Of a stretch of DNA of 64,000 nt, positions 1 through 64,000 are shown piece by piece. The stretch spans positions 1-64,000 of the forward strand of contig JAOZKN010000002.1 in the NCBI GenBank assembly GCA_029935315.1, written 5' to 3'. Under the pieces are notes generated by a model, which was not told the origin of the DNA, searched no databases, and was given only the letters and a program-made list of their open reading frames with translations. The first letter of the stretch is position 1. Every line of letters begins with the position of its first letter. The translations under genes and the position numbers were made by a program. The stretch is from Desulfocapsa sp. Its GTDB lineage: Bacteria; Desulfobacterota; Desulfobulbia; Desulfobulbales; Desulfocapsaceae.

Positions 1-146
1 GTGTAGAGATGGTAATGCCAGGTGATAACCTGCATGTTGACGCTGAGCTTATTACCCCAATCGCCATGGATGTTGGTCTTCGCTTTGCTATTCGCGAAGG
101 TGGACGAACAGTTGGTGCTGGTGTAATCAGTGAGATCATCGAATAA
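1..146 (+). CDS. tuf: Elongation factor Tu, C-terminal fragment (5' truncated by window)
   Basis: Reads [47 protein letters not shown], a typical EF-Tu C-terminus, just upstream of rpsJ. Confidence 0.97.
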
Positions 147-155
147 GGAAGGAAC

Positions 156-470
156 ATGATACCTACAGATAAAATTCGTATTCGTCTCAAGGCGTATGAT
201 CATAAACTCCTTGATCTGTCCACACATGAAATTGTAGAGACTGCACGTAGAACTGGAGCCGCTGTTGCCGGGCCTATTCCACTGCCGACTTCTATTAAAA
301 AGTTTTGTGTTTTGCGTTCACCTCACGTTGACAAGAAATCTCGTGAACAATTTGAGATGAGAACCCATCGTCGACTGATTGACATCCTTGAGCCTACTCA
401 ACAGACAATTGATATGTTGATGAAACTTGAGTTGTCTGCTGGTGTTGATGTTGAGATTAAACTGCCATAG
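156..470 (+). CDS. rpsJ: 30S ribosomal protein S10
   Basis: Protein similarity ([14 protein letters not shown]) and operon position. Confidence 0.98.
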
Positions 471-510
471 CGAATTTATTCGCTTAATTTGAAGATGTAT
501 AGGTAAGATT

Positions 511-1140
511 ATGCCGAAGACAATGGGCTTATTAGGAAAAAAAATTGGTATGACTCGTGTCTATAACGAGATGGGAGCTGTTATCCCTGTAACCGTTATA
601 GAAGCAGGTCCCTGCAAAGTACTTCAGGTAAAATCGCAGGCCAAAGAAGGATATAACGCTATTCAGGTTGGATTTGGTGACAAAAAAGCTAAGCGGGTCA
701 AGAAGGCCCTTGCTGGTCACTTCAAAAAATCTGAATCAGATGGTTTTTACCACGTGCGTGAATTTAGAATTCAAAATCCCGAAGAGTACGAGGCCGGACA
801 GAGTATTAGTCTTGCAGAACTCTTTAAGACCGGAGATGTTATCGATGTACAGGGTATCTCTCAGGGTAAAGGATTTCAGGGCGTCATGAAGCGTCATGGA
901 TTTAGTGGTGGTCCTGGTGGTCATGGCTCCGGATTTCATCGTGCTCCCGGTTCTATTGGTTGCAGTGCCTGGCCTGCAAGGGTCGTGAAGGGTAAGAAGC
1001 TTCCTGGAAGGATGGGTACAGACACCGTTCTGAGAAAAAATGTACTTGTTATCGATGTTCGAGAGGATGATAATATCATCCTTGTTAAAGGACCGATACC
1101 AGGAGCTAAACAATCTCTTCTGAAGCTTTTCAGTAAGTAA
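511..1140 (+). CDS. rplC: 50S ribosomal protein L3
   Basis: MGLLGKKIGMTRVY...GHGSGFHRAPGSIG. Confidence 0.98.
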   Translation: MPKTMGLLGKKIGMTRVYNEMGAVIPVTVIEAGPCKVLQVKSQAKEGYNAIQVGFGDKKAKRVKKALAGHFKKSESDGFYHVREFRIQNPEEYEAGQSISLAELFKTGDVIDVQGISQGKGFQGVMKRHGFSGGPGGHGSGFHRAPGSIGCSAWPARVVKGKKLPGRMGTDTVLRKNVLVIDVREDDNIILVKGPIPGAKQSLLKLFSK

Positions 1141-1186
1141 TTACTGAACTGGCTTGCAAATGAGTTATCGGTTGAAGGAGTAAACA

Positions 1187-1810
1187 ATGTCTACCGTAGA
1201 TATAGTAAATACAAAAAACGAAAAAGTTGGTGAGATTGAGCTTTCTGAGAAAGTTTTCGATCTTGACGTCAAGCAGCATTTGCTTCACGATGTTGTCAGA
1301 CAACAACGTGCTGCTAAGCGCGCAGGCAATGCCTGTACCAAAACAAGAGTAGAAGTACGTGGCGGTGGTGCTAAACCATGGCGTCAGAAAGGCACCGGGC
1401 GAGCTCGTGCTGGTACTAACAATTCTCCTATATGGAGAGGCGGTGGTGTAACTTTTGGCCCCAAACCACGTGATTACAGTTTTAAACTGAATCGTAAGGT
1501 CAAAAAACAGGCTCTTGCCATGGCAATAAGTGCACGGTTGCAGGAAGGTAATCTTGTGATTGTTGATGAATTTGTTATGGATGCTATCAAAACTAAAGAT
1601 TTCGTTTCCATAATGAAAGGTTTTGATTTTGAGAATTGCCTGGTAATCACTGACGAAAAGAATGAAATTGTAAATAAATCGGCCAGAAACGTTCACGGAT
1701 TTAAGGTTCTGAGCACAGACGGTTTGAATGTTTATGATATTCTTTTGCACAAGAAACTTATGTTGGTAAAGCCTGCAGTAGAGAGTCTTGAAAAGAGGTT
1801 GACGGCATGA
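1187..1810 (+). CDS. rplD: 50S ribosomal protein L4
   Basis: GGGAKPWRQKGTGRARAGTNNSPIWRGGG motif; position. Confidence 0.98.
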   Translation: MSTVDIVNTKNEKVGEIELSEKVFDLDVKQHLLHDVVRQQRAAKRAGNACTKTRVEVRGGGAKPWRQKGTGRARAGTNNSPIWRGGGVTFGPKPRDYSFKLNRKVKKQALAMAISARLQEGNLVIVDEFVMDAIKTKDFVSIMKGFDFENCLVITDEKNEIVNKSARNVHGFKVLSTDGLNVYDILLHKKLMLVKPAVESLEKRLTA

Positions 1811-2094
1811 AAAGTACACATAGAATTCTGAAAGGCCCCTGTCTTACTGAGAAAGCAAATATGCAACTTGAAGTTGATAATAAAGTTGTTTTCAAAGTAG
1901 ATCCTCAGGCTAATAAGATCGAAATAAAGAATGCAGTGGAAAAAATGTTTGATGTAAAAGTTAAACATGTTCATACTGCGAATATGCATGGCAAACAGAA
2001 ACGTGTAGGACGCTTCACAGGCTTTACCAATGATTGGAAAAAAGCATACGTGACCCTGTCTGAAGGCGAAATCAGCTTTGTTGATGAATTATAA
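1807..2094 (+). CDS. rplW: 50S ribosomal protein L23
   Basis: Similarity and ATGA overlap with rplD. Confidence 0.97.
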   Translation: MKSTHRILKGPCLTEKANMQLEVDNKVVFKVDPQANKIEIKNAVEKMFDVKVKHVHTANMHGKQKRVGRFTGFTNDWKKAYVTLSEGEISFVDEL

Positions 2095-2171
2095 ATAACA
2101 GTCAGCAAAGATTTCAGTAAACGATTCAGTAGAGCTCTCAATCCAATTAGCCTTGATGGAGCGATTAGATA

Positions 2172-2996
2172 ATGATTACAATAAAAAAATATAAACCCAC
2201 ATCACCGGGTAAACGGCATCATGTGTCGATCAAGAACCCTGAGCTGTCAAAGGGTGATCCTGAAAAAAGCCTTCTTCGAAGTCTTTCTAAAACAGGTGGC
2301 CGTAATAACTATGGACGAATTACCTCTCGTCACATTGGTGGTGGTCATAAACGTAAATACCGTATCATTGATTTCAAACGTAATAAGACTGACATCAGTG
2401 CCAAGGTAGTATCCATTGAATATGATCCTAACAGAAGCGCAAACATTGCTCTGTTATCATATATTGATGGCGAAAAAACTTATATTCTTGCTCCTGCAGG
2501 TATTGCGGTTGGTGATCAGGTACTGGCTGGTGACAATGTTGATATTAAGCCTGGTAACTGTTTACCACTGATGAATATCCCACTTGGTACTCATATTCAT
2601 AATATTGAGATGAAGATTGGCAAAGGTGGACAGCTTGTAAGAAGTGCAGGTGTATCCGCACAACTTATGGCAAAAGAAGGAACCTATGTCCTTTTGCGTC
2701 TTCCCTCTGGTGAGGTTCGAAAATTTCATAAACTTTGTCGTGCCTGTATTGGCCAGGTTGGAAATCGCGAGCATGAAACCCAGAAACTTGGTAAAGCAGG
2801 ACGAAAACGATGGATGGGTAAACGCCCTCACGTTCGTGGTGTTGCTATGAACCCAGTTGATCATCCAATGGGTGGTGGTGAAGGTAAGAGTTCCGGTGGT
2901 CGTCATCCGTGTACACCATGGGGCATGCCAACAAAAGGTTACAAGACAAGAAGTAACACCCAGTCTGACAAATACATCGTCAAGAAAAGACGTTAA
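2172..2996 (+). CDS. rplB: 50S ribosomal protein L2
   Basis: [46 protein letters not shown]. Confidence 0.99.
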
Positions 2997-3012
2997 TTAA
3001 AGGGAGTAAATC

Positions 3013-3285
3013 ATGGCTCGTTCAGTCAAAAAGGGACCTTTTATCGATGATCATCTTCAGAAGAAGGTAGATGTTGCCATAGAAAATGGTTCTCGTAAGG
3101 TAATTAAAACCTGGTCCAGGCGATCCGACATCTCACCTGAGATGGTTGGTTTAACCTTTGCAGTACATAACGGGAGAAAATTTATCCCGGTATTTGTATC
3201 AGAGAATATGGTTGGTCATAAGCTTGGTGAGTTTTCACCAACCAGGACCTATTACGGTCACAGCTCTGACAGAAAATCTCGTTAA
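3013..3285 (+). CDS. rpsS: 30S ribosomal protein S19
   Basis: [19 protein letters not shown]. Confidence 0.98.
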
Positions 3286-3323
3286 CATTTTTTTCACGGT
3301 TGGAATTATCAGGAGTATATAAT

Positions 3324-3656
3324 ATGGAAGCTCGCGCCGTAGGGAGACGTATCAGGATCTCCCCTCAAAAAGCAAGACTTGTTGCCGACGTGGTTAGGGG
3401 AATGAGCGCTGATAAAGCGATCATCACCTTAAAATTCATGCCGAAAAAAGGGGCAGGGATTTTACGTAAGGTCATTGAATCTGCCGTTGCCAATGCAACA
3501 CAAGACGATCAGATCGATGTTGATAACCTTTATGTAAAGACAGTCTTTATTGATGGTGGCCCATCTTTTAAAAGAATTCGTCCCCGTGCAATGGGACGTG
3601 CCACTTCGATAATTAAACGTACTAGTCATATTACAGTAATACTGGATGAAGAATAA
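3324..3656 (+). CDS. rplV: 50S ribosomal protein L22
   Basis: MEARAVGRRIRISPQKARLVADVVRG; ATG at 3324 preferred over the TTG at 3300. Confidence 0.97.
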   Translation: MEARAVGRRIRISPQKARLVADVVRGMSADKAIITLKFMPKKGAGILRKVIESAVANATQDDQIDVDNLYVKTVFIDGGPSFKRIRPRAMGRATSIIKRTSHITVILDEE

Positions 3657-3739
3657 TTCTTTACAAGTTTCACTGTAAAGGGTATGACTCTCAATTTTTT
3701 TTATTTTATATAGAATAAGCGATTTGCTGGAGGATTATT

Positions 3740-4387
3740 TTGGGGCAAAAAGTTAACCCGTTAGGGATCAGACTTAATATTACTCGGACATGGGATTCAA
3801 TTTGGTATGCCGATAAGGACTACTCGAAGAATCTGATTGAAGATCAGAAAATTAGAAAATTTCTGAAAAACAGACTCTCACACGCTGGTCTTTCAAAAAT
3901 CATCCTTGAACGTACAGGTGAAAAGGTTCGTGTAAAACTTTTCACTGCGCGTCCAGGGATCGTTATTGGCAAGAAAGGATCTGAGATCGAGCTCCTGAAA
4001 AAGGATCTTGAAAAGCTCATTAACCGAAAAGCTGTTATCGACATTCAGGAAGTACGTCGCCCTGAAGCCGATGCTCAGCTCGTAGCTGAAAATATTGCTC
4101 AACAGCTGGTCAGACGCGTAGCGTTTAGACGGGCTATGAAAAAAGCAGTAAGTTCAGCACAGCGATTCGGGGTCAAGGGTATCAAGATTTCCTGTTCAGG
4201 TCGCCTTGGCGGTGCAGAGATGTCTCGCTGTGAATGGGTTCGTGAAGGTCGTGTGCCACTGCACACCCTTCGGGCAGATGTTGATTATGCTCTGGCGGAA
4301 GCGAATACCACATATGGCATTATCGGAATTAAAGTATGGATCTTTAAGGGTGAAGTTCTGAAAAAGAACGATGCCCAGGAAGCTTGA
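3740..4387 (+). CDS. rpsC: 30S ribosomal protein S3 (TTG start)
   Basis: [12 protein letters not shown]. Confidence 0.98.
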
Positions 4388-4440
4388 TTAATACGCTTTC
4401 TGCTTGAAGAAGATTTATATAACTATATCGGAGTTTAAAA

Positions 4441-4857
4441 ATGTTAAGTCCTAAAAAGGTCAAACATAGAAAAGTCTTTAAGGGTAAGGTGCGTGGCAAG
4501 GCCCATAGGGGTTCCACCATCTCTTTTGGCGACTATGCCTTAAAGGCCGTTGAGAGTGGGAAGCTGACCTCTCAACAGATAGAAGCAGCCCGTATTGCCA
4601 TTAACAGGAAGATTAAACGTGGTGGAAAGGTGTGGATTCGAGTTTTTCCTGATAAGCCAATTACGAAAAAACCTGCCGAGACTCGTATGGGTAAAGGTAA
4701 AGGTGCACCAGATCACTGGGTCGCCATTACCAAGCCAGGGAAGATCATTTATGAGCTTGCCGGTGTTGAAGAATCGCTGGCTATCCGTGCACTTACATTG
4801 GCGGGTGCAAAATTACCTTTCAAAACAAAGGTTATTACCAAGAGGAGCACACTATGA
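4441..4857 (+). CDS. rplP: 50S ribosomal protein L16
   Basis: [16 protein letters not shown]. Confidence 0.98.
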
Positions 4858-5036
4858 AAATGTCAGAGATGCGCTCAATGTCTACAGATGATCTTCAAAA
4901 AAAGCTGGTAAGTTTGAAAGACGAGGTGTCTAACCTTAGTTTTCAGCACAAAATCAGACCCCTTGAAAACACTGCAAGTATTACAGAGCTTCGTAAAGAT
5001 ATTGCGCGTATAAATACTCTTTTTAACGAAAAATAG
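4854..5036 (+). CDS. rpmC: 50S ribosomal protein L29
   Basis: Position after rplP with 4-nt overlap; L29-like. Confidence 0.95.
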
Positions 5037-5099
5037 AGTACAATACAAAATAATTAATAACAGACATACAATGTTATTATTACTCAAATTGAGTGAATT

Positions 5100-5360
5100 A
5101 TGAGTGAGACAAAAAAAATTAAGAAGAGCAGGACTGGTACAGTAGTCAGCAATAAGATGGAAAAAAGTATTGTTGTTCGTGTAGAAAGAACTGTTAAGCA
5201 TAAGTTCTACGGCAAGTACATCAAAAAAAGTGTCAAGTATCTTGCAGATGATCCAGAGAATACCTGCAAAATAGGTGACATCGTTTCCATTGAAGAATGT
5301 CGTCCTCTAAGTAAGAAGAAAAGATGGCGCTTGCGCAACATCATTCGGGAAGCTGTTTAA
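5100..5360 (+). CDS. rpsQ: 30S ribosomal protein S17
   Basis: [32 protein letters not shown]. Confidence 0.97.
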
Positions 5361-5420
5361 GCGCTCCCCGACTACACCATTATTTATTGATTACCCACTG
5401 ATTCTTGATCAGGTGAAATT

Positions 5421-5789
5421 ATGATACAAAGTGAAACAGTACTGAATGTTGCAGATAATTCAGGAGCAAAAAAGGTACTCTGCATCAGAGTTCTTGGCGG
5501 AACCAGAAGACGATATGCATCCATTGGTGATGTTATTGTTGTTACCGTTAAGGAAGCCCTTCCTAATGCGAAAGTAAAAAAGGGTGATGTCATGAAGGCA
5601 GTTGTCGTACGTACCGCTAAAGAAATGAAGCGTATGGATGATACCTGGGTTAAATTTGACGATAATGCTGCAGTAATACTCGCGGCAAACGGTGAACCGG
5701 TAGGTACACGTATTTTCGGACCGGTTGCAAGAGAGCTGCGTAACCAGGGATTTATGAAAATTATCTCCCTGGCACCCGAAGCATTATAA
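5421..5789 (+). CDS. rplN: 50S ribosomal protein L14
   Basis: [27 protein letters not shown]. Confidence 0.98.
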
Positions 5790-5843
5790 TACGAGTTAAG
5801 CAAGTAAACCCGCTTTGTGCGAGTTTGAACAAAAGGTGCTGAA

Positions 5844-6176
5844 ATGGCAAAGGGAATGACATACCTGAAGAAAGATGATCAGGTTGAAGTAACAATAGGA
5901 AAAGATAAGGGACGCGTAGGAAAAATTCTGCAGGTGTTCCCTGATAAAGATAGAGCATTGGTTGAACGTATTAACATGGTTAAACGTCATACCAAGCCCA
6001 CTGAAATGAACCAGCAGGGACAGATAGTTAGCCGTGAAGCCTCTATTCACGTGTCTAACCTTCAGTTGATATGTCCGGAGTGTACTAAGACCGGTAAAAT
6101 TGGCAAAAAATTCTTAGAAGATGGCACTAAAGTTCGATTTTGTAAGAGCTGCGGCGAATCCATCGAAAGTAAATAG
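5844..6176 (+). CDS. rplX: 50S ribosomal protein L24
   Basis: KOW-type motif; position. Confidence 0.96.
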
Positions 6177-6203
6177 TAAATAGGCAATTGCCAGGAGTAT
6201 CAA

Positions 6204-6743
6204 ATGGGTTCGTTAAAAGACCATTATAATAAAGAATGCAAACCTGCACTGCAGGAAGAGTTTGGTTATACAAACTCCATGCAGATTCCAAAACTCGATA
6301 AGATTGTCCTCAATATGGGACTAGGCGAGGCTGTTCAAAATCCAAAGATTGTGGATGGAGCAGTGGATGAACTAACACGAATTGCAGGGCGTAAAGCTGT
6401 CGTGACAAAGGCAAAGAAATCCATTGCCGGCTTTAAGCTGCGTGAAGGTATGCCCATCGGTTGTCGTGTGACCCTTCGCGGTGATGTGATGTATGAGTTT
6501 TACAGTAAACTTGTAAATATCGCACTACCTCGTGTTCGAGATTTTCGCGGAATATCAGCTAAATCATTTGATGGACGTGGTAACTTCTCCATGGGTGTCA
6601 AAGAACAAATTATATTCCCAGAGATTGACTTCGATAAAATCGATAAGATCAAGGGACTAAATATCAGCATTGTGACAACTGCTCCGACTGATGACGAGGG
6701 CAGAAGCCTTTTAAAACTTCTCGGTATGCCATTTAAGCACTGA
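6204..6743 (+). CDS. rplE: 50S ribosomal protein L5
   Basis: [11 protein letters not shown]...[20 protein letters not shown]. Confidence 0.98.
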
Positions 6744-6868
6744 TTGATAATTAATTAACACTGGCTATCTTGTGACAGCTGGTATAAGGACTTTTTTCAA
6801 TTCCTGTAATTCAGGCTTGACTTTATAAGTTCTCATTTAAGTAAGTTTTAAGTAAACTGGAGGTCAGT

Positions 6869-7054
6869 TTGGCAAAGAAATCTCTCATTGCGAAAGCAAA
6901 AAGAACGCCAAAATTTGGGGTAAGAAAGTACAACAGATGTCCGCTCTGTGGACGCCCAAAAGCATTTATTCGTAAGTTCGGTATCTGCCGTATCTGTTTT
7001 CGTAAGTTGGCATCCAGTGGTCAGGTTACCGGTGTGACTAAGTCATCCTGGTAG
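6869..7054 (+). CDS. rpsN: 30S ribosomal protein S14, zinc-binding type (TTG start)
   Basis: 61 aa, CPLCGRP...CRICF two CxxC motifs. Confidence 0.97.
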
Positions 7055-7102
7055 TCGTAAACCCACTCGATCAAAAATATATAATTAGAAGGAGAGTTCG
7101 CC

Positions 7103-7501
7103 ATGTCCATGAGCGATCCCCTGGCAGACATGCTGACCAGGATACGAAATGGTTTGAAGGCTAAGTTTGATACAGTTGAAATGCCTTCATCCAACACAAA
7201 AACAAATATTGCCAAAGTCCTCAAAGAGGAAGGCTATATCACCGCATTTTCAATCAAAGAAGGGGGACCTCAGGGGACCTTGAGTATTGAGCTGAAATAT
7301 GGTGCGGATAACACACCGGTTATTTCCGGAATTAAACGTGTTAGTAAACCCGGTCTGCGTAAGTATACTGGTGTTGACGGTATTCCTAAAGTTCTTAATG
7401 GACTTGGCATCGCCATCCTTTCAAGTTCAAAGGGCGTTATTACTGATAGAACCGCAAGGGCCAGTAATGTAGGCGGTGAAATTCTTTGCGAGGTCTGGTA
7501 A
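7103..7501 (+). CDS. rpsH: 30S ribosomal protein S8
   Basis: [15 protein letters not shown]. Confidence 0.98.
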
Positions 7502-7525
7502 GACCAGCAAATAACGGAGGTAATC

Positions 7526-8068
7526 ATGTCTCGAATTGGAAAACAGCCTATTCCTGTGCCTGGTGATATCAAAATTGATATTAAAGGACAGATCATTACA
7601 GTTTCCGGAAAAAATGGCAAACTGGAACGTGAAATCCTGCCAGAACTTGAAATATCAATGAAAGATCAGGAAATCATTGTTGAAAACAGGGATAATAGTA
7701 AAAGAACCAATGCTTTTCGCGGTATGACCAGAAGCCTTGTGAATAACATGGTTATTGGAGTCAGCGAAGGGTTCAAAAAAACACTTGTTGTCGAAGGTGT
7801 CGGATATAAAGTTAACATGGCCGGTAAAACATTGACTCTAAATGTTGGCTATTCAAACCCCATTGAGTTCCCTGTACCAGAAGGTATACAGATCAATGTT
7901 GATGGCAATAATAAAATAATTGTTGAATCTAACGATAAAGAGTTGCTTGGCCTCACCAGTGCAAAGATTCGTGAAATTCGTAAACCTGAACCTTATAAAG
8001 GAAAAGGTATACGCTACGAAGACGAGCATATTGTACGTAAAGTTGGTAAGGCAGGAGCCGCGAGCTAA
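7526..8068 (+). CDS. rplF: 50S ribosomal protein L6
   Basis: MSRIGKQPIPVP...EPYKGKGIRYEDE. Confidence 0.98.
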   Translation: MSRIGKQPIPVPGDIKIDIKGQIITVSGKNGKLEREILPELEISMKDQEIIVENRDNSKRTNAFRGMTRSLVNNMVIGVSEGFKKTLVVEGVGYKVNMAGKTLTLNVGYSNPIEFPVPEGIQINVDGNNKIIVESNDKELLGLTSAKIREIRKPEPYKGKGIRYEDEHIVRKVGKAGAAS

Positions 8069-8121
8069 TTAATTAATAATCATTCTACTGATTGTTATTT
8101 CTAAAATTATGGTAAGGAAAA

Positions 8122-8484
8122 ATGGCTAAGACTAATCCTAAGGCTACTGCCAGGGCCAAAAGAGTTCGACGCATTCGCAAAAAGATTGTTGGCAGCAGTG
8201 ATCGGCCGCGTCTGCGGGTCTTTAAAAGCAATAAACATATTTACGCACAAATCATTGATGACTCAGTAGGCAAAACACTTGTCTCCATGTCGACTATTGA
8301 TAAGGCTTTTGAAGATGAAAAAACTGATAAAACCGGAAGTGCCAAAAAGGTAGGACTCTTACTTGCAGCAGCAGCAAAAGATGCTGGTGTCAGCAAGGTG
8401 ACCTTTGATCGTGGTGGGTTTATTTATCACGGTAGAATAAAAGCACTTTCCGAAGGAGCTCGGGAAGGCGGACTTCAATTTTAA
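8122..8484 (+). CDS. rplR: 50S ribosomal protein L18
   Basis: [20 protein letters not shown]. Confidence 0.97.
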
Positions 8485-8505
8485 TGATAATTACGGGGGT
8501 GTCCC

Positions 8506-9018
8506 TTGGCAGATTTTAAACGTTCCAGGAATGAAGGTTCCGACGAATTTATAGAAAAAATTGTATTTATTAATCGCGTTGCCAAAGTTGTAAAAGGTGG
8601 TCGTCGATTTAGTTTTAGTGCCATTGTTGTCGTTGGTGACGGAAAGGGTAAAATAGGATATGGGCTTGGTAAGGCCAATCTTGTACCCGAGGCTATCCGT
8701 AAAGGTGTTGAGAAGGCAAGGAAGGATATGTCTTCCGTATCCATTACCGATATCTCTATACCCCACCAGGTAATTGGCCATTATGGAGCTGGTAAGGTTC
8801 TTTTAAAGCCTGCCTCAGAAGGTACCGGAGTTATTGCTGGCGGACCTGTTCGTGCAGTTCTTGAGGCTGTAGGGGTGAAGAATATCCTTACTAAATGCCT
8901 TGGTTCTCACAATCCACATAATATGGTAAAAGCAACACTTGAAGGTCTTCAGTCTTTACGTTCTGCCGAAAAAATTGCAGCGATGCGCGGTAAAACAGTC
9001 GAAGAAATTCAGGCTTAA
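8506..9018 (+). CDS. rpsE: 30S ribosomal protein S5
   Basis: [24 protein letters not shown]. Confidence 0.98.
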
Positions 9019-9020
9019 TT

Positions 9021-9068
9021 AAAGGCACGGTCTCTTTCCAATAGTATTGGATAAGCTGTGCTTTTTTT
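9021..9068 (+). terminator. Hairpin plus T-tract between rpsE and rpmD (possible internal terminator/attenuator)
   Basis: Nested GCAC/GTGC and CCAAT-agt-ATTGG stems followed by CTTTTTTT. Confidence 0.5.
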
Positions 9069-9095
9069 CATTTATTTTGAGTAAAGGGTAGTCAA

Positions 9096-9278
9096 ATGTC
9101 CGATACAATCACATTTACTCTCGTCAAGAGCGGAATAGGCAGTACAAAAAAAATCAACGCCACCTTGACAGGTCTTGGATTGACGAAAATGCAAAAGCGT
9201 GTAACGCGTAAAGATACCCCGGCACTACGTGGGATGCTGAACAAAGTTTCACATCTTGTCCGTCTCGAGGAGGCATAA
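9096..9278 (+). CDS. rpmD: 50S ribosomal protein L30
   Basis: TFTLVKSGIGSTKKINATLTGLGL; position. Confidence 0.95.
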   Translation: MSDTITFTLVKSGIGSTKKINATLTGLGLTKMQKRVTRKDTPALRGMLNKVSHLVRLEEA

Positions 9279-9279
9279 C

Positions 9280-9729
9280 ATGATAAATTTAGGAAATCTT
9301 TCCCCCGTTAAGGGAGCAAGAAAACAACGAAAACGTCTTGGCCGTGGACCAGGAAGTGGTCATGGTAAGACTGCTGGTCGAGGACATAAAGGTTTTAAGT
9401 CACGTTCAGGGTCTGGTATTAAACCAGGCTTTGAGGGTGGTCAGATGCCTTTGCAACGTCGTCTGCCAAAACGCGGATTTGTCAATATCAATAAAATTAA
9501 GTTCAGTCTTGTTTCTCTGTCTCAACTAGACAAACTTGACGACCTAAGCAATGTAACCACAGCATCACTTATTGAATCTGGAGTTGCTGATAAGGGACTG
9601 CCTGTGAAAATACTTGCCAATGGTGAGATCACGAAGGCGGTTACCGTAACAGTTGATAAAGTGAGCGCCGGGGCAAAAGCAAAAATTGAAGCTGCTGGTG
9701 GTAAAGTAGTCGAAGCCACAACGGAATAG
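9280..9729 (+). CDS. rplO: 50S ribosomal protein L15
   Basis: MINLGNLSPVKGARKQRKRLGRGPGSGHGKTAGRGHKG; ATG at 9280. Confidence 0.98.
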   Translation: MINLGNLSPVKGARKQRKRLGRGPGSGHGKTAGRGHKGFKSRSGSGIKPGFEGGQMPLQRRLPKRGFVNINKIKFSLVSLSQLDKLDDLSNVTTASLIESGVADKGLPVKILANGEITKAVTVTVDKVSAGAKAKIEAAGGKVVEATTE

Positions 9730-9732
9730 ATT

Positions 9733-11025
9733 ATGAGCGGATTGCAGAACGCTGCCAAAACACCTGAGTTACGTAAGAAGATATTCTTTACACTCGCCAT
9801 GCTGGCTGTGTATCGAATGGGCGTGCAGGTACCTACTCCTGGTATCAATGGAGAGGCACTTGCCGCATTTTTTGCTAAAAATGCAGGGAATATTTTTGGC
9901 ATGTTTAATATGTTTTCCGGTGGTGCGTTGGAGAATTTCTCCATCTTTGCCCTGGGAATCATGCCCTATATCTCCGCATCTATTATTATTCAGTTGCTTA
10001 CAGTTGTCATTCCCCAGCTGGAGACCTTAAAGAAAGAAGGTCAGGCAGGACAGCGTAAAATTACCCAGTACACCCGCTATGGCACTGTGGGCTTGAGTAT
10101 TATCCAGGGTACCTTTATTGCCACCGGACTCCAGTCAATGGTTGGTCCCGGTGGAGAGCCGATTGTTCTTAATCCCGGCACGCCATTCGTTCTAATGACG
10201 ATGATAACACTCACTGCCGGCACATCTTTTATTATGTGGCTTGGCGAGCAAATGACAGAACGTGGTATCGGTAACGGTATCTCTTTGATCATTTTTGCTG
10301 GTATTGTAGCCCGGGGGCCATCTGCCCTGGTAAACTCCATTCAGTTGGTGAAGGCAGGAGAGATCACTCTCTTTTTCATCCCCCTGATTATTGCTTTTAT
10401 GGTCGCTGTTGTTGCAGTCATTGTTTTCTTTGAAACCGCTCAACGACGAATTCCAATCCAATACGCTAAGCGCGTTGTTGGCCGGAAAGTGTATGGCGGT
10501 CAGAGCTCGCATCTGCCTCTGAAAATTAATATCGCTGGTGTTATACCTCCGATTTTCGCCTCATCCATTATGATGTTTCCTGCAACAATTGGCGGATTTA
10601 TCCAGGTCGATTGGGTACAGGTTGTTTCTGCGGCAATGTCGCCTGGTACGATTTATTATTATGCTCTGTATATTGTAATGATCGTTTTCTTCTGTTTTTT
10701 CTATACGGCAGTAACATTTAAACCAGATGACGTTGCTGAGAATCTGAAGAAAAATGGTGGTTTTGTTCCAGGTATTCGTCCGGGAAGAAAGACTGCCGAT
10801 TTTATAGATAAAGTGCTGACCAGGCTGACTGTTGTCGGCGCTATATACTTAAGTGCAGTTTGTGTACTTCCAACAATCCTTATTTCGAAATTTAACCTGC
10901 CATTTTATTTTGGCGGTACAGCTCTGCTTATTATAGTTGGTGTAGCCATCGATACTATTTCACAGGTTCAATCGCAGATGGTAATGACCAATTATGAAGG
11001 TTTTATGAAGACGGGCAAGAAGTAG
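9733..11025 (+). CDS. secY: Preprotein translocase subunit SecY
   Basis: Full-length SecY, position. Confidence 0.98.
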   Translation: MSGLQNAAKTPELRKKIFFTLAMLAVYRMGVQVPTPGINGEALAAFFAKNAGNIFGMFNMFSGGALENFSIFALGIMPYISASIIIQLLTVVIPQLETLKKEGQAGQRKITQYTRYGTVGLSIIQGTFIATGLQSMVGPGGEPIVLNPGTPFVLMTMITLTAGTSFIMWLGEQMTERGIGNGISLIIFAGIVARGPSALVNSIQLVKAGEITLFFIPLIIAFMVAVVAVIVFFETAQRRIPIQYAKRVVGRKVYGGQSSHLPLKINIAGVIPPIFASSIMMFPATIGGFIQVDWVQVVSAAMSPGTIYYYALYIVMIVFFCFFYTAVTFKPDDVAENLKKNGGFVPGIRPGRKTADFIDKVLTRLTVVGAIYLSAVCVLPTILISKFNLPFYFGGTALLIIVGVAIDTISQVQSQMVMTNYEGFMKTGKK

Positions 11026-11043
11026 GGATAAGGGCACTATTTT

Positions 11044-11829
11044 ATGATGGCTGCAGGTGGACAACAATCTTCCAAGCCCATTTTGGTTAAAACTCCTGAT
11101 GAGATTAAAATCATGCAGGACGCGAACCAGATAGTAGCTGAAGTACTTTCCATGTTACTCCGGGTTACCGAACCAGGCATTTCGACCTTTGATCTCGATA
11201 AAATGGCAGAGGAACTCTGTCGGAAAAGAAATTCGGTTCCTGCGTTTAAAGGGTACCATGGTTTCCCAAATAGTCTTTGTGTCTCTGTGAATGAGGAAGT
11301 CGTTCATGGTATTCCCAGTCGCAAGCGTAAACTGAAAAAGGGTGATATCTTATCCGTAGATTTTGGCGTTTGTTATAAAGGATTTTTTGGTGATTCAGCA
11401 GTTACAATTCCGGTTGGCAAGATCAAAAAGCCGGTACATGATCTTTTACGTGTAACCAGAGAATCACTTGAGCTAGGTATAAAACAGGTGGTAATAGGCA
11501 ACAGAATCTCGGATATTTCAAGAGCCGTACAAGATCATGGCGAAGCAGGTGGCTATTCCATCGTCCGCCAGTTTGTTGGACATGGCATTGGAGCATCCCT
11601 TCATGAAGGCCCTGAAGTACCTAATTTCGTCAGTAAAGGCCAGTCTCCGCGTTTGATTGAGGGAATGGTTATAGCCATTGAACCTATGATTAATATGGGT
11701 ACGCATAAGGTGAAGGTTTTACGTGATGGCTGGACCGTTATAACAGCCGACAAAAAAGTATCTGCTCATTTTGAGCATTCTGTAGCAGTGACAGCTGATG
11801 GGCCCCTGGTCCTAAGCACCAGGAATTAA
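11044..11829 (+). CDS. map: Type I methionine aminopeptidase
   Basis: Conserved metal ligands in VDFGV...GDSAVT, GHGIG, AIEPM, EHSVAV. Confidence 0.97.
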   Translation: MMAAGGQQSSKPILVKTPDEIKIMQDANQIVAEVLSMLLRVTEPGISTFDLDKMAEELCRKRNSVPAFKGYHGFPNSLCVSVNEEVVHGIPSRKRKLKKGDILSVDFGVCYKGFFGDSAVTIPVGKIKKPVHDLLRVTRESLELGIKQVVIGNRISDISRAVQDHGEAGGYSIVRQFVGHGIGASLHEGPEVPNFVSKGQSPRLIEGMVIAIEPMINMGTHKVKVLRDGWTVITADKKVSAHFEHSVAVTADGPLVLSTRN

Positions 11830-11927
11830 TTCTCACACAAATAGTAAAATATTACTTCTCTTTTGTGGTGAGATATATTATATTGATCCGTTTTGTGATC
11901 TGATTGTATTCGTCTCAGGAGTAGATT

Positions 11928-12164
11928 ATGGCCAAAGAAGAAGCCATTGAAGTTGAAGGAACGATTGTTGAGCCATTACCCAACGCAATGTTTCGTGTTG
12001 AATTGGATAACGGGCATAAGGTTCTTGCTCATATTTCAGGTAAGATGCGGATGCATTTTATAAAGATCCTGCCAGGTGACCGTGTCACCATTGAACTCTC
12101 TCCTTACGATTTGACCAGGGGAAGGGTTACATTCAGGGCAAAGAACAATAAAAAGAACAAATAA
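11928..12164 (+). CDS. infA: Translation initiation factor IF-1
   Basis: [42 protein letters not shown]. Confidence 0.98.
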
Positions 12165-12176
12165 GAGAGTAATCAC

Positions 12177-12290
12177 ATGAAAGTCAGGTCATCTGTCAAG
12201 AAAATGTGTAGTGATTGTAAGATATATAAACGTAAAGGTGTCGTTCGGGTCAGCTGTAAAGTTAAGAAACATAAACAGCGTCAGGGATAA
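12177..12290 (+). CDS. rpmJ: 50S ribosomal protein L36, zinc-ribbon (C+) form; 37 aa, absent from ORF track
   Basis: Reads [37 protein letters not shown]. Confidence 0.97.
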
Positions 12291-12345
12291 ACATCTCATA
12301 CAGGCTATAGTATTATACTAAGTCATCTATTAAGGAGCACGTATT

Positions 12346-12711
12346 TTGGCACGTATAGCGGGAGTAGATCTTCCAAAAAACAAACACATGGATCGTTCGC
12401 TTACCTATATTCATGGTATCGGACTTACATCTGCACGGCAAATTCTCGATAAAGTTGATTTGCCTTACACAATGAACAGTGATGATCTTGGTGGTGATGA
12501 TATCACCCGTATCAGAAAGATCATTGAAAACGAATATGTTGTGGAAGGTGATCGTCGTCGTGAAGTTTCTATGGATATTAAACGTCTGACTGATTCAGGA
12601 TCCTATCGTGGCAGACGCCACAGGATGGGACTTCCTTGTCGTGGACAGAATACCAAGAACAATTCCAGGACTCGTAAAGGCCCCCGTCGTGGTGCTGCTG
12701 GTCGTAAATAA
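12346..12711 (+). CDS. rpsM: 30S ribosomal protein S13 (TTG start)
   Basis: MARIAGVDLPKNK. Confidence 0.98.
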   Translation: MARIAGVDLPKNKHMDRSLTYIHGIGLTSARQILDKVDLPYTMNSDDLGGDDITRIRKIIENEYVVEGDRRREVSMDIKRLTDSGSYRGRRHRMGLPCRGQNTKNNSRTRKGPRRGAAGRK

Positions 12712-12733
12712 TATATTGAAACAGGTGTAAAGA

Positions 12734-13129
12734 ATGGCTGGAGCAAAACGTGCTGGTACGTCAAAGCGAAGAGTGAAAAAGAATGTCCCCGAAGGGATCA
12801 TTTATATTTACTCCACATTTAATAATACAATTGTAACGATATCCGACAAACAGGGAAATGTTGTCTCCTGGTGTTCGTCAGGTGTCCTTGGTTTTAAGGG
12901 GTCTCGTAAATCCACACCTTTTGCAGCGCAGAAAGCCATGGCTGAAGCAGCTGACAAGGCGATGGATATGGGGATGAGAAAGGTTGAGATTCGAGTCAAA
13001 GGGCCTGGTCCCGGTCGTGAAGCCGCCCTTAGAGCCTTAATTAATACAAGATTTGAAGTCAGTAAAATTGTTGATGTAACCCCCGTACCGCATAATGGCT
13101 GTAAGCCGCCAAAGCGTCGTAGGGTTTGA
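12734..13129 (+). CDS. rpsK: 30S ribosomal protein S11
   Basis: [20 protein letters not shown]. Confidence 0.98.
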
Positions 13130-13190
13130 TTTATCTTGTCAGATAATAAGTATCTATTTTTAGACTACAATACATTAATCGGAGAACTAA

Positions 13191-13820
13191 GTGGCTAGAT
13201 ATACAGGAGCTGCATGTCGTCGTTGCAGACGAGAGAATCTGAAATTATATCTCAAAGGTGATCGCTGTTATTCAGACAAGTGTTCATTTGAGAGAAGAGC
13301 TTTTGGACCAGGTCAGCACGGTCAGGCTCGATTTAGAAAAGTATCAGATTATGCAATTCAGCTTAGAGAGAAGCAAAAAGTTAAGAATATTTATGGAATG
13401 CTTGAAGGACAGTTCCGTAATTATTTCCACAAGGCTGATCTGCAAAAAGGCATTACCGGTGTCAATCTGTTGATATTGCTGGAAAGCAGACTCGATAATA
13501 CTATCTTTCGACTCGGTTTTGCCTCATCCAGAAAACAGGCAAGACAGCTTGTTCTTCATAATCATGTACAGGTAAATGGAAAGAAGGTTAATATTCCCTC
13601 TTTTCTTATCTCTGTAAATGATGTGATCAGTATCAAGGAAAAGAGCAGAACAAATAAATATCTCGTTGAATCCATGGAAGCAGTTGCCAGACGTGGAATT
13701 CCAACCTGGCTAGAGCTGGATAAGGATGCATTCAAGGCTACTGTTAAGGCCCTGCCGAACAGAGATGAAATTACAATGCCGATTCAGGAACAGCTCATTG
13801 TAGAGCTTTATTCTAAATAA
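13191..13820 (+). CDS. rpsD: 30S ribosomal protein S4 (GTG start)
   Basis: [15 protein letters not shown]. Confidence 0.98.
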
Positions 13821-13877
13821 TCTTCGTATGGTCCCGTAACAGGCATATTGTTATTGGAAACCGAAAGTAGGATACTC

Positions 13878-14948
13878 ATGACTGAAACTGTTGAAGAGCC
13901 TGTTGAAGAAACAGCTGAAGAGACTCTCCCTATTTATCGTAATTGGCACGAGCTTATTCAACCCAAAGCACTAGAAGTTGATAAAGCAAAGCATACCAGT
14001 TCTTATGGAAAATTTGTTTGCCAGCCCCTTGAAAGAGGATTTGCTGCAACGATTGGTAATTCACTAAGACGCATTCTGCTTTCTTCAATACAGGGCACTG
14101 CTATTACCAGTGTTAAAATTGAAGGTGCTCTTCATGAGTTTACCTCCATGGAGAATGTAAAAGAGGATGTGAGTGAAATTCTCATAAACCTTAAGCAGGT
14201 ACGTCTCCAGTTACATTCTGATGAGAAGCAGGTTGTTACAATTGAGAAAAAGGGTCCCGGTACTATCACTGCTGCTGATATTTCCGGAAACTCTGCAATT
14301 GAAGTGATGAATGAAGATCAACCTATCTGTACATTAACAGGTGATATTGACTTTCATGCAGAGCTGACTGTTGAATGGGGAAAGGGCTATCAGCCTGCTG
14401 AAAAACAGGACAAAGAAACCCTTGCCATTGGGCAAATACCAATAGACGCAATTTTCACTCCCATTCGCCAAATTCAGTTTAAGGTGTCCAATGCACGTGT
14501 TGGCATGCAGACTGATTATGATAAGTTAATAATCGAGGTAGAGACTGACGGTAGTGTTAAGCCTGAAAATGCTCTCGCTTATGCAGCTAAAATTCTTAAA
14601 TTTCAGTTAACTACCTTTATTAATTTTGATGAAAAGGCGGTTGAGCCTGAAGTGAAGGAAGATGAGGGTGAAGATTTACCTCCCCTTAATCCTCACCTGA
14701 ATAAACCTGTTGAAGACCTTGAACTTTCCGTACGTTCGGCCAATTGTTTAAAAAATGCCGATATTAATTTTATCGGAGAGCTTGCCCATAGAACAGACCA
14801 GGAAATGTTAAAAACCAAAAACTTTGGACGTAAATCTCTCAATGAGATTAAAACACTTCTTGCTGATATGGATCTTACGCTTGGTATGAAAATTGAGAAC
14901 TGGACACCACCGGAAGTCACTGAAGAAGAAGACGATAAAGAATTATAG
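13878..14948 (+). CDS. rpoA: DNA-directed RNA polymerase subunit alpha
   Basis: [17 protein letters not shown]...[16 protein letters not shown] at 13878 preferred over TTG at 13848. Confidence 0.97.
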
Positions 14949-15003
14949 AAAAAATGATTATTATATATCAATTTTAATTTAAAATTGAGTTGAGGAAAGA
15001 ATT

Positions 15004-15390
15004 ATGAGACATAGAAAATCTGGAAAGGCCCTAAGTCGTACAGGTACTCACAAAAGAGCAATGGTACGTAACATGGTCACCTCTCTCTTTGAACATGAAC
15101 GTATCGTTACTACCACTCCCAAAGCTAAGGAAGTACGGAAGGTCGCTGAAAAAATGATTACCCTTGCAAAACGAGGTGATCTTCACGCCAAACGTCAGGC
15201 TTTCAGCTTTATTCAGAGTCGTGATGTTGTTGCCAAGCTTTTTACTGAGATTCAGGAGCAATTTGCGGATCGTAACGGTGGATATACCCGTATCATTAAA
15301 ACTGGTCAACGTCGCGGAGATGCTGCTCCAATGGCAATTCTCGAGCTGGTTGGTTATGAAGAAGATTTTGGAGAAGAGACCGAAAATTAG
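15004..15390 (+). CDS. rplQ: 50S ribosomal protein L17
   Basis: [24 protein letters not shown]. Confidence 0.98.
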
Positions 15391-15414
15391 TCAAAGCTCT
15401 TTTCTGTAGTTATC

Positions 15415-15452
15415 AAGCTGATATGATTCTGTCATATCAGCTTTTTTTTTCC
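15415..15452 (+). terminator. Rho-independent terminator after rplQ
   Basis: AAGCTGATATGA-TTCTG-TCATATCAGCTT followed by a T-run. Confidence 0.9.
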
Positions 15453-15482
15453 TTTTTTTTGCTAACCAAAATGTGAGATTTA

Positions 15483-16247
15483 ATGAAAACACAAAAAGAT
15501 TTTCCGGAAGGAATGCACCCTTTAGGAAAAAAAGAAAAATTCTCATTTGATTGTCATCCAGGTGTCGATTGCTATATGAGCTGTTGTCGAAATGTTGATA
15601 TGTTTCTCTATCCCTATGACATCCTGCGACTGAAAGGATATCTGAACATCCCATCTCAGGAGTTTATGGAGAATTATACGGCTCTGGTCAAGGGGGTAAG
15701 TCATCCTTATTTTCCTGCGGTCATGCTGAGACTTGTTGACGACGAGAACAAATCCTGTCCCTTTCTCACAGAAGACGGATGTGGCGTTTATAAGGACAGG
15801 CCGTCTGCCTGTAGAACATATCCACTTGAACGAGGGGTCGATAGATCACCGGAAAAGGGGATGAATAGCGAGTTTTATCTTATGACTAACCATGACTATT
15901 GCCATGGACACTGTGAGGAAAAGCAGTACACCGTTAAAAAATGGACTAGAGATCAACGACTCGATGATTATAACATGATGAATGATTTGTGGGCTGAGGT
16001 CGACACAGTTTTTGGCAGCAACCCATGGGCAGGAGAAGGGAGTGGCGGGCCTAAACAGCAGGTAGCTTTTACCGTTTGTTACGATATTGATAATTTTCGC
16101 GTGATGGTGGCAAAACATTCCCTGTTAGAGCGTTTCACCATTCCCAAAAATCAAAGACGCAGGATCAAGGAGTCAGATACCGAACTGTTAAAATTTGGCT
16201 TTGAATGGTTGAAAAATTTCCTTGGAGCGCCATCATCTCTTGTCTAA
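15483..16247 (+). CDS. YkgJ-family cysteine-cluster protein
   Basis: CHPGVDCYMSCC...CPFLTEDGCGVYKDRPSACRTYPLE typical Cys cluster. Confidence 0.85.
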   Translation: MKTQKDFPEGMHPLGKKEKFSFDCHPGVDCYMSCCRNVDMFLYPYDILRLKGYLNIPSQEFMENYTALVKGVSHPYFPAVMLRLVDDENKSCPFLTEDGCGVYKDRPSACRTYPLERGVDRSPEKGMNSEFYLMTNHDYCHGHCEEKQYTVKKWTRDQRLDDYNMMNDLWAEVDTVFGSNPWAGEGSGGPKQQVAFTVCYDIDNFRVMVAKHSLLERFTIPKNQRRRIKESDTELLKFGFEWLKNFLGAPSSLV

Positions 16248-16286
16248 TTATAAAAATTGTTTTCACTGGATTCATTGTGCAATAAC

Positions 16287-16315
16287 TTGCGTAAGTGAAT
16301 GTGCTATGGTAATAA
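16287..16315 (+). promoter_or_regulatory. Candidate sigma70-type promoter for rpsB
   Basis: TTGCGT - 17 nt - TAATAA. Confidence 0.45.
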
Positions 16316-16472
16316 GAGAAGTTTGTTTGCATTTGAAATCGTCTTAATCCGTATTGGACGGGAAAAGACATAATACACACATCCCACCGTATTCCGGTGT
16401 TACTCCATTTCTGTTTACAGGATTGACGTAATGAAGGAGGGATGGACGCTTAACCGGAACTGGAGATATACA

Positions 16473-17300
16473 ATGGCAAAAGTAACAGTTAAAGAAATGC
16501 TCAAGGCTGGCCTGCATTTTGGTCATCAGACCCGACGTTGGAATCCAAAGATGAAACCATATATCTATGGACCGCGTAACGGTATTTACATTATCAATCT
16601 TGATAAAAGTAAAAAGATGTTTGATGTTGCCTCCGATTTTATTCAGGATGATGTTGCCAAAGGTGGAAGTGTCCTTTTTGTAGGAACCAAACGTCAGGCA
16701 CGTAATATTATTAAAGAAGAAGCCAAACGCTGCGGCATGCCCTATGTTGATCATCGCTGGCTTGGTGGTATGATGACGAACTTTCAGACCATCAAAAATT
16801 CCATCGATCGCCTCAAGTCCATTGAAGCAATGCAGGAAGACGGTTCCATTAGTCGTTTTCCTAAAAAAGAAATTATGCTTATGGAGAAAGAACGAATCAA
16901 GCTTGAGAGGAATGTTGGCGGTATTAAACATATGCGAAATACCCCAAGTGCCATTCTCGTTATTGATCCTAAGAATGAGAGTATTGCCATTAATGAAGCT
17001 AAAAAACTTCATATTCCCATAGTTGCTCTTATTGATACCAACTGTGATCCGGATGGTATTGATTTCCTGATCCCCGGTAACGATGATGCCCTTCGTTCCA
17101 TTCGCCTGATTTGTAATCAGATCAGCGAGTGTGTACTTGCTGGTCAGGCAGCAAAAGATGGTGAAGATGCAACCGATGAAGCTATGATGGCAGCCATGTC
17201 TGACGCAGGAGATGGTCAGGCTGCCAATGATGCAGCTGCAGCTGATGCTACCACTGAAGCTACCACCGAAGCCACCACTGAAGATGGTGCAGAAGCGTAA
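16473..17300 (+). CDS. rpsB: 30S ribosomal protein S2
   Basis: [30 protein letters not shown] at 16473. Confidence 0.98.
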
Positions 17301-17340
17301 AGCATTTCTGACGCAACTGGCGTCATCTGTCTGAATTTTT

Positions 17341-17369
17341 ACCAAAGGGGCTTGAAAGGCCCCTTTGGT
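17341..17369. other. Perfect hairpin in rpsB-tsf intergenic region
   Basis: ACCAAAGGGGC-TTGAAAG-GCCCCTTTGGT, 11-bp perfect stem, no downstream U-tract. Confidence 0.75.
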
Positions 17370-17451
17370 ATGTCTGCCTGAGATACTTGTTCTACAGCAA
17401 TGAAAAGAGGCAGCTATCATTAAAATTTGAATTAATGTTTAGAGGTTTGTT

Positions 17452-18045
17452 ATGAAAATTACAGCTAAAATGGTTAAGGATCTGCGTGATACAACAGCTG
17501 CCGGAATGATGGATTGTAAAAAAGCCCTTGGGGAAACCGATGGTGATTTCGATAAAGCGGTTGATCTTTTACGTCAAAAGGGGCTAGCCGTTGCTGCAAA
17601 ACGTGCTGGACGCGAAACATCTGAAGGTACCATAGAATGTTATATCCACGCAGGCGGTAAAATTGCTGCAATGGTTGAACTTTCCTGTGAAAGTGATTTT
17701 GTTGCAAAAACCGATGAGTTTAAAGAATTTGCCCGTAATCTTGCCCTGCACGTAGCCGCAATTAATCCTGTCGCTATTAGCAAAGAAGATGTTCCTGAAG
17801 ATATTATTGCTCGGGAAAAAGAAATTTATGTTCAGCAGGCACTTGATTCAGGTAAGCCCGAAAACATTGTTGAAAAGATGGTTGGTGGAAAAATGGATAA
17901 GTTTCTCAAGGAAATTTGTCTTCTCGATCAGCCCTATGTTAAGGACCCCGATTTTACTATTCAGCAACTGATCACCGATATAGTTGGTAAAATGGGTGAG
18001 TCAATCGCTGTGAAGCGTTTTTCACGTTTTCAGGTAGGTGCATGA
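17452..18045 (+). CDS. tsf: Elongation factor Ts
   Basis: VKDLRDTTAAGMMDCKKALGETDGDFDKAVDLLRQKG. Confidence 0.98.
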   Translation: MKITAKMVKDLRDTTAAGMMDCKKALGETDGDFDKAVDLLRQKGLAVAAKRAGRETSEGTIECYIHAGGKIAAMVELSCESDFVAKTDEFKEFARNLALHVAAINPVAISKEDVPEDIIAREKEIYVQQALDSGKPENIVEKMVGGKMDKFLKEICLLDQPYVKDPDFTIQQLITDIVGKMGESIAVKRFSRFQVGA

Positions 18046-18114
18046 TTTTCTTTTGCGCAGCAGACTAGTTTCTCTGCTGTGCGTCTTTCCAACCCCCTCA
18101 TTTCAGGAGATAGT

Positions 18115-18825
18115 ATGGAACTAAAGTATAAGAGGATACTCTTAAAATTAAGTGGTGAAGCCCTTATGGGTGAAGACTTATTCGGTATCAATACTACGGT
18201 TCTTGATGGTATCTCTGCAGAGATTAAAGAGATTGTTGATCTTGGCGTCGAGATGGGAATCGTTATAGGTGCCGGCAATATCTTTCGTGGTGTAAAAGGT
18301 GCCAGTCAGGGGATGGATAGAACTGCTGCTGACAACATGGGTATGCTTGCCACAGTTATAAACTCACTGGCACTGCAGGACGCCCTTGAACGAGCAGGCG
18401 TTGTAACCAGGGTGATGTCCGCTATCCCCATGCGTCTCGTTTGTGAACCGTATATCAGGCGCCGTGCAACTAGGCATCTTGAAAAAGGAAGGGCTGTTAT
18501 CTTTGCTGCAGGGACTGGTAATCCCTATTTTACCACTGATTCTGCCGGTGTTCTTCGTGCTCTTGAGATCGATGCGGATATCATTATCAAGGCGACTAAG
18601 GTTGATGGCGTTTATGATAAAGACCCCGTTCAGCATAGTGATGCGGTGAAGTATGAAACACTGAGCTATGACGATGTCCTGACAAAGAATTTGCGTGTTA
18701 TGGACGCTGCAGGTATCGCTCTCGCCAAGGAAGACGCTAAACCCATAATGGTACTCAATATGACCACCTCAGGAAATATCAAAAAAGCGGTTAAGGGTGA
18801 GAAAGTAGGGACTGTTATTCGCTAG
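18115..18825 (+). CDS. pyrH: UMP kinase
   Basis: [15 protein letters not shown]...GAGNIFRG; start at 18115. Confidence 0.97.
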
Positions 18826-18885
18826 CCGCAGTAAGCGCTGGAGGATATTGTTACGGACCATAGAAGCATCTAAGGAGACTTGAAG

Positions 18886-19440
18886 ATGAGTGAAGTGATT
18901 ACAGAGTTATCGGGCAAAATGCAGAAGAGCGTGGAAACCTTTAAAGGGGAACTCTCTAAAGTTCGAACCGGCAGAGCCTCCGTGTCCCTTCTTGATGGAA
19001 TATCCGTAGATGCCTATGGTTCGATGTTGCCTATGAATCAGGTTGCTACTGTTACTATCCCCGAGAGTCGAATGATTGCCGTTCAGCCTTGGGATCCTCA
19101 GATGATTCCAGCCATTGAGAAGGCAATTTTGAAATCCAATATCGGCCTTGCACCAGCCAATGATGGAAAAGTTATACGTCTGAATATTCCCCAACTCACC
19201 GAAGAGCGAAGAAAAGAACTCGTTAAACAGGTACGTAAGGTATCAGAGGAATTCAAGGTTGCCATTCGTAATATTCGTCGTGAAGCCATAGATATTTTGA
19301 AGAAACAGAAAAAAGATAAGGAAATCTCTGAAGATGATCTGTTTAAACTTCAGGATGACGCCCAGGCTGAGACAGATAAGTATGTAAAAGAGATTGATAC
19401 GGTTACAGATCATAAAGAAGTAGAGATGATGGAAGTGTAA
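18886..19440 (+). CDS. frr: Ribosome recycling factor
   Basis: MQKSVETFKGELSKVRTGRAS. Confidence 0.97.
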   Translation: MSEVITELSGKMQKSVETFKGELSKVRTGRASVSLLDGISVDAYGSMLPMNQVATVTIPESRMIAVQPWDPQMIPAIEKAILKSNIGLAPANDGKVIRLNIPQLTEERRKELVKQVRKVSEEFKVAIRNIRREAIDILKKQKKDKEISEDDLFKLQDDAQAETDKYVKEIDTVTDHKEVEMMEV

Positions 19441-19505
19441 CGCCGTTGTAAAACTTTTTACGCTCTTTTTGGGATGTTGTTGTAATATTTTCATCACCAC
19501 TATTC

Positions 19506-20258
19506 TTGATTATGCCAATTCCAGACTCAATTGACCCAGATCGTATTCCCCGTCATGTTGCCATTATTATGGATGGCAATGGCCGCTGGGCCAAACAGCA
19601 GGGGAAGCCTCGTCTGTATGGCCATGGTGTAGGAGTCGTTTCAGTTCAGGAAATTGTTGAGTGTGCCACTGAATGGGGTGTTGAGGTGCTGACCTTGTAT
19701 GCCTTCTCTACTGAGAACTGGAAACGACCTGTCGATGAAGTTGGCGGGCTTATGGGCCTGCTCAAGAACTACCTTCTCAAAGAATTGGCCAAAATGGTGA
19801 AGAACTCCATTCGTCTCACCTGTATTGGTGACATTGCAAAACTTCCGGGAGACGTTCGCCAGGTCCTTGAGGATACCATGCGTGAAACTGCTGCAAATAG
19901 TCGGCTGACCCTCAATCTGGCTCTCAGTTATGGCGGTCGGGCAGAGCTGATTCAGGCTATTCGAAAAATAGCAGAGGATGTCAGCAAGGGCGTCCTTGAT
20001 GTCTCTGCCATCGATGAAAGGCTTATTGATTCACATTTGTACACAGCGGAGCTACCCGATCCTGATCTTCTTATTCGCACTGGTGGTGAAGCGCGTTTGT
20101 CGAACTTTCTTCTCTGGCAGGCATCCTATGCAGAGATCTACTTTACCGATACCATGTGGCCTGATTTTCGTGAACAGGCTTTTGCCAGTGCCATTGATGA
20201 ATTTCAGGGGCGGGAAAGACGTTTTGGTAAAACCAGTGCTCAGGTAGAAGGCGGATAA
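19506..20258 (+). CDS. uppS: Isoprenyl transferase (undecaprenyl diphosphate synthase)
   Basis: PRHVAIIMDGNGRWAKQQGKPRLYGH. Confidence 0.97.
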   Translation: MIMPIPDSIDPDRIPRHVAIIMDGNGRWAKQQGKPRLYGHGVGVVSVQEIVECATEWGVEVLTLYAFSTENWKRPVDEVGGLMGLLKNYLLKELAKMVKNSIRLTCIGDIAKLPGDVRQVLEDTMRETAANSRLTLNLALSYGGRAELIQAIRKIAEDVSKGVLDVSAIDERLIDSHLYTAELPDPDLLIRTGGEARLSNFLLWQASYAEIYFTDTMWPDFREQAFASAIDEFQGRERRFGKTSAQVEGG

Positions 20259-20262
20259 ACTG

Positions 20263-21060
20263 ATGAACAGAGTTCTTCCAGGTCTTATGCTTGCAGGCTG
20301 CTGGCTTTTTCTCCTCTTGAAAGGTTCTGCAGTTTTGTTTGCTCTTGTGCTTGTTCCAGCCCTTGGCATTGGTGCATATGAGTACGGCAGGATGTCGCTG
20401 TGCGAAGACTCTTTTCAGCAATCTGTTTTGCTTGCATTCCTGGCTATTCTCCCGTTATCTTTTCAAATATTCTCCCCCGAATTTGGGCTGGATGCTGGTT
20501 TTGTGCTTGGTTTTCTGCTCCTTGCTTTGTGGAGCCTTGCCATTTACCGTGATGGATTTGACAGCTACGGCTTCTTTACCCGATGTACTTTTGGGCTTGT
20601 ATGGATTGGTTTTATGGGGGCGCATCTCTATTTGATTCGCGTTCTCCCTGAAGGGAATGCATGGTTGTTGATCTTAACTGGTATTACTGCAGGATCCGAT
20701 TCAGGAGCCTACTATGTTGGACGCGCTTTTGGTAAACATAAGCTGAGTCCTTTGATCAGCCCTAATAAAACCATCGAGGGTGCTGTCGGTGGGATTTTCA
20801 CCGGTCTGATGGTAGCAGCACTGCTTGCCTTCCTGCTCCTTGAAACGGTTCCCTGGATATTTATTCTTTTTGCAGCTTTTGTTCTCGGGATCATAGGGAT
20901 ATGCGGAGACCTTTGTGAATCTATTGTAAAACGAGCCACAGGTACCAAGGATTCTGGGACAATCCTCGGTGGTCATGGTGGTATTCTTGATCGTGCTGAT
21001 TCTATGCTTTTTGCCGCTCCTGTGCTTTACTATCTGTTACTCATTTTTCCCCTCACTTAG
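20263..21060 (+). CDS. cdsA: Phosphatidate cytidylyltransferase
   Basis: [48 protein letters not shown]. Confidence 0.95.
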
Positions 21061-21062
21061 CT

Positions 21063-22226
21063 ATGAAAACTCTCTCTCTTCTTGGCTCAACAGGCTCAAT
21101 TGGTTGTAATGTGCTGGATGTCGTTCGTACTTTTCCAGATCGTTACCGGATTTGCGGCCTTGCCGCCGGACGAAATATCAGTAAGCTTTGTGAGCAGGTA
21201 TTAGAGTTCAACCCCGAATGTATTTCTGTTGCAGAAGAGGAGGACGCCGAAGCACTTCGCAAAGAATTACCCGGCAAATTTCGTGATAACATTTTGTCTG
21301 GAACGGAAGGGAGCCAGGAAGTCGCCGCCTTTCATTCTGCAGACATGACAATCTCCGCCATTGTTGGAGCAGCAGGCCTTTTGCCAACCCTTGCCGCCAT
21401 TGAAGCGGGTAAGGACATTGGTCTTGCCAATAAAGAAACCCTGGTTATGGCCGGGAAGCTGGTCATGGACTTATGCCGTCGCAAAAAGGTGAAATTATTG
21501 CCTGTGGACTCTGAACACAGTGCAATCTTTCAGTCCCTTGAAGCAGGACGTCGGGATGATGTTGCTAAAATTATTCTCACAGCATCCGGTGGACCTTTCA
21601 GGCAGAAGAGCTATGAAGAGTTAACAACTGTCACTCCGTCCCAGGCTCTTGATCATCCCAACTGGGATATGGGACAGAAAATCTCCATAGATTCGGCCAC
21701 CCTTATGAACAAGGGGCTTGAAGTTATAGAAGCCAAATGGCTCTTTGATATGTCCGTTGATACCATTGACGTGGTTGTTCATCCGCAGTCCATTGTCCAC
21801 TCTCTTGTTGAATTTCAGGACGGATCTGTTATTGCCCAGCTTGGCATTCCTGATATGCGTATCCCCATAGCCTACGCTCTCTCCTATCCCCGGCGTCTGA
21901 AGATGGATCTTCCGGGCCTCAATCTTGCCCAGTGTTCAAATCTTGAGTTCCACGAACCTGACTATGAACGGTTTCCTGCACTCTCACTTGCCTTTACAGC
22001 CATTGAACATGGTGGGGTATTGCCGGCCGTATTAAATGCTGCCAATGAAGTTGCCGTTGCCGCATTCCTGGCCGAAGAAATTTCTTTTCTTGATATTGCC
22101 GCAACCGTGGCTAAAGTTATGGAAAAGGTTCGGGACGGCAGTGAAGATTCCATTGAAGATATTCTCCACGCCGATTCCCTCGCAAGGGAGGAGGCAATGT
22201 CAATTATTGCCGGCAGCTACTCCTAA
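21063..22226 (+). CDS. dxr: 1-deoxy-D-xylulose 5-phosphate reductoisomerase
   Basis: LLGSTGSIG...[12 protein letters not shown]. Confidence 0.97.
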
Positions 22227-22254
22227 AATATCATGAATCGTTAAGGTTTATCCT

Positions 22255-23331
22255 ATGAATACTGTTGTTTCTTTTATCGTCGTTCTCGGTATCCTGATTT
22301 TTGTCCATGAACTTGGGCATTTTCTTTTTGCCAAACTCTTTAAGGTTCGGGTGTTGAAATTTTCTTTGGGCTTTGGCCCAAAAATATTCAGCAAGACCGT
22401 TGGCGACACTGAATATCTTATCTCTGCCTTTCCCCTCGGCGGATATGTGAAAATGTTTGGTGAGAATCCCGATGAGCAGGAAGATGCCAGTGGAGACCGC
22501 GAGGCCTCTTTTGCCCACAAAAAGGTCTGGCAGCGTTTTTTGATAGTTTTTGCAGGTCCTCTTTTTAACCTGCTCTTCACCCTTGGCCTCTTCTTTATGA
22601 TTTTTTTGTTTGTTGGGCTACCTGATAGCCGTGATACAACACGCATCGGCCAGGTGAATGCTGATTCTCCCGCGGCCCTTGCCGGGGTACTGGTTGATGA
22701 CACTATTCTTTCCATTAATGGTGAGCCTACGCAAGAGTGGATGGACGTTCTCAACCTGGTGAAAGATTCCGGTGGTAAGGAATTGATTTTTTATGTGGCT
22801 CGCGGTAGTGAAGAAATACAGCTTCTGGTCACTCCTGAAAGACTACCGGTCAAGAATATCTTTGGCGAGGAAGTTGAAGAACGTTTTATGATCGGTATCG
22901 TCAAGGCCGAGGAACTTTTCTACGCACCCACAGGTCTCGTGGGAGCTTTTCTGGCAGCATGCTCACAGACCTGGCTCTATATCAGTCTTACCGTGCTTGG
23001 TTTTGTAAAACTTATTCAGCAGGTAGTCCCGGTTTCCGAACTGGGAGGGCCGATTCTTATTGCTCAGATAGCCGGAAAACAGATGCAGGCAGGATGGGTA
23101 AATTATCTTTTTTTTATGGGCCTGCTCAGCGTCAACCTTGGTATCCTGAATCTTTTGCCCATTCCTGTGCTGGATGGTGGACATCTTGTGTTTTTAAGCA
23201 TAGAGGCCATCCGCCGCAAACCACTCACCGAAAAAATTCAGATAATGGCCCAGCAGTTCGGTATGGCCTTTCTGGGTGTGGCCATGATTTTTGTTTTTTA
23301 CAATGATCTGTTACGGATTTTCAGCTCGTGA
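22255..23331 (+). CDS. rseP: Site-2 protease RseP
   Basis: HELGHFLFAK, PDZ-like segment, LPIPVLDGGH. Confidence 0.95.
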   Translation: MNTVVSFIVVLGILIFVHELGHFLFAKLFKVRVLKFSLGFGPKIFSKTVGDTEYLISAFPLGGYVKMFGENPDEQEDASGDREASFAHKKVWQRFLIVFAGPLFNLLFTLGLFFMIFLFVGLPDSRDTTRIGQVNADSPAALAGVLVDDTILSINGEPTQEWMDVLNLVKDSGGKELIFYVARGSEEIQLLVTPERLPVKNIFGEEVEERFMIGIVKAEELFYAPTGLVGAFLAACSQTWLYISLTVLGFVKLIQQVVPVSELGGPILIAQIAGKQMQAGWVNYLFFMGLLSVNLGILNLLPIPVLDGGHLVFLSIEAIRRKPLTEKIQIMAQQFGMAFLGVAMIFVFYNDLLRIFSS

Positions 23332-24056
23332 GTGAGAGCGATCCCCTTATTCTTGCCGTAGATACGGCAAGTTCCTGCAGTTCGGTGGCACTTACCAGAG
23401 GTGGTGTACATGGCGGCAGCTTACTGGCAACGCTTAGCCTGAATTCGAAGGTCACCCATTCCCGCCGCCTACTCACTGGGATAGACTGGCTCTTAACAGA
23501 AAATGGAGTTGAGTTCTCAGAAATTGATGGTCTTGCAGTCGGGCTTGGCCCGGGGTCATTCACAGGGCTGCGCATAGGAATGGCCACCATGAAAGGTCTG
23601 GCCACAGCTATGGAGAAGCCCCTTCTGGGTGTTTCAACCCTTGACGGACTGGCTGTTTCCTGTTCCGGCAGTACGCCCTTGTGTGCTCTTTTGGATGCAC
23701 GAAAAAAAGAGGTCTATCGCAGGTGGTATAAAAAAGACAGCAGGGGAATTTATCGAGGGAATGGTTCCATAGAAGCGCTCAGTCCCGGTGCTTTTACTGC
23801 AGAAATAACCGAACCGTGTCAACTGGTAGGGGACGGGGTTCTTGCCTGCGCTACTGCGCTGAAGGGAAGTGTTGAAGGATTGATAGAAATGGCCCCCCTT
23901 CCCCTGCAGTATATTAATGCGTCCACCATCGCCTTTCTCTGCGCTGAACAGTTAGCAAAAAATGAAATTATGGATTTGGAATCCGCCGTCCCACTGTATG
24001 TACGAGCCTCAGACGCGGAACTCAGTTTGTTGCAGAAAGAGAAGGGTGAGCAATGA
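23328..24056 (+). CDS. tsaB: tRNA threonylcarbamoyladenosine biosynthesis protein TsaB
   Basis: ILAVDTASSCSSVAL...GLGPGSFTGLRIGMAT. Confidence 0.93.
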   Translation: MSESDPLILAVDTASSCSSVALTRGGVHGGSLLATLSLNSKVTHSRRLLTGIDWLLTENGVEFSEIDGLAVGLGPGSFTGLRIGMATMKGLATAMEKPLLGVSTLDGLAVSCSGSTPLCALLDARKKEVYRRWYKKDSRGIYRGNGSIEALSPGAFTAEITEPCQLVGDGVLACATALKGSVEGLIEMAPLPLQYINASTIAFLCAEQLAKNEIMDLESAVPLYVRASDAELSLLQKEKGEQ

Positions 24057-25123
24057 TACTTAGAAAACAGACACGAACCATTCACATAGGTAATGTTCCC
24101 ATAGGTGGGAACAGCCCCATTTCTGTACAGTCCATGACCAATACGGATACAAGGGATGTGGATGCCACTCTGCAACAGATTACTGCATTGCAGGATGCCG
24201 GTTGCGAAATTATCAGGGTGGCGGTGCTGGACCAGGAGGCCGCTCTTGCGTTGCGTCAGATACGCGAAAAAATTCTGATCCCATTGATTGCCGATATCCA
24301 CTTTGATCATCGTCTGGCAGTTGCTGCCATGGAAAATGGAGCACAGGGAATTCGTATAAATCCTGGAAATCTGGGTGGGGCAGAGAAGCTCAGTAAAGTT
24401 GTGGATGCCGCCAAGGCCCATAAGGTTCCCATTCGTGTGGGGGTCAATTCAGGATCCATTGAAAAGGATCTGTTAAAAGAGTTCGGTTATCCCAGCCAGG
24501 AGAATCCAAGGTCTTTGATTGAGAGTGCTTTAAGAAATGTTCGGCTCCTTGAAAAACAGGGATTTGAAGAAATTAAAATATCCATCAAGTCTTCAGATAC
24601 CTTGACCTGTATCAGCGGATATCAGCAACTTTCCACCCTTACAGACTATCCCCTGCATTTAGGCGTGACCGAGGCCGGTGGATTGATAGCAGGAACTGTC
24701 AAGTCAAGTGTCGCCCTTGGTATCCTGCTCCATCAGGGGATTGGCGATACTTTTCGGATTTCCCTAACTCGTGATCCGGTGGAAGAGATCCGGGTTGGTT
24801 TTGAGCTCTTGCGTTCCTTAAAGATCAGAGAGCGAGGCCCCGAGCTTATCTCCTGTCCAACATGCGGCAGAACGCAGATTGATCTCTTCTCCATTGCCGA
24901 GGAAGTCGAGCGCTATGTGCAGACCATGAAGAAAAAAATCAAGGTTGCTGTTATGGGTTGTGTTGTCAATGGCCCGGGAGAGGCGAAAGAGGCCGATATT
25001 GGCCTTGCCGGCGGCAATGGTGTTGGTATAATTTTTAAAAAAGGTGAGTTGTATAAGAAGGTGAAGGAAGAGGATTTACTGGAGACCTTTTTAGACGAAC
25101 TTAAGAAAATGGAAGCGTTGTAG
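24053..25123 (+). CDS. ispG: 4-hydroxy-3-methylbut-2-en-1-yl diphosphate synthase
   Basis: SVQSMTNTDTRD...SCPTCGRTQ...MGCVVNGPGEA. Confidence 0.97.
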   Translation: MILRKQTRTIHIGNVPIGGNSPISVQSMTNTDTRDVDATLQQITALQDAGCEIIRVAVLDQEAALALRQIREKILIPLIADIHFDHRLAVAAMENGAQGIRINPGNLGGAEKLSKVVDAAKAHKVPIRVGVNSGSIEKDLLKEFGYPSQENPRSLIESALRNVRLLEKQGFEEIKISIKSSDTLTCISGYQQLSTLTDYPLHLGVTEAGGLIAGTVKSSVALGILLHQGIGDTFRISLTRDPVEEIRVGFELLRSLKIRERGPELISCPTCGRTQIDLFSIAEEVERYVQTMKKKIKVAVMGCVVNGPGEAKEADIGLAGGNGVGIIFKKGELYKKVKEEDLLETFLDELKKMEAL

Positions 25124-25189
25124 GAAAGTATTTTCAGCTGTTGATTGTGTGTCAGCAGGCTAGCATGAAACATGCCATGTTTGAAATGC

Positions 25190-25375
25190 TTAACAATGAT
25201 GGACTTGTAAAAAGTAAACTCTTTGATGGCTAAGTACAAAACTTCATATTCGAGGAATATAAATTTAGTGGAATGAGGCGTACTTAGGTACGTCGTAATG
25301 ACAGTAAATTTGTAGTGACGAAGAAGATGAAGAGTTTTCACCCTAACTACCGGGTAATAGGACGCCATTAACAAT
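25190..25375. repeat. Candidate palindromic intergenic repeat element (MITE-like), core imperfect inverted repeat 25260-25311
   Basis: AAATTTAgTG..ATGAgGCGTAC / GTACGtCgTAATGACaGTAAATTT imperfect IR plus nested small IRs; no coding potential. Confidence 0.5.
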
Positions 25376-25396
25376 AATTTTGAATTGTAATTTACT

Positions 25397-27109
25397 ATGA
25401 GATACTCACAGACACTGATCCCCACCCTGAAAGAAACCCCTGCAGAGGCTGAAGTTGTAAGCCATCGTTTGTTGCTCCGTGCTGGTTTTATCCGCAAACT
25501 GACAGCGGGTATTTACACATACCTGCCCATGGGGCTTGCTGCAGTACGTAAAGTAGAACAGATAGTACGCGAAGAGATGAACCGGGCTGGAGCACAGGAG
25601 CTGCTTATGCCAATGGTGCAGCCGGCAGATCTGTGGAGTGAAACCGGACGCTATGAAAAATATGGCCCGGAATTGTTGCGTTTTCACGATCGACATGGCC
25701 GGGAATCCTGCCTGGGGCCTACACATGAAGAGGTGATTACGGATCTTGCACGACGTGAAATCAGATCCTATAGGGACCTGCCCATAAACATGTATCAGAT
25801 TCAGACTAAATTCCGTGATGAGATTCGTCCCCGTTTTGGCTTGATGCGAGGGCGGGAATTTATCATGAAGGATGCCTATTCTTTTGATGCCGATGATGAC
25901 GCGGCAACGAAGTCTTATGAGATCATGTATGAGACCTACAAGAAAATATTCAGTCGATGTGGTCTTGAATTCCGACCGGTTGAAGCCGACTCCGGATCCA
26001 TTGGCGGCAGTTTTTCCCACGAATTTATGGTGCTTGCCGATACCGGTGAAGATACCCTTGTGATTTGCTCATCCTGTGATTACGCGGCAAACAGTGAAAA
26101 GGCTGCAGTTGCTGCACCTGCAGTTGATGAAAGTCCCATGCAGGATCTTGAAAAGGTCGAAACACCAGGGAAACGAAAGGTGAATGCTGTTTGTGAATTT
26201 ATGGACATCAAGGCCAGTGAGTTGGTGAAGACCATGGTCTACAAAGTAGACGGCGGAACCGTGGCAGTGCTTGTCCGTGGTGACCGTGAAGTGCAGGAAG
26301 TCAAACTAAAGAATATCCTTGGTGTGGCCGATGTTGAGATGGCAGACGATAAGGAAGTGTATGATGCAACGGGCGTACCCACCGGTTATCTGGGACCCGT
26401 TGGTATCAAAGTGAAATTACTGGTCGATCAGGAAGTGGCAGCCATGAAGAACTTTGTGGTGGGTGCCAATGAAAAAAACTTCCATATGAGAAATGTGAAT
26501 ATCGGCCGTGATTTTGAGGCTGCAGAAGTTGCAGATCTGCGCCAGATAAGTCCTGAAGATCCATGCCCCTCGTGCGGGGCGACATTGACCTTGAAGGAAG
26601 GCATTGAAGTTGGCCACGTGTTTAAACTTGGCACCGGATATTCCGAATCCATGAACGCCGTTTTCCAGGATGCAGATGGCCAGGATAAACATATGGTAAT
26701 GGGTTGTTATGGTATCGGGGTCAGTCGAATTGTGGCAGCTGCCATTGAGCAGAATCATGATGAAAATGGAATGATCTTCCCCATGGCCCTGGCTCCTGTG
26801 CAGGTCGTTTTGCTGAACTTGGGCTTAAAAGATGCGGAGATCACGGCAGCTGCAGAATCCCTTTATAAGGATATGCAGTCTCAAGGTGTAGAAGTCTTGT
26901 TTGACGACCGGGATGAGCGTCCGGGATTTAAATTTAAAGATGCTGATCTTCTTGGCATTCCATTACGTATCACGGTGGGCAAGCGCCTGACCAAGGATGG
27001 TGTGATAGAGCTGCGCCAGAGAAAAGATGGTACAACGGAAGAGCTTTCCCCTGAAAAAATAATTGAAAGAGTTCTTGAACTCATTCAGACTGAAATGGGT
27101 CATGGATAA
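25397..27109 (+). CDS. proS: Prolyl-tRNA synthetase (with editing domain)
   Basis: Class II aaRS motifs, ProRS type. Confidence 0.97.
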
Positions 27110-29273
27110 AGAACTTCTCGTCACGGTAAATCCGGAAGGTTTAAAAACCCTGACCCGGAGTTATATGCATGGGACAGACTTGCAGGCCATTGATGATGCC
27201 TGGAAGCTTGCCGTTTCTGTTCATGCTGACAAAAAACATTTCTCCGGCACCCCCTACCTGGAGCACATTTTACAGGTGGCCTCGACTCTTGCCTCCATGC
27301 ATCTGGATCTCGATACCATCGTCGCCGGGCTTCTGCATGGTGTTTTGAAAGAAGGGGTAGAACTCAAAGCTTTGCGCAAAGAGTTCGGCGACAGTGTTGC
27401 CAATATTGTCAATGGCTGTACCCGTATCGCCAATGTGCATTATAATTCAAAACTGGCTCATCAGGCCGAGAACGTCCGCAAGATGCTCCTTGCCATAGCA
27501 AGTGATGTTCGGGTTCTGCTGGTTAAACTTGCCGACAGGCTTCAGGATATGTGTGTGCTCGATACTGTTGAGCCGCTGACCAGAAAAGAAATTGCCCGTG
27601 AAACAAAAGATCTTTACTCACCCCTTGCCTCGCGTCTTGGTATTGACTGGCTCAAACGTGAGCTTGAGGATCTCTCTTTTCAGTTTCTTTATCCCGACGA
27701 ATATGCAGAACTTGTTTCAAACCTGGAAAGCTCCCTTGCTGAAAGGCAACTCTACGTTGATGAAGTGATTTCCATCCTCCACGGTAAATTACAGGCAAGT
27801 AATATTGTACCCACTCGAATTATTGGTCGACCCAAACACCTCTATTCAATTTATAAAAAACTGGTAGTACAGCAGATTCCCCTGGAACGCGTGTATGACA
27901 AGGTCGCATTTCGTATCATTGTCAATACGGTGAAGGAATGCTACGAGGCCCTGGGCGTGGTGCATGCCAACTGGTCTCCGGTTCCCGGACGTATTAAGGA
28001 CTTTATCTCTGTACCCAAGGCCAACAACTACCAGTCCATGCATACCACAGTGATGGGGCCAAGAGATCATTTTATTGAAATTCAGATCCGTACAGAAAAT
28101 ATGGATCGTATTGCTCAGGAAGGCGTTGCTGCGCATTGGGCCTATAAAGAAGGAGAGAGGGCCAGTGATAGCGATACAAGATTGTTCAAGGAGCTGAAAG
28201 AGCTTGTTAAGAATCTGCAGGAAGTTGAGGATCCAAGGGAGTTTCTGGACTCAGTTCGTGGAGAACTGTATGCCAACGCTGTGTATGCCCTGACTCCCGC
28301 AGGTGAGGTAAAAGAGCTTCCGGAAGAGGCAAGTCCCATCGATTTTGCCTATGCCATCCATACTGAGGTCGGCGATCATTGTGTGGGAGCAAAGGTAAGC
28401 GGGAAACTGGTGCCCTTAAAATACCAGATCCAGAATGGAGATATTCTGGAAATCGTCACCTCCAGAAAACAGCGTCCGCGCAGGGGCTGGCTTGAACTGG
28501 TGAAAACCAGCCGTGCCAGGTCTCGTATCCGTTCCTGGTTGCGTAAGGAAGAACGGGAGAAGGCGCTTAATCTCGGTCGCGAAATTTGCGAGAGGGAACT
28601 GAAGAATTACGACACCACTTTGAAAAAGATGGTGAAGAGCGGGCATGTCAAACATCTGTTAAAAGACCTGCACTGCAACTCTTTAGAAGATATGCTGGCC
28701 AAGGTTGGCAGTGGTATGATCACTATTCCTCATCTTGTGAAAGTGTTGCAGCCGCCTGAGGTACAAAAAGAGAAAGATATCACCGAGCTCAGCGGGCCGG
28801 ACTCTTTTGCTGAACAAAAAACGCCACCCTCCAGTTCTTCTGGAATTGTTATCGAAGGTGTGGATGATATGCTGGTCAAGATAAGTCGCTGTTGCAATCC
28901 GGTTCCCGGAGATGCCGTTATGGGATTTATAACCAGTGGCCGTGGAATTTCCGTGCACAAAAAACAGTGTGTAAATTTACATGCCACCGATCCCAGGCGT
29001 TGGATTGATGTTGAGTGGTCCGCTGGACAGCATGGAGTCGGGCACAGGGTGGAAATACGGGTGAGTGCTGAAAATGGTAAGGGTGTTTTTGCGGCCATCA
29101 GTGCCTCAATAAGCAGTGATGATGCTAATATTGTAGAAATATCAGCACACACAACACCCACAGATACAGCGGATTTCCATATTGCTCTTGAGGTTGACAG
29201 CCTTGAACATTTACAGCAGATATTACAGCATTTACGTCAGATGAAACAGGTTATTGTGGCAAGAAGAGCCTGA
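27102..29273 (+). CDS. RelA/SpoT-family (p)ppGpp synthetase; HD hydrolase motif degenerate
   Basis: Synthetase [33 protein letters not shown] and ACT regions; ATG at 27102 overlapping proS stop. Confidence 0.95.
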
Positions 29274-29301
29274 TCAGGGCAGGCAGGGAGAGCTCGCAAC
29301 A

Positions 29302-29769
29302 GTGTCTGCAAAAAAGGAAATCTGTCAGGTTTGTGGCAATGGCATTGCTGCCGGAGCCAAACGTTGTCCATATTGTAACAGTATTCAGGAAGAAACAGAA
29401 AGACCGGCGGACCTTCGAACAAAATTCTATCAGAAGACGGTGAATCTTGAACAGGGACGTCCCACTGTGGAGCAGGCACTTGCACGGTTGAAGCGTGAAC
29501 TGGTGGCAGCCCGGCAGGAAAAAATTCGTATTGTGACCCTTATTCATGGATATGGTTCCAGTGGCAAAGGTGGGGTGATTCGCCAGGAATGCAGAAAGAC
29601 CCTGGATTACCTTCGTCGTTGTGGGGAAATTCATACCGTCATTCGTGGTGAAGATTTTCATCGGCGTCAGGGTTCTACGAAGCATGTTCTCAGTTGTTTT
29701 CCGGAATTGTACAGGCATCCCCATTTAAACCATAAGAATAAGGGGATTACTCTGGTGCAGTTGTATTGA
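29302..29769 (+). CDS. Zinc-ribbon plus Smr-domain protein (GTG start likely; ORF opens at 29254)
   Basis: CQVCGNGIAAGAKRCPYC then VTLIHGYGSSGKGGVIR Smr-like core. Confidence 0.75.
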   Translation: MSAKKEICQVCGNGIAAGAKRCPYCNSIQEETERPADLRTKFYQKTVNLEQGRPTVEQALARLKRELVAARQEKIRIVTLIHGYGSSGKGGVIRQECRKTLDYLRRCGEIHTVIRGEDFHRRQGSTKHVLSCFPELYRHPHLNHKNKGITLVQLY

Positions 29770-29918
29770 TAGCTGCCGAAATTTCTGTTTTGGGGAAGAC
29801 ATTCTTTTTATTGTATTACGTGAATGTAACTTGCTTAAAACCTGGAAAATGTTTATTCAAGTAGGCAGTGATTTGGGGAGAGGACCGTTCATAATTCAGA
29901 TAAACAAGGAGTGCATCA

Positions 29919-30668
29919 ATGAAACGAGTTGTAGGGATAGTATTATTCGCATGTTTAGCCGTCCCAGGCACCATGCAGGCTGCAGACACAAAAGAACTTA
30001 AAACTTTCAAAGATAAACTGAGCTACAGCATGGGCCATGATATGGGTACCTATTTGAACAGTCTCGGTGATGACCTTGATTATGACAATCTCCTGCAGGG
30101 TTTGAAGACTGCTTATGATGGAGGCGAGTCCCTTTTGTCTCCAGAAGAGACGCAGGAGGTGCAAAAAGAATTTGCCCAGAAAATGCAGGCCAATCGAGAA
30201 GCAGAAATGGTAGCTCTGCAGGAAACAAATAAGAAGGTAGGCGATGAATTTCTGGCAGCCAATAAAAAGAAAGATGGCGTTGTTGTCACCGAGAGTGGTT
30301 TGCAGTATGAAATCATAACGCCTGGAAAAGGCGACTCTCCCAAAGCAGAAGAGACTGTGGTTGTTCACTATACGGGAACAAATATTGAAGGAGTTGTCTT
30401 TGATTCCTCAGTCAAACGTGGTGAGCCTTCGGTCTTTGGGGTTAATCAGGTTATTAAAGGATGGACAGAGGTCTTGCAGCTTATGAATGAAGGTGCAAAA
30501 TATAAAGTCGTTATTCCACCGGCTCTTGCATATGGGCAACGAGGTGTACCCCCAATGATTGAACCGAATGCTGTCCTTGTGTTTGAGGTTGAGTTGATCT
30601 CCATTGGAACTAAAGAACTTGACAAAGAAAGGGCTGCAAAAGCATTGATGGGAGCTGGAGCTCAGTAG
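29919..30668 (+). CDS. FKBP-type peptidyl-prolyl cis-trans isomerase with signal peptide
   Basis: Signal peptide; dimerisation domain; VVHYTGTNIEGVVFDSS...IPPALAYGQRG. Confidence 0.93.
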   Translation: MKRVVGIVLFACLAVPGTMQAADTKELKTFKDKLSYSMGHDMGTYLNSLGDDLDYDNLLQGLKTAYDGGESLLSPEETQEVQKEFAQKMQANREAEMVALQETNKKVGDEFLAANKKKDGVVVTESGLQYEIITPGKGDSPKAEETVVVHYTGTNIEGVVFDSSVKRGEPSVFGVNQVIKGWTEVLQLMNEGAKYKVVIPPALAYGQRGVPPMIEPNAVLVFEVELISIGTKELDKERAAKALMGAGAQ

Positions 30669-30687
30669 CCCTTTGCGGAGGATCGTA

Positions 30688-30846
30688 ATGGCAAAAACCA
30701 AAAAAAAATGTTGCAATAAGATAAAGAAAAAGGGGAAATGCTGTAAGAGTTGTCCTCTGTACGATGCTTCGAAAGTGGAGAAACAGAAAAAATCCACTAA
30801 GAAAAAGAAAGGAAAGAAAAAACAGAAGAAAAAAGCTAAGAAATAA
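30688..30846 (+). CDS. Small Lys/Cys-rich protein, 52 aa (not in ORF track)
   Basis: Reads MAKTKKKCCNKIKKKGKCCKSCPLYDASKVEKQKKSTKKKKGKKKQKKKAKK*; GGAG-type RBS upstream, terminator downstream. Confidence 0.65.
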   Translation: MAKTKKKCCNKIKKKGKCCKSCPLYDASKVEKQKKSTKKKKGKKKQKKKAKK

Positions 30847-30857
30847 CTCTTTTCTTT

Positions 30858-30895
30858 AAAGACCCTGAGGCAGATGCTTCAGGGTCTTTTTTTTT
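30858..30895 (+). terminator. Rho-independent terminator
   Basis: GACCCTGAG-gcagatgc-TTCAGGGTC followed by a T-run. Confidence 0.9.
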
Positions 30896-30912
30896 GCATC
30901 GCAGTACGGGGA

Positions 30913-31173
30913 TTATTTCCGTACAGGCTTCTGTTTTTTTAACAGATATTCAACTTTGTTTTCTGTGGTATCTGCTGATGCTCTGGCTGCTTCAGCGATT
31001 TCAGTAGCATTGTTTGCTTCAGCTTTGGCAGCATTGGCAGTTTTAAGTGCGGCATCAGCTGTTTCATTTGCCTGGCGAACCTGGGCCTGGATAGTTTCGA
31101 GATCACCGTTGCTGGCGCAGCCGGCAAGGCCAATGATAGAGAGCAGGGTGATGACTTTAATCGTGTGTTTCAT
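30913..31173 (-). CDS. Lpp/OprI-like small coiled-coil outer-membrane lipoprotein
   Basis: Lipobox (LAGC), Ala-rich heptads, C-terminal ...PVRK. Confidence 0.8.
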   Translation of the reverse strand: MKHTIKVITLLSIIGLAGCASNGDLETIQAQVRQANETADAALKTANAAKAEANNATEIAEAARASADTTENKVEYLLKKQKPVRK

Positions 31174-31344
31174 GGCAGAATCCTTTTTGTTGAGGTTGTA
31201 AAATTGGTTCATTTAAAAAACATATAGTCACGACATGTGAGCGTAACTGTGAGAATTTGAAGAAGTATAATATCATACTGTGTTATAAAATGACAGGATG
31301 TTCTGTCTATAACTAAAGAGGACCCAGGCGTACAGGCAAATCAT

Positions 31345-32163
31345 TCAGGCAGGGGGCTTCTGGACATCTGTTTCGGCTGATCCCAGAAGAGTGTCTGCCA
31401 GTCGAATATACTCGATGCTTTGCCACTCATGTCCTAAGAGAGAGGCGCCGTAAGCATCAATGGCCACAGGGTCGGCAGAAGCAATGAGCCGATTCACAGG
31501 TGGGTCGCAGTGTGCCCCCCAGAGATGTGCTTCGGCCATGCCTATGGATGCGTCCAGCAGTGTGAAATCCGGAGTACGGTACCGATTGAGGTCAAAAATA
31601 GCCTCATGGATCTGCTCGTGGAAGGCTGATTTCCTCCAGCCACCGTTTCCCTGGAAATGAGAGGGTGGAGCACAGCCCATCATATTCTTCATACTTATCG
31701 TTACTCCTGCGAGAGTATGGGCTTTCAGCACTGGAACGGATAACAGGAAAACCTCATCCAGAATGACCGGCAGATGCATGGTTGGCCATCGTCTGCAGGC
31801 AGGGTTTACTTTTTTTATTAAAACTTCTTCGTTGAGATCCAGAAGTTTGATCTTCTTCTCTGCGGCAAGTTGTGTATAGCCGAGCATCTGAAAAGGGTGG
31901 TGGGTATTATATTGCAGGGATCCCGTTCCCTCAGCGATGATTATCTCAGTATCTGTAATTCTCTCACGTAAGTACTCTGTAAGGAGTTCGACAAGACTAA
32001 CGGGAGTGGTGATTGGAGGAGCAAGCGCTTCCACCAGGTTCGGTTTGATGAGTATTGTTCTGCCTGTGGGTATGAGATCGGCGAGTGCTGCAGCATCAAG
32101 TACTGAAGAGAGTGCATCTGCAAGGGTTGTTATTGTGGTGCTGTAGAGTTCTTTGCCTTTCAT
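31345..32163 (-). CDS. DUF362 domain-containing protein
   Basis: TILIKPNLVEALAPPITTP; LLSVPVLKAHTLAGVTISMKNMMG. Confidence 0.85.
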   Translation of the reverse strand: MKGKELYSTTITTLADALSSVLDAAALADLIPTGRTILIKPNLVEALAPPITTPVSLVELLTEYLRERITDTEIIIAEGTGSLQYNTHHPFQMLGYTQLAAEKKIKLLDLNEEVLIKKVNPACRRWPTMHLPVILDEVFLLSVPVLKAHTLAGVTISMKNMMGCAPPSHFQGNGGWRKSAFHEQIHEAIFDLNRYRTPDFTLLDASIGMAEAHLWGAHCDPPVNRLIASADPVAIDAYGASLLGHEWQSIEYIRLADTLLGSAETDVQKPPA

Positions 32164-32286
32164 GGGATAACTTTTTTAAGGTTTAATAGAATGCTTGGAT
32201 AAATTTACTCTCTTTACATACTGTTGCTATTATAATATAAAAAACCTGCAGTATCACATGGCGATTTATTACTATTTGGAGTTTTT

Positions 32287-33084
32287 ATGAAAATCAATCT
32301 CAGCGTTGATCAGGAAAAATGTATAAAATGTTATTCCTGTATAGCAGAATGTCCCTTTGACCTTATTAATGAGGACAAGGAAGGATTTCCTCAATTACGG
32401 AAGGCGGCACTGAGAAGGTGTATTCGTTGCGGACACTGTATGGCAGTATGTGGTGCTGATGCATTGGATATAACAATTTCCCCACTGGCAAGCAGTGCAC
32501 TGGTGGATAAAAATGTGCTGCCATCCTCACAGGCTGTTGAGCAGTTGCTCAAGAGTCGCAGGTCCATCAGAACCTATAAAAAACGACCTGTGGACCACGC
32601 TGTTCTTGCCAAAATTCTTGATGTAAGCCGTTATGCCCCAAGTGCTCACAATTGTCAGTCCGTGCACTGGGTAATGGTTGAGGATCCTGCGGAAGTACAG
32701 AAACTTGCCGGACTGGTTGTGGAGTATATGCGGGAAATAAAAGTATTCCCCGGTTTGATTCGTGCCTGGGATCAGGGAGTGGATAAGGTGTTACGCGGTG
32801 CTCCCCACCTTGCCATCTGTCACGCAGATCCGGGGAAAAGTGAACATCCCGTTGAGGATTGTACCCTGGCCACAGCCTATCTTGATTTAAGCGCGAACAG
32901 TCATGGCCTGGGCAGTTGCTGGGCCGGATTTCTTGTCCAGGCTTTTAAACTCTATCAGCCCCTGATTGATGCCCTGGCACTTCCCGAGAGCCATACTGTC
33001 TATACGGCCCTGATGCTCGGCTATCCAAAATTCAACTATCGCCATATTCCACAGCGTGATGATGCGAGGGTTACCTGGCGTTAG
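32287..33084 (+). CDS. Nitroreductase-family protein with N-terminal 2x[4Fe-4S] ferredoxin domain
   Basis: CIKCYSCIAECP...CIRCGHCMAVC; RRSIRTYKKRPV. Confidence 0.9.
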   Translation: MKINLSVDQEKCIKCYSCIAECPFDLINEDKEGFPQLRKAALRRCIRCGHCMAVCGADALDITISPLASSALVDKNVLPSSQAVEQLLKSRRSIRTYKKRPVDHAVLAKILDVSRYAPSAHNCQSVHWVMVEDPAEVQKLAGLVVEYMREIKVFPGLIRAWDQGVDKVLRGAPHLAICHADPGKSEHPVEDCTLATAYLDLSANSHGLGSCWAGFLVQAFKLYQPLIDALALPESHTVYTALMLGYPKFNYRHIPQRDDARVTWR

Positions 33085-33712
33085 GTTGCAGGCCCTCAAG
33101 GAGAACAAAACGCCCGAGACTGACAACAGAACAGGGAAAAGAGCCGATAAAAAGCGGGTTGTCACAGAGTCCGCCGGAGAGATAAAGATTTTGTGGACGT
33201 TTGGCAAAGTTGTAGGCATTTATGGCTATGCCTTTGACAAATTTTGCCACAGCCTCGGCTTCACTTTCGCCTGTTATGACCGCATCAAATATATGGCTCA
33301 TGCCCAGGACGCCACAGGTGATGGAAAAAGAAGTCTTGGGGACTTCGAGCTTTGTAAAATCAAGGGTGTAGTATCTTTCAAGAAGCTCTATAGTAAATCC
33401 CATGGAAGCACCACATTCAGCGTTCCAGCCCATATCTTTAATCTTCCCGTCTTCATAAATCACATATTTAATATCGCGGCTTCCACAGTCGAGAAGGGTG
33501 AATGAGGATTCTTGAATTAAACTGAGCCCGCCCCTGGCAAGCGCTGTGAGCTCGTTTACGTATTGCTGGGCATAGCGTTTGCCATTGTGCCCTGTGGCAA
33601 TGTCTACCTGTATGCTGCGATCAAATTCGCGGGTGGGAATCAGGCGGGGAGGTTCTCCTGAACTGGTGTCCAGCAGTTTACAGTAGGATGTGCCAAAATC
33701 AGCGAGCAGCAT
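33071..33712 (-). CDS. BadF/BadG/BcrA/BcrD-type ATPase (2-hydroxyacyl-CoA dehydratase activator-like)
   Basis: ADFGTSYCKLLD; FTLLDCGSRDIKYV; NAECGASMGF...SITCGVLG Cys pair; LYLSGGLCDNP. Confidence 0.8.
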   Translation of the reverse strand: MLLADFGTSYCKLLDTSSGEPPRLIPTREFDRSIQVDIATGHNGKRYAQQYVNELTALARGGLSLIQESSFTLLDCGSRDIKYVIYEDGKIKDMGWNAECGASMGFTIELLERYYTLDFTKLEVPKTSFSITCGVLGMSHIFDAVITGESEAEAVAKFVKGIAINAYNFAKRPQNLYLSGGLCDNPLFIGSFPCSVVSLGRFVLLEGLQPNAR

Positions 33713-33715
33713 GGT

Positions 33716-34459
33716 TTACACTCCGGAGAGTTCGAGAAATGCCTGGATTTTTGCCTTGGCACTGTTGCCAGCCGTGACATCGCAATCAAGATAGAGGCCG
33801 TGGGGATGTCTGGCTGCCAGATGTCTGGCAAGGGCAGTTTTGGCACAGAATGACTGGGCAAAAAAGACCGTGGGAATATCGGGATTATAGTGGCTTTCCA
33901 TGCTCATGTTGTCCGGTGTTTTGTTTTCCATACAACGCGTCCAGCCATAAATATGGGTGGTGTCTGGAAAAAGGCTGAGTAGTGAGAAGTCCCGGGGCGG
34001 AACTCCCCAGAAACCGGCGGTTGCCTGGCAGGGCGTGTGCTCCCGGAGGGGATTTACATCCTGAACAGCAGAGGTGATGGCAGACATTTTCTCCACAAGA
34101 TCCATTCGTGTACGGCAGAGTGAAACACCAAAGTCAGCAGAATCCTGATTTTTACACCGTACAATCTGCGTATCTGGCAGAATATCTTCCAGAACTGTTG
34201 CGGTATGAATTGCGCAGTCACACTTGCCAGGCCCGGTGTCTATGTAGATGATATCCGGTTTGAGTGAGAGGCTGTTGGCGATGACTGTTCTTAAGATTCC
34301 GCAATAGACACGAGGGAGAAAGGGCGAGGCTGATTCAAGATCAATTCTGCCCTGTGGTTCATCAAGGTCAACGATTGTAATTGCTGGATTGTTCAGCTCC
34401 TTCATGACCGCAAGGGGTGGCACACCGACAATGCCAGCCAGTTGCCTGTGTGCTGGCAT
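33716..34459 (-). CDS. Cys-rich protein of uncertain family, possibly 2-hydroxyacyl-CoA dehydratase/double-cubane related
   Basis: ATG at 34459 overlaps the lptG stop (ATGA); 9 Cys in 247 aa; downstream ATPase 3 nt away. Confidence 0.6.
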   Translation of the reverse strand: MPAHRQLAGIVGVPPLAVMKELNNPAITIVDLDEPQGRIDLESASPFLPRVYCGILRTVIANSLSLKPDIIYIDTGPGKCDCAIHTATVLEDILPDTQIVRCKNQDSADFGVSLCRTRMDLVEKMSAITSAVQDVNPLREHTPCQATAGFWGVPPRDFSLLSLFPDTTHIYGWTRCMENKTPDNMSMESHYNPDIPTVFFAQSFCAKTALARHLAARHPHGLYLDCDVTAGNSAKAKIQAFLELSGV

Positions 34460-35547
34460 CAATTGCTGCCCTGTCTGTGGAGGAGCAGAAAGCCGCTGAA
34501 TCCAAAGATGATATGGATAAGCATTGCGGCAATAAGAGGCGAAAGATATCCGGCTTTGGCAAGGGATTGCAGTGCACCCCATAGTCCCCAGGCGACAAAG
34601 GCCATGCCACAGCTCACCGGGATGGCAACGGAAAGATCTTTTCCCCATTTACGATAGGAAATCATGAGTACAGGCAGGCCGAGGAAAAGCAGAGGAATGC
34701 CCAGGAGTGTGTATGAGATGCGACTGTAGAAGTTGGTCTGGGCGAGGGCCGTTTCACTTGCAGTATTCTTGTTGTGCATATCCTGAAACAGCTCTGTGAG
34801 TGAGAGTTCTGCCGATTGATATTTGGGTATGAAAAAGAATTCCGGGCTTTCCGGGAAGGCAAAATTCTGTGTATCAAAGAGGGTGGTCACAAAGCCTTCA
34901 GGTGGGGTGCTTCTTTGAATTTGTCCCTGGCTGAGTTGCCAGCCATCTGCTGCCGTCCATTCGGCTTTCTGGGCGGAGACTTGTGTCTCAAGGGTGTGGT
35001 CAGGAGTCCAGCTGGAATAGGAAAAATCCAAAAAGATATCTTTTTTCGGCCAGGGTCTGGCAAAGGAGAAAAATCCTTCCTTACCTTTGTAGTAGTAACG
35101 TCCGTTTCGGTAAATACCCAGTGGAACCATACCTTTGACATTCTCGTACCAGATGGTGTTGGTTGCCTCAATGGTGCGCGGCAGTACCCATTGCGCCATG
35201 GAAAGAAAGAGCATGGTGAGAAGTATTCCGCCAATCAGGATGGGGTTAATGATGGAACGCAGGTGGATGCCACCAGCCATCATGGCAGTAAGTTCATTGT
35301 TATGGCTCAGTATCCCAAGGCTGATCACTCCCGCAAGCAGGATCAGCACAGGACCCAGCATATCAAGAATAAAAGGGATGGAGAGCAGGAAGAATTGCAG
35401 GGCAAGTCCTATGGTTTTACCAGTGGACATGAATTTATCAATTTTCTCAAAGAAATCGACCAGGATGTAGATTGCTACAAAGGCGGCGGCCACAATTACA
35501 AAGCTGCGGAGGAATTGGAGCAGAATATAGCGGTTAAGAAGGTTCAC
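34459..35547 (-). CDS. lptG: LptF/LptG-family permease
   Basis: YILLQFLRSFVIVAAAFVAIYILVDFFEKIDKFM, typical LptG N-terminus. Confidence 0.9.
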   Translation of the reverse strand: MNLLNRYILLQFLRSFVIVAAAFVAIYILVDFFEKIDKFMSTGKTIGLALQFFLLSIPFILDMLGPVLILLAGVISLGILSHNNELTAMMAGGIHLRSIINPILIGGILLTMLFLSMAQWVLPRTIEATNTIWYENVKGMVPLGIYRNGRYYYKGKEGFFSFARPWPKKDIFLDFSYSSWTPDHTLETQVSAQKAEWTAADGWQLSQGQIQRSTPPEGFVTTLFDTQNFAFPESPEFFFIPKYQSAELSLTELFQDMHNKNTASETALAQTNFYSRISYTLLGIPLLFLGLPVLMISYRKWGKDLSVAIPVSCGMAFVAWGLWGALQSLAKAGYLSPLIAAMLIHIIFGFSGFLLLHRQGSN

Positions 35548-35555
35548 GTGTTGTT

Positions 35556-35936
35556 TTACCAGCGCAGGAATCTATGGCTCAGCATAAAACCAGCTGCAAC
35601 CATAGCTATTCCGAAAAAGTTAGAAACTGCCAGGTAGGTGAATGCCTGAATGTGTTCACCCATTTTAAAGAGCTGAACTGTTTCCCGGGCAAAAGTTGAG
35701 AACGTGGTGAAGCCACCGAGGAAACCGGTAAAGAGAAAAAGGCGGAATTCATTGTTGATATGCATTCTATCAAACAGCGACCAGAAAATCCCAATCATCA
35801 GGCAGCCCAGCAGGTTAGCGAGGAAGGTCCCGGTGGGGAACGAGTGACTGTGATATTCACCAGCGGCCAGAGTGATAAGATATCTTCCCACAGAGCCGAT
35901 TGCTCCACCCAGGGCTATGGCAATAATTTTTTCCAT
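35556..35936 (-). CDS. crcB: Fluoride channel CrcB/FluC
   Basis: GGAIGSVGRYL...GFLGGFTTFSTF. Confidence 0.95.
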   Translation of the reverse strand: MEKIIAIALGGAIGSVGRYLITLAAGEYHSHSFPTGTFLANLLGCLMIGIFWSLFDRMHINNEFRLFLFTGFLGGFTTFSTFARETVQLFKMGEHIQAFTYLAVSNFFGIAMVAAGFMLSHRFLRW

Positions 35937-36034
35937 TCTGTTTGAGATTTGATTGAAATAATGTATGTTTCCACCCAGGTATTAGGTAACATTATAACCC
36001 TTGAACGTCAAGAAAATGGAAAGATAGAGAAAAA

Positions 36035-37657
36035 ATGAAAGCTATTGTAATTACAGTGCAGGTGGAGGCTATAGCTCCAGATCTCAGTGACAACACCGCT
36101 GATCTGGATCGTTTGCAACAGGCTCTGGCACGTAAACTTCAGGATGGGCGGTCACTTTCTGTTCCACTCAGGTGTATGACTTCTGTGGCAAGGGCTTTTC
36201 GCGATGCAGGGTTTCGTGGGTATGCCCTGTTGAATAATCTGGAAACCGGATGGGCTGTCGTTGCTTTTTCTGCTGAAGAACCAAGGGTTATCGCAGCCAT
36301 GGCCCTTGATCTTGGCACCACTCACCTTGAGGCAACTCTGGTTAATCTGCGTAACGGAAAAACACTGGCATCCGCAAATCTTGAAAATGCGCAGATTGTG
36401 TATGGTGCCGATATTCTCAGCCGGATACATCATGCTACCGCCAGGCGCAGGCAGCAGAAACCTGTGACTTCTGATTTTCAGGATCCGGGCCTGGATGAAT
36501 TGCAGGATACAATTATTGGTTCAATAAATGGGCTGGCCTGCGAACTGGCAAAGAAAGCAGGCATGGCAGCACATGATATAAGGGCATTATCCGTTTCCGG
36601 CAACACCACCATGACCCACCTGTTTTTAGGTGTTGATCCCTACACGCTCTGCAGAGAACCGTATATCCCCCTTTTTAACAGGGCTCAGGGAATTGAAGCT
36701 TCCCAGTTGCACCTTCGTATCAGTCCAGTGGCTCCTCTTTTTATCATGCCGTCCATTGGAAGCTATTTTGGCGGTGATCTGATTGCCGGAATCCTTGCAT
36801 CGGGAATGGCACATTCTGAGAAAACAAGAATGTTGATTGATGTGGGTACCAATGCTGAGGTAGTACTTGGAAACTCCGAATGGCTTATTGCCTGTGCAGG
36901 TGCTGCCGGTCCTGCTCTGGAAGGAGGCGTTGCCCGTATGGGGATGCGGGCAGGTCCGGGTGCCATTGAATATGTCGCCATTGATCCTGAAAATTATGGT
37001 ATTGATTTTAGAACCATAGGGGGTGTGGCACCCATTGGATTGTGTGGTTCCGGTCTTATTGATCTTGTGGCAGCAATGTACTTAACCCGGATAATAGATA
37101 TTCGCGGGAAGTTCAGAGATCCGGCAGCCGAACAGGATCCCATGCGAAAAGAATTTATGAATCGGCACCTGCTCTCTCGTAATGGAGAAATCTGTTTTGT
37201 ACTGGTCTTTGCAGATGATGGCTCCGGGGAAGATGATGTGGTGCTTGAGCAGATAGATCTTGATGCCATGATTCGTTCAAAGGCTGCCATGTATGCCATT
37301 CTTAGAACCCTGATCAATCAGGTTGGTCTTGACTTCTCGGACCTTGATGAGATTACGGTGGCAGGAGCCTTTGGCCGGCATATTAACCCTCAGTCTGCTA
37401 TAACGCTGGGGATGTTGCCGGATCTGCCACTGTCTGTATATCGTCCAATAGGAAACAGTTCTCTGGCAGGCGCTGAACAGGTGTTACTTGATGAAGATGC
37501 CCGGCAGGAGTGTGAACGAATCGTGTCAAACATCACCTATCTTGAATTGAATGTGAATCAGGAGTTTATGATTCGTTTTTCCGGTGCACGATTTATTCCA
37601 CATACAGATCCGGCCCTGTTTCCGTCGGTCCCTCTTTTTGATTTCAAAAGTGGATAA
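36035..37657 (+). CDS. DUF4445/RACE-type ASKHA protein (reductive activator of corrinoid proteins-like), lacking an N-terminal Fe-S domain
   Basis: ALDLGTTHLEATLV; SVSGNTTMTHLFLG; DVGTNAEVVLG; VAGAFGRHI; no Cys cluster N-terminally. Confidence 0.85.
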   Translation: MKAIVITVQVEAIAPDLSDNTADLDRLQQALARKLQDGRSLSVPLRCMTSVARAFRDAGFRGYALLNNLETGWAVVAFSAEEPRVIAAMALDLGTTHLEATLVNLRNGKTLASANLENAQIVYGADILSRIHHATARRRQQKPVTSDFQDPGLDELQDTIIGSINGLACELAKKAGMAAHDIRALSVSGNTTMTHLFLGVDPYTLCREPYIPLFNRAQGIEASQLHLRISPVAPLFIMPSIGSYFGGDLIAGILASGMAHSEKTRMLIDVGTNAEVVLGNSEWLIACAGAAGPALEGGVARMGMRAGPGAIEYVAIDPENYGIDFRTIGGVAPIGLCGSGLIDLVAAMYLTRIIDIRGKFRDPAAEQDPMRKEFMNRHLLSRNGEICFVLVFADDGSGEDDVVLEQIDLDAMIRSKAAMYAILRTLINQVGLDFSDLDEITVAGAFGRHINPQSAITLGMLPDLPLSVYRPIGNSSLAGAEQVLLDEDARQECERIVSNITYLELNVNQEFMIRFSGARFIPHTDPALFPSVPLFDFKSG

Positions 37658-37816
37658 GTATTGAAGCGGGTGCCGCTTGCAATTTTGTGAAATGATGTGC
37701 TATAGTTTCACTTGATTTATCACGATATTTTATAAATGAATGTTGTCTGGTCGAAGCGTTATTCGTTCGGGTGGCAAAAAGGATGGCGAGTGCAGTGCTG
37801 TTCGCTAAACTACTGT

Positions 37817-38830
37817 ATGGCTTCAAAAAACAAAAATAAGTGTTGCTACGCTCAGTCGGGAAAGAGTGCCAAAGAACGCCTGGAAAGATTCTGGTCGCTT
37901 TTTGAGAAGGAAGATGAGGTACTGGTCTGTATCAATGCCGATCCGGATGCTATTGCCTGTGCCATGGGTATTAAACGCCTGCTGCGGTACCGGGTAAAGT
38001 CTTTGACCATTGCTCACCCGAACGAAATCCGGCGTCTGAATAATGTGGCCATGGTTGAACGCCTGAAAATCCCGTTGGAACGTCTCGGCAATATCAAACT
38101 TGGAGATTTTTCAAAAAAAGTTCTGGTGGATTCCCAACCGAGTCATCTTCCTGTTTTTGAGCGAATTACGTTTGATGCCATTATTGATCACCACCCTTTA
38201 AAAGGGGAGCCTCAGGCACCTTTTGTCGACATCAGGCCACAGTACGGAGCCTGCTCAACCATGCTGGTTGAGTATCTTCGAGCTGGAAACCTGAAGCCCT
38301 CCGTGGCTCTGGCCACCGCTCTTTTTTATGCAATTAAAGTTGATACGCAGGATTTTTCAAAACAGTCTGTGCTGGCTGATGGAATCTCTTTTCGCTATCT
38401 GTTCAATGTTGCAAACCGTAACCTGGTAAAGAAATTCGAGTTGACCGATCTCAGGCGTTCTGAGCTGAAAAACTTCAATGTGGCCCTTAACGAGCTTACA
38501 TACTCAAAAGGTCGGTTTTACACCCATATAGGGAAGGTGAGAAATCCTGATATCCTGGTCAATATTGCAGATTTCCTGAACCATGTAGATAAGATCGACT
38601 GGGTACTGGTTTCCGGGATTCACAAGGGAAAACTGGTGGTTATTTTTCGTTGTGATGGCTATCGGAAAAATGCTGGTAAACTGGCCGAACAGATTTTTGC
38701 TGAACTTGGCTCTGCCGGAGGCCACAAGGAAGCCGCGCGTGCAGAAGTTCCTCTGGAAAACCTTTCCCTGGGTGATAAAGAGTTCACAACAAATGCTTTG
38801 AAACGAATGGCAACACGGCATATGAAGTGA
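37817..38830 (+). CDS. DHH-family phosphoesterase (NrnA-like); ORF opens at 37736
   Basis: INADPDAIACAMGI; VDSQPSH; DAIIDHHP; GSAGGHKEAA. Confidence 0.85.
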   Translation: MASKNKNKCCYAQSGKSAKERLERFWSLFEKEDEVLVCINADPDAIACAMGIKRLLRYRVKSLTIAHPNEIRRLNNVAMVERLKIPLERLGNIKLGDFSKKVLVDSQPSHLPVFERITFDAIIDHHPLKGEPQAPFVDIRPQYGACSTMLVEYLRAGNLKPSVALATALFYAIKVDTQDFSKQSVLADGISFRYLFNVANRNLVKKFELTDLRRSELKNFNVALNELTYSKGRFYTHIGKVRNPDILVNIADFLNHVDKIDWVLVSGIHKGKLVVIFRCDGYRKNAGKLAEQIFAELGSAGGHKEAARAEVPLENLSLGDKEFTTNALKRMATRHMK

Positions 38831-38951
38831 TAATGAAATAGAATGAAACCGTTTCGCAGACCGGGAAGAGTATCTGTCTAAACAGTTACTGAACCCGAAC
38901 AGTGAAAGCGGAAGTCAGGGGTTGTTGTGAAATAATAAACATTGGTGAATA

Positions 38952-40223
38952 ATGTTGAGATCTTCCACACTTGCTATGATTCTGGCCGGAAGTCGTGTTG
39001 ATGAATTGGATGTCCTGACCTATTATCGTCCAAAATCAGCGATTCCCTTTGGTGGTTTTGCCAGAGTAATTGATTTTTCCTTAAGCAACCTTCTCCATTC
39101 AGGAATAGAACAGGTTGCCATCCTTTCCCAATATCGAAGTTATTCTCTTATTAATCATATAGGTACCGGTGCGGCCTGGGATATGATAGGTCGTAATCGT
39201 GGCGTTTCCATCCTGCCTCCGGTAAAAGGACACGAGGCGCGTGAAGAGCAGACCGACTGGTATCGCGGTACTGCTGATGCGGTGTATAAGAATCTGGATT
39301 TTGTGCGCTACCACCAGCCCCGGGAGATTCTTATCCTCTCCGGTGATCATATCTATAATATGAATTATCAGGACATTATAGACTACCATGATCAAAAAGA
39401 TGCGGATCTCACCATTGCCTTTCTGAAAGTCGAAAAAGAGAGTGCCAGCCGCTTCGGTATCGCTGCCATTGATGATGAAGATGGTGAGTTGGGTGGTAGG
39501 GTGACGGCGTACTGGGAAAAACCTGAAAAGCCCGAATCTGACTGGGCATCGCTGACAGTTTTGGTGTTTAAACCTGAAGTCTTGTATGAGGCCCTTGAAA
39601 AAAACCAGCAGACCGAATCCTATGAATTTGGCAGAGATATTATCCCACAGCTTATGGCTGCTTGTAAGAAAGTCTATGCGTATAAATACAGGGGATATTG
39701 GGGATATACCCGCACGATTGAAGAATACTGGCAGTCCAATATGGATCTTCTGGGTGATGCTCCACTGATCGATATGGAGTCTTGGGGGCTGCGGACAAAC
39801 CTTGAGCATCGCGGGATCGGTGATGTGCAACCGGCACTTATTCGTGATGGCGCAAGTATTCATAACAGCCTGGTATACAATGGCTGTGTGGTGGAAGGTA
39901 TTGTGCGTAATTCAATCCTCTTTCCCGGAGTCCATGTGGCAAAAGGCGCTGTTGTTGAAAATTCTGTGCTCTTCTTTAATAATAAAATCGGGGAAAATTG
40001 TAGCTTCAATAAGGTAATAGTTGATGTGAATTCCACCTTTGCCGAAGGCGTCTCTGTCGGTGCCGATCTTGGAAGCAGCGGTGATAGAGTCACAGTTGTA
40101 GGCTGGGATAATCATGTTCCCGCTGGTGTCTGCATCGGCGAGGGTGCTACCATTTACCCCCATCTGCAGCAAGAAAAGTGGACAGAGCATAAAGATGTTG
40201 CAAATGGTGAGGTGCTGAAATGA
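38952..40223 (+). CDS. Glucose-1-phosphate adenylyltransferase-family paralogue with divergent N-terminal signature
   Basis: LAGSRVDELDVLTYYRPKSAIPFGG; WYRGTADAV; LSGDHIYNM. Confidence 0.85.
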   Translation: MLRSSTLAMILAGSRVDELDVLTYYRPKSAIPFGGFARVIDFSLSNLLHSGIEQVAILSQYRSYSLINHIGTGAAWDMIGRNRGVSILPPVKGHEAREEQTDWYRGTADAVYKNLDFVRYHQPREILILSGDHIYNMNYQDIIDYHDQKDADLTIAFLKVEKESASRFGIAAIDDEDGELGGRVTAYWEKPEKPESDWASLTVLVFKPEVLYEALEKNQQTESYEFGRDIIPQLMAACKKVYAYKYRGYWGYTRTIEEYWQSNMDLLGDAPLIDMESWGLRTNLEHRGIGDVQPALIRDGASIHNSLVYNGCVVEGIVRNSILFPGVHVAKGAVVENSVLFFNNKIGENCSFNKVIVDVNSTFAEGVSVGADLGSSGDRVTVVGWDNHVPAGVCIGEGATIYPHLQQEKWTEHKDVANGEVLK

Positions 40224-41485
40224 GAACACAGAATGAAGCTCTGGTTCTGCTCCTTGCAGGTGGTGTTGGCAGCAGATTAAATATTCTGGTACAGAGTCGG
40301 GCAAAACCAGCGGTTCCTTTTGCCGGAATGTATCGTATTATTGATTTCAGCCTCAGCAATGTGATGAATTCAGGGCTGACAAAGATTGGTGTGCTTACCC
40401 AGTATAAGCCGATGTCTCTGATGCGGCATCTGGGGACAGGTGAGGCCTGGGATTTCACTGGCCGGAGTCGTGGGGTGAAAATATTACCACCCCATACCGG
40501 ATTCAAGGATTCAGACTGGTATAAAGGTACGGCGGATGCCGTACGTCAGAATATTGATTTCCTGGAGAAAAATCCATCGGATGAGGTCGTTTTACTTTCA
40601 GGAGATCATATTTACAATATGGATTTTCATGCCATGCTGGAATACCACCGTTTCAAAAAAGCGGATGTGACCATTGGCATGATGGTTGTTCCCATAAGTG
40701 AGATCCATCAGTTTGGTGCAGGGATAATTGACAAGAACAATCGCATCATTGACTGGGAAGAAAAACCGGAACATCCGAAGACAAATCTGGCCTCCATGGG
40801 TATTTATGTTTTTGATTATAAATACCTGCTCGATTCTCTCTACAAAGACCGGGACGAGGTGGATTTTGGCATGCATATTCTGCCACGGGCCATTGATAAT
40901 GACAACGTTTTTGCCTATCCTTTTTACGGATACTGGCGCGATGTTGGTACCATTCAGTCCTATTGGGAAACCAATATGGACGTGCTCCGTCAGGGCAGTA
41001 TCATTTCTCCCGAGGCCTGGGGCATCGTGACAAATGTTGAAGCCGCAGGACTTGCAGCTGATCGTGCTCCGGCGAGGTATGGCAATAATGCGCAAGTGAG
41101 TGCCTCTATGGTTTCGGCTGGTTGTATTATCCGGGGGACTGTTGAAAATTCGATTCTGGCGCCCGGAGTTGTTGTTGAAGAGGGAGCCGTCGTCAGGGAT
41201 TCAATCCTCTTTGATGATTGTATTGTGGGAAAAAACAGTGAGGTAGATCTTGCCATCTTCGACAAGCGGGCCCGGGTGAGTGGTGATGCGAAAGTGGGTG
41301 TTGGCAGCAGACATGATTTTCCGAACATCGAAAATCCGACCCACTTATATACCGGAATTTCCTTAATCGGTAAGGAGGCACTTGTACCTTCGGGAGTCTC
41401 CATTGGACGCAACTGTATTGTCAACTCCCATACCCGGGAAGATACCTACTTGTCTACAGATGTGGAAGATGGTGAGACAGTCTGA
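40220..41485 (+). CDS. glgC: Glucose-1-phosphate adenylyltransferase
   Basis: LLAGGVGSRLNILVQSRAKPAVPFAG; WYKGTADAVRQN; ATGA overlap with upstream gene. Confidence 0.93.
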   Translation: MRTQNEALVLLLAGGVGSRLNILVQSRAKPAVPFAGMYRIIDFSLSNVMNSGLTKIGVLTQYKPMSLMRHLGTGEAWDFTGRSRGVKILPPHTGFKDSDWYKGTADAVRQNIDFLEKNPSDEVVLLSGDHIYNMDFHAMLEYHRFKKADVTIGMMVVPISEIHQFGAGIIDKNNRIIDWEEKPEHPKTNLASMGIYVFDYKYLLDSLYKDRDEVDFGMHILPRAIDNDNVFAYPFYGYWRDVGTIQSYWETNMDVLRQGSIISPEAWGIVTNVEAAGLAADRAPARYGNNAQVSASMVSAGCIIRGTVENSILAPGVVVEEGAVVRDSILFDDCIVGKNSEVDLAIFDKRARVSGDAKVGVGSRHDFPNIENPTHLYTGISLIGKEALVPSGVSIGRNCIVNSHTREDTYLSTDVEDGETV

Positions 41486-41582
41486 TTTCTTGCATAACCC
41501 GCTTTGTCTGTCAGTCACGTGTTCGTTGAAAATTAAATGGCATTTGCAGCAGCTTATTGGTATAGAATAGCTGCTATTTTGT

Positions 41583-41659
41583 GGTCCCGTAGCTCAGCTG
41601 GATAGAGCGTCTCCCTCCTAAGGAGAAAGTCGTAGGTTCGAATCCTACCGGGATCACCA
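41583..41659 (+). tRNA. tRNA-Arg (anticodon CCU), CCA encoded
   Basis: Cloverleaf: acceptor GGTCCCG/CGGGATC, anticodon loop CTCCTAA, T arm GTAGG-TTCGAAT-CCTAC, CCA at 41657-41659. Confidence 0.96.
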
Positions 41660-41777
41660 CCTTCCTGATATCCATTTTTTACAAATTCTCGTTTAGAAAT
41701 GTCTCTGTTGTGCAGCTTTCGTGCGTAGTCTACGGTTATTAATTGTTATAGATTTTAAAAAAGACAGGAGAAGTCAA

Positions 41778-42656
41778 ATGCGCTGGGAAAATGGTCGCAG
41801 GAGTCAGAATGTAGAGGATCGTCGTGGCAGAAAGATTCCCGGTGGTGCCAAGGGTGGCGGTATTGGTATTTTGTTACTGGCCCTGGTGGGAATGTATTTT
41901 GGTATTGATCCTTCTGTCGTTTTGAATTTAGGGGATGCTGTCGAGCAAAACAGGCCCGCCAGTCAGAGCGCACAAACCTATCAGGCCAGTCCGGCAGAGC
42001 AGAAACAGGCAGAGTTTGTATCTGTGGTCCTGGCCGATACCGAAGATGTCTGGAATCAACTGTTTAAAGAGATGGGCAGAAGTTACAAGGAACCGAATCT
42101 TGTTCTTTTCAGTGGTTCTGTTTCCTCTGCCTGCGGACTTGCTCAGGCTGCCATGGGCCCGTTTTATTGTCCTGGAGACCAGAAAGTTTATATTGATCTC
42201 TCGTTTTATAAAGACTTGCAGGACAAGCTGAATTCCCCCGGTGACTTTGCCCGTGCCTATGTGGTTGCCCACGAGATAGGACATCATGTCCAGAAGTTAC
42301 TCGGTATCAGTGATAAGGTACAGCAGGCGCGGCAGAAACTTTCCAAGGTGGAGTATAATAAGCTTTCTGTACATCTGGAACTGCAGGCCGATTGTTTTGC
42401 AGGTGTCTGGACAAATCGGGCAGATCAGATACGTGGAATTCTGGAGGCTGGTGATATTGAGGAGGCCCTGAATGCAGCAAGTAATATAGGTGATGACCGT
42501 CTCCAGCAGCAATCCAGGGGCTATGTGACTCCGGATTCGTTTACCCACGGCAGCTCAGCTCAGCGTGTTCACTGGTTCAAGGTTGGGTATCAATCCGGAG
42601 ATATTAACAAATGTAATACCTTTGAGGCAAAGGGGACACAGCTAAATCACCTTTGA
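41778..42656 (+). CDS. YpfJ-type neutral zinc metallopeptidase
   Basis: MRWENGRRSQNVEDRRG; HEIGHHVQ; LQADCFAGVW. Confidence 0.93.
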   Translation: MRWENGRRSQNVEDRRGRKIPGGAKGGGIGILLLALVGMYFGIDPSVVLNLGDAVEQNRPASQSAQTYQASPAEQKQAEFVSVVLADTEDVWNQLFKEMGRSYKEPNLVLFSGSVSSACGLAQAAMGPFYCPGDQKVYIDLSFYKDLQDKLNSPGDFARAYVVAHEIGHHVQKLLGISDKVQQARQKLSKVEYNKLSVHLELQADCFAGVWTNRADQIRGILEAGDIEEALNAASNIGDDRLQQQSRGYVTPDSFTHGSSAQRVHWFKVGYQSGDINKCNTFEAKGTQLNHL

Positions 42657-42709
42657 GCTTGAGGGGGGGGTACTGTCTTTTGAGAGAAAGAAGATTCTGC
42701 TGAGGGAGA

Positions 42710-43375
42710 TTAGGAAAAGAAACGTGTAAATACCTCAATGTCTTCACGGGGAGTACGGTAATTATTAATAACAGCCCCGCTATCCTCATATCCAAGAGCC
42801 AGGCCACAGACCAGTGTTGAATCCTGCGGATAGCCCAGTGTTCGTTTAATAATCTCGGGGTAATCAGACAGGGAGGCCTGGGGGCAGGTTGATAGTCCGT
42901 AATCCAGTGCTGTAAGCATAATTGATTGGAGAAACATACCGCAATCCAGAAAAGATCCCGTCTGCATGGTTCCATCCATAAAAAAGAGTAGCATCACGGG
43001 TGCATCAAAGGCTCGATAATTTTTCGCCCACTGATCCAGCCGCTTCTGTTTGTCATGACGTTGTATGCCAAGGGCATTGTACATCTGGCGGCCACAATTC
43101 ACCCGTCGTTGTTTATATGGGGGTGTCCATGTCTTCGGGTAATATTGAAAGTCAGCATGCCCTCTTTTTCCATTGCGAAAGCATTCTTCAATTTCTTTCT
43201 GCAATCCTACTTTCGTTTCTCCGTCGACAACTGCAACCTGCCAGGGCTGCATATTTGCACCTGATGGTGCGTGCCTTGCGGCTGACAGAATTGCTTTGAT
43301 CTTCTCGGGTTCAACATCCTTGTTAAGAAATGCACGCACAGACTTACGGAGTTTAAGGGCGTCTTCAATTTTCAT
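42710..43375 (-). CDS. Nitroreductase
   Basis: LRKSVRAFLNKDVEPEKI...APSGANMQPWQVAVVDG. Confidence 0.93.
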   Translation of the reverse strand: MKIEDALKLRKSVRAFLNKDVEPEKIKAILSAARHAPSGANMQPWQVAVVDGETKVGLQKEIEECFRNGKRGHADFQYYPKTWTPPYKQRRVNCGRQMYNALGIQRHDKQKRLDQWAKNYRAFDAPVMLLFFMDGTMQTGSFLDCGMFLQSIMLTALDYGLSTCPQASLSDYPEIIKRTLGYPQDSTLVCGLALGYEDSGAVINNYRTPREDIEVFTRFFS

Positions 43376-43405
43376 TGATTCTCAGGAAGTGGAGGAGAAA
43401 TGAAA

Positions 43406-43445
43406 TAAAAAAAGCCCCTGTGGAGTATAACACAGGGGCTTTCAA
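43406..43445 (-). terminator. Terminator of rubrerythrin gene (minus strand)
   Basis: AAAGCCCCTGTG / CACAGGGGCTTT with A-run on + strand (U-tract on -). Confidence 0.85.
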
Positions 43446-43472
43446 TTATCGTAAGTAGTAGATAATCAGGTT

Positions 43473-44018
43473 TTATGCAAAGTATCTGTCAAGGAGGCCT
43501 TTGAATGCCATACCGTGACGCGCTTCGTCTTTGCACATCTCATGAACGCTGTCATGGATGGCATCAAGATTTGCTTTTTTGGCAGCAACCGCAATGTCTT
43601 TTTTGCCCTGACATGCGCCATGCTCTGCAGCGACACGAGCTTCAAGGTTTTCTTTGGTGGAAGCAACAACGACTTCACCGAGCATCTCGGCAAATCTGGA
43701 TGCGTGCTCTGCTTCTTCCCAGGCAATACGCTTGTAGGCCTCTGCCACTTCAGGGTAGCCTTCGCGATCTGCCTGACGACTCATGGCCAGATACATTCCA
43801 ACTTCTGTACATTCGCCGTTGAAATTGGCACGAAGACCTTCAAGTATTTCAGGGTCGATACCTTTTGCAACACCGATAACATGCTCATCGGCCCAGGCCA
43901 GTTCCCCCTCAGCCTGCTCCTTGAATTTATCCTGTGTTGCACCACATTGAGGACACTTCGCTGGTGCAGAATCACCCTCATAAACATAACCACATACGGA
44001 ACAAGAAAACTTCGCCAT
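43473..44018 (-). CDS. Reverse rubrerythrin (N-terminal rubredoxin + C-terminal ferritin-like di-iron domain)
   Basis: [22 protein letters not shown]-terminal; [20 protein letters not shown] diiron ligands. Confidence 0.92.
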
Positions 44019-44171
44019 TGTAATTCTCCTAAATTGAGTTTGTTGGATTGTTATAAATAACTATTCCCATATGATATTTGTTCTGAAAATAAAAGCAAGG
44101 CTTTTATCCAATTTTTTTGACAAATTGTTCAAGCGAAGAGATTCACAATCAATGTTTTCTACGATATGATT

Positions 44172-45554
44172 TTAATTTGTTGAAATATTTTTACAGAGAA
44201 GAGCCTGGGTCTGCTGGAAGAGAGCTGCTGCAGTTTTTCCCCCTTCTGTGTCTGGAAAGGAATCACCAAGAATGGCGATAATGACTTCCTTATGTTGCAG
44301 TTGAGTGGCTGGGGCCGCAGGAAGGATACGTCCTTTTTTACTTATTTCGACAAGTTGAGCGTTGCTAAGCTGTTTCAGAGTGTCAAGCAGCAGTTCGGCT
44401 GAGTAGGCTGGACAGAGGTAGGGGAGGTCTTTTTTGACTAATGTTGATTTGTTAGAGAATGAGTCGTAGATGATGTGCAGTACGTCAAAGGCAGCGCTGA
44501 TCTGTTCCGTGGGTGTGTGTGTGAGTTTACGCAGCGGATAGCTGCTCTGACGCTGGCAGGCAAATGCCACTTGTGCACCTGCGAGAATAAAGACCCAGCC
44601 CAGAAACATCCAGACCAGGAAGAGTGGCAGGGTGGCAACAGAGCCATAGATTGCGTTGTATTTGGAAACCCCGATCTGAAGCCCAATATAGAGATTTTGA
44701 GTGATAAACCAGAATGTTCCCGCAAAAATCGCCCCGATCAGAGCAGGGCCTGTTTTGACTTTGGTGTTAGGGAAAAAGATGTAGATCAGAAACAGGGTAA
44801 GGATAATGAAAAAAAGTGGCACTAAAAGCAAGAGCCCGGTTTGCACCAGGGGACCAGGAAGAATATTCAGAATCTTGTTTAATAACTTATCATTTTTCAG
44901 GATTGTGTTTGCAAAAAATCCAACGTTTATAGAGATGGGCATGAGGATGAGGAAGGTCAGATAATCTGTGACTTTTCTCATAAGTGATCTCCCGGAAGGG
45001 ACATGCCAGATCGTATTCATAGAGAGTTCAATGTTGGCAAGGACTAAAATGGCACTGAAGAGAACCCCAAGTACACCGATGGTACCAAGAGCAGCAAAAT
45101 TCGTTCTGTCAACATAGTTGAAAATCTGTTCCGCAACTGAACGGAACTGTGTTGTCACCGAATGGGTATCCTCCTTTGCGGCTTCAAGGGCTGCAGACTG
45201 CTCAAGAGTATGCTGTGACACGCCAAAACCACTGGTGGTGAGTGGTGTTGTTTTGCTCAGGGTATCAATATAGCTGTAGACCACGGTTTGTAACTGGTCA
45301 CTGCCCCCCATGCCTTTAAGTACAGCAGTACTCATGGCCAGCATGGGAACCAGGGACAAGAGAATAGTGTAGGTGAGGGCACTGGCTCGTATATTGAGCT
45401 CGTTACGGGAAAACTCCTTGTACGTTATAAGAATTATACGGATTAAACTGTGGAATTTTCGCAAAAAAAGAGAATCGACCGAGGCGGGTGCACTGGCCCA
45501 GTCCATAAGGCGATGAATGCTGAGTGGGTGTGTTTTTTTTTCTTGTTGAAGCAT
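44172..45554 (-). CDS. YihY/BrkB-family inner membrane protein with C-terminal winged-helix-like region
   Basis: ASALTYTILLSLVPMLAM...YNAIYGSVATLPLFLVWMFLGW. Confidence 0.9.
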   Translation of the reverse strand: MLQQEKKTHPLSIHRLMDWASAPASVDSLFLRKFHSLIRIILITYKEFSRNELNIRASALTYTILLSLVPMLAMSTAVLKGMGGSDQLQTVVYSYIDTLSKTTPLTTSGFGVSQHTLEQSAALEAAKEDTHSVTTQFRSVAEQIFNYVDRTNFAALGTIGVLGVLFSAILVLANIELSMNTIWHVPSGRSLMRKVTDYLTFLILMPISINVGFFANTILKNDKLLNKILNILPGPLVQTGLLLLVPLFFIILTLFLIYIFFPNTKVKTGPALIGAIFAGTFWFITQNLYIGLQIGVSKYNAIYGSVATLPLFLVWMFLGWVFILAGAQVAFACQRQSSYPLRKLTHTPTEQISAAFDVLHIIYDSFSNKSTLVKKDLPYLCPAYSAELLLDTLKQLSNAQLVEISKKGRILPAAPATQLQHKEVIIAILGDSFPDTEGGKTAAALFQQTQALLCKNISTN

Positions 45555-45614
45555 GATAATGAAAAGTTGTAGTGGTGAATGGTAGCTTTTACGAGTGCTG
45601 TAAAAAGAATGACC

Positions 45615-47750
45615 TCAGTTACGGGAATATAACCATTTGTCCAACATATTGAAAACAATATCTCTTTTTATTGGTTTTGTCATGTAGTCGTTCATGCCAG
45701 CATTCAGGCAGAGTTCTCTGTCTCCTTTCATGGCATTAGCAGTCATGGCCAGGATAGGGATGTCTGTGAAGCCAAGTTTGCGGATTTGTTGTGTGGCTTC
45801 ATAACCATCCATTTCCGGCATCTGTATGTCCATAAGTATGGTGTCAAATTGTTCAGGGGTGCTGTTGAACATTTCCACGGCAATCTTTCCATTACTGGCG
45901 ACTTCAACCTGGTACCCGGCTTTTGTCAGAATCATTGTTGCAAGCTTTTGATTTACCAGATTGTCCTCAACAAGCAGGATGGAGATGGATTGCTTGATTT
46001 CTTCACGCACTGAATATTGGGTAACCAGTTCCGTCTCTTTTTTGTAAAAATCGTCGTCACCCTTGTGGCCAAGGGTTCTTGACAGGGTACGTAACAGGAT
46101 TGAACGTCTTGCCGGTTTACTTAAAAAAGCAGAGAAGCCGACCTCTTTGCATTTATGCGCCAGTTTCTCCGTGGAGGAGGTGTAGGCAAGGAAGGGGATA
46201 TTTTTTGACTGCAGGTTTGAGGTCCTGATCATTGTTGCCAGCTCAAAGCCGGAAGTAACAGGCATATGCAGATCAATAATAACCAGATCAAAGGCTTTTC
46301 CCTCTTCTTCTGCCTGAGAAAGGATACTCATTGTTGTTGTTTCGTCAAGAATGGGGGTGACCTCGATACCAGCTTTGGTGAGAATGTGCTCAATAATATC
46401 ATTGTTGGCTTTATTGTCATCAATGATGAGCATTCTGGTCCCTTCCAGATTCAGTTGGCTCAGGCTTTTCCCATGGGAGACGGATGATTTTCGCATTTTT
46501 GCAATAAAATGGAAGGTTGTTCCTTTGCCCGGTATGCTTTCAGCCCAGACTTTCCCATCCATCAGGCTCGCAATTTTTCGACAAATAGAAAGTCCCAGGC
46601 CAGTTCCGCCGTATCTTCTGGTGGTGGTGCCGTCCTCCTGTTTGAAAACTTCAAAGATAGACTCGCATTTGTCGGCTGCAATACCGATTCCAGTATCGCG
46701 AACAAGACAATGCAGGGTGATATTCCTGTCGTCTTCCTCTTCCACGTTAATGGTGAGTTCAAGTTCGCCCTTCTCGGTGAATTTGGCAGCATTGCCAAGA
46801 AGATTGACAAGGACCTGCCTGAACCTGCCGGGATCTCCGCTGATATTGGCAGGAAGATTGTCATCAATGGAGCACAGGATTTCGATGGATTTTCCCATCA
46901 CCCGTGGACGAACCAGTTCACACACATCATGGGCGGTAATTTCAGGGTCAAAATCAATATATTCAAGGCTCATCTGCCCGGCTTCAACCTTAGAGAAATC
47001 AAGGATATCGTTGACCAGCTCTATAAGGGCTTCCCCGCTTCTTTTGATTGTCTCGGCGCTGTCTTGCTGCTCTTCATCAAGATCAGTGGCAAGGAGCATC
47101 TCGGTAAAGCCAATGACTCCGTTCATGGGCGTTCTGATCTCATGGCTCATGGAGGCAAGGAACTGGCTTTTGGTGATGGACGCAGCTTCTGCAGCAACTT
47201 TTGCCTTGCGCAGCTCGTTGGTCTGTAATTCTATTTCTGATTGGAGTGTTTTTGAGTAATTCTCCTGATGTTCTTGAATAATAAGGTGGTTTTTTTCATT
47301 TTCTTCCAGAGTTTTCTGGTATTTTTTTTCGAGAATTGAAAACTCCTGGCCAAACTGCTTTTTTTGAATATCCAGTTTCTTTTGTGCTGCCGCTGTTTTC
47401 AGTCTGCTGGCAAAGAGTGAACAGGCAAGTGACAGCAGTCTGGACTGGTCTTGGGGGGTAAAGAAGAGAGTGGACTGAATTTCAGGGAGGGCGATTGCAG
47501 ACCATTCCCCATCAGCAGACACCGGAGTGTACGCATACGCAGCAGCACTTTTTTGCAGAAGAGCCTTGAGTTCTTTACGGCAAGTTGTCGTGGGTACGGG
47601 GCCTTGCTCTGTTATACTGTGTAGCTTTTGCTTGTGATCAATGAGCAGGCAAGAAGATTCAGGGGCAGAGCTGTCGAGAAGTTGCAGGAGTGTATCGATT
47701 TCCTGCTGACAGGAGGTTGCTGTGTCCAAAATTGCGAAGCTTGCGGCCAT
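45615..47750 (-). CDS. Hybrid histidine kinase with two receiver domains
   Basis: [33 protein letters not shown]; two REC domains (LIIDDN..., LLVEDN...[10 protein letters not shown]). Confidence 0.95.
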
Positions 47751-47885
47751 GATATTTTCCTTGGTTAGCAGTTAATCTCTGTACAGATCTCGCACACTAC
47801 TCATTGAATAAACGCATGCGGTACAAAAATCAAATGCCTTAACGTTGAACGAAAAGGCTGACTCTCAAGGTCTCGAATAGAAATG

Positions 47886-48254
47886 TTACGCTGCCATGAT
47901 TTCCTTTTTGCTGATTGCCTCTGCTTTTACACGGTCAAGGAGTTCTGCCAGTACCGGTTTGATATTCTCACGAATGTCTCCTGCAACGATGAGAAAGAGG
48001 AGATCTTCACCCGGTTGAAAGGTGCCTGTTTTTGCTTCGGCAACAATGTCGTAAATCCCATCACGTTTTAAAAAATCCTGACGGATGGCTTCAATTTTTT
48101 GAAGATCCGGTGTCACTTCAAGTGCCACAACCTGTTTTTTATTATCCATCCGAGACCAGCTGCGGACGGTACCATTGTGGATGAGAATCATCCCGACATT
48201 ATCATTAAATCCTGGCTGTTGTTTCATTTCAGCAATACGTTTTGAAATATCCAT
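47886..48254 (-). CDS. Divergent MoaE-like protein
   Basis: GMILIHNGTVRSWSR; GEDLLFLIVAGDIRENIKPVLAELLDRVKAEAISKKE. Confidence 0.65.
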   Translation of the reverse strand: MDISKRIAEMKQQPGFNDNVGMILIHNGTVRSWSRMDNKKQVVALEVTPDLQKIEAIRQDFLKRDGIYDIVAEAKTGTFQPGEDLLFLIVAGDIRENIKPVLAELLDRVKAEAISKKEIMAA

Positions 48255-48304
48255 TCAATACACTCCATGGGTTGTTTTTGGGTGACAAGTGAAGCTTCAA
48301 TATC

Positions 48305-50290
48305 TCAGATGGTTTTGACGATGGGAATAGTGAGTTGCTGAGAAGAACGAAGTCCACTGAAATTAAGGTTTGTGTTATATTTTTTTAAGAGCCACAGGGG
48401 CAGATCAAATTTTCTCCGGCAAATTTCCCAGACAGTATCCCCTTTTTCTACTGTATAGGAAGTGACGCCAACAATTTTATAGACGTTGAAGAAGTCTTCC
48501 TCAGTTTCGAGGTGAAAGTCAAATCGTTTTTCTTCAAACTTTTTACCAGAAATCTTGTTCAGTGGAATCTGGATGGATTCGTCGGGTTGTAGTAAGCGTT
48601 TTATCTGGAAAGAATTGAGTCGGCGAATTGCATCGGGCTTGACGTTCAGCCAATCTGCAAGGAGTTCCACCGATTCTTCCGGCTGGATTGTGATAGTGCC
48701 ACTGCGTGAATTTTCTTTTTGTTGAATTTCTCTGACGCTGAGTTCGCCAAGCACCACACTTCTAGCCGTTTGAATTTTTTTCCAGTTGGGTTTGCTCTTC
48801 TTGCCGTCGGCCAGAACAGGAATTCCAGCAGCACTTGATTGCCTGCTTGTCTTTTTCTGCGTCTGACTGATATTTTTCCGGGAGCGGCCAGAGGATACAG
48901 AATTACCAGGAATGCGCAGGTTTTGACCGACAAAGATCGTCGCGTGTTTATTCAGGTTGTTGGTTTTTCTGAGCGAACGCAGGCTGACACCGAATTTTTC
49001 GGCAATTTTCCCTGCAGTATCCCCACTGCGAACACGGTAAAACCGGGTGGGTTTTTGTTTACTGTGATAGAGCCGGGAAGGAATTGATGTTAGCAGGTGT
49101 TGCTGCTGCCCGTTCTTGGGCAGATGGAGGATGTATCCTTTTGGGATATATTTTTTTCCCTGGAATACTGCTTTCCTGAGGGCAGGGTTAAGCTTTTTTA
49201 AAGTGCCCATTGAGATTCTGAAGTGCGTACTGACATCACTTGCAGCCATAAATGCTGGTAACTGAAGGCGTAATGTTTTGAGTGGTTTTTTTATTTTGAG
49301 CGTGGCCGATTGCTCAAGTTTCCTGGCGACCCTGAGCGCAGCCAGAAATTCGGAATAAAAGTTACGGGAAGCAAATTTGAAATGACCTTGTCTGTAATGG
49401 CGGAAGATCTGTTCATAACCTCCGTGCGCTTTTTGAGCACGGCGCATACCGGCGGGGCCGTAGTTGTACGCGGTGACGGCAAGGGGCCAGTTCTTCAGGG
49501 ATTTGTAATTGTTCTGCAGGAAGCTGGCTGCCGCATAGCTTGCAAGAATGGGATCTTGTCGCTCGTCCACCGCGTAGTTGATGCTTAGAAATTGTTTTCC
49601 AGTGGAGCGGGTGAATTGCCAGATGCCGGAAGCACCAAATTTTGAATAGGCCCGGTGATTAAAAGATGATTCAACATGGGGCAGGTAGGCAAGATCTTCT
49701 GGGAGCCCCTTTTGTTTGAATATCTTTTTGATTTGGTCAATATAAGCACCGGAGCGAATAACACCTTCCTCAAAACGATCTTTTTGGCCAATCTGGATGC
49801 GGATTGAATTTGCAGCTGTCTGCAGACGGGTACGATTTGTTTTGCCAAAGAGCGCTAAAACCCTTTTTTCTTCGGACCCACGGGGAGTAGTATTTTTTGC
49901 CAGGCGTCTGAGGATAGTTACATATTTATTTTTGATGCCCCTGAAGATTGGCTTGTTGATTTTTGCAGATCCGGGCAGGCGATGGTTGACTATGGGGATT
50001 ACGTCATAGATAATTGCAAGGTTTTCTGAATCATGTACCACTGCCTGACTGGTGGAGTATCTGGAGTAGATTTTTTCCCAGAAACGAACGTTGTTTTCTA
50101 TTACCGGATATCGTGGAAAGTGGGTGGCAGCAGATACGGGAGCTGCATGCAAAAAAGGAAGAATCAGCAAGCAGAGCAGGGTGAAGGTGTGTAGGGTAGC
50201 AGCAGCACTTCCTGAAAAGGCGGTCTTTTCTGGGGCAGATGCTGAAAAAAAACAAGAAAATATGCTTTGGCAGAAAAATATTAGCAACAT
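48305..50290 (-). CDS. MltD-like membrane lytic transglycosylase with LysM repeats
   Basis: YLPHVESSFNHRAYSKFGASGIWQF SLT motif; repeated LysM (YRVRSGDTAGKIAEKFGVSLRSLRKTN; YTVEKGDTVWEICRRKF). Confidence 0.92.
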   Translation of the reverse strand: MLLIFFCQSIFSCFFSASAPEKTAFSGSAAATLHTFTLLCLLILPFLHAAPVSAATHFPRYPVIENNVRFWEKIYSRYSTSQAVVHDSENLAIIYDVIPIVNHRLPGSAKINKPIFRGIKNKYVTILRRLAKNTTPRGSEEKRVLALFGKTNRTRLQTAANSIRIQIGQKDRFEEGVIRSGAYIDQIKKIFKQKGLPEDLAYLPHVESSFNHRAYSKFGASGIWQFTRSTGKQFLSINYAVDERQDPILASYAAASFLQNNYKSLKNWPLAVTAYNYGPAGMRRAQKAHGGYEQIFRHYRQGHFKFASRNFYSEFLAALRVARKLEQSATLKIKKPLKTLRLQLPAFMAASDVSTHFRISMGTLKKLNPALRKAVFQGKKYIPKGYILHLPKNGQQQHLLTSIPSRLYHSKQKPTRFYRVRSGDTAGKIAEKFGVSLRSLRKTNNLNKHATIFVGQNLRIPGNSVSSGRSRKNISQTQKKTSRQSSAAGIPVLADGKKSKPNWKKIQTARSVVLGELSVREIQQKENSRSGTITIQPEESVELLADWLNVKPDAIRRLNSFQIKRLLQPDESIQIPLNKISGKKFEEKRFDFHLETEEDFFNVYKIVGVTSYTVEKGDTVWEICRRKFDLPLWLLKKYNTNLNFSGLRSSQQLTIPIVKTI

Positions 50291-50357
50291 AGTGAGAAAG
50301 AAGAAGATGATCAGTTCGTTTCAGGTATTATTCCCATTTAAACACAAGGAGTAGTTG

Positions 50358-50843
50358 ATGTATAGACCAATTTTGGCAAGTCTTGCTTTTATTCTTTCTG
50401 AGGATAAGAAAAGCGTTCTCCTGGTGCATCGTAATAAGCGGGATGATGATCAGCATCTTGGGAAGTATAATGGGCTCGGCGGCAAGATGAAGGCGGGGGA
50501 AGATATTCTTGCCTGTATAACTAGAGAAGTACGGGAAGAAGCTGGTATTATCTGTGATAATGTGGAGCTGCGCGGAACTGTTAGCTGGCCAGGATTTGGC
50601 AAAAATGGCGAAGACTGGTTTGGCTTTATTTTTCTGGTACACAAATACAAGGGAATTCCGGTGCTTCACAATGAGGAAGGGGATCTGCACTGGAAAGCAA
50701 TTGCAGAGCTTGAAACACTTCCCATGTGGGAAGGGGATAAATATTTTCTTCCTCTTGTTTTTGATAAGAACCCCAGTCCTTTCCACGGCTCCATGCCGTA
50801 TAAAAATGGTTGTCCCTGTGGCTGGACTTGTTCTCGTGGCTGA
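50358..50843 (+). CDS. NUDIX hydrolase (8-oxo-dGTPase-like)
   Basis: GLGGKMKAGEDILACITREVREEAGI Nudix box. Confidence 0.93.
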   Translation: MYRPILASLAFILSEDKKSVLLVHRNKRDDDQHLGKYNGLGGKMKAGEDILACITREVREEAGIICDNVELRGTVSWPGFGKNGEDWFGFIFLVHKYKGIPVLHNEEGDLHWKAIAELETLPMWEGDKYFLPLVFDKNPSPFHGSMPYKNGCPCGWTCSRG

Positions 50844-50940
50844 GCTCTTGCATTAATAAAAATGACGGGTATAATTATGCGAACTTGAATCAATACATTT
50901 AGTATCTATTTTAACTTCTTTTATTTGTGGAGTGTCTGAT

Positions 50941-51276
50941 ATGGCTGAGGAAAAAGAATTAGCACGACTGGAAGGATTTGTTTCAACTCTTCTTGATAAA
51001 TTTAACGCATTGCGGGCAGATCATAAAGCACTGACCGAACGTCTGCAGCGACGTGATATAAGTATCGAAGATTTGCGGGATGAGCTTGCATCTCTGAAAG
51101 GTGACCGCAGTGAGGTCTCCAGTCGGGTGAGCAGTCTGATTAGCCAGATCGAAGACTGGGAGACTGACAATGGTTCTGAAGGTGAGATGGGCGAGGCTGA
51201 CGCCGATACCGAAGATGAGAAAAAGGATTCTGCTGTTCAGGGAAATCTTTTTAGTGCAGAAAATGCGGATGAGTAA
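50941..51276 (+). CDS. Coiled-coil protein, ZapB-like, upstream of zapA
   Basis: MAEEKELARLEGFVSTLLDKFNALRADHKALTERLQRRD coiled coil; synteny. Confidence 0.55.
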   Translation: MAEEKELARLEGFVSTLLDKFNALRADHKALTERLQRRDISIEDLRDELASLKGDRSEVSSRVSSLISQIEDWETDNGSEGEMGEADADTEDEKKDSAVQGNLFSAENADE

Positions 51277-51305
51277 AGAACATATGAGTACAGAAGGAGG
51301 CTCTC

Positions 51306-51602
51306 TTGGAACGACTTGTCCGTTTTGAGCTCCTGGGGCAGGAATTTGCTTTTTATACCGCTGCTCCAGAGGAAGAGGTGGCTGAAATAATCTCTTTGGT
51401 GACAGATCTTGTCCTTGAGAACAGTTCGCCCGGTGCTTCCGGGAGTATCGCTGTGGGGAAAGTCGCGGTACTTGCCAGTTTGAATATTGCCTCACGTTAC
51501 GTCGAATTGAAAGGAGAGTTTTCCCGGTATAAGAAAGAGACTGAAGAGCGGCTCCTGAAACTTGGTGAACAGATTGGCAGGCAATTGACAACTGATGAAT
51601 AA
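51306..51602 (+). CDS. zapA: Cell division protein ZapA (TTG start)
   Basis: LVRFELLGQEFAFYTAAPEEEVAEI...VAVLASLNIASRYVELK. Confidence 0.8.
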   Translation: MERLVRFELLGQEFAFYTAAPEEEVAEIISLVTDLVLENSSPGASGSIAVGKVAVLASLNIASRYVELKGEFSRYKKETEERLLKLGEQIGRQLTTDE

Positions 51603-51704
51603 GTAAGGACGGTCACTGGATTTTGCTAAAAGATGAGATTTCAGGATAATTGTTTTCGTTTATCATGAAATTTGCTATATTGGGTACTAGTTAATAATAA
51701 ACAA

Positions 51705-51886
51705 TTTTCCCTGGCCTGTTGGTGATTCTCAGTGTTGTTGAGCCAACTCTCAAGAAAAGGGTAACCTCTCTGGATCTTTAAGGAAGATCGCTTTGCGAAT
51801 TTCCTGACGGATTTATGGGTCTGCCCACCTATATTAATAGGTTCTACTTTCCTGAGGACACGGCAGGTTGGGGGATTTATTTTTTT
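51705..51886 (+). ncRNA. Structured ncRNA, candidate 6S RNA (ssrS)
   Basis: Noncoding, downstream of zapA; closing helix CCCTGGCCTG (51709-51718) with CAGGTTGGGG (51864-51873), internal hairpins, upstream TATATT -10-like box, downstream T-tract. Confidence 0.55.
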
Positions 51887-52255
51887 CTCAGAATTGTATA
51901 TTGGGCGAAGGGCAGGTTATTTGCTGATGATTCCTCACTATTCGATTCTGTTTTTATATTCCGGGTAGTTGTTGTAGTTCAGGCTTTGTTTTGAACGGGG
52001 TAAGTGCACGGAAATAGCCTGCAGGGTTAATTGCAGTGGAATTTTGGTTCCTGGAAGAAGGCGTGAAAAGGAAGATAACGATGCATCTTTGTTAAAGGTG
52101 GGTCGATTTTATATATAGGTTATGTAAACAGGTATGTGTTTGTTTTAAAAATCATTTCTCTTGTGTAACATAAGTCCCTCCTTGTTCGTTTTGCCTTTTT
52201 CCCATACTTCTGTTCTTCTGTAGTATCCTATCCTGCTGTAGTGGGGGGAGTACGT

Positions 52256-53815
52256 ATGGATTTTCAAATAGTTGCGTTTGTCGTTGGAGGGCTGGTTGCC
52301 GGTATTGTCGCGGGTGTGATTTTACGTCAACGTTTTGTTGAAGGTCATAAGGCTAATATAGCGTCTCAGGGGAAAAAAATCATTGAGACGGCCATTGCCC
52401 AGGCTGGACAGATAAAAAAAGAGAGTGTCTTAAAAACCAAGGAAGATGCCCATAAACTGAAGCTGACTGCCCAGGAAGAAATACAAAAAGAAAGACAGGA
52501 TCTTAAAGAAGACATTAATCGTCTCGGACAAAAGAAGGGAGCACTGAAAAAAGAGTGGCTTGCCTGTGATAAACGCCGGGATGAGCAGGAGATACATGCT
52601 GGCGCTTTGGAGCAGCAGGAAAAAGTGATCAGTGAAAAAAATAAGGAAGTTGAGTTACTCATAGGCAAACAGCGTTACGAACTGGAAAAAATTGCAGGCA
52701 TCAGCCAGGATGATGCTAAAAAGATGCTGATGGATTCCCTGGAGAGTGAAGCTCGAATGGATGCTGCTAAACGTCTTGCACGCATCGAGAATGAGATGAA
52801 GTCGCAGGCTGATCGCAAGGGAAAGAACATTCTGGCCCTGGCCATTTCCCGATATGCCGGTGATTATGTAGCTGACAAGACAGTTTCCATGGTGCCCTTG
52901 CCAAATGATGAGATGAAGGGAAGAATCATTGGCCGTGAAGGTCGGAATATCCGAGCCATTGAGGCTGCAACCGGTATTGATATCATCATCGACGATACTC
53001 CGGAAGCGGTTATCCTTTCAGGCTTTAATCCTGTCCGTCGCGAGATTGCCCGTCGGGCACTTTTGCAGCTCATCACTGATGGGCGTATCCATCCCGCTCG
53101 TATCGAAGAAGTTGTTGAAAAAGTAACCAAAGAACTCGACACTGTAATGAATGAGGCTGGTGAACAGGCGACTTTTGATGTGGGAGCCCATGGTGTCCAT
53201 GTGGATCTTATCAGTATTCTGGGGCGTTTAAAATACCGCACAAGTTATGGCCAGAATGTATTGCAGCATTCCCTTGAAGTGGCTTTTCTTTGCGGCATTA
53301 TGGCTGCAGAGCTTGGTATCGACGTGAAAGTGGCCAAGCGTGCCGGATTGCTCCATGATATCGGAAAGGCAGTGGATCATGAAGTTGAAGGCTCCCATGC
53401 TGTTATTGGTCGGGATCTTGCACGAAAATATGGTGAAAGCGAAGAAGTTGCCTATGCCATCGGGGCACATCATGAAGATGAGCCGCCACAGTCTGTTCTC
53501 GATGTCCTTGTCCAGGCTGCAGATGCCCTTTCCGGGGCACGGCCTGGGGCACGTAAAGAGATGCTGCAGTCTTATGTTAAACGTCTTGAAGATCTGGAGG
53601 CCATTGCCACAGATTTTGACGGTGTAGAGAAATCATACGCTATCCAGGCAGGACGAGACCTGCGGATTATTGTTGATTCTCAGAAAGTGAAAGATGGTGA
53701 AGCAACCCTGTTAAGTCAGGATATCGCTAAAGCCATTGAAGAGAAACTGACTTACCCAGGACAGATTCGAGTGACTGTTATTCGCGAGACCCGTGCCGTA
53801 CAGTACGCTAAATAA
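52256..53815 (+). CDS. rny: Ribonuclease Y
   Basis: N-terminal TM helix, coiled coil, KH ([29 protein letters not shown]), HD (LLHDIGKA). Confidence 0.97.
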
Positions 53816-53833
53816 ACTCTTTTTCTTATTTGA

Positions 53834-55051
53834 ATGAAAATGGCTACAATTGAAGAACAGATAGCACTCCTGGAAAGGGGTATAGTTGACTGCATTGCGC
53901 ATGACGAGCTTGTTAAAAAGCTTAAAAAATCTGAGGAAAGCGGAGTACCGCTCAGGGTAAAGGCGGGCTTTGATCCAACGGCTCCCGACCTTCATTTGGG
54001 ACACACGGTTTTGTTGCAGAAGTTAAAGCATTTTCAGGATCTCGGGCATCAGGTTCTCTTTCTGATTGGAGATTTTACCGGGATGATTGGAGATCCCACC
54101 GGGAAATCAGAAACCCGAAAGGCTCTGACCCGTGAAGATGTTGCCAGAAATGCAGAAAGTTATAAAGAGCAGGTTTTTAAAATCCTTGATCCTGAAAAAA
54201 CAAAAGTTGTTTTCAATTCAGAATGGCTCTCCAAACTTGATTCTTTTGATATGATTCGTCTGGCTTCGGAGCTGACTGTGGCCAGGATGCTGGAACGGGA
54301 AGACTTTAAGGTTCGTTTTCGTGAAGGATCTCCCATCTCCATCCATGAGTTTATGTATCCTCTTATTCAGGGTTATGATTCCGTGGCACTGAAGGCCGAT
54401 GTAGAGCTTGGTGGCACCGATCAGTTGTTTAATTTACTGATGGGACGTGATTTGCAGAGATCTCATGGGCAGGAGCCACAGGTTGTTTTGACCTTACCGC
54501 TCCTTGAAGGACTTGATGGCGTAAATAAGATGAGCAAGTCCCTTGGCAACTATATTGGGGTTGCTGAATCGGCCAATGATATTTATGGCAAGGTTCTCTC
54601 TGCATCCGATGACCTTATGTTCCGTTATTTCGACCTGCTCAGTGATCTTAGTCGTGATGAAATTGCAGCACTCAAAACAGATATGGAATCAGGGAAATTA
54701 CACCCTAAAGAGGTGAAGCAGAAACTTGCCAGGGAACTCACATCCCGCTTCCATTCCGATGAAGCAGCAATACGAGCCGAAGAAAATTTCGCTAAAGTCT
54801 TTCAGAAAGGCGGGGTGCCTGATGATATCCCGGAGAAAACGATACAGTCTGATGAGGATATCTGGTTGCCCCAGTTTCTTGTTGATCTTGAAATGGTGAA
54901 ATCAACATCGGATGGACGTCGCATGATTAAGCAGAATGCTGTATCTCTGGATGGGAAGAAAATTACTGATATGAAAGCAACGGTTTCACCCCATGGGGAA
55001 ATACTGGTGAAGGTGGGGAAACGTCGTTTTTGTAAGGTTGTCTTTGAATAG
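53834..55051 (+). CDS. tyrS: Tyrosyl-tRNA synthetase
   Basis: [24 protein letters not shown]4 domain. Confidence 0.97.
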
Positions 55052-55073
55052 TAAGGTAGAATAATTAAATAAA

Positions 55074-55117
55074 AAAAAGGCCTGTCGGAGAAAAATCCGG
55101 CAGGCCTTTTTTTATTG
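55074..55117. terminator. Bidirectional terminator between tyrS and fur-family gene
   Basis: AAAGGCCTGTCGGA-gaaaaa-TCCGGCAGGCCTTT with A-run upstream and T-run downstream. Confidence 0.9.
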
Positions 55118-55135
55118 GGTTGAACAGGGGGAAGT

Positions 55136-55546
55136 TTAGTTCACAGCCTGTGCATTATCATTACATTCACTGCAGATACCGGAGAACTCAATGTGATGCC
55201 CAAGTACTTGATATTTGCTGATATCAGCAGCAGTTTTGTTGATATCCTCCATAACCGGAATTTCGATATCATCAACTTTACCACAGCTCAGGCAGCGGAT
55301 ATGATAGTGAGGATCGATGGTGGCATCAAAACGTTTCTGGGTTCCACCCACTTCAAGCTTAAGAATAATGCCGGTTTCTGACATCAGTTCAAGGTTTCTG
55401 TATACGGTACCCAGACCAATACGTGGAAGACGTTTACGTACCATGTCGTAAACTTCATTGGCTGTTGGGTGGGAAGTTACTTTTCCAAGCTCTTCTAAGA
55501 TAATTTGACGTTGTGTAGTTAAACGCATTTCTGGAGTAAGTTGCAT
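55136..55546 (-). CDS. Fur-family transcriptional regulator (PerR-like)
   Basis: RLTTQRQIILEELGKVTSHPTANEVYDMVRKRLPRIGLGTVYRNLELM; HYHIRCLSCGKVDD; CSEC. Confidence 0.92.
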   Translation of the reverse strand: MQLTPEMRLTTQRQIILEELGKVTSHPTANEVYDMVRKRLPRIGLGTVYRNLELMSETGIILKLEVGGTQKRFDATIDPHYHIRCLSCGKVDDIEIPVMEDINKTAADISKYQVLGHHIEFSGICSECNDNAQAVN

Positions 55547-55708
55547 TGTGTCCTCTTGCTAACAATTTAAAGATGAGTGGTAATTATTACTGATACACTG
55601 ATAATAGATCAAAAAAATGAGAAATCAAGGAAAAACATAATAAAATTGAAGGACGCAGACGATTGTGGAACTTTCTGAGCAGAAGAATTCCGTGAAATCC
55701 GTTCTTCT

Positions 55709-56992
55709 CTAACGAATTGAAGGGTTGTAGTAACCGAGTTGTAATTGAGGAAACTCAGTTTTTATTTGATCGAGCCAGCTTCTCATTCCTGTTGTTTCAA
55801 CGTTTATATCAAAATCTATGCAGCGCAGATACCATTCAGGATCCATGTTCAGGTTACGCAACTGAATCCTGTCGGGTTCGAACTCTTTCAGAATCGAGCG
55901 GAGAGCGTTTGTTTCATCTACGGAGTCAGTAACTCCTGGCAGAATAAAATAGTTTAAAGAGACAAACCCGCCTGCCTCCTTCATGACCTGAATTGACTGA
56001 CACACATCCTTCAAATTAAATCCCCGGGGACGGTAGTAGCGGTTGTGGTAAATTTCCTGAGCAGAATTTAAACTTACCCGCAGGCTATTGAGTCCGGCTC
56101 CGGCAAGTCGTTTTACCGCTTCGGGTATGCTTGCGTTTGAATTTAAATTGATGGTTCCCCTGTCTGTGTTTTTGCGGATTTCGCGGATTGCCCTTTCAAT
56201 GGTATCTGTCTGGAGAAGGGGTTCTCCTTCGCAACCCTGACCAAAACTTACAATGGCCTGGTCGGCATTCTGCAGGTGAGGAATGGCTACTTCGCATAAT
56301 TCTGCAGCTGTGGGGACAAATTGAATCCTGTCCTGAGTTGCAGAACATTTTCCCGAAGCCTGAAGAGAAATACAACCAACACACCTTGCGTTACAGGTTG
56401 GCGATGTTGGAAGGGGAGCTTCCCAGCGCCCTAAAAAGAAGTTTCTGGCGGCCGGGCATGCATAGGTAAGACAGCATTTCCCAAGATGTTGTATCAGGCG
56501 GTTGTTTTTATGTCGCTCGAGTTTTTTTGCTGTTTTTGTATTTATTTTTTTCTGATCAAATTGCTTGCTGTCCTGGCGGATATCCTTATCACTTCGAAAT
56601 GCGGTGGTCCAGAACTGACCGTCATACCAGCCAACAGCCGTATAGGCAAAGAGTGGAAGACGCGGTGCATTGTCATTGGTTTGATAGGCAGCATTGAGCA
56701 CAGTAGTGTGCGCTGGCGACATAAAGGCAGCTACAGCCTGAATTGGATTTCCGGGACTGAAAGGGTCTTCTTCAAGGAGAACAGCTTCGTCAGTTTCCCG
56801 GTCCCAGCCTATGGGGATACGGCCAGGTAGTACAAACATTTCGCTCCCTTCAGGCAGGGGGATAAAATCCTCTTGTGCGGGGAGTGAAAAATTGCCACCA
56901 CTCATGCCAGCAGCATGGAGATCGGGAAAGTCTGTAATATTTCCATCTTCGTCAGCAAAAACGAGAGAGGGTTGTCCCGCAGGATGGATCAT
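55709..56992 (-). CDS. Radical SAM protein with about 200-residue N-terminal extension
   Basis: CNARCVGC (CxxxCxxC); FGQGCEGEPLLQ; LRVSLNSAQEIYHNRYYRP. Confidence 0.88.
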   Translation of the reverse strand: MIHPAGQPSLVFADEDGNITDFPDLHAAGMSGGNFSLPAQEDFIPLPEGSEMFVLPGRIPIGWDRETDEAVLLEEDPFSPGNPIQAVAAFMSPAHTTVLNAAYQTNDNAPRLPLFAYTAVGWYDGQFWTTAFRSDKDIRQDSKQFDQKKINTKTAKKLERHKNNRLIQHLGKCCLTYACPAARNFFLGRWEAPLPTSPTCNARCVGCISLQASGKCSATQDRIQFVPTAAELCEVAIPHLQNADQAIVSFGQGCEGEPLLQTDTIERAIREIRKNTDRGTINLNSNASIPEAVKRLAGAGLNSLRVSLNSAQEIYHNRYYRPRGFNLKDVCQSIQVMKEAGGFVSLNYFILPGVTDSVDETNALRSILKEFEPDRIQLRNLNMDPEWYLRCIDFDINVETTGMRSWLDQIKTEFPQLQLGYYNPSIR

Positions 56993-57417
56993 TGTGGAGG
57001 TCTGAGAACTTTAAAAATAGAATCAATAGCACGATATACATCAATATCTTCACCAAAGATATCCTCAATGGCAGGATTGTTGATGAGATCTTCAATGATA
57101 TATTGGGTCAGGTAGAGACTGATGATATTCGGGTCAGGAATCAGGGTGCGGTTAGGGGCGATTTTCAGCTGAATGTCAAAGTCATCCATTCCGGGAAGTT
57201 CCTGCAGCTGCCTGGTGAATGCTTCACGCACTGTTGAAACAGAGGAAATCTCGAGAATCTCCCGGTCGATCAGTCTCTGGGTGAGGCGTGTTGCAAATTC
57301 TTCGGCATTTTCTTTGGCTTTGTTGAGGATGAAACGACGTTCTCTTTCCCGTTTTCTGTCAATGGTACGGATTGTTTTGTCTGTTGTGTTGGTCGCGCTT
57401 ATATGAGCTTTGGCCAT
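56989..57417 (-). CDS. Conserved-looking hypothetical, translationally coupled to radical SAM gene
   Basis: 142 aa; stop overlaps the radical SAM start (ATGA). Confidence 0.7.
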   Translation of the reverse strand: MAKAHISATNTTDKTIRTIDRKRERERRFILNKAKENAEEFATRLTQRLIDREILEISSVSTVREAFTRQLQELPGMDDFDIQLKIAPNRTLIPDPNIISLYLTQYIIEDLINNPAIEDIFGEDIDVYRAIDSIFKVLRPPQ

Positions 57418-57500
57418 TTCGTTCTCCAGTGGAATCGTAATACTATTGTCAATTGTATAAGTAAAATTTACTGCATAAAAGAAAATCTTCCAATCAAAAT

Positions 57501-59702
57501 CTACGCATTGGAGTTGTATAATTTTGCAAAACCATCCATTCTGTTTTGCAGGGTCTTGGGAAGTTTCAATTTATATTTTTGCAGATATTCTGCAGCCATG
57601 CGGTGGGTGTTGAATATGGGGACATTGAGGCAGAGGTTCATGATTGCCTTGTCAAGGAAGTGAGATTTTAACTCAGGGCTATAATATTCTTCAAGAACTC
57701 CGGGCAGCATGTTGTAAAAAGATGCTGAATCCTCTGGGTAGAGCAGAGCTTCAGGAGATTCTGAAAGATCGGCTTCATCCACAGGGCCTTCATGACCAAA
57801 TTTCCAGCCAGTGAGGCCCTCATGGTATCCTTCCACCCACCAGCCATCCATAATGGAGAGGTTGGGGACACCGTTTAATGCGGCTTTCATGCCGCTGGTT
57901 CCCGATGCTTCCAGGGGACGTTTGGGGTTGTTGAGCCAGACATGCACACCTGCAACCATCAACTTGGCAATGTGCATGTCATAGTTTGGAATAAAAATAA
58001 GGTCGATAAGCCCATTGCTTTTTTCATGCAGTTCCTGCTGGTAGTCAAGGATCAGTTTGATCACAGACTTGCCTGGTTCGTCAGCGGGATGGGCTTTTCC
58101 GGAAAAGAGGAAGTTGATGGGCCAGTTATTATCTGTGGCAATCTTACAGAGGGTATCGATATTATCAAAGATCAGATCTGCTCGTTTGTAGGTGGAGAAT
58201 CGTCTGGCAAAGCCGACAGTGAATACTTTGGGGCTGAGCCGGTTGCTATTGTCAATAATATTTGAGTAATAGTTGGGAGGATCAATCCAGGTGCTGGTCA
58301 TCTGGTTGCGGTGTTCCATAAGCATATTGTTGACATACTCATAGAGGATGGCAGAATCTTTTTCCCAGGCACGGGACAGATAGGTTCGGAATCGGCTGTT
58401 GTCTTTTAGCTCTGCGGCTTTTTGTAGCACACCCGGATCATTGCGCCAATTTTTGAATTCCTGGAATGAGTCGAAAAGCTCAGCTCTGGCATCACTAATC
58501 CATGTCAGATGATGTACGCCATTGGTAATAGCCGAAATTTTGTCTGCAAAGAAAGGGAATTGTTTGTGTGTGACATCCCTGTGCAATCTGCTGACACTGT
58601 TGGCAGTACGGTTGACCCGCATGGCAAGGGTGGTAAAATTGTAGGAATGAGGGGAGTCGTCGTCATTGGCCAGAAGTTCAAGGATATGTCGGCATGATTT
58701 GTGACTGATTCCAGCATAGACAGATTTGTTAAATCGGTCATGGCCAGCCTTCACAGGAGTATGGATGGTGTAGACTAATTTTTGTGAAACCTTTTCAGCG
58801 GCGTTCTCAATCTGTTCGTTGCTGGCCTGGGTGAAGTCACTGTGTCCTATGGTCTGGAGTAATTCTTCTGCAATAAGTTGCAGGGCAACAACAACACCAT
58901 GCTGCTCATTAAGGTGCAGGGTCTTTGAAGTTATACCAAGGGCCTGCAGGACTGGTAGTATCCCGGTTCCCAGCATACGGCGCTGGGTTGCCTTGATAAT
59001 CGAAGACTCTGAATTGTAGAGTTGTCCTGCTGCATCAGTGATGGCTTTCGGATTATCGGGAAGTGAAAAGTCAAGGAGGAGTTCCGGGACGAAAAAATCC
59101 AGGCTGTGATTTACTTCCATTTTCATCCAGACCTGGGCTGAAGCGATGGTTTCGTGGTCATGCTCGTTGAAAAAAGGAATTTGAATGTGTAGTGGCTGGT
59201 CGGGATTGTCGGGATCGCGCAGGAGGTAAAGGCCTGGGGTCTCTTCGGGATGCCATGCTACAATTTGAGAAATCTGACCAAGCTTTGAATCTACGATCTG
59301 GGAAAAATAGCCATGACGATAAAGAAGACTTACGGCAATTACAGGGATCTTGCAATCTGCAAAGCTTTTGAGGGTGTCGCCAGCCAGAACACCTAATCCT
59401 CCACCGTAACAGGGTATCTTCCCAGGACCATTGAAAAGCTTTTTCATGTAAGCTTTCAGGCGGGTATCTTTAGAATCCGTTTTTTCAAGATCGGTCAGTT
59501 TGCTTTTTATGGGGTGGAAAACATCAGGATCGGCTCCTATTTCCATGGAGATGTAGACCACCGAATTGCCGTCCGGGTTCGTGAGATTTTTCCAGACAGT
59601 GTCAAAAACCGATTGGGAAACACCAAAAAAAGTACCAAACTGATTGCTTGCGACTAAATCGTTGAGAGAAAAACTGCCGTTTATTGAATTGTTATGCTGC
59701 AT
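57501..59702 (-). CDS. glgP: Alpha-glucan phosphorylase
   Basis: CYGGGLGVLAGDTLKSFAD; LNEQHGVVVALQL; RPLEASGTSGMKAALNGVPNLSIMDGWWVEGY. Confidence 0.93.
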   Translation of the reverse strand: MQHNNSINGSFSLNDLVASNQFGTFFGVSQSVFDTVWKNLTNPDGNSVVYISMEIGADPDVFHPIKSKLTDLEKTDSKDTRLKAYMKKLFNGPGKIPCYGGGLGVLAGDTLKSFADCKIPVIAVSLLYRHGYFSQIVDSKLGQISQIVAWHPEETPGLYLLRDPDNPDQPLHIQIPFFNEHDHETIASAQVWMKMEVNHSLDFFVPELLLDFSLPDNPKAITDAAGQLYNSESSIIKATQRRMLGTGILPVLQALGITSKTLHLNEQHGVVVALQLIAEELLQTIGHSDFTQASNEQIENAAEKVSQKLVYTIHTPVKAGHDRFNKSVYAGISHKSCRHILELLANDDDSPHSYNFTTLAMRVNRTANSVSRLHRDVTHKQFPFFADKISAITNGVHHLTWISDARAELFDSFQEFKNWRNDPGVLQKAAELKDNSRFRTYLSRAWEKDSAILYEYVNNMLMEHRNQMTSTWIDPPNYYSNIIDNSNRLSPKVFTVGFARRFSTYKRADLIFDNIDTLCKIATDNNWPINFLFSGKAHPADEPGKSVIKLILDYQQELHEKSNGLIDLIFIPNYDMHIAKLMVAGVHVWLNNPKRPLEASGTSGMKAALNGVPNLSIMDGWWVEGYHEGLTGWKFGHEGPVDEADLSESPEALLYPEDSASFYNMLPGVLEEYYSPELKSHFLDKAIMNLCLNVPIFNTHRMAAEYLQKYKLKLPKTLQNRMDGFAKLYNSNA

Positions 59703-59954
59703 AATAGTATTTTAGTTTGACAATATATGAAGGACGGCAGTAGTGACGGGTTGTGCCGGCCAAGAGTAAAATCTGCTGAGTATCTAAGGTCGTGCCTGTT
59801 TACCTACAAACGAAAAAAGGGTCGGACTGTTATGGAAATCTTCTTCAGGAGACTTTATCATGTGATACGCAAAACGTCTGGTATTTTTTTCAGAAAAAAA
59901 GTAGAATCGGTAAATTGCGGGAAAAAAATGGATTGTTTCTTACAGGAGAAGTGA

Positions 59955-60467
59955 ATGGGCTGGGAATACAATAAATATATAAGTATTTTGTTGCTGAGTT
60001 TATTGCTGTTTCTGCCAGCCTGTGGTGGGAAAAAAGATGATAATCAGGCCTTGCAGCCGGTACAGAATAAAGAGGCACTTGGTCAGGAAGAGTCCCTTGA
60101 ATCCGCGGCCATGGGTGTTATGGAAGGGCGGACTACTGGCCCCTTGTTGCCAGTTTATTTTGCTTTTGACAGTTCCTCAATCAGCCCGGATCAGAAACCG
60201 CGGATGAATGTGAATGCTCAGTTCCTGAAAGACCATGAAACGGTAACCATCCGAATTGAAGGGAATTGTGATCCGAAGGGAACGCGAGAATATAATTTAG
60301 CTCTTGGTGAAAAACGAGCCTTGAGTGCCAGGCGATATCTTGTTACACTTGGTGTCTCTTCCAGTAGAATTACTACTGTGAGTCTGGGAGAGGAAAAAAT
60401 GCTGCTTCACGGGCATGATGAAATGGCTTGGGCGCAAAACAGACGTGATGATTTTATTATAGAGTGA
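59955..60467 (+). CDS. OmpA-family (Pal-like) lipoprotein
   Basis: Lipobox LPAC; YFAFDSSSISPDQ; IEGNCDPKGTREYNLALGEKRALSARRYL. Confidence 0.92.
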   Translation: MGWEYNKYISILLLSLLLFLPACGGKKDDNQALQPVQNKEALGQEESLESAAMGVMEGRTTGPLLPVYFAFDSSSISPDQKPRMNVNAQFLKDHETVTIRIEGNCDPKGTREYNLALGEKRALSARRYLVTLGVSSSRITTVSLGEEKMLLHGHDEMAWAQNRRDDFIIE

Positions 60468-60615
60468 TAGTCTCGGAAGAAAAGCACTGCTTTCTACGTT
60501 GCTATGGACTTTTTTTTAGACTGGAAATGGTACTTTTAGGTTGGAAAATTTGGTGCGAGGAAGCTTTCCTGCACTATTTAACATGTATTCAATTTATTGA
60601 AACAGGAGAGAGTTA

Positions 60616-61143
60616 ATGTTTAAACGTTTAATGGTTGTAGTGTGTTTAGTGGTACTGGCTGGTTTTACTGCTCAAAGCAGTGTCGCAAATGCTGCTGAAA
60701 CCAAAGTTGGTGTGATGAATATCCAGAGGGTTCTTCTTGAGTCTATAGCTGGTCAAAAGGCAAAGGCTATTTTTGAAAAACGGATGAATGAGTTGAAAAC
60801 AAAGTTTCAAGATGAGCAGGATGCTATTGTTGCCTTGCAGCAGGAAATTGAGAAGAAAAGTTCTGCCTGGAGTAAAGATAAGCAAGCTGAAAAGGTTCGT
60901 GAGTTGCAGACAAAGCAGCGTGAGATGCAGGTGAAGAGTGAAGACGCCAAGATGGAACTGAGACAGCTTCAGGATAAAGAATTAGAGCCCATCCTTAAAA
61001 TGCTGCAGACTGTCGTGGATACTTACGGTGAAAAGGAAGGTTATAGTGTGATCCTTGATTCTAAAGTGGCTGTACTCTATGCTTCTCCCGAGAATGATAT
61101 CAGTGAAGCCGTGAAGAAAGAACTGGATAAGCGTTTAAAGTAA
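60616..61143 (+). CDS. OmpH/Skp-family periplasmic chaperone
   Basis: Signal peptide; KVGVMNIQRVLLESIAGQKAK; long coiled coil. Confidence 0.9.
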   Translation: MFKRLMVVVCLVVLAGFTAQSSVANAAETKVGVMNIQRVLLESIAGQKAKAIFEKRMNELKTKFQDEQDAIVALQQEIEKKSSAWSKDKQAEKVRELQTKQREMQVKSEDAKMELRQLQDKELEPILKMLQTVVDTYGEKEGYSVILDSKVAVLYASPENDISEAVKKELDKRLK

Positions 61144-61175
61144 TTCGTATTGCTCTGTAATTTTGAGTAAGTCCT

Positions 61176-61213
61176 AAACGGTGCAGGGGAATCTTTCCCT
61201 GCATCGTTTTTCT
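61176..61213 (+). terminator. Rho-independent terminator after skp
   Basis: AACGGTGCAGGG / CCCTGCATCGTT followed by a T-run. Confidence 0.85.
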
Positions 61214-61242
61214 TTGTACCCTACTTTAATAACCTACATCTT

Positions 61243-62067
61243 ATGCAACCTCTGGAATTCCTAAAATTTACCCCCAAAAATAATTGCGGTGAATGCGGTT
61301 ATCCTGCATGTCTGGCCTTCGCTGCAGCAGTCACCAAGGGTGGTGAAAATCCCGAAAAATGTCCCTATGTAGATGTTGCCGCGTTAGGAGATGCGTTTGC
61401 CATGACAGATCATGGTCAGGATGGCCTGGATGGGGTCGCAAAACGCCTGGACGAAAAAGATATGGCTCTGGTTACGTACCTGAAGAAAAAGACCAGTGGA
61501 ATAGATTTTAGTAAGGCAGCAGAAAAAATTGGCTGTGTCTGGTCAGGTGCCGAAAAGGATTGCCTGCTGTTACAGTTTCTGGGACGAGATGTGGAACTTT
61601 GTCATGATCAGGTGCTTATTGATGGAGAAGAAGTTGTAGATCCAAGAGATCAGATTTTACTCTATAACTATGTTTATTTTGGTGGGGGGGAGAAGCCTGC
61701 ACAAGAATGGATTGGCATGGAATCCTTGCCAAATTCCATCTCAAAAGTGCGAACACTAAGGGTCTATTGCGAGGAACGCCTCGCCTCATTTTTCACCGGA
61801 AATACTGAAGGTTTTGTTGCGCATGCTCCGGCGCTGGGTGCAGTTCTGCAGGATAATCCTGAACAGAGCTGCAGTGCTGCTTTTCTCGTTTCGGTGCTTC
61901 CCCATTTACCAATGTTTGTGCTGTTCTGGGATGAGGAAAAAGAGGATAATTTCCCGGCAAAGGTGAAAGTCCTTTTTGATGAAAAGGTTATGGATTATTT
62001 AGATATTGAGTCACTTGTATTTGCCTGCGAACGTATGGCGGAACGGTGGGTGGGGCTTGCAGAATGA
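61243..62067 (+). CDS. DUF3786 protein with N-terminal [Fe-S] domain
   Basis: NNCGECGYPACLAFAAAVTKGGENPEKCPY 4Fe-4S motif; C-terminal DUF3786-like region. Confidence 0.8.
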   Translation: MQPLEFLKFTPKNNCGECGYPACLAFAAAVTKGGENPEKCPYVDVAALGDAFAMTDHGQDGLDGVAKRLDEKDMALVTYLKKKTSGIDFSKAAEKIGCVWSGAEKDCLLLQFLGRDVELCHDQVLIDGEEVVDPRDQILLYNYVYFGGGEKPAQEWIGMESLPNSISKVRTLRVYCEERLASFFTGNTEGFVAHAPALGAVLQDNPEQSCSAAFLVSVLPHLPMFVLFWDEEKEDNFPAKVKVLFDEKVMDYLDIESLVFACERMAERWVGLAE

Positions 62068-63086
62068 TAGCTGAACTTGAAGCGTTGACAGGTAAAATTT
62101 CCGGTAAGCGGATATTGGTGGTTGGAGATATCATCGTCGATCACTTTGTCCACGGATCCGTGAACAGGATATCACCCGAAGCACCGGTTCCTGTTGTGAA
62201 TGTGGATCGGGAAGAATACCTCCTTGGAGGCGGCGCTAACGTACTCCATAATATTTACTCACTTGGTGCTGAAGCCGTCTTATGTGGAATTATCGGCGCT
62301 GATCCCATGGGCGATCGCCTGCAGGATTTATTGCATGAGCTTGGCGCATCCACAGAAGGACTCGTCACCGGCAAACGTCCAACCACCGTGAAAACAAGGG
62401 TACTTGCACAGCGACAACAGATTGTTCGCTTTGATCGGGAGCAGACCGGTTCTCCTGCAGCAGCCACCATCCAGAAAATGATCGATTATTTTGCAGAAAA
62501 TCTTGCTGCTTTTGATGGTGTTATTATCTCTGATTATTACAAGGGAGTTATCGGCAGGGATTTGATGGAAAACCTGATGACCCGGGTGAAAGCCATTGAA
62601 AAGCAAGAAGGGCGAATGATCCCTGTGGTGGTTGATCCAAAACCCGGTAAGCCCGAGCGTTTTAATGCGACCTCCCTGATTACTCCCAACCAGCTCGAAG
62701 CTGAAAAAATGACCGGGATGGTGATTGACAGTAATGAATCTCTGAAAAAATCTGCAGAAATTCTTCTTGAAAAAGTTTCTTGTCAGGCAGTACTTATCAC
62801 TCGTGGTGCGCAGGGCATGGCCCTCCTTGAAAAAGGCAGGCAATTACTCACTATTCCAACCACTGCCCGGGAAGTTTTCGATGTGACAGGAGCAGGTGAT
62901 ACTGTGATTGCAGCGCTGGCACTGGGGCTTGCAGCGGGAGCATCTTATGCGGATGCCGCAACACTTGCTAATATTGCAGCAGGAGTGGTGGTTGCAAAAG
63001 TTGGAACGGCGACAGTGACCCAGGAAGAATTGCTTGCTGTGCTGCATGGTGAAGATGCCGTGCAGACGGCATTTACTACTTTATGA
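62064..63086 (+). CDS. rfaE1: D-glycero-beta-D-manno-heptose-7-phosphate kinase (single-domain HldE1)
   Basis: ILVVGDIIVDHFVHGSVNRISPEAPVPVVNV; DVTGAGDTVIAALALGL; ATG at 62064. Confidence 0.93.
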   Translation: MIAELEALTGKISGKRILVVGDIIVDHFVHGSVNRISPEAPVPVVNVDREEYLLGGGANVLHNIYSLGAEAVLCGIIGADPMGDRLQDLLHELGASTEGLVTGKRPTTVKTRVLAQRQQIVRFDREQTGSPAAATIQKMIDYFAENLAAFDGVIISDYYKGVIGRDLMENLMTRVKAIEKQEGRMIPVVVDPKPGKPERFNATSLITPNQLEAEKMTGMVIDSNESLKKSAEILLEKVSCQAVLITRGAQGMALLEKGRQLLTIPTTAREVFDVTGAGDTVIAALALGLAAGASYADAATLANIAAGVVVAKVGTATVTQEELLAVLHGEDAVQTAFTTL

Positions 63087-63196
63087 GAATGGAAGTTTCG
63101 TAGAATGTTAGAATAGGGATGGCTAAGCTGATAAAGGGTTTGCTGGTTACTGGTTAAACTCGGTATCTTATCTTCGATAGCCCCCGCAACCGCTGT

Positions 63197-63270
63197 GTTA
63201 CAACAGGTTACCGACAAACGTCCACGCTCGTACCTCGCTGCGGAATTGTTTGTCGGTAACCTGTTGCAAC
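63197..63270. repeat. Long near-perfect inverted repeat between rfaE1 and yicC
   Basis: 19-bp perfect arms CAACAGGTTACCGACAAAC (63201-63219) / GTTTGTCGGTAACCTGTTG (63248-63266), extendable to 23 bp with one A.C mismatch; 28-nt spacer. Confidence 0.9.
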
Positions 63271-63352
63271 CCTTGCTACCAGGTAAAACAGAGAACAGTG
63301 TTTAATCAGTCCCCCCGTGACGGGAATAAAACGATGCCATCAAGGATAACAA

Positions 63353-64000
63353 ATGTCCAGTAAGAGTATGACCGGATTCGGTCGTGGAGAAGCAGAAACA
63401 AACGGCAGACGATGGACGGTGGAAATTCGTTGTGTGAATCATCGTTATCTTGATCTGAAAATCAAATTGCCCAAAGGCTATGCCGGTCTTGAAGAGCAGG
63501 TTCGTAAGCACGTAAGTGCTGTCCTCACTCGTGGCCGTGTGGATGTGATACTCTCTGTGAGTGGAGATTTCTCCGATCTTCAGGAGATAGAAGTCAATCA
63601 CAGTCTGGCCACCACCTATCATGATGCGCTTACGAAACTTGCGGGTCAGTTGGCTCTGCAAAATGATACCTCCCTTTCTCGTCTGGCCTCTTATCCTGAG
63701 GTGTTGACCCTGAACCAACGGTCCGAGGCGCTGGACGATGTCTGGCCCCCTATGGAAAAGGCATTGCTCGAAGCACTCTCCACCTGTGATCGGATGCGAA
63801 GTGAAGAGGGCGACGCCATGGCAGCTGATTTGCAGGAACGGCTGGATCAGTTTGCCGGGGTGATTCTTGAAATTGAGCAACGCATTCCCGAGTTGTTAAA
63901 AGAGCGGGAAGAAAAGCTTCAGGAGCGGCTGCAGAAACTCCTTGGTAATGTTCAACTAGACCCTCAGCGGCTGGCGCAGGAGGTGGCAATTCTTTCCGAT
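63353..64000 (+). CDS. yicC: YicC-family endoribonuclease/stress protein (3' truncated by window)
   Basis: MSSKSMTGFGRGEAETNGRRWTVEIRCVNHRYLDLKIKLP, open to window end. Confidence 0.93.
   Translation, partial: MSSKSMTGFGRGEAETNGRRWTVEIRCVNHRYLDLKIKLPKGYAGLEEQVRKHVSAVLTRGRVDVILSVSGDFSDLQEIEVNHSLATTYHDALTKLAGQLALQNDTSLSRLASYPEVLTLNQRSEALDDVWPPMEKALLEALSTCDRMRSEEGDAMAADLQERLDQFAGVILEIEQRIPELLKEREEKLQERLQKLLGNVQLDPQRLAQEVAILSD

Follow-up and report, generated by a model that had tools for sequence, protein, structure and literature searches.

HgdC-type activators inject electrons into HgdB or double-cubane proteins using ATP hydrolysis, which is among the few biological routes to potentials low enough for Birch-type chemistry. 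In BzdN and BzdO, two alpha/beta domains are combined with a third, helical domain in the middle (three helices, about 72-78 residues), which contributes to the CoA channel (PMC11971306). BzdN binds its double cubane through six ligands (Cys36/73/100/263/293/327), and the cluster of BzdO is held by Cys95, Cys128 and Cys380 plus water (PMC11971306). A partial relationship to the BCR/HAD family has been described for the small [4Fe-4S] protein family TudS/DUF523 (PMC11971306), TudS being reported as a [4Fe-4S] thiouridine desulfidase (PMC10611767). What appears to be new at the locus described here is a pocket-sized acceptor of predicted HgdB fold, X, together with an HgdC-type ATPase, ACT, both conserved throughout a bacterial order involved in sulfur cycling. 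No paper describing this pair was found in the literature, and a paper on the gene repertoire of cable bacteria makes no mention of BadF, dehydratase or activase.

The window, i.e. the whole 64,000-nucleotide stretch of Desulfocapsa sp. DNA that was analysed, carries the pair at the end of a run of four minus-strand genes, crcB-lptG-X-ACT (Table 1). The ORF calls place all four where the initial annotation had them and reproduce its gaps of 8 nt between crcB and lptG and 3 nt between X and ACT; the lptG/X junction, reported there as a shared ATGA, is in fact TGATG, with a 1-nt overlap. The translated X ORF has the 247 aa, 9 Cys and C-terminal end AKIQAFLELSGV given for it, and ACT contains the described segment NAECGASMGF...SITCG, with 32 residues between Cys100 and Cys133. 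A longer in-frame ORF of 310 aa is possible for X (ATG at 34648, overlapping lptG), but the alignments to homologues start no earlier than about residue 1-9 of the 247-aa version, so that the start at 34459 is right or nearly so. lptG is probably cotranscribed with X-ACT; a promoter/terminator scan of the operon scored no better than shuffled sequences.

Table 1. Genes of the X-ACT locus, with positions in the window.
Feature	Positions	Strand	Description
DUF362 protein	31345-32163	-	PF04015, E 1.7e-37; frequent downstream neighbour, possible accessory
ferredoxin-nitroreductase gene	32287-33084		Convergent to ACT; 14 nt overlap with the ACT 3' end
ACT	33071-33712	-	213 aa; HgdC/DCCP-R-like ASKHA ATPase; predicted cluster ligands Cys100, Cys133
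X	33716-34459	-	247 aa; reduced-size HgdB-fold protein (predicted); invariant Cys53, 80, 176, 205
lptG	34459-35547	-	GTG start; PF03739 (LptF_LptG permease), E 3.9e-58; upstream neighbour, outside the module
crcB	35556-35936	-	PF02537, E 1.8e-29; fluoride channel; upstream neighbour, lineage-limited, outside the module
AcsV/RACo-like gene	36035-37657		AcsV profile matched only from position 130; without N-terminal ferredoxin part

Searches with X gave no match in Pfam or, by sequence alone or as a profile, in the PDB, and a single negligible match in NCBIfam (NifU_proper, E 0.085, 12.2 of 273.3 bits). The Pfam HGD-D profile (PF06050) left X unmatched and gave 11.6 bits (E 0.21) for one distant member, so that the cut-off of 28.4 was reached neither by X nor by the distant member checked. 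Alignment of X to HGD-D with hhalign yielded probabilities of 1-11%, at which sequence homology is weak on its own, and in global mode was uninformative. The AlphaFold model of X, computed with 58 aligned homologues as input (pLDDT 87.7, pTM 0.84), was assigned two four-stranded alpha/beta domains by DSSP, with strands at residues 6-11, 27-31, 70-74 and 98-102 in the first and 148-152, 168-171, 197-202 and 221-226 in the second, an arrangement that matches the one described for BzdN and BzdO. In a Foldseek search of the PDB, the best 11 matches to this model were all HadB/HadC, BzdNO or MbdO (E 2.9e-7 to 1.1e-3, probability 1.00), rather than the unrelated family that the initial annotation had named as evidence against its proposal. 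The superpositions contain large gaps and have an rmsd of 6.6-8.7 Å, with a TMq of 0.54-0.63 (about 0.6 across X). With 247 aa, compared to 373-438 residues in the matched HgdB-family chains, X is indeed below the size of a full HgdB-type subunit. Its interdomain region (residues 121-147) is modelled as one helix and a short linker only, and the helical middle domain of the CoA channel is absent from the model. Judged by this model, X is likely to be an HgdB fold reduced to its two alpha/beta domains; as it lacks the helical CoA domain, its substrate would be something other than a CoA thioester, or it would act on a protein client. A weak internal repeat in the region of GxxGVPP relates the two halves to each other (score 22.4, compared to a shuffled maximum of 18.4), in line with an ancient domain duplication, and each half carries this motif as well as a pair of cysteines, placed at comparable strand-helix junctions.

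Cys53, Cys80, Cys176 and Cys205 are invariant in all aligned X homologues, down to 35-39% identity; lack of conservation of the cysteines would have spoken against the earlier proposal. According to our reading of the DSSP string, they occupy the strand-helix junctions after strands 2 and 3 of each domain. HGD-D proteins were aligned with two profiles of X, headed by the window protein in one case and by a distant member in the other. Cys53 and Cys80 fell on the first and second of the conserved HgdB cysteines and Cys205 on the final one, in correct order, with modest scores (27.7 and 29.0) that nevertheless exceeded all 60 column-shuffled controls (maximum 26.6). By position, and at weak significance, Cys53/80/205 may thus correspond to Cys95/128/380 of BzdO.

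ACT scored below the cut-off of two curated profiles, BcrAD_BadFG (PF01869; 21.7 of 31.5 bits) and CoA_E_activ (TIGR00241; 37 of 125.4 bits), and most of its sequence can be aligned with HgdC (1hux), HadI (4eht), DCCP-R (7yyl) and MbdP/Q (9gai). The ten best PDB fold matches to its AlphaFold model (pLDDT 92.0) are all activases (Foldseek probability 1.00), headed by DCCP-R (7yyl_E, TMq 0.79). Cys100 and Cys133 are invariant in 70/70 homologues and align with KCAAGTG and STC of HgdC, and the phosphate motifs DFGTS and DCGSRD are almost fully conserved. The original description of the ATPase as BadF/HgdC-like, with a cluster-ligand pair of cysteines, agrees with both the fold match to HgdC/DCCP-R and the alignment of this pair to the cluster cysteines of HgdC. 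As a Pfam search of the window's genome returned no PF06050 protein and ACT as the sole PF01869 match, X is the only recognisable acceptor for ACT.

Among 96 relatives, X is present in 72 and an ACT orthologue in 73. ACT was found in all 72 X-positive genomes and is absent from 23 of the 24 X-negative ones, the remaining one (G083) having a copy of ACT that is cut off by the end of a contig; the co-occurrence of the pair in other genomes, which had been left to be established, is therefore without a true exception in this set. Its order and strand are identical in 159 of 161 fetched X loci (two overlapping collections, with some genomes counted twice), the median distance between the two genes being about 9 nt, and the adjacency is not due to chance; the two exceptions are contig ends. 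Most of the sampled Desulfobulbales genomes retain X, in one copy each; its named carriers include Desulfocapsa, the cultured Desulfofustis glycolicus and Desulfoprunum benzoelyticum, Desulfobulbus, Desulfurivibrio and the cable bacterium Candidatus Electronema aureum, and it was found in 28 of 395 evenly sampled genomes of the phylum. Families f31 and f53, which belong to the same phylum, also have the pair intact, at X identities of 51-54% and 36-39%, respectively, and no match to lptG, crcB, RACo or DUF362 was obtained near it in either family. Since X-ACT persists there without lptG and crcB, we regard the pair as the unit and these genes as mere neighbours. In a pattern-based scan across other phyla, with patterns that would miss members as distant as f53, the best 80 of 192 relatives were named Desulfobulbales or broader deltaproteobacterial/proteobacterial; a search of plasmids gave one chance-level match only.

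The best explanation of X-ACT, to which we give good probability, is a minimal module of the HgdC-HgdB ('archerase') type, made up of two components and performing ATP-driven electron transfer or reduction, for which we infer the cluster content, dimerisation, ATP-gated transfer and client. By homology, ACT would probably dimerise around a bridging [4Fe-4S] cluster, ligated by Cys100 and Cys133 of each subunit, and accept one electron from ferredoxin or flavodoxin; ATP binding and hydrolysis would change its conformation and send the electron into X at very low potential. X would probably hold one [4Fe-4S] cluster between its domains via Cys53, Cys80 and Cys205, with Cys176 serving either as the fourth ligand, making X a relay, or as a nearby redox residue, which would leave an iron site free for a small substrate. 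X would then reduce a small substrate other than a CoA thioester, or hand the electron to a client protein. The role initially proposed for X, that of electron-accepting partner in a reduced-size system, is largely supported by the predicted fold, the invariant cysteines and the strict X-ACT linkage, and the underlying idea of a conserved reduced-size protein of predicted HgdB fold with its HgdC-type ATPase holds. Given the missing family-library match and the missing CoA-holding part, X probably has a so far undescribed function. Whether the pair constitutes a new functional class in the HgdC/HgdB superfamily is a more tentative matter, to which we give slightly less than an even chance: it could be a minimal CoA-independent reductase, perhaps near the ancestral two-domain core, as the GxxGVPP motif and two cysteines recur at similar strand-helix junctions in both halves of X, and could serve a so far unassigned reaction or metalloenzyme reactivation general to the Desulfobulbales, cable bacteria and sulfur disproportionators included.

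The client was revealed neither by phylogenetic profiles (CdhC, YedE) nor by gene neighbourhood. A link to the Wood-Ljungdahl pathway and ACS was rejected, as CdhC (PF03598) is present in 84 of the 96 relatives and does not track X: three X-positive genomes (G069, G079, G095) are without it, and many X-negative genomes have it. A link to sulfur disproportionation via YedE (PF04143) was likewise rejected, its presence not tracking X. The best remaining local lead to the client is the DUF362 neighbour, which was found in a minority of loci and, wherever both were found (28/28 loci), follows ACT downstream in the same orientation.

Alternatively, X could be a pure electron relay with no substrate of its own, loaded by ACT and re-reducing a metalloenzyme or corrinoid protein, for example via the nearby RACo/AcsV-like activator. 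Such a role would fit the missing CoA-tail domain and possible fourth cysteine ligand of X, as well as the RACo-like gene, which in the window lacks the N-terminal ferredoxin part; of 110 loci surveyed, 70 have this gene close to X-ACT and in divergent orientation. However, genus g29 of family f12 keeps X-ACT without a CdhC match and without RACo in the fetched locus, RACo is unmatched near X in f31 and f53, and the X-negative genomes with CdhC point the same way; we consider a pure relay unlikely.

For the module as we prefer to read it, with a single [4Fe-4S] cluster in X, the cluster type itself has an alternative: X might bind a double-cubane [8Fe-9S] cluster like DCCP, making the pair a small DCCP/DCCP-R. 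DCCP-R is the best fold match of ACT, and as many as six cysteines of X are well conserved (53, 80, 115, 144, 176, 205). Set against the six ligands of BzdN, however, these amount to four invariant and two variable positions (some members have other residues in place of Cys115 and Cys144), with no conserved cysteine near the N-terminal ligand position and a C-terminal domain that is shortened between Cys176 and Cys205. As this ligand set looks incomplete, we give a double cubane in X only a slim chance. It is also quite improbable that X is not redox-active at all, with structural or zinc-binding cysteines and an HgdB resemblance due to shared Rossmann-like topology: a pair of alpha/beta domains with four strands each is a widespread arrangement, but Foldseek sets the HgdB family apart from other alpha/beta proteins, the first of which follows in 12th place (E 5e-3, probability 0.41), and X is strictly linked to an HgdC-type ATPase that keeps both cluster cysteines.

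In 136 fetched loci, lptG is upstream of X in the same direction. The hint to LPS export and fluoride is the weaker side of the initial proposal: lptG and crcB adjoin X-ACT in Desulfobulbales only. That X-ACT serves the cell envelope in a shared LPS-export or fluoride function with them is highly improbable: in f31 the pair does precede genes read as lysS, lolC, lolD and bamA, but crcB is tightly linked to lptG in only part of the order, neither gene is matched near the pair in f31 and f53, and low-potential electrons have no evident biochemical logic in LPS export.

The structurally described acceptors matched by X are all subunits of about 370-440 residues from CoA-ester enzymes, and a 247-residue acceptor without the CoA domain, retained by most of the Desulfobulbales genomes sampled, would offer a smaller model of the mechanism. 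It also suggests that these sulfur-cycling bacteria, which are of environmental importance, carry out a low-potential reaction so far unassigned.

With DCCP/DCCP-R (7yyl), X-ACT shares the combination of an HgdC-type ATPase and an HgdB-fold acceptor, and DCCP-R is the protein that ACT resembles most in fold; unlike that system, X is shorter than the matched HgdB-family chains and is missing the helical domain in their middle, and its invariant cysteines number four, compared to the six double-cubane ligands reported for BzdN. HadBC/HgdAB and HadI/HgdC (3o3n, 3o3m, 4eht, 1hux) are alike in the predicted fold of both components, in three conserved HgdB-family cysteines that align with X in weak profile alignments, and in the two cluster cysteines and ASKHA motifs that ACT retains. 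They differ in having two acceptor subunits, whereas X is one gene, in the CoA-binding helical domain that X lacks, in the fourth invariant cysteine of X, Cys176, and in the length of the activator (213 aa in ACT, compared to about 270). TudS, for which we know of no ATPase partner, and DUF523 are not among the 50 best fold matches listed for X. The class I benzoyl-CoA reductases BzdNOPQ and MbdONPQ (8s02, 9gai), finally, resemble the pair in fold, X being similar to BzdNO and MbdO and ACT to MbdP and MbdQ; in contrast to these systems, X-ACT comprises two genes only, adjoined by no noted aromatic-degradation genes, and its acceptor dispenses with the CoA-binding middle domain.

Several genes that flank X, the reduced-size protein with a predicted HgdB fold, and ACT, the HgdC/DCCP-R-like ASKHA ATPase, recur with the pair in relatives. 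A RACo/AcsV-like gene lies close to X-ACT, in divergent orientation, in many Desulfobulbales. In the window, the AcsV profile match of its product begins only at profile position 130, and the N-terminal ferredoxin part is thus absent. The 3' end of ACT overlaps the convergent ferredoxin-nitroreductase gene by 14 nt, and other Desulfocapsa loci carry this fusion gene at the same place.

Features of the window, including two RNA genes
Feature	Positions	Orientation	Remarks
DUF362 protein	31345-32163		recurs downstream of ACT in fetched loci
Two-[4Fe-4S] ferredoxin-nitroreductase fusion	32287-33084	convergent with ACT	
RACo/AcsV-like corrinoid activator	36035-37657	divergent from X-ACT	AcsV profile match
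tRNA gene	41583-41656	+	
6S RNA	51705-51878	+	69 bits

X and ACT are parted by about 3 kb of other genes in one fetched locus (L069, 3777-8095) and likewise in L112, apparently the same contig region; this is the sole such case among the fetched loci.

In another family of the same phylum (L178, 7833-15471), X-ACT stands immediately upstream of genes reading as lysS, lolC, lolD and bamA; its neighbours there are again cell-envelope genes, but other ones than in the window.
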